Below, one piece after another: positions 1-13,176 of a stretch of DNA of 13,176 bases (its first letter is position 1; each line of letters begins with the position of its first letter). The position numbers and the translations under genes are program-made. Location of the stretch: NCBI GenBank assembly GCA_029240815.1, contig JARDZO010000152.1:1-13176 (forward strand). Direction: 5' to 3'. Under the pieces are notes generated by a model. It was not told where the DNA came from, did not search any database, and saw only the letters and a list, made by a program, of their open reading frames with translations. The stretch comes from Brevibacillus sp. Lineage in GTDB: Bacteria > Bacillota > Bacilli > Brevibacillales > Brevibacillaceae.

Positions 1-184
1 ATGTTGCAGGTTTCTCCGGCTGTGACGAAGTAGGCGGTTGTTCCGGTGCAGTTAATGGTGGCTGAGAAGGAACGCTCGCTGGCGGCTTCTCGGGCTCTGC
101 CGGTGTAGATGGAGTGCTCTGTCCTGTACTTGTACACCCTTGCAGTAAAAAGACAGTCAATAAGAGTATCCAAACCTTTTTCAT
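1..184 (-). CDS. N-terminus of a proline-rich lipoprotein (partial, runs off left edge)
   Basis: The minus strand reads from an ATG at 184 down to the window edge without a stop, giving 61 codons. The protein begins MKKVWILLLTVFLLQGC: two lysines, a hydrophobic stretch, then Cys17 in a lipobox-like LLQGC. This predicts lipoprotein export and lipid attachment at Cys17; Gln at the -2 position is less common than Ala or Ser. After the cysteine comes a low-complexity segment rich in Pro, Ser, Thr, Gln and Glu (for example STPSTPAEPEKPPASVPSQP), typical of an extended linker between the membrane anchor and an outer domain lying beyond the window. GAGGG at 194-190 is a good ribosome binding site. 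The functional domain is not visible, so no role is assigned. The gene is divergent from aspA. Confidence 0.75.
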   Translation of the reverse strand, partial: MKKVWILLLTVFLLQGCTSTGQSTPSTPAEPEKPPASVPSQPPLTAPEQPPTSSQPEKPAT

Positions 185-212
185 GAAATCCCTCTTTTCT
201 GTCGAGTTTATC

Positions 213-226
213 GTGAGACTTCTCAC
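213..226. repeat. Perfect inverted repeat in the divergent lipoprotein/aspA region
   Basis: GTGAGA-ct-TCTCAC is a 6-bp perfect inverted repeat with a 2-base centre. It ends 29 bases upstream of the lipoprotein ATG and lies 115 bases upstream of the aspA ATG. Its symmetry and position fit a dimeric regulator's operator, but I do not recognise the regulator. A 14-base palindrome can also occur by chance. Confidence 0.35.
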
Positions 227-265
227 ATACTAAGACGTGAATTCAGGCGATAGTGTTCCAAGGGC

Positions 266-293
266 GTTCACAACGACTTTTCTATGATAGAAT
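266..293 (+). promoter_or_regulatory. Possible sigma-A promoter of aspA (weak)
   Basis: The overlapping -10-like hexamers TATGAT (283-288) and TAGAAT (288-293) lie about 50 bases upstream of aspA. GTTCAC at 266-271 would be a poor -35 for TAGAAT with 16-base spacing. The -10 is reasonable and the -35 is poor, so this is tentative. Confidence 0.3.
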
Positions 294-340
294 GAAGAGG
301 TAGCTTTATCCACTAATCGCAGAAAGCTGGTCGAAAAAGA

Positions 341-1765
341 ATGGCAGAACAAACGTATCGAATTGAGAAGGATTTTCTTGGTGAGAAAGAAATTCCCGTA
401 CATGCCTATTACGGTGTTCAAACTATGCGCGCAACGGAAAACTTTCCGATTACCGGTTACCGTCTTCACTCATCCCTGATCATCGCGATGGCCATGGTAA
501 AAAAAGCCGCAGCGATTGCCAACATGGAAGTATCCCGACTCAATCCACGCTTGGGCAACGCTATTGTCACCGCTGCACAGGAAATCATCGATGGAAAATG
601 GCACGATCAGTTCATCGTTGACCCGATTCAAGGCGGAGCGGGTACATCCATTAACATGAATACTAATGAAGTGATTGCAAACCGCGGGTTGGAACTACTG
701 GAAGAGAAAAAGGGAGATTACTTCCATCTCAGCCCCAATACCCATGTAAATATGTCTCAATCTACGAACGATGCATTTCCGACAGCCATCCATATCGCCA
801 CCCTGGACATGCTGGAAAAACTGTTGGTTACCATGGATAGTATGCACGATGTCTTTGGCCAAAAAGCACGCGAGTTTGACGATGTGATTAAAATGGGTCG
901 GACCCACCTGCAGGATGCGGTTCCGATCCGTCTCGGACAAGAATTCGAGGCTTATCGCCGCGTGTTGGAGCGCGATATCAAGCGCATCAAGCAGTCTCGT
1001 CAGCACTTGTACGAAGTAAATATGGGAGCAACTGCAGTCGGTACGGGATTGAATGCCGATCCGAGCTACATCACGACTGTTGTGAAGCAACTGGCAGACA
1101 TCACGGGCTTCCCTCTGACTGGGGCGGAGCACCTCGTGGATGCGACGCAAAACACTGACGCGTACACCGAAGTTTCCGCTGCGCTGAAAGTTTGCATGAT
1201 GAATATGTCCAAAATGGCGAACGACCTTCGTCTGATGGCATCTGGGCCACGCGCTGGACTCGGAGAGATCTCCTTGCCTGCACGCCAGCCTGGTTCCTCG
1301 ATCATGCCAGGTAAAGTTAATCCGGTGATGGCAGAAGTTATTAACCAAGTTGCGTTCCAAGTAATCGGAAATGACCATACCATTTGTTTGGCATCCGAAG
1401 CAGGGCAGCTGGAGCTGAATGTAATGGAGCCTGTGCTGGTCTTTAACCTGCTGCAATCCATTAGCATCATGGACAATGCTTTCCGCGTCTTTACCCAGCA
1501 TTGCTTGTCCGGTATCGAGGCAAACCGTGAGCGAATGAAAGAATATGTAGAAAAGAGCGTTGGTGTCATCACAGCTGTCAACCCACATCTAGGCTATGAA
1601 ACAGCGGCACGGATCGCTCGCGAAGCGATTTTGACAGGAAAGTCCGTGCGTGAATTGTGCCTGCAGTACAATGTGTTGACTGAAGAGGAACTGGATCTGA
1701 TTCTCGATCCGTTCGAAATGACTCATCCAGGCATTGCCGGAGCGTCCTTGCTCGACAAAGAGTAA
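341..1765 (+). CDS. aspA: Aspartate ammonia-lyase (aspartase)
   Basis: The 474-residue product belongs to the aspartase/fumarase superfamily. Aspartase reversibly deaminates L-aspartate to fumarate and ammonia in the cytoplasm, feeding aspartate carbon into the TCA cycle. The three superfamily signature regions are present: STND at 141-144, GRTH at about 186-189, and the flexible loop GSSIMPGKVNPVMAE from Gly318, whose first serine (Ser319) corresponds to the catalytic base of characterised aspartases. The N-terminus (RIEKDFLGEKEIP, then HAYYGVQTMRA) is typical of aspartase rather than fumarase C, and the length is normal. The ATG at 341 is the only in-frame start after a TAA at 314-316. Its ribosome binding site is weak (only A/G-rich sequence before the ATG), which is odd for such a gene. 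It is monocistronic and ends at a bidirectional terminator. Confidence 0.95.
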   Translation: MAEQTYRIEKDFLGEKEIPVHAYYGVQTMRATENFPITGYRLHSSLIIAMAMVKKAAAIANMEVSRLNPRLGNAIVTAAQEIIDGKWHDQFIVDPIQGGAGTSINMNTNEVIANRGLELLEEKKGDYFHLSPNTHVNMSQSTNDAFPTAIHIATLDMLEKLLVTMDSMHDVFGQKAREFDDVIKMGRTHLQDAVPIRLGQEFEAYRRVLERDIKRIKQSRQHLYEVNMGATAVGTGLNADPSYITTVVKQLADITGFPLTGAEHLVDATQNTDAYTEVSAALKVCMMNMSKMANDLRLMASGPRAGLGEISLPARQPGSSIMPGKVNPVMAEVINQVAFQVIGNDHTICLASEAGQLELNVMEPVLVFNLLQSISIMDNAFRVFTQHCLSGIEANRERMKEYVEKSVGVITAVNPHLGYETAARIAREAILTGKSVRELCLQYNVLTEEELDLILDPFEMTHPGIAGASLLDKE

Positions 1766-1781
1766 GAACCCCCTGAAGAAT

Positions 1782-1827
1782 AAAAACTCCCGCGACCCGC
1801 GATTGCGATGGTTGTCGGGAGTTTTTT
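1782..1827. terminator. Bidirectional terminator between aspA and pdaA
   Basis: AAAAACTCCCG (1782-1792) and CGGGAGTTTTT (1816-1826) are perfect 11-base complements around a 23-base loop. The A-run on one side and T-run on the other make it work on either strand. It lies 17 bases after the aspA stop and just beyond the pdaA stop, so it serves both convergent genes. Confidence 0.9.
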
Positions 1828-1832
1828 CGATT

Positions 1833-2654
1833 TCAGCGAGGAGGGAGCTGGTCCAGCGTTTTGAATTCGTACCCTTGCTTCCGAGCTTCGTCAATGATCG
1901 CACCTAGCGCATCGGCATTGTCCTTGGAGACGGAATGCAGCAATATGACCGCACCCGGATGCATTTGGGCCATGACGCTGTCGTAGGCATATTTCCAACC
2001 GCGTTGTACTTTCGTATCCCAGTCACGGTAAGCGATCGACCAAAAAACGTTGGTATAGCCCATTTCCTTTGATACGGCCAACGTGCGATCACTAAAAATG
2101 CCTCGAGGCGGGCGCAAGTAGCGCATATCTTTTTGTCCAGTGACTTGAGCTACGGCTTCCTTCACCTTTGTCAGCTCTTCTTTGACTTTGCCGTTCGGAA
2201 TCGTGGTCATGTCAGGGTGACTCCAAGAGTGGTTTCCGATTAGATGGCCTTCTGCAGCCATTCTTTTCAGGAGCTCGGGCTGATCCTTCACATAATGACC
2301 CGTAACAAAAAAGATGGCAGGAACTTTCCGCGTGAGAAGTGTATCAAGAATCGATGCTGTATAGCCATTCTCATAGCCATTGTCAAAGGTTAAGTACAGT
2401 TCTTTTTTTGCTGTATCACCTAAAAAAACCGCTCCGTGTCGATCCACAATGCTTTTGAAGCCCTCTTCGTTAATAGAAGGGAGTTGTCCGTTTTTGCTTT
2501 TTTTGAATCCAAAGTGATAGGGATGATCGGAAACGGCGAGGGCGGAGTGAATCGGCGAAATCATCAGCAACAAGAGGCACATACAAAAGAGGAGCCAGGT
2601 GGATCCCGATTGCTTTTGCGTTGGCAGCTTTGCATTCAGCTTGTCCATCATCAA
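1833..2654 (-). CDS. pdaA: Spore-cortex delta-lactam polysaccharide deacetylase PdaA
   Basis: The 273-residue product is a family 4 carbohydrate esterase that closely resembles Bacillus PdaA. PdaA removes the acetyl group from N-acetylmuramic acid in spore peptidoglycan so that muramic delta-lactam, needed for cortex lysis at germination, can form. A basic N-terminus and hydrophobic segment (about 20-40) form a signal peptide. Catalytic-domain motifs appear in order: TFDNGYENGY (89-98), GNHSWSH (140-146), RPPRG (181-185) and LLHSVS (238-243). The first motif has Asn92 where most NodB-type deacetylases have a second Asp; this substitution is characteristic of the PdaA group and is not a defect. 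The start is uncertain: TTG at 2654 is followed directly by ATGs at 2651 and 2648. AAAGGA at 2669-2664 best fits the TTG or the first ATG. The gene is monocistronic and convergent with aspA. Confidence 0.93.
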   Translation of the reverse strand: MMMDKLNAKLPTQKQSGSTWLLFCMCLLLLMISPIHSALAVSDHPYHFGFKKSKNGQLPSINEEGFKSIVDRHGAVFLGDTAKKELYLTFDNGYENGYTASILDTLLTRKVPAIFFVTGHYVKDQPELLKRMAAEGHLIGNHSWSHPDMTTIPNGKVKEELTKVKEAVAQVTGQKDMRYLRPPRGIFSDRTLAVSKEMGYTNVFWSIAYRDWDTKVQRGWKYAYDSVMAQMHPGAVILLHSVSKDNADALGAIIDEARKQGYEFKTLDQLPPR

Positions 2655-2794
2655 AACGTCACGTCCTTTCCATCAGTTAACGGAGTTGTCCATGAAAGTT
2701 TGTCCAGTCCCTTTCCATTTATGTAATCGCTTTGGAAGCATTCGACGGATGAAGTTGGGTGGATTTCGCATGGGCAGGAGGGACAACTGCTCAT

Positions 2795-2822
2795 ACAACT
2801 ACGAGACACCAGTCATATAGTA
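2795..2822 (+). promoter_or_regulatory. Sigma-K-like promoter upstream of the acidic peptide gene
   Basis: CATATAGTA at 2814-2822 matches the sigma-K -10 consensus CATAnnnTA, and ACA at 2795-2797 lies 16 bases upstream, fitting the short mACm -35. The start of transcription would be near 2829, about 60 bases before the ATG at 2890. The match is by eye. The consensus is short, so chance occurrence is possible. Confidence 0.33.
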
Positions 2823-2889
2823 TCTAAGTCAACGGTGAGATCGCTGACGTTTCCTATGTGAAATCATCCAGTACCAGGAGGTGTAAGTC

Positions 2890-3102
2890 ATGGGGCTGAA
2901 TTGGTTGCGGTATTTGAACGAAGAAGTCGGAGATGACGAAGGCATCGAGGAAGTAGAAGTCAAAATCGAATACAGAGACGGAATGAAAAAAAAATGGACT
3001 TTCGTAGGGGATAATGAACCCATTTTTGAAGACGGCGAAGATGAAGAAGACGACGAGGACGACGACGACGACGAAGATGGTTCGGAGGAAGAAGACCAGT
3101 AA
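2890..3102 (+). CDS. Small, extremely acidic hypothetical protein
   Basis: The 70-residue product is preceded by a strong ribosome binding site, AGGAGGTG at 2877-2884, with good spacing to the ATG, which argues that it is a real gene. By my count 32 of 70 residues are Asp or Glu. The N-terminal part (about 1-43) has mixed composition and may fold: it contains the alternating segment VEVKIEYRDGMKKKWTFV (22-39), suggestive of two beta strands joined by a turn. The C-terminal part (about 44-70) is almost entirely Asp/Glu, partly encoded by a GAC/GAA triplet run near 3046-3080. No signal peptide, membrane segment or known family was recognised. It is followed by its own terminator, so it is transcribed alone. 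Possible roles are binding cations or basic proteins, but none can be assigned. Confidence 0.8.
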   Translation: MGLNWLRYLNEEVGDDEGIEEVEVKIEYRDGMKKKWTFVGDNEPIFEDGEDEEDDEDDDDDEDGSEEEDQ

Positions 3103-3126
3103 GCAGTGTAGGCAATTGCTGGATTG

Positions 3127-3160
3127 AAAAGAGGTGCGTCAAGAGGCGCATCTTTTTTCT
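3127..3160 (+). terminator. Rho-independent terminator after the acidic peptide gene
   Basis: The stem pairs AAAAGA (3127-3132) with TCTTTT (3151-3156) and TGCG (3135-3138) with CGCA (3147-3150), with a GG bulge and an 8-base loop. It runs into a T-rich tail and sits 25 bases after the stop codon. Confidence 0.75.
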
Positions 3161-3161
3161 T

Positions 3162-3192
3162 TTGTCTTTCAAAGCGGGCAATCTGTTATCAT
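3162..3192 (+). promoter_or_regulatory. Possible extended -10 sigma-A promoter of the helicase gene
   Basis: TG-t-TATCAT at 3184-3192 is an extended -10 element. TTGTCT at 3162-3167 is a partial -35 at a long 19-base spacing, which an extended -10 can tolerate. The predicted start near 3199 gives a leader of about 50 bases before the ATG at 3249. Confidence 0.42.
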
Positions 3193-3248
3193 GAGAGCAA
3201 CAGAACATAAAGGACACTGTTCCCTTTTGGAAAGAAAGGATTACGTAG

Positions 3249-6200
3249 ATGAGCGTTCAATTGACCCATAGGCTTATACAGCAGCGATGTGGAAAAATCT
3301 CCTATGAAAAAGGAAAAGCCTACAATCGGGCAGGGAAAGTGACATTCACCCAATACAATCCATACATTCCGAGTTATCAAGCGACGGTCAAGGGAAACGT
3401 CAGTGATCAGGTTACTGTGGAATGGGATGAGGATGGAATGGAAGCGAGCTGCACGTGTCCATCGCTTCAATCCTACGATCAGGACTGCCAGCATATCGCT
3501 GCCGTTCTCATAGCGATTCTCGAGCTTGAGGTGGATGGCAGATCTCCCGTCATAGCGGGATCTGGCGAATCAAACAGAGTTGAGCGGACAGACTCGGCAT
3601 TCGAAAAACAATTGACGACCAACGTATTGGGGCTTTTTTCCGAAACGTCCGTCAAAACGGGCAAAACACGATTTGATACCAGAACGCCATTGGAAGTAGA
3701 AATTATTTGCAAACTGGTCATGTACGGTTACCAAAAGCACATGTTCGGGATTGAACTGAAGATTGGTTCGAAGCGACGATACATTGTGAAAAAAATAAAG
3801 GATTTCTTAGAGCAGATTGAGCAGGGAATGTCATATGAATTCTCTAGCCACTTCTGCTACGATCCATCCCTTCACTGTTTCCAAAAGGAAGATGAGCTCG
3901 TTCTCAAACAATTGATCGAGATCCTCCAGAATGAAAAGATGTATCGGGAGACTTCTCACCGTTCCTCGATCCAAAATCGCGATGGTGAAACGAGGACGTT
4001 ACTGGTTCCGCCGATCTCCTGGGGAAAACTTCAGGAGTCTCTTCAGCGCGCTCCGATCGTAACCTTCGAACTGGAAAGCGGGACGTACGAGGGTATCACG
4101 GTATCCGAGGAGCCGCTACCTTTGAGCTTTTCGTTTGATCAGGGACACTCGGCCAGCTATCAAATGGAAATAAAGGGTCTGGAGCATGTTACCGTGATGG
4201 AACCCTATGGTGTAGCGGTTTCCAATGGAAAGCTGCACAAGCTGTCCCCTGGTACGAGCCATCGCATTTCCCAGTTAAAAAGCATGCTAGCTGCCTCCCG
4301 TAGACACGAGATTCAAATCTCACAGGAGCAGATGGAGCCATTTATGGTACAAGTCGTCCCGGAGTTGATGAAGGTTGGGATAGTGTCTATCGCGTCATCC
4401 GTTTCTTCTCGCTTGGTACGTACACAGCTTCAGGCAAGACTGTATTTGGATCGTATCAGGGATCGTTTGATTGCTGGACTGGAATTTCAATACGGAGAAA
4501 TCATTTTTAATCCGCTAGAAGACACGTCGCAAAGTCGTGGGACTGACCTGATTGTGGTTAGGGATGGAGAACGGGAACGGCAAATCTTAGAGCTGATGGA
4601 GCAGAGTGCATTTACTAGGACTGAAGCAGGCTATTACATGGAAGATGAAGAAGCGGAATATGATTTCTTGTATCGGATGGTCCCGCAGATGGAAAAGTTG
4701 GCCAAAGTGTATGCCACCTCTGCAGTAAAAATGAGATTACACACTGCTTCAGCTCCTCCAAAAATAAGGGTGGACGTAGACGAACGAACGAACTGGCTGG
4801 ATTTTCAATTTGATATTGACGGGATTCCACATGCGGAGATCCGAGGGTTATTGCAGTCACTGGAGGAAAAGCGAAAGTATTACCGCCTCCCAAACGGAGC
4901 TTTGCTTCCATTAGAAAGTGCTGAATATCAAGACATACAACGCTTCATGAGCGAAATGGGGATCCAAGGGAAGGATTTTCAGGGTACTCAACTGCGCCTA
5001 CCCATCGTACGCGGTCTAGCGATGATGGATGGAGATACCCGAGGCACAGCAGTTACCGTGGGAAAATCGTTTCGTCGCCTCCTGGACAATGTGCGCAATC
5101 CGGACAATCTGGACTTTCCGGTACCAGAGAGCCTGGCGAATGTCCTGCGCGACTATCAAGTGTATGGGTATCAGTGGTTGAAGACACTCGCGCACTATCA
5201 CTTTGGCGGTATTTTGGCAGATGACATGGGACTCGGAAAGACTGTACAGAGCATTGCGTTTCTCGTGTCTGTCCTGCCGCAAATCAGAGAGCGAAAGCAG
5301 CCAGCATTAATCGTGTCGCCTGCCTCCCTGATCTACAACTGGCGAAATGAGCTAAAGAAATTTGCACCAGAGATCCGTGCAGTCATCGCAGACGGAACCA
5401 AAGGCGAGCGCACACAGATCCTGAAGGATGCGTCGCAAGTTGATGTCGTCATTACCTCGTATCCTTTATTGCGCAGAGACTTTGGTACGTATGCGGAGGG
5501 TTCGTTTCATACGCTGTTTCTGGACGAGGCACAGGCTTTCAAGAATCACACCACCCAGACTGCCCATGCGGTAAAAGGCATTAACGCTGGCTATCGATTT
5601 GCCCTCACAGGCACACCTGTGGAGAACGGACTGGATGAATTGTGGTCGATTTACGATGCAGTCTTTCCAGGGCTATTTCCGGCTCGAAAAGCATTTCACG
5701 ACTTATCCAGAGAAGAGGTAGCCAAACGCATTCGCCCCTTCCTGCTGCGCAGATTGAAGACAGATGTCTTGCGGGAGCTCCCTGAAAAGATCGAGACCCT
5801 CCAGGCCACCGGGCTCTTGCCGGAACAGAAAAAGCTCTATGTTGCCTATTTGGCAAAGCTTCAACAAGAGACCCTGAAGCATTTGGACAAAGAAACCTTT
5901 GAAAAGAACCGGATCAAGATTCTTGCCGGCTTGACGAGACTTCGGCAGCTGTGCTGTCATCCCGCTCTTTTTGTGGAAGACTACGCAGGAAGCTCAGCTA
6001 AATTCGAACAGTTGATGGAAATCCTAGAGGAATGCCGCAATACTGGGAAACGAGTATTGTTGTTTTCCCAATTTACGGAAATGCTCGGACTGATTGGACG
6101 GGAGCTGGGCTACGAAGGAATTCCGTTCTTTTATTTGGACGGAGACACGCCAGCAGCGACTCGAGTTGAGCTATGCAACCGGTTTAATGAGGGGGAGAGA

Positions 6201-6509
6201 GATCTGTTTCTGCTTTCACTGAAGGCAGGGGGCACAGGTTTGAATTTGACAGGTGCTGACACGGTGATTCTCTACGATCTCTGGTGGAATCCAGCTGTGG
6301 AGCAACAAGCGGCCGATCGAGCCCATCGCATCGGGCAAAAAAATGTCGTCCAAGTCATCCGCCTCGTCGCAGAAGGTACGGTGGAAGAAAAAATGTTTGA
6401 ACTTCAGCAGAAAAAGAAGAACCTCATTCAGGAAGTGATCCAGCCTGGCCAAGAAGCGTTGTCCAGCTTGACGGAACAGGACATCAGAGAGCTCTTGATG
6501 ATCGGTTGA
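3249..6509 (+). CDS. SWIM zinc-finger / SNF2-family DEAD-like helicase
   Basis: The 1086-residue product is a Swi2/Snf2-type ATPase, a double-stranded DNA translocase. An N-terminal SWIM zinc-finger motif CxCx9CxH is complete (Cys68, Cys70, Cys80, His82). A long middle region (about 100-600) corresponds in position to the bacterial SNF2-associated domain. The two RecA-like lobes follow: Walker A DDMGLGKT (658-665, Lys664), DEAQ box (759-762), TGTPVEN (787-793), FLLRRLKTDV, then in lobe 2 LLSLKAGGTGLNL (about 988-1000) and QQAADRAHRIGQ (1019-1030) with the arginine finger region. All core motifs are intact, so it is probably active. Bacillus subtilis has a comparable helicase, YwqA, encoded next to a SWIM protein, YwqB; here the zinc finger and motor are in one chain. 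AAAGGA eight bases before the ATG supports the start. It stands alone between two terminators. A role in DNA repair or nucleoprotein remodelling is inferred from the family. Confidence 0.93.
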   Translation: MSVQLTHRLIQQRCGKISYEKGKAYNRAGKVTFTQYNPYIPSYQATVKGNVSDQVTVEWDEDGMEASCTCPSLQSYDQDCQHIAAVLIAILELEVDGRSPVIAGSGESNRVERTDSAFEKQLTTNVLGLFSETSVKTGKTRFDTRTPLEVEIICKLVMYGYQKHMFGIELKIGSKRRYIVKKIKDFLEQIEQGMSYEFSSHFCYDPSLHCFQKEDELVLKQLIEILQNEKMYRETSHRSSIQNRDGETRTLLVPPISWGKLQESLQRAPIVTFELESGTYEGITVSEEPLPLSFSFDQGHSASYQMEIKGLEHVTVMEPYGVAVSNGKLHKLSPGTSHRISQLKSMLAASRRHEIQISQEQMEPFMVQVVPELMKVGIVSIASSVSSRLVRTQLQARLYLDRIRDRLIAGLEFQYGEIIFNPLEDTSQSRGTDLIVVRDGERERQILELMEQSAFTRTEAGYYMEDEEAEYDFLYRMVPQMEKLAKVYATSAVKMRLHTASAPPKIRVDVDERTNWLDFQFDIDGIPHAEIRGLLQSLEEKRKYYRLPNGALLPLESAEYQDIQRFMSEMGIQGKDFQGTQLRLPIVRGLAMMDGDTRGTAVTVGKSFRRLLDNVRNPDNLDFPVPESLANVLRDYQVYGYQWLKTLAHYHFGGILADDMGLGKTVQSIAFLVSVLPQIRERKQPALIVSPASLIYNWRNELKKFAPEIRAVIADGTKGERTQILKDASQVDVVITSYPLLRRDFGTYAEGSFHTLFLDEAQAFKNHTTQTAHAVKGINAGYRFALTGTPVENGLDELWSIYDAVFPGLFPARKAFHDLSREEVAKRIRPFLLRRLKTDVLRELPEKIETLQATGLLPEQKKLYVAYLAKLQQETLKHLDKETFEKNRIKILAGLTRLRQLCCHPALFVEDYAGSSAKFEQLMEILEECRNTGKRVLLFSQFTEMLGLIGRELGYEGIPFFYLDGDTPAATRVELCNRFNEGERDLFLLSLKAGGTGLNLTGADTVILYDLWWNPAVEQQAADRAHRIGQKNVVQVIRLVAEGTVEEKMFELQQKKKNLIQEVIQPGQEALSSLTEQDIRELLMIG

Positions 6510-6532
6510 GGGTGAGGAAGGATCCTAGATAG

Positions 6533-6572
6533 AAGCCTTGGTCTGTAGTTGCATACAGATCAAGGCTTTTTT
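6533..6572 (+). terminator. Strong rho-independent terminator after the helicase gene
   Basis: A 15-bp stem pairs 6533-6547 with 6554-6568, with one G-U pair and a 6-base loop, and runs into six T's (6567-6572). It lies 23 bases after the stop and separates the helicase from the cotS operon. Confidence 0.9.
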
Positions 6573-6678
6573 AATTGGCTTACCCCCATGGATATTTGTC
6601 CGTTTCCTGTTCAAAATAGAACGAATAGTTTATTAAGAATTCGTAAGGAATTTCCAATTGTAACGCGGGGGGAATGGA

Positions 6679-9312
6679 ATGGAACAGTATCTGATTACGC
6701 CGTGGGATACTCGGGTGGGTTCTGAACCGACTCCTTTGGACTGGGATATGCACGTGCCGCCAGAAGTAGATGCGATAGCGGAGCAGGTCATCCAACAATA
6801 CGACATGTCTGTTACTTCTCGCACACTGATCACTTCCAAGCCAGATAAAGGTGGAGCGATTTGGCGGATCGAGACGAATAAGGGTCCGCGCAGTCTAAAA
6901 CTTTTGCATCGCAATCCAGAGCGCAGCTTGTTCAGTGTGGGACTGCAGGAGTATGTGGTTCAGCAGGGTGCGAGGGTACCGGCACTGATCCCTGCGAAAG
7001 ACGGCAAATTATTTGTAGAGAGCGGCGGAAAGCTTTGGATCGTTACGGACTGGATTAATCTTACGCCGGCTACGAAAGTGGATTTAATAGGCGCGCAAGA
7101 GTTATGCTACGGACTTGGTGAATTCCATCGGCATTCAAAAGGGTACTTGCCCCCGTTTGGTGCCAAAAACTCTTCTCGTCTATATCGCTGGCCGAATTAC
7201 TATCAAAAGATTGCCAAGAAAATCGGTTGGATGAGAGAGATGGCCAAGGCATACCGCGATACGGTCGCAAGCGCATCGATCCTGGCGGTGGTCGATCAAT
7301 ACGAACGGCAGGCCGTGGAAGCACTGAATCGCTTGAATGCTTCAGCTTATCCGAGAATGGTTGCGATGGGGGAGCCTCACTGGGGGCTGGTGCACCAAGA
7401 TTATGGTTGGTCAAACGGACAGAATGGTCCCGGTGGGCTGTGGGTAATCGATTTGGACGGTGTATCGTACGATTTGCCATTTCGAGATTTGCGCAAGCTG
7501 ATTACGAGCACGATGGACGATATGGGTGTCTGGGATGTAACGTGGATGCGCGGCATGATCGATGCGTATCACCAGGCCAATCCTCTTGATGCCGAGTCTT
7601 ACGAGGTACTATTGATTGATATGGCAGTACCGAATGAATTTTATAAGCATTTGAAAGAAATGTTTTTCGACCCCATTACGTTTTTGAATACAGAAGCAGA
7701 TGCAATCCTGCAGCGGGTGGTTGCGACCGATCAAACAAAAGCGCAAGCATTGACAGAACTGGCTGCCGACATGGGGAAATACAAGGCGGGCGATTACGAG
7801 CAAAAAGTCGCAGCCGTGGAACCTCAGCGAGTTCCTTCCGAGAGCAGCACATGGGATCTAAAAAGCTGGGGCCTGCAACCACAAGAAAAAGCAACATCCG
7901 AGGATACTACCGTATCGAAGGAAAGAAGAACGGAGAAAATCAAAGTCCAAAAGAAGCAGTCCCAGCCTGTTGCAGCTGATCGTACACCGGCCGTGGAAGC
8001 AAGCAAGACACTTATCGATTCCGGGACGTCCGATAAAAAAACAAGTGCGGAGCAAATAGAGTCTAAATCGACTACAAATGAAGCAAAACCAGTAACAGCT
8101 GAATCTAAATCGACTACAAAAGAAGCAAAACCGGTAAAAGTTGAATCCAAAACGACTACAAATGAAGCAAAACCAGTAACAGCTGAATCTAAATCGACTA
8201 CAAAAGAAGCAAAACCGGTAAAAGTTGAATCCAAATCGACTACAAAAGAAGCAAAACCGGTAAAAGTTGAATCCAAATCGACCACAAAAGAAGCAACACC
8301 GGTAAAAGTTGTGTACAAATCGACTACAAAGAAAGCAACACCAGTAAAAGTCGAATCCAAATCGACAACAAAAGAAGTAACACCAGTAAAAGTTGAATCC
8401 AAATCGACCACAAAAGAAGCAAAACCGGTGAAAGTTGTGTCCAAATCGACTACAAAAGAAGCAACACCAGTAAAAGTCGAATCCAAATCGACAACAAAAG
8501 AAGTAACACCAGTAAAAGCTGAATCCAAATCGACAACAAAAGAAGCAAAACCGGTAAAAGTCGAATCCAAATCGACAACAAAAGAAGTAACACCAGTAAA
8601 AGCCGAATCCAAATCGACAACAAAAGAAGCAAAACCGGTAAAAGCCGAATCCAAAACGACCACAAAAGAAGCAAAATCGGTAAAAGCAGAATCCAAAACG
8701 ACAACAAAAGAAGCAAAATCGGTAAAAGCTGAATCTAAGCAAGCTTCAAGAAAGACAAAACTCGTCACGATTGATCCTCAATCGGTTAGAAAGAGCAAAT
8801 CAACTACTGGATCAACCAAAGAAGAGACGAACACTTCTTCAGAAAAAAGCGCCACAAGTGCGCGCAGGGCACCTTCCTACAATGTCATTGATCTTACCCC
8901 GTATCTTGCCAACAGACAAACCAAAAAGACCAATTCAAAAAAGAAGGTCGTCCGAAAGAAGACAGCGAGCGCGAGTACCTCTCCCGCCAAAAAAAAGGCA
9001 ACAACGATTGCGAAGGTAAAACAGCAAGCCCAAAAGAAAAAGAACGTTGCTGCTTCTATAGTCATCTCTATACAGCAGCAAAAAGCAAAAATAGCCAAAC
9101 AGAATGTTAAACAGGTGAGCAAACAGCCTGCGAAACAAGCAGCCAAATCAGTGAAACGAACAACACCTGTAGGGAATAAAACGAAAAAAGCGGCTTCGTC
9201 AAACACCAAACATTCTTACACCAAGATTCCTGCTCCCAGCAAGAAAATGAACAAACAGGCAGCGAATAAACCTAGTGCGAAAAAAGGCGTAAAGTCCAGA
9301 GGAGTGCGATGA
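6679..9312 (+). CDS. cotS: CotS-family spore coat kinase-fold protein with a long lysine-rich repeat tail
   Basis: The 877-residue product has a CotS-type (aminoglycoside-phosphotransferase-like fold) domain over about residues 1-385. The kinase catalytic residues look intact: VHQDYGWSN (His239, Asp241, Asn246) and VIDLDG (Asp258, Asp260). Bacillus subtilis CotS is a coat protein of about 350 residues, so this one is more than twice the usual length. After the domain come a charged linker (about 386-460), sixteen full copies of a 14-residue unit (consensus ESKSTTKEAKPVKV, 461-684), and a basic Lys/Ala/Thr-rich end (688-877) with histone-H1-like stretches such as AKKKAT and PAKQAAKSVK. One less charged island, APSYNVIDLTPYLANRQ, sits at 731-747. 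No signal peptide or membrane segment is visible. The purine-rich GGGGGGA at 6667-6673 precedes the ATG by five bases. It is the first gene of a two-gene operon with cotSA, 25 bases apart. The orthology to CotS is a family-level call; the kinase substrate is unknown. Confidence 0.85.
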   Translation: MEQYLITPWDTRVGSEPTPLDWDMHVPPEVDAIAEQVIQQYDMSVTSRTLITSKPDKGGAIWRIETNKGPRSLKLLHRNPERSLFSVGLQEYVVQQGARVPALIPAKDGKLFVESGGKLWIVTDWINLTPATKVDLIGAQELCYGLGEFHRHSKGYLPPFGAKNSSRLYRWPNYYQKIAKKIGWMREMAKAYRDTVASASILAVVDQYERQAVEALNRLNASAYPRMVAMGEPHWGLVHQDYGWSNGQNGPGGLWVIDLDGVSYDLPFRDLRKLITSTMDDMGVWDVTWMRGMIDAYHQANPLDAESYEVLLIDMAVPNEFYKHLKEMFFDPITFLNTEADAILQRVVATDQTKAQALTELAADMGKYKAGDYEQKVAAVEPQRVPSESSTWDLKSWGLQPQEKATSEDTTVSKERRTEKIKVQKKQSQPVAADRTPAVEASKTLIDSGTSDKKTSAEQIESKSTTNEAKPVTAESKSTTKEAKPVKVESKTTTNEAKPVTAESKSTTKEAKPVKVESKSTTKEAKPVKVESKSTTKEATPVKVVYKSTTKKATPVKVESKSTTKEVTPVKVESKSTTKEAKPVKVVSKSTTKEATPVKVESKSTTKEVTPVKAESKSTTKEAKPVKVESKSTTKEVTPVKAESKSTTKEAKPVKAESKTTTKEAKSVKAESKTTTKEAKSVKAESKQASRKTKLVTIDPQSVRKSKSTTGSTKEETNTSSEKSATSARRAPSYNVIDLTPYLANRQTKKTNSKKKVVRKKTASASTSPAKKKATTIAKVKQQAQKKKNVAASIVISIQQQKAKIAKQNVKQVSKQPAKQAAKSVKRTTPVGNKTKKAASSNTKHSYTKIPAPSKKMNKQAANKPSAKKGVKSRGVR
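8059..8739 (+). repeat. Tandem 42-bp coding repeat, 16 full units plus a 9-base remnant
   Basis: The array encodes sixteen 14-residue units (8059-8730) with consensus ESKSTTKEAKPVKV and ends in a partial ESK. All units are exactly 42 bp, so the frame is kept. Unit variants are not random. Units 1-2 match 3-4, units 7-9 (8311-8436) match 10-12 (8437-8562) including shared synonymous codons, units 11-12 nearly match 13-14, and units 15 and 16 encode identical peptides. This pattern shows growth by duplication of blocks of one to three units. Copy number is likely to vary between strains. Confidence 0.95.
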
Positions 9313-9337
9313 GCCGTACGAGGAAAGGAGAATTCGG

Positions 9338-10486
9338 ATGAAGGTAGTCATGATCTGTACAGAAAAATTGCCCGTCCCTCCAGTCCGCGGCGGCGCCATC
9401 CAGACCTATATAGCGGGAATCGTCGATTTTCTCGGTCAACATCATGACCTGACTGTATTAGGAACGACAGACCCTTCCCTTCCGCTGGATGAGAGGGTAG
9501 GCAAAGTACGGTATGTGAGGGTAGAGGGCCAGGGTGTATTCGAAACATATGCAGAACAAGTCGTTCAGTTTTTACGCACCCAATCCTACGACATTATCCA
9601 CGTATTTAACCGGCCGAGATTGGTGGCTCTCATACGGGAAGCATGTCCGAATGCACGAATCATCCTCAGTATGCACAACGATATGTTCGATCAAGCGAAA
9701 ATTGATTCACAGGAAGCGGCCAAAGCGATTGCTACGACTGACCGAATTATCACAATCAGCGATTATGTTGGGCGAGTGATTCAGTCCCTCTATCCAGATG
9801 CTGCTGGAAAACTCCGCACTATTTATTCCGGAGTAGATTTGCAGACATTTGTCCCGTGGGAAAAATCGCAGTCAGCGCGTCAGATCAGGCAAGAACTCAG
9901 GTCCATGCACAATTTAGGAAATAAACAGGTGATATTGTTTGTAGGCAGATTGACTCCGAAAAAAGGGGCAGACATCTTGGTGAGGGCGATGAATGAGCTT
10001 CACTCGCAACACTCGAATATCGCCCTCGTTCTCGTCGGCGGAGCGTGGTACGGCGTCGATAAAATCAGTGACTACGTAGCTTATGTGCGCTCTCTGGCAG
10101 ATCGTTCGCCCATCCCGGTCATTACGACTGGCTATGTTAATGCAGAACAGATTCATCAATGGTTTTGGACAGGGGACATCTTCGTTTGTCCTTCGCAATG
10201 GGAGGAGCCTTTGGCGAGGGTACACTACGAGGCGATGGCGGCAGGACTGCCATTTGTGACAACCAAGCGGGGGGGCAATGCGGAGGTCATCATTGGTGAA
10301 AATGGACTCTTGGTCGAAGAGCCCGAAAATCCGCGTGCCTTTGCGGACCAGCTAAACAAACTGCTCTCCAGCCGGGATTTACAGAAGAAGATGGGAAGTG
10401 TGGGAAGGAAGCTGGCGGAAGACCGGTTCACCTGGGATCGGGTCGCAAGAGAAGTATTAGAGGTCTGGAACAGGATATCGTTTTAA
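9338..10486 (+). CDS. cotSA: CotSA-type spore coat glycosyltransferase (GT4 family)
   Basis: The 382-residue product is a GT-B-fold retaining glycosyltransferase. The N-terminal lobe starts MKVVMICTEKLPVPPVRGGA, the Gly-rich acceptor-side loop that is nearly diagnostic of Bacillus CotSA (YtxN). The C-terminal lobe has LFVGRLTPKKGADIL and the nucleotide-sugar motif EEPLARVHYEAMAAGLPFV, giving the GT4 E-x7-E pair (Glu290, Glu298), followed by GGNAEVI. It presumably transfers a sugar from a nucleotide donor to a coat component during sporulation; donor and acceptor cannot be read from the sequence. AAAGGAG seven bases before the ATG fixes the start. It lies 25 bases after the cotS-like stop and is almost certainly co-transcribed with it. 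In B. subtilis cotSA precedes cotS, so the order here is reversed. Confidence 0.92.
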   Translation: MKVVMICTEKLPVPPVRGGAIQTYIAGIVDFLGQHHDLTVLGTTDPSLPLDERVGKVRYVRVEGQGVFETYAEQVVQFLRTQSYDIIHVFNRPRLVALIREACPNARIILSMHNDMFDQAKIDSQEAAKAIATTDRIITISDYVGRVIQSLYPDAAGKLRTIYSGVDLQTFVPWEKSQSARQIRQELRSMHNLGNKQVILFVGRLTPKKGADILVRAMNELHSQHSNIALVLVGGAWYGVDKISDYVAYVRSLADRSPIPVITTGYVNAEQIHQWFWTGDIFVCPSQWEEPLARVHYEAMAAGLPFVTTKRGGNAEVIIGENGLLVEEPENPRAFADQLNKLLSSRDLQKKMGSVGRKLAEDRFTWDRVAREVLEVWNRISF

Positions 10487-10510
10487 GACTAAATAGACGA
10501 GGAGTCGGAA

Positions 10511-10546
10511 GCCCGCTTTCCCGATTGATGAAAAGGGGAGGTGGGC
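10511..10546. repeat. Imperfect inverted repeat after cotSA
   Basis: Bases 10511-10522 (GCCCGCTTTCCC) can pair with 10535-10546 (GGGGAGGTGGGC) over 12 positions if G-U pairs are allowed, leaving a 12-base loop. No T-run follows, so it is not a classical terminator. It could protect the 3' end of the cotSA mRNA. Confidence 0.35.
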
Positions 10547-10553
10547 AAGGCTC

Positions 10554-10592
10554 AATTGGTTGTCTGGCTATACGCAGCGAGGCAATTTTTTT
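10554..10592 (+). terminator. Probable terminator of the cotS-cotSA operon
   Basis: AATTG (10554-10558) and CTG (10564-10566) pair with CAATT (10583-10587) and CAG (10575-10577) in an imperfect hairpin that ends in seven T's at 10586-10592. The stem is weak but the T-run and position fit. Confidence 0.45.
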
Positions 10593-10598
10593 GACTGG

Positions 10599-10638
10599 AA
10601 AAAGGACAAGCATCACTTAATATGAGCCAGGCTTGTCC
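10599..10638 (-). terminator. Terminator of the Pro/Val-repeat protein gene (minus strand)
   Basis: GGACAAGC at 10604-10611 and GCTTGTCC at 10631-10638 are perfect 8-base complements with a 19-base loop. Read on the minus strand, the stem is followed by TTTTT (10603-10599). It lies 73 bases after the stop codon of the minus-strand gene at 10712. Confidence 0.75.
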
Positions 10639-10711
10639 GATCCTGGTAGCGATGGGTCTTGGGCAGGGAGCGGTATAACTTGACGACCACTCCCCCGAGC
10701 CAAGAGAGGCC

Positions 10712-11347
10712 TTATCCTGATGCAAGATGGCGGATACTAGATTCTCCAATAACCGAAGTCCAATGGAGGGAAATGGTTTGTTCCACTTCCTCCTCGATTT
10801 CAGTAGGTTCCATTCCTTCAGCAGGCTGCTGCAAATTGGGAATGACGGCCACAATTCGGTTGAGTGGGATCAGGATGCTACTTGCACTCATATCGAGCGA
10901 AGCACTCGTGCGCAGCTCAATCATACCCTCCTCGACTCGAATCAGATTGCCGATTCGGTATCGACGGTTATCTGGACCCCAATCTGATTCTAGAAGCAAC
11001 TCAATGGTTTGGTTTTGTTTCATACACTTTTTCAGTTCTTTGCGGAGACCTTGCATACTGGCTTCGTCAGCGCGCTCCTCTGCCTCGACTTCCACTTGAA
11101 CAATCGGGGCAGGAATCACAATCGGCTTGGGGGCTCGGATATTCACAGATGGCGCTTCTACCTGTACGGTTGGCACAGGAGAGGATACAGAGACCAGAGG
11201 AGCAGGGGTGGTTACGTGAACCTTTGGAGCACGGACGTTGACCCGAAGTAAACGATTCAGTCTTTTTTGCAACAGACCGACTTGACGGGATATGGCTTTT
11301 GTGGATTTGATTCGGGTTCTTTTCCTAGCTGCTTTCGCTATTTTCAT
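10712..11347 (-). CDS. Hypothetical protein: basic N-terminus, Pro/Val repeat region, small C-terminal domain
   Basis: The 211-residue product was not recognised. Residues 1-35 are strongly basic (MKIAKAARKRTRIKSTK...). Residues 36-90 alternate valine and proline in a loose repeat of about 7-10 residues (VNVRAP, KVHVTTPAP, LVSVSSPVP, TVQVEAP, SVNIRAP), suggesting an extended beta or polyproline-like rod. Residues 90-112 are charged and probably helical. Residues 113-172 look like a small beta domain (RIGNLIRVEEGMIELRTS, then SILIPLNRIVAVIP), loosely similar to Sm-like barrels seen in some Bacillus spore proteins. That resemblance is weak and is inference. The tail is acidic. An upstream in-frame ATG at 11374 would add nine residues, but GGGAGGTG at 11365-11358 sits ten bases before the ATG at 11347, so I use 11347. 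It converges on the cotS operon and has its own terminator and a sigma-K-like promoter. Confidence 0.8.
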   Translation of the reverse strand: MKIAKAARKRTRIKSTKAISRQVGLLQKRLNRLLRVNVRAPKVHVTTPAPLVSVSSPVPTVQVEAPSVNIRAPKPIVIPAPIVQVEVEAEERADEASMQGLRKELKKCMKQNQTIELLLESDWGPDNRRYRIGNLIRVEEGMIELRTSASLDMSASSILIPLNRIVAVIPNLQQPAEGMEPTEIEEEVEQTISLHWTSVIGESSIRHLASG

Positions 11348-11357
11348 GAATGAAGGA

Positions 11358-11365
11358 CACCTCCC
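11358..11365 (-). promoter_or_regulatory. Ribosome binding site that decides the start at 11347
   Basis: The minus strand reads GGGAGGTG here, ten bases before the ATG at 11347. The alternative upstream ATG at 11374 would place this site inside the coding region, so the shorter protein is preferred. Confidence 0.75.
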
Positions 11366-11378
11366 ACTTGACATGGTT

Positions 11379-11406
11379 TATCATATTCAGTTCTAGAGGG
11401 TCTGTT
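11379..11406 (-). promoter_or_regulatory. Sigma-K-like promoter of the Pro/Val-repeat protein gene
   Basis: On the minus strand, AATATGATA (11387-11379) matches the sigma-K -10 CATAnnnTA except for its first base. AACA (11406-11403) lies 15 bases upstream and fits the mACm -35. A transcript starting about seven bases downstream would begin near or after the upstream ATG at 11374, consistent with translation from 11347. Confidence 0.33.
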
Positions 11407-11427
11407 GTGGACAAATACCCGGTCTAG
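11393..11427. repeat. Inverted repeat between lysE and the Pro/Val-repeat gene
   Basis: CTAGA-GGGT (11393-11401) pairs with ACCC-gg-TCTAG (11417-11427) around a 15-base loop. No T-run follows on the minus strand, so it is at best a partial terminator or 3' stabiliser for the lysE transcript. It overlaps the putative promoter of the next gene. Confidence 0.35.
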
Positions 11428-11449
11428 GAAAAATGGGGGTAGGATGCCT

Positions 11450-12073
11450 TCATTTCTCTGCGAGAGCAATCCGGATACCGATTACCGCATACAAGATCGC
11501 TTTGCCGTAATTGACAACCTTTCCGACAGAGGAGCGACCTAGTAGTTTTTGACCGAAAATTCCGGCAAAAATAGCGACGGCTGAAAAGAGAATGATGGTC
11601 TGAATCATGAATACGATTCCGAGAATCATCATTTGAAGTGGCTCATTCCCCGATCCAGGGGTGATGAACTGGGGGAGAAATGCGAGAAAGAACAACGATA
11701 CTTTAGGATTCAAGACATTCATCAAAATTCCGGTGCGATACAGTCGGAGGGCAGACTTTTTTTCTGGTGCTGCTGTGGGTAAAGGATTTGCTCCTTCTTT
11801 TATCGCTTGATAAGCCAGATAAAGGAGATAAAGAGCACCAGCGTATTTGACTAGCTGAAAGGCAAAAGCGGAGTTGTAGAGAATAGCCGTAACACCTAAT
11901 GCAGCAGCAGTCGTATGAGCGATGAGGCCAGTCGTCAACCCCATGGCGGTGGCAATGCCAGCTTTACGACCGTTTGAGATGCTCTGAGCGATGACGAAGA
12001 GAATGTCAGGTCCGGGAGCCAGAGTCAGCAAGACCGATACTGCCAAAAAAGAGAGAAGCATAGTGAGATCCAT
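11450..12073 (-). CDS. LysE/RhtB-family amino-acid exporter
   Basis: The 207-residue product is an inner-membrane exporter of the LysE/RhtB superfamily, which pump amino acids or their derivatives out of the cell. Length and layout are typical. The family signature LAPGPD is at 18-23 within the first membrane helix, a glycine-rich second helix follows (about 40-65), and the conserved MNVLNPK is at 118-124 at the start of the central helix. Two more hydrophobic helices (about 148-172 and 190-205) complete a six-helix pattern. The substrate cannot be told from the sequence. AGGAGG about eleven bases before the ATG supports the start, with slightly long spacing. It is divergent from the membrane-protein gene at 12302. 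No adjacent LysR- or Lrp-type regulator is visible. Confidence 0.9.
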   Translation of the reverse strand: MDLTMLLSFLAVSVLLTLAPGPDILFVIAQSISNGRKAGIATAMGLTTGLIAHTTAAALGVTAILYNSAFAFQLVKYAGALYLLYLAYQAIKEGANPLPTAAPEKKSALRLYRTGILMNVLNPKVSLFFLAFLPQFITPGSGNEPLQMMILGIVFMIQTIILFSAVAIFAGIFGQKLLGRSSVGKVVNYGKAILYAVIGIRIALAEK

Positions 12074-12092
12074 AAATCAATTCGCCTCCTGA

Positions 12093-12114
12093 GTCAAAAT
12101 AAAATCTATTTGAC
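12093..12114. repeat. Inverted repeat upstream of the LysE exporter gene
   Basis: GTCAAA (12093-12098) and TTTGAC (12109-12114) are perfect 6-base inverted arms with a 10-base AT-rich centre, beginning 19 bases before the exporter ATG. The geometry fits an operator in the leader or promoter. No regulator is recognised. Confidence 0.35.
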
Positions 12115-12209
12115 CCATACATTACGGGAAATCAAAAGGACGGTCTAGCGGAAAACGGAAATTTTATCGAAGTAGGAACAGAGAAAAGGAGTGGCCTTCG
12201 TGATTGGGA

Positions 12210-12225
12210 TTGGTAATAAAACCAA
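12210..12225. repeat. Short inverted repeat in the lysE/membrane-protein divergent region
   Basis: TTGGT-aataaa-ACCAA is a 5-base inverted repeat followed by GTTTTT. It resembles a small terminator but no plus-strand gene precedes it. An operator role is possible, and chance is also possible. Confidence 0.25.
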
Positions 12226-12254
12226 GTTTTTCTAAATGTAAATGGAAAATCATG

Positions 12255-12260
12255 TATAAT
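12255..12260 (+). promoter_or_regulatory. Sigma-A -10 box (TATAAT) of the membrane-protein gene
   Basis: A perfect TATAAT at 12255-12260 lies 41 bases before the ATG at 12302. No good -35 hexamer exists at 16-18 bases; TTCTAA at 12230-12235 is the nearest, at 19. Housekeeping expression is likely but possibly activator-assisted. Confidence 0.5.
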
Positions 12261-12301
12261 GGTTCAGGTAATCTCAAAAAAAGAGACATGGAGGTTTCGG
12301 C

Positions 12302-13176
12302 ATGAATCAAACGCCGCTCGCTCCCATGGGAGTAGGAAAGCTGCTGGACCGCAGCTTCGTTGTATATCGTCAGCATTTTGGTGCCTTTTTCCTCATGACC
12401 TTGATGCTGTTTGGTCCGTTTTTGCTTTTGCAGGATTTACTCATTTTTGATCTGGGGAGCATGTCTTTCTTCGTACAGGATGCGGACGGTTCAGATTTTT
12501 GGGAATCGATGGCCAGCAGGTTTGCGGCAGAAGACATACAGACGACCGACCAGATTGGATTCCTTCTCTTGTACCTGTTGGTGGTTTTGCCACTCATGTC
12601 ATTGGGTGCCTATCCGCAATTGCTGTCGGGGGCGCTTCTCCTGACCAAAGCTGCGTTAGAAGGAAAAGAACTCGGTATCAGGGATGCATTAAAGCAATCG
12701 TTTCGCCGATTCTGGCCGCTGGTAGGCGCTAGTCTTGTCTACGCGCTCGTCATTCTCGGGATCATTCTCGGGTTTATGCTCGTCTGTGCACTGTTCTTTT
12801 TCCTGTTTTCACTCGTATCCGGAGCCACGCTCAGCTCTTTGTTCGAAGGCGATAGCGAAATGGGACCCATCGTGCTCGTGATCTTTTTAGTGGTGGCCTA
12901 CGTGGTCTTTTTACTGGTGCTCATGGTGGTACCCGGCTTCTTTATGCTTCGTTGGGGGTTCTATTTGCCGTTTACACTCCTGGAAGGCGAAGGGGTAGCA
13001 CTCGGAAAAAGCTGGCGCTTGACGCAAGGGAACTTTTGGCGACTTTTCGGTCTTTACCTAGTTCTCATGGTGTTGTATTCCGTTTTGTCAGGCGGGGTTC
13101 AGGCTGTCATTACCGCATCGATGGGAACGTCCATCGTCAGTCAACTCATCATGCTCCTCGTATCTTGCCTGTTGAC
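12302..13176 (+). CDS. Polytopic membrane protein, N-terminal 291 codons (partial, runs off right edge)
   Basis: An open frame begins at ATG 12302 and continues to the edge without a stop. GGAGGT seven bases upstream is a good ribosome binding site. The protein opens MNQTPLAPMGVGKLLDRSFV, then YRQHFGAFF, a cytoplasmic lead-in followed by a hydrophobic segment (about 29-48). This lead-in is typical of multi-helix proteins of the DUF975/glycerophosphodiester-phosphodiesterase-membrane-domain type in Bacillota. Further hydrophobic segments lie at about 86-115, 139-173, 188-215 (VVPGFFMLRWGFYLPF follows) and 247-270, with LLEGEGVALGKSWRLTQGNFWRLFG between helices. The repeated pattern of a basic amphipathic stretch followed by helices suggests an internally duplicated fold. 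Function is unknown. In related genomes such genes often precede DUF4129, MoxR-ATPase and DUF58 genes, but that lies outside the window. Confidence 0.8.
   Translation, partial: MNQTPLAPMGVGKLLDRSFVVYRQHFGAFFLMTLMLFGPFLLLQDLLIFDLGSMSFFVQDADGSDFWESMASRFAAEDIQTTDQIGFLLLYLLVVLPLMSLGAYPQLLSGALLLTKAALEGKELGIRDALKQSFRRFWPLVGASLVYALVILGIILGFMLVCALFFFLFSLVSGATLSSLFEGDSEMGPIVLVIFLVVAYVVFLLVLMVVPGFFMLRWGFYLPFTLLEGEGVALGKSWRLTQGNFWRLFGLYLVLMVLYSVLSGGVQAVITASMGTSIVSQLIMLLVSCLL

Follow-up and report, generated by a model that had tools for sequence, protein, structure and literature searches.

Does a spore-coat kinase of Brevibacillus carry its own substrate on the same chain? The question is raised by one gene of the window, by which we mean the whole stretch of 13,176 nucleotides analyzed here. 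An earlier note on this DNA described a CotS-type kinase with a long Lys-rich tail of Ser/Thr/Lys repeats, and read it as an enzyme joined to an acceptor of the CotG type. The description of the chain was confirmed: 6679-9312 (+ strand) is one open frame of 877 amino acids, matching TIGR02906 (CotS family spore coat protein) over residues 53-360 with 278 bits (curated cut-off 172.7 bits; E 7.9e-83). YtaA/CotI of B. subtilis (2q83) matches residues 30-338 (E 3.3e-54); the score against the CotI equivalog NF053880 was 235.4 bits, below its curated cut-off of 550 bits, and the protein is not a member of that equivalog. A Pfam scan of the 877-residue protein (E up to 1) returned no family, and without a match to the CotH kinase domain PF08757 it does not class as a CotH protein. 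The label PF27663 is attached to the near-protein listing and was absent from the Pfam scan of the window frames. The gene and its partner are laid out as follows.

6679..7797, + strand: CotI/CotS-type kinase domain (residues 1-373; TIGR02906, YtaA 2q83, conserved catalytic and pocket residues)
7798..8058, + strand: start of the tail, a linker before the array (residues 374-460), disordered in the model and alignable at its beginning across 80 near proteins
8059..8730, + strand: array of 16 units of 14 residues, ESKSTTKEAKPVKV-like (residues 461-684; Tandem Repeats Finder and protein units)
8731..8871, + strand: linker after the array (residues 685-731)
8872..9309, + strand: basic distal block (residues 732-877), net charge +0.27 per residue
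9338..10486, + strand: GT4 glycosyltransferase, CotSA-like partner (PF00534, PF13439)

The kinase was compared with 80 loci, the best of 208 that were confirmed, which were collected from one-per-species genomes with query-derived patterns and are close relatives. His239, Asp241, Asn246, Asp258 and Asp260, claimed earlier to be intact, are all present in the translation and in the alignment. Eleven catalytic, structural or pocket residues are identical in the query and in 79/79 aligned loci (L005 was left out); H150, H239, D241, N246, D258, D260 and D270, looked for as marks of a CotI-like pocket, and the pocket residues Q240, R269, R272 and K273 are present throughout this set. In YtaA the active-kinase residues are H148, H237, D239, N244, D257/DxD and D269 and the pocket residues Q238, R268, R271 and K272, with roles given in the accessible text of PMC2860764. 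On the computed family and unchanged catalytic residues, the window kinase is putatively an active bacterial spore kinase with a CotI-like pocket. The loop 243-255, adjoining the catalytic Asp, has pLDDT below 50 in the predicted model, which leaves the active-site geometry unconfirmed. Fold and pocket residues are nearest to small-molecule and sugar kinases, with B. subtilis YtaA/CotI first among the matches listed; CotH chains were not among the matches listed (50 per fold list), which says nothing against CotH likeness. Peptide-acting enzymes have the same fold, and phosphorylation of the tail is therefore unlikely rather than impossible. The portions of PMC2860764 at hand describe a loss of activity in several spore kinases, which points to a role other than catalysis, and state that none of the family had been assayed when it was described.

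The array itself is as regular as first reported. Tandem Repeats Finder gave a period of 42 and 16.0 copies at 8065-8735 (88% matches, 0% indels, score 943), and 16 in-frame units were counted in the protein. Between units, non-synonymous sites differ less often than synonymous ones (pN 0.09, pS 0.25), so the array looks like translated sequence. Long minus-strand frames at 7824-8768 and 7858-8742 overlie it and were rejected as genes, being artefacts that mirror the array. Taken alone, the array is ordinary.

Its distribution among relatives speaks against a CotG-like acceptor, since it is nearly absent from them. When the tails of 80 of the 85 near proteins were aligned (P0016, P0027, P0078, P0079 and P0080 left out), both tail ends aligned and residues 465-618 were occupied in fewer than 10%. 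P0002 has about one repeat unit despite 97% identity to the query over residues 1-400, and P0003 has several. A search with residues 440-877, whose scoring covered the 7986 candidates with most shared words, matched P0001 and three near relatives, two of them named B. choshinensis. The closest whole genome searched (G026; kinase identity 93%) has two kinase-glycosyltransferase copies, one without the STT array. In the second copy the linker repeats AEESAPVVY and a longer unit, quite unlike the units of the window, and the C-terminus is nearly the same:

L093, 2842-7171: second kinase-glycosyltransferase pair of the closest genome (G026), linker with other repeats

Judged from these sequences, the linker is a site where unrelated repeats grow. 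Because the closest proteins have one to few units and the G026 paralogue has unrelated repeats at this place, the 16-unit Ser/Thr/Lys array is a local lengthening of the linker, somewhat more probably than otherwise a recent one. Most close relatives have the tail without its Ser/Thr repeats, and a spacer role therefore seems likelier for the repeats than that of a kinase target within the chain.

Another paralogue (L012 5944-9486, L095, P0027, P0078-P0080) has a tail of long acidic, Glu-rich EEEAVEFDIALPEVVAF-like repeats followed by a basic end. It has no glycosyltransferase neighbor in L012, and in B. reuszeri NIT02 it is present alongside the other kinase copy. In this strain an in-frame stop follows residue 198 of the main kinase copy (L005, L087, L096), either an error or a real loss.

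The tail as a whole is predicted disordered in the structure model, a computed property. It is Lys-rich, as the earlier note had it: residues 386-877 contain 21.7% K, 13.4% S and 14.6% T, and Gln is also found. The distal block carries the motifs NVIDLTPYL (735-743) and HSYTKIPAPSKKMN...KKGVK (845-877) and aligns at an occupancy of at least 90% over most of its length among 80 near proteins. Because the near-protein search is limited to proteins 0.55-1.75 times as long as the query, the loci served for estimating tail frequency, and 72/80 of them were usable (six fused ones, L047 among them also cut off, the open-ended L023 and the broken L005 were excluded). In this subset of the best 80 of 208, tails of at least 90 residues occur in 66/72 loci and of at least 100 in 65/72. 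Five of the 72 have tails of at most 30 residues with the kinase intact, and a tail anchor would therefore not be essential everywhere. A kinase-substrate fusion as a special event was rejected, tails being general among relatives.

In the 66 long tails the median K+R is 23.6%, vs. 10.3% in the kinase body, and the median S+T 13.7% (range 8.7-26.7%), vs. 9.7%; S+T is under 13% in 29 of them. Net charge exceeds +0.05 per residue in 62/66, and all 66 have a positive distal half, the proximal half often being acidic. Some tails are Arg-rich and Lys-poor, that of L018 (15% R, 3% K) being an example. Of the 23 Brevibacillus-group genomes that gave a match, 22 were used (all but G009), and the coefficient of variation in them was 0.22 for S+T vs. 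0.09 for K+R. Within the tail sequences compared, positive charge is better kept than Ser/Thr. With long tails usual, Ser/Thr ranging this widely and charge kept, the joining of an enzyme to a CotG-like acceptor is not supported. Ser/Thr beside Lys/Arg number 73 in the window tail vs. 58.3 (sd 5.7) in shuffles, a surplus that favors the earlier note but does not extend to the 66 relatives' tails in general (median z 0.49; above 2 in six, below -2 in three). Between the window and L094 (G026), pN/pS is 0.06 for the kinase, 0.44 for the linker and 0.44 for the distal block. The terminal 44 residues recur in kinase frames of 5/7 genomes, weakly in some; as a motif of other coat proteins they gave seven matches at E<0.1, all in frames of this kinase family (one the remainder of a broken kinase copy), and three weaker ones (E 0.4-2.2). 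What was computed is a common basic distal end behind a variable linker. The window protein belongs to a known family, as a spore-coat kinase of Brevibacillus type whose long tail is floppy and carries positive charge.

The GT4 gene begins 25 bases downstream of the kinase gene. Among the best 80 of 208 loci, a glycosyltransferase homologue lies directly downstream of the kinase in 71, is fused to it in frame in six and lies about 2.5 kb away in one; none was found in L012 or in L023, where the contig ends. Both the gene pairing and the gene fusion are computed observations.

L030, L041, L049, L058, L077 (complete) and L047 (cut off): fused kinase-glycosyltransferase proteins

The five complete proteins come from Desulfosporosinus and Peptococcaceae records, can be aligned across both domains, and each match the CotS and glycosyltransferase models. 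A predicted model of the fusion (five sequences) had a mean pLDDT of 44.5 and a pTM of 0.30 and was not used. Such fusion raises the likelihood that the two enzymes share a task related to sugars. Of the 80 best loci among 208, 45 contain a UDP-glucose-dehydrogenase-like gene and 47 a gene resembling an epimerase, all six fused loci included. Counting against the reading that we prefer, no dehydrogenase gene was found in the locus DNA of the 14 Brevibacillus-type loci L001-L014 or among the window's seven main frames scanned. Nor was the gene associated with the tail, being present in 34/66 long-tailed and 5/6 short-tailed loci. That CotI/CotS genes are linked to CotSA and to genes of uronate type, and that CotSA requires CotS, was already known (PMC2860764, as far as its text was accessible); the words 'tail', 'fused' and 'fusion' are absent from that text. 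Among titles and the beginnings of abstracts, in a search with subscription journals mostly outside it, no literature on the tail or on the kinase-glycosyltransferase fusion was found. A megablast search of the glycosyltransferase against phages gave no match.

In the six fused loci the dehydrogenase-like and epimerase-like genes lie upstream of the fusion. Two genes, one GT4-like, separate a tailless kinase from its glycosyltransferase at L056 7228-9302. At L059 8374-13062 (- strand) a 1562-residue frame of GSVDGSKLASGAV-like repeats stands beside a tailless kinase and glycosyltransferase, and the locus has GDP-mannose-type sugar genes.

We put a probability of roughly 0.55 on the following reading. 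The CotI/YtaA-type kinase would phosphorylate a sugar or glycan intermediate, paired in this with the CotSA-like glycosyltransferase of the next gene downstream. At its end the disordered linker would carry a basic block, by which the kinase, perhaps the enzyme pair, is kept in the coat or attached to an acidic glycan of the spore surface, and the 16-unit array, a recent addition, would lengthen this linker. We infer the sugar substrate, the spore location in this organism, the anchoring by charge and the acidic glycan partner. The in-frame kinase-glycosyltransferase fusions are the most useful find, offering single proteins for testing the substrate question, and the basic tail is a simple deletion target.

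Self-modification, in which the kinase would act on Ser/Thr in its own repeat tail and the tail would then assemble like CotG or CotB, is unlikely. The surplus of Ser/Thr beside Lys/Arg in the window tail is what one would expect of such a target, but Ser/Thr is not kept in relatives' tails, the array is nearly absent from near relatives, a paralogue has other repeats in its linker and the fold comes closest to kinases of small molecules. What is conserved is a basic pocket (PMC2860764, available portions), to which a Lys-rich peptide would be a poor fit. The tail can be explained without a CotH partner, and the closest whole genome searched (G026) has no CotH match (PF08757). Matches to PF08757 were found in 7/17 genomes reached from the loci and in 16/26 genomes of the genus of G001, many of them in frames of 580-1051 residues that may not be a spore kinase. 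Tail S+T had a median of 0.22 in the 16 genomes with CotH vs. 0.18 in the six without (p 0.37).

Coat cross-linking is known from B. subtilis, and the protein might be mainly structural, its Lys/Gln tail cross-linked or packed in the coat and its kinase activity mattering little. We consider this improbable: a Lys-rich tail with Gln and the loss of activity in several spore kinases (PMC2860764, in the text available) would suit it, but the catalytic residues are kept in 79/79 loci, pN/pS is 0.06 in the kinase vs. 0.44 in the tail (window vs. L094), and Arg-rich, Lys-poor tails such as that of L018 exist. Just as improbable is one enzymatic unit of kinase and CotSA-type glycosyltransferase, covalent in Desulfosporosinus-type bacteria and elsewhere held by the basic tail, which would build and phosphorylate a surface glycan, the disordered tail serving as acceptor or scaffold; if so, the lengthened STT array would add modification sites. 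Least probable is a disordered, Ser/Thr-rich tail glycosylated by the neighboring glycosyltransferase, with the kinase phosphorylating the added sugar: pairing and fusion would fit, but Ser/Thr is low in many tails (under 13% in 29/66) and the fused proteins have a short linker.

Upstream of the kinase, a block at 6591-6639 (TATTTGTCCGTTTC and GAATA..TTA..AAGAA) is kept in 7/7 aligned Brevibacillus-group sequences. A sigma-70-like promoter scan of 6480-11400 gave 0 sites. The sigma-K -10 pattern (CATANNNTA) was not found between 6510 and 6678; it occurs five times in the window, a number reached by 23/200 shuffles. A 220-residue protein with V/P/A-rich repeats is encoded at 10712-11374 (- strand), and is found near the glycosyltransferase in most Brevibacillus-type loci. 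A short frame of 70 residues at 2890-3102 (+ strand) ends in an Asp/Glu run.

Among known systems, CotH with CotB/CotG of B. subtilis likewise combines a coat kinase with a disordered, Lys/Ser-containing repeat region; there, however, kinase and acceptor are on separate proteins. CotG repeats have 5-7 residues and are rich in Ser, Lys and Arg (PMC7821199, as accessible); those of the window have 14 residues, an STT core, Glu and Pro, and no Arg in the consensus, and by unit length and lack of Arg they are not a CotG/CotB-type acceptor region. The solved chain of B. subtilis YtaA/CotI (2q83) has 346 residues and lacks the long tail. The fused proteins have the same kinase domain, glycosyltransferase and order as the window pair, but they form a single chain, in which a short linker connects the domains and a long basic tail between them is missing. 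CotS-family proteins of Brevibacillus and Paenibacillus differ from the window protein in the number and kind of linker repeats, but share its kinase, the basic distal end of its tail and the downstream glycosyltransferase.
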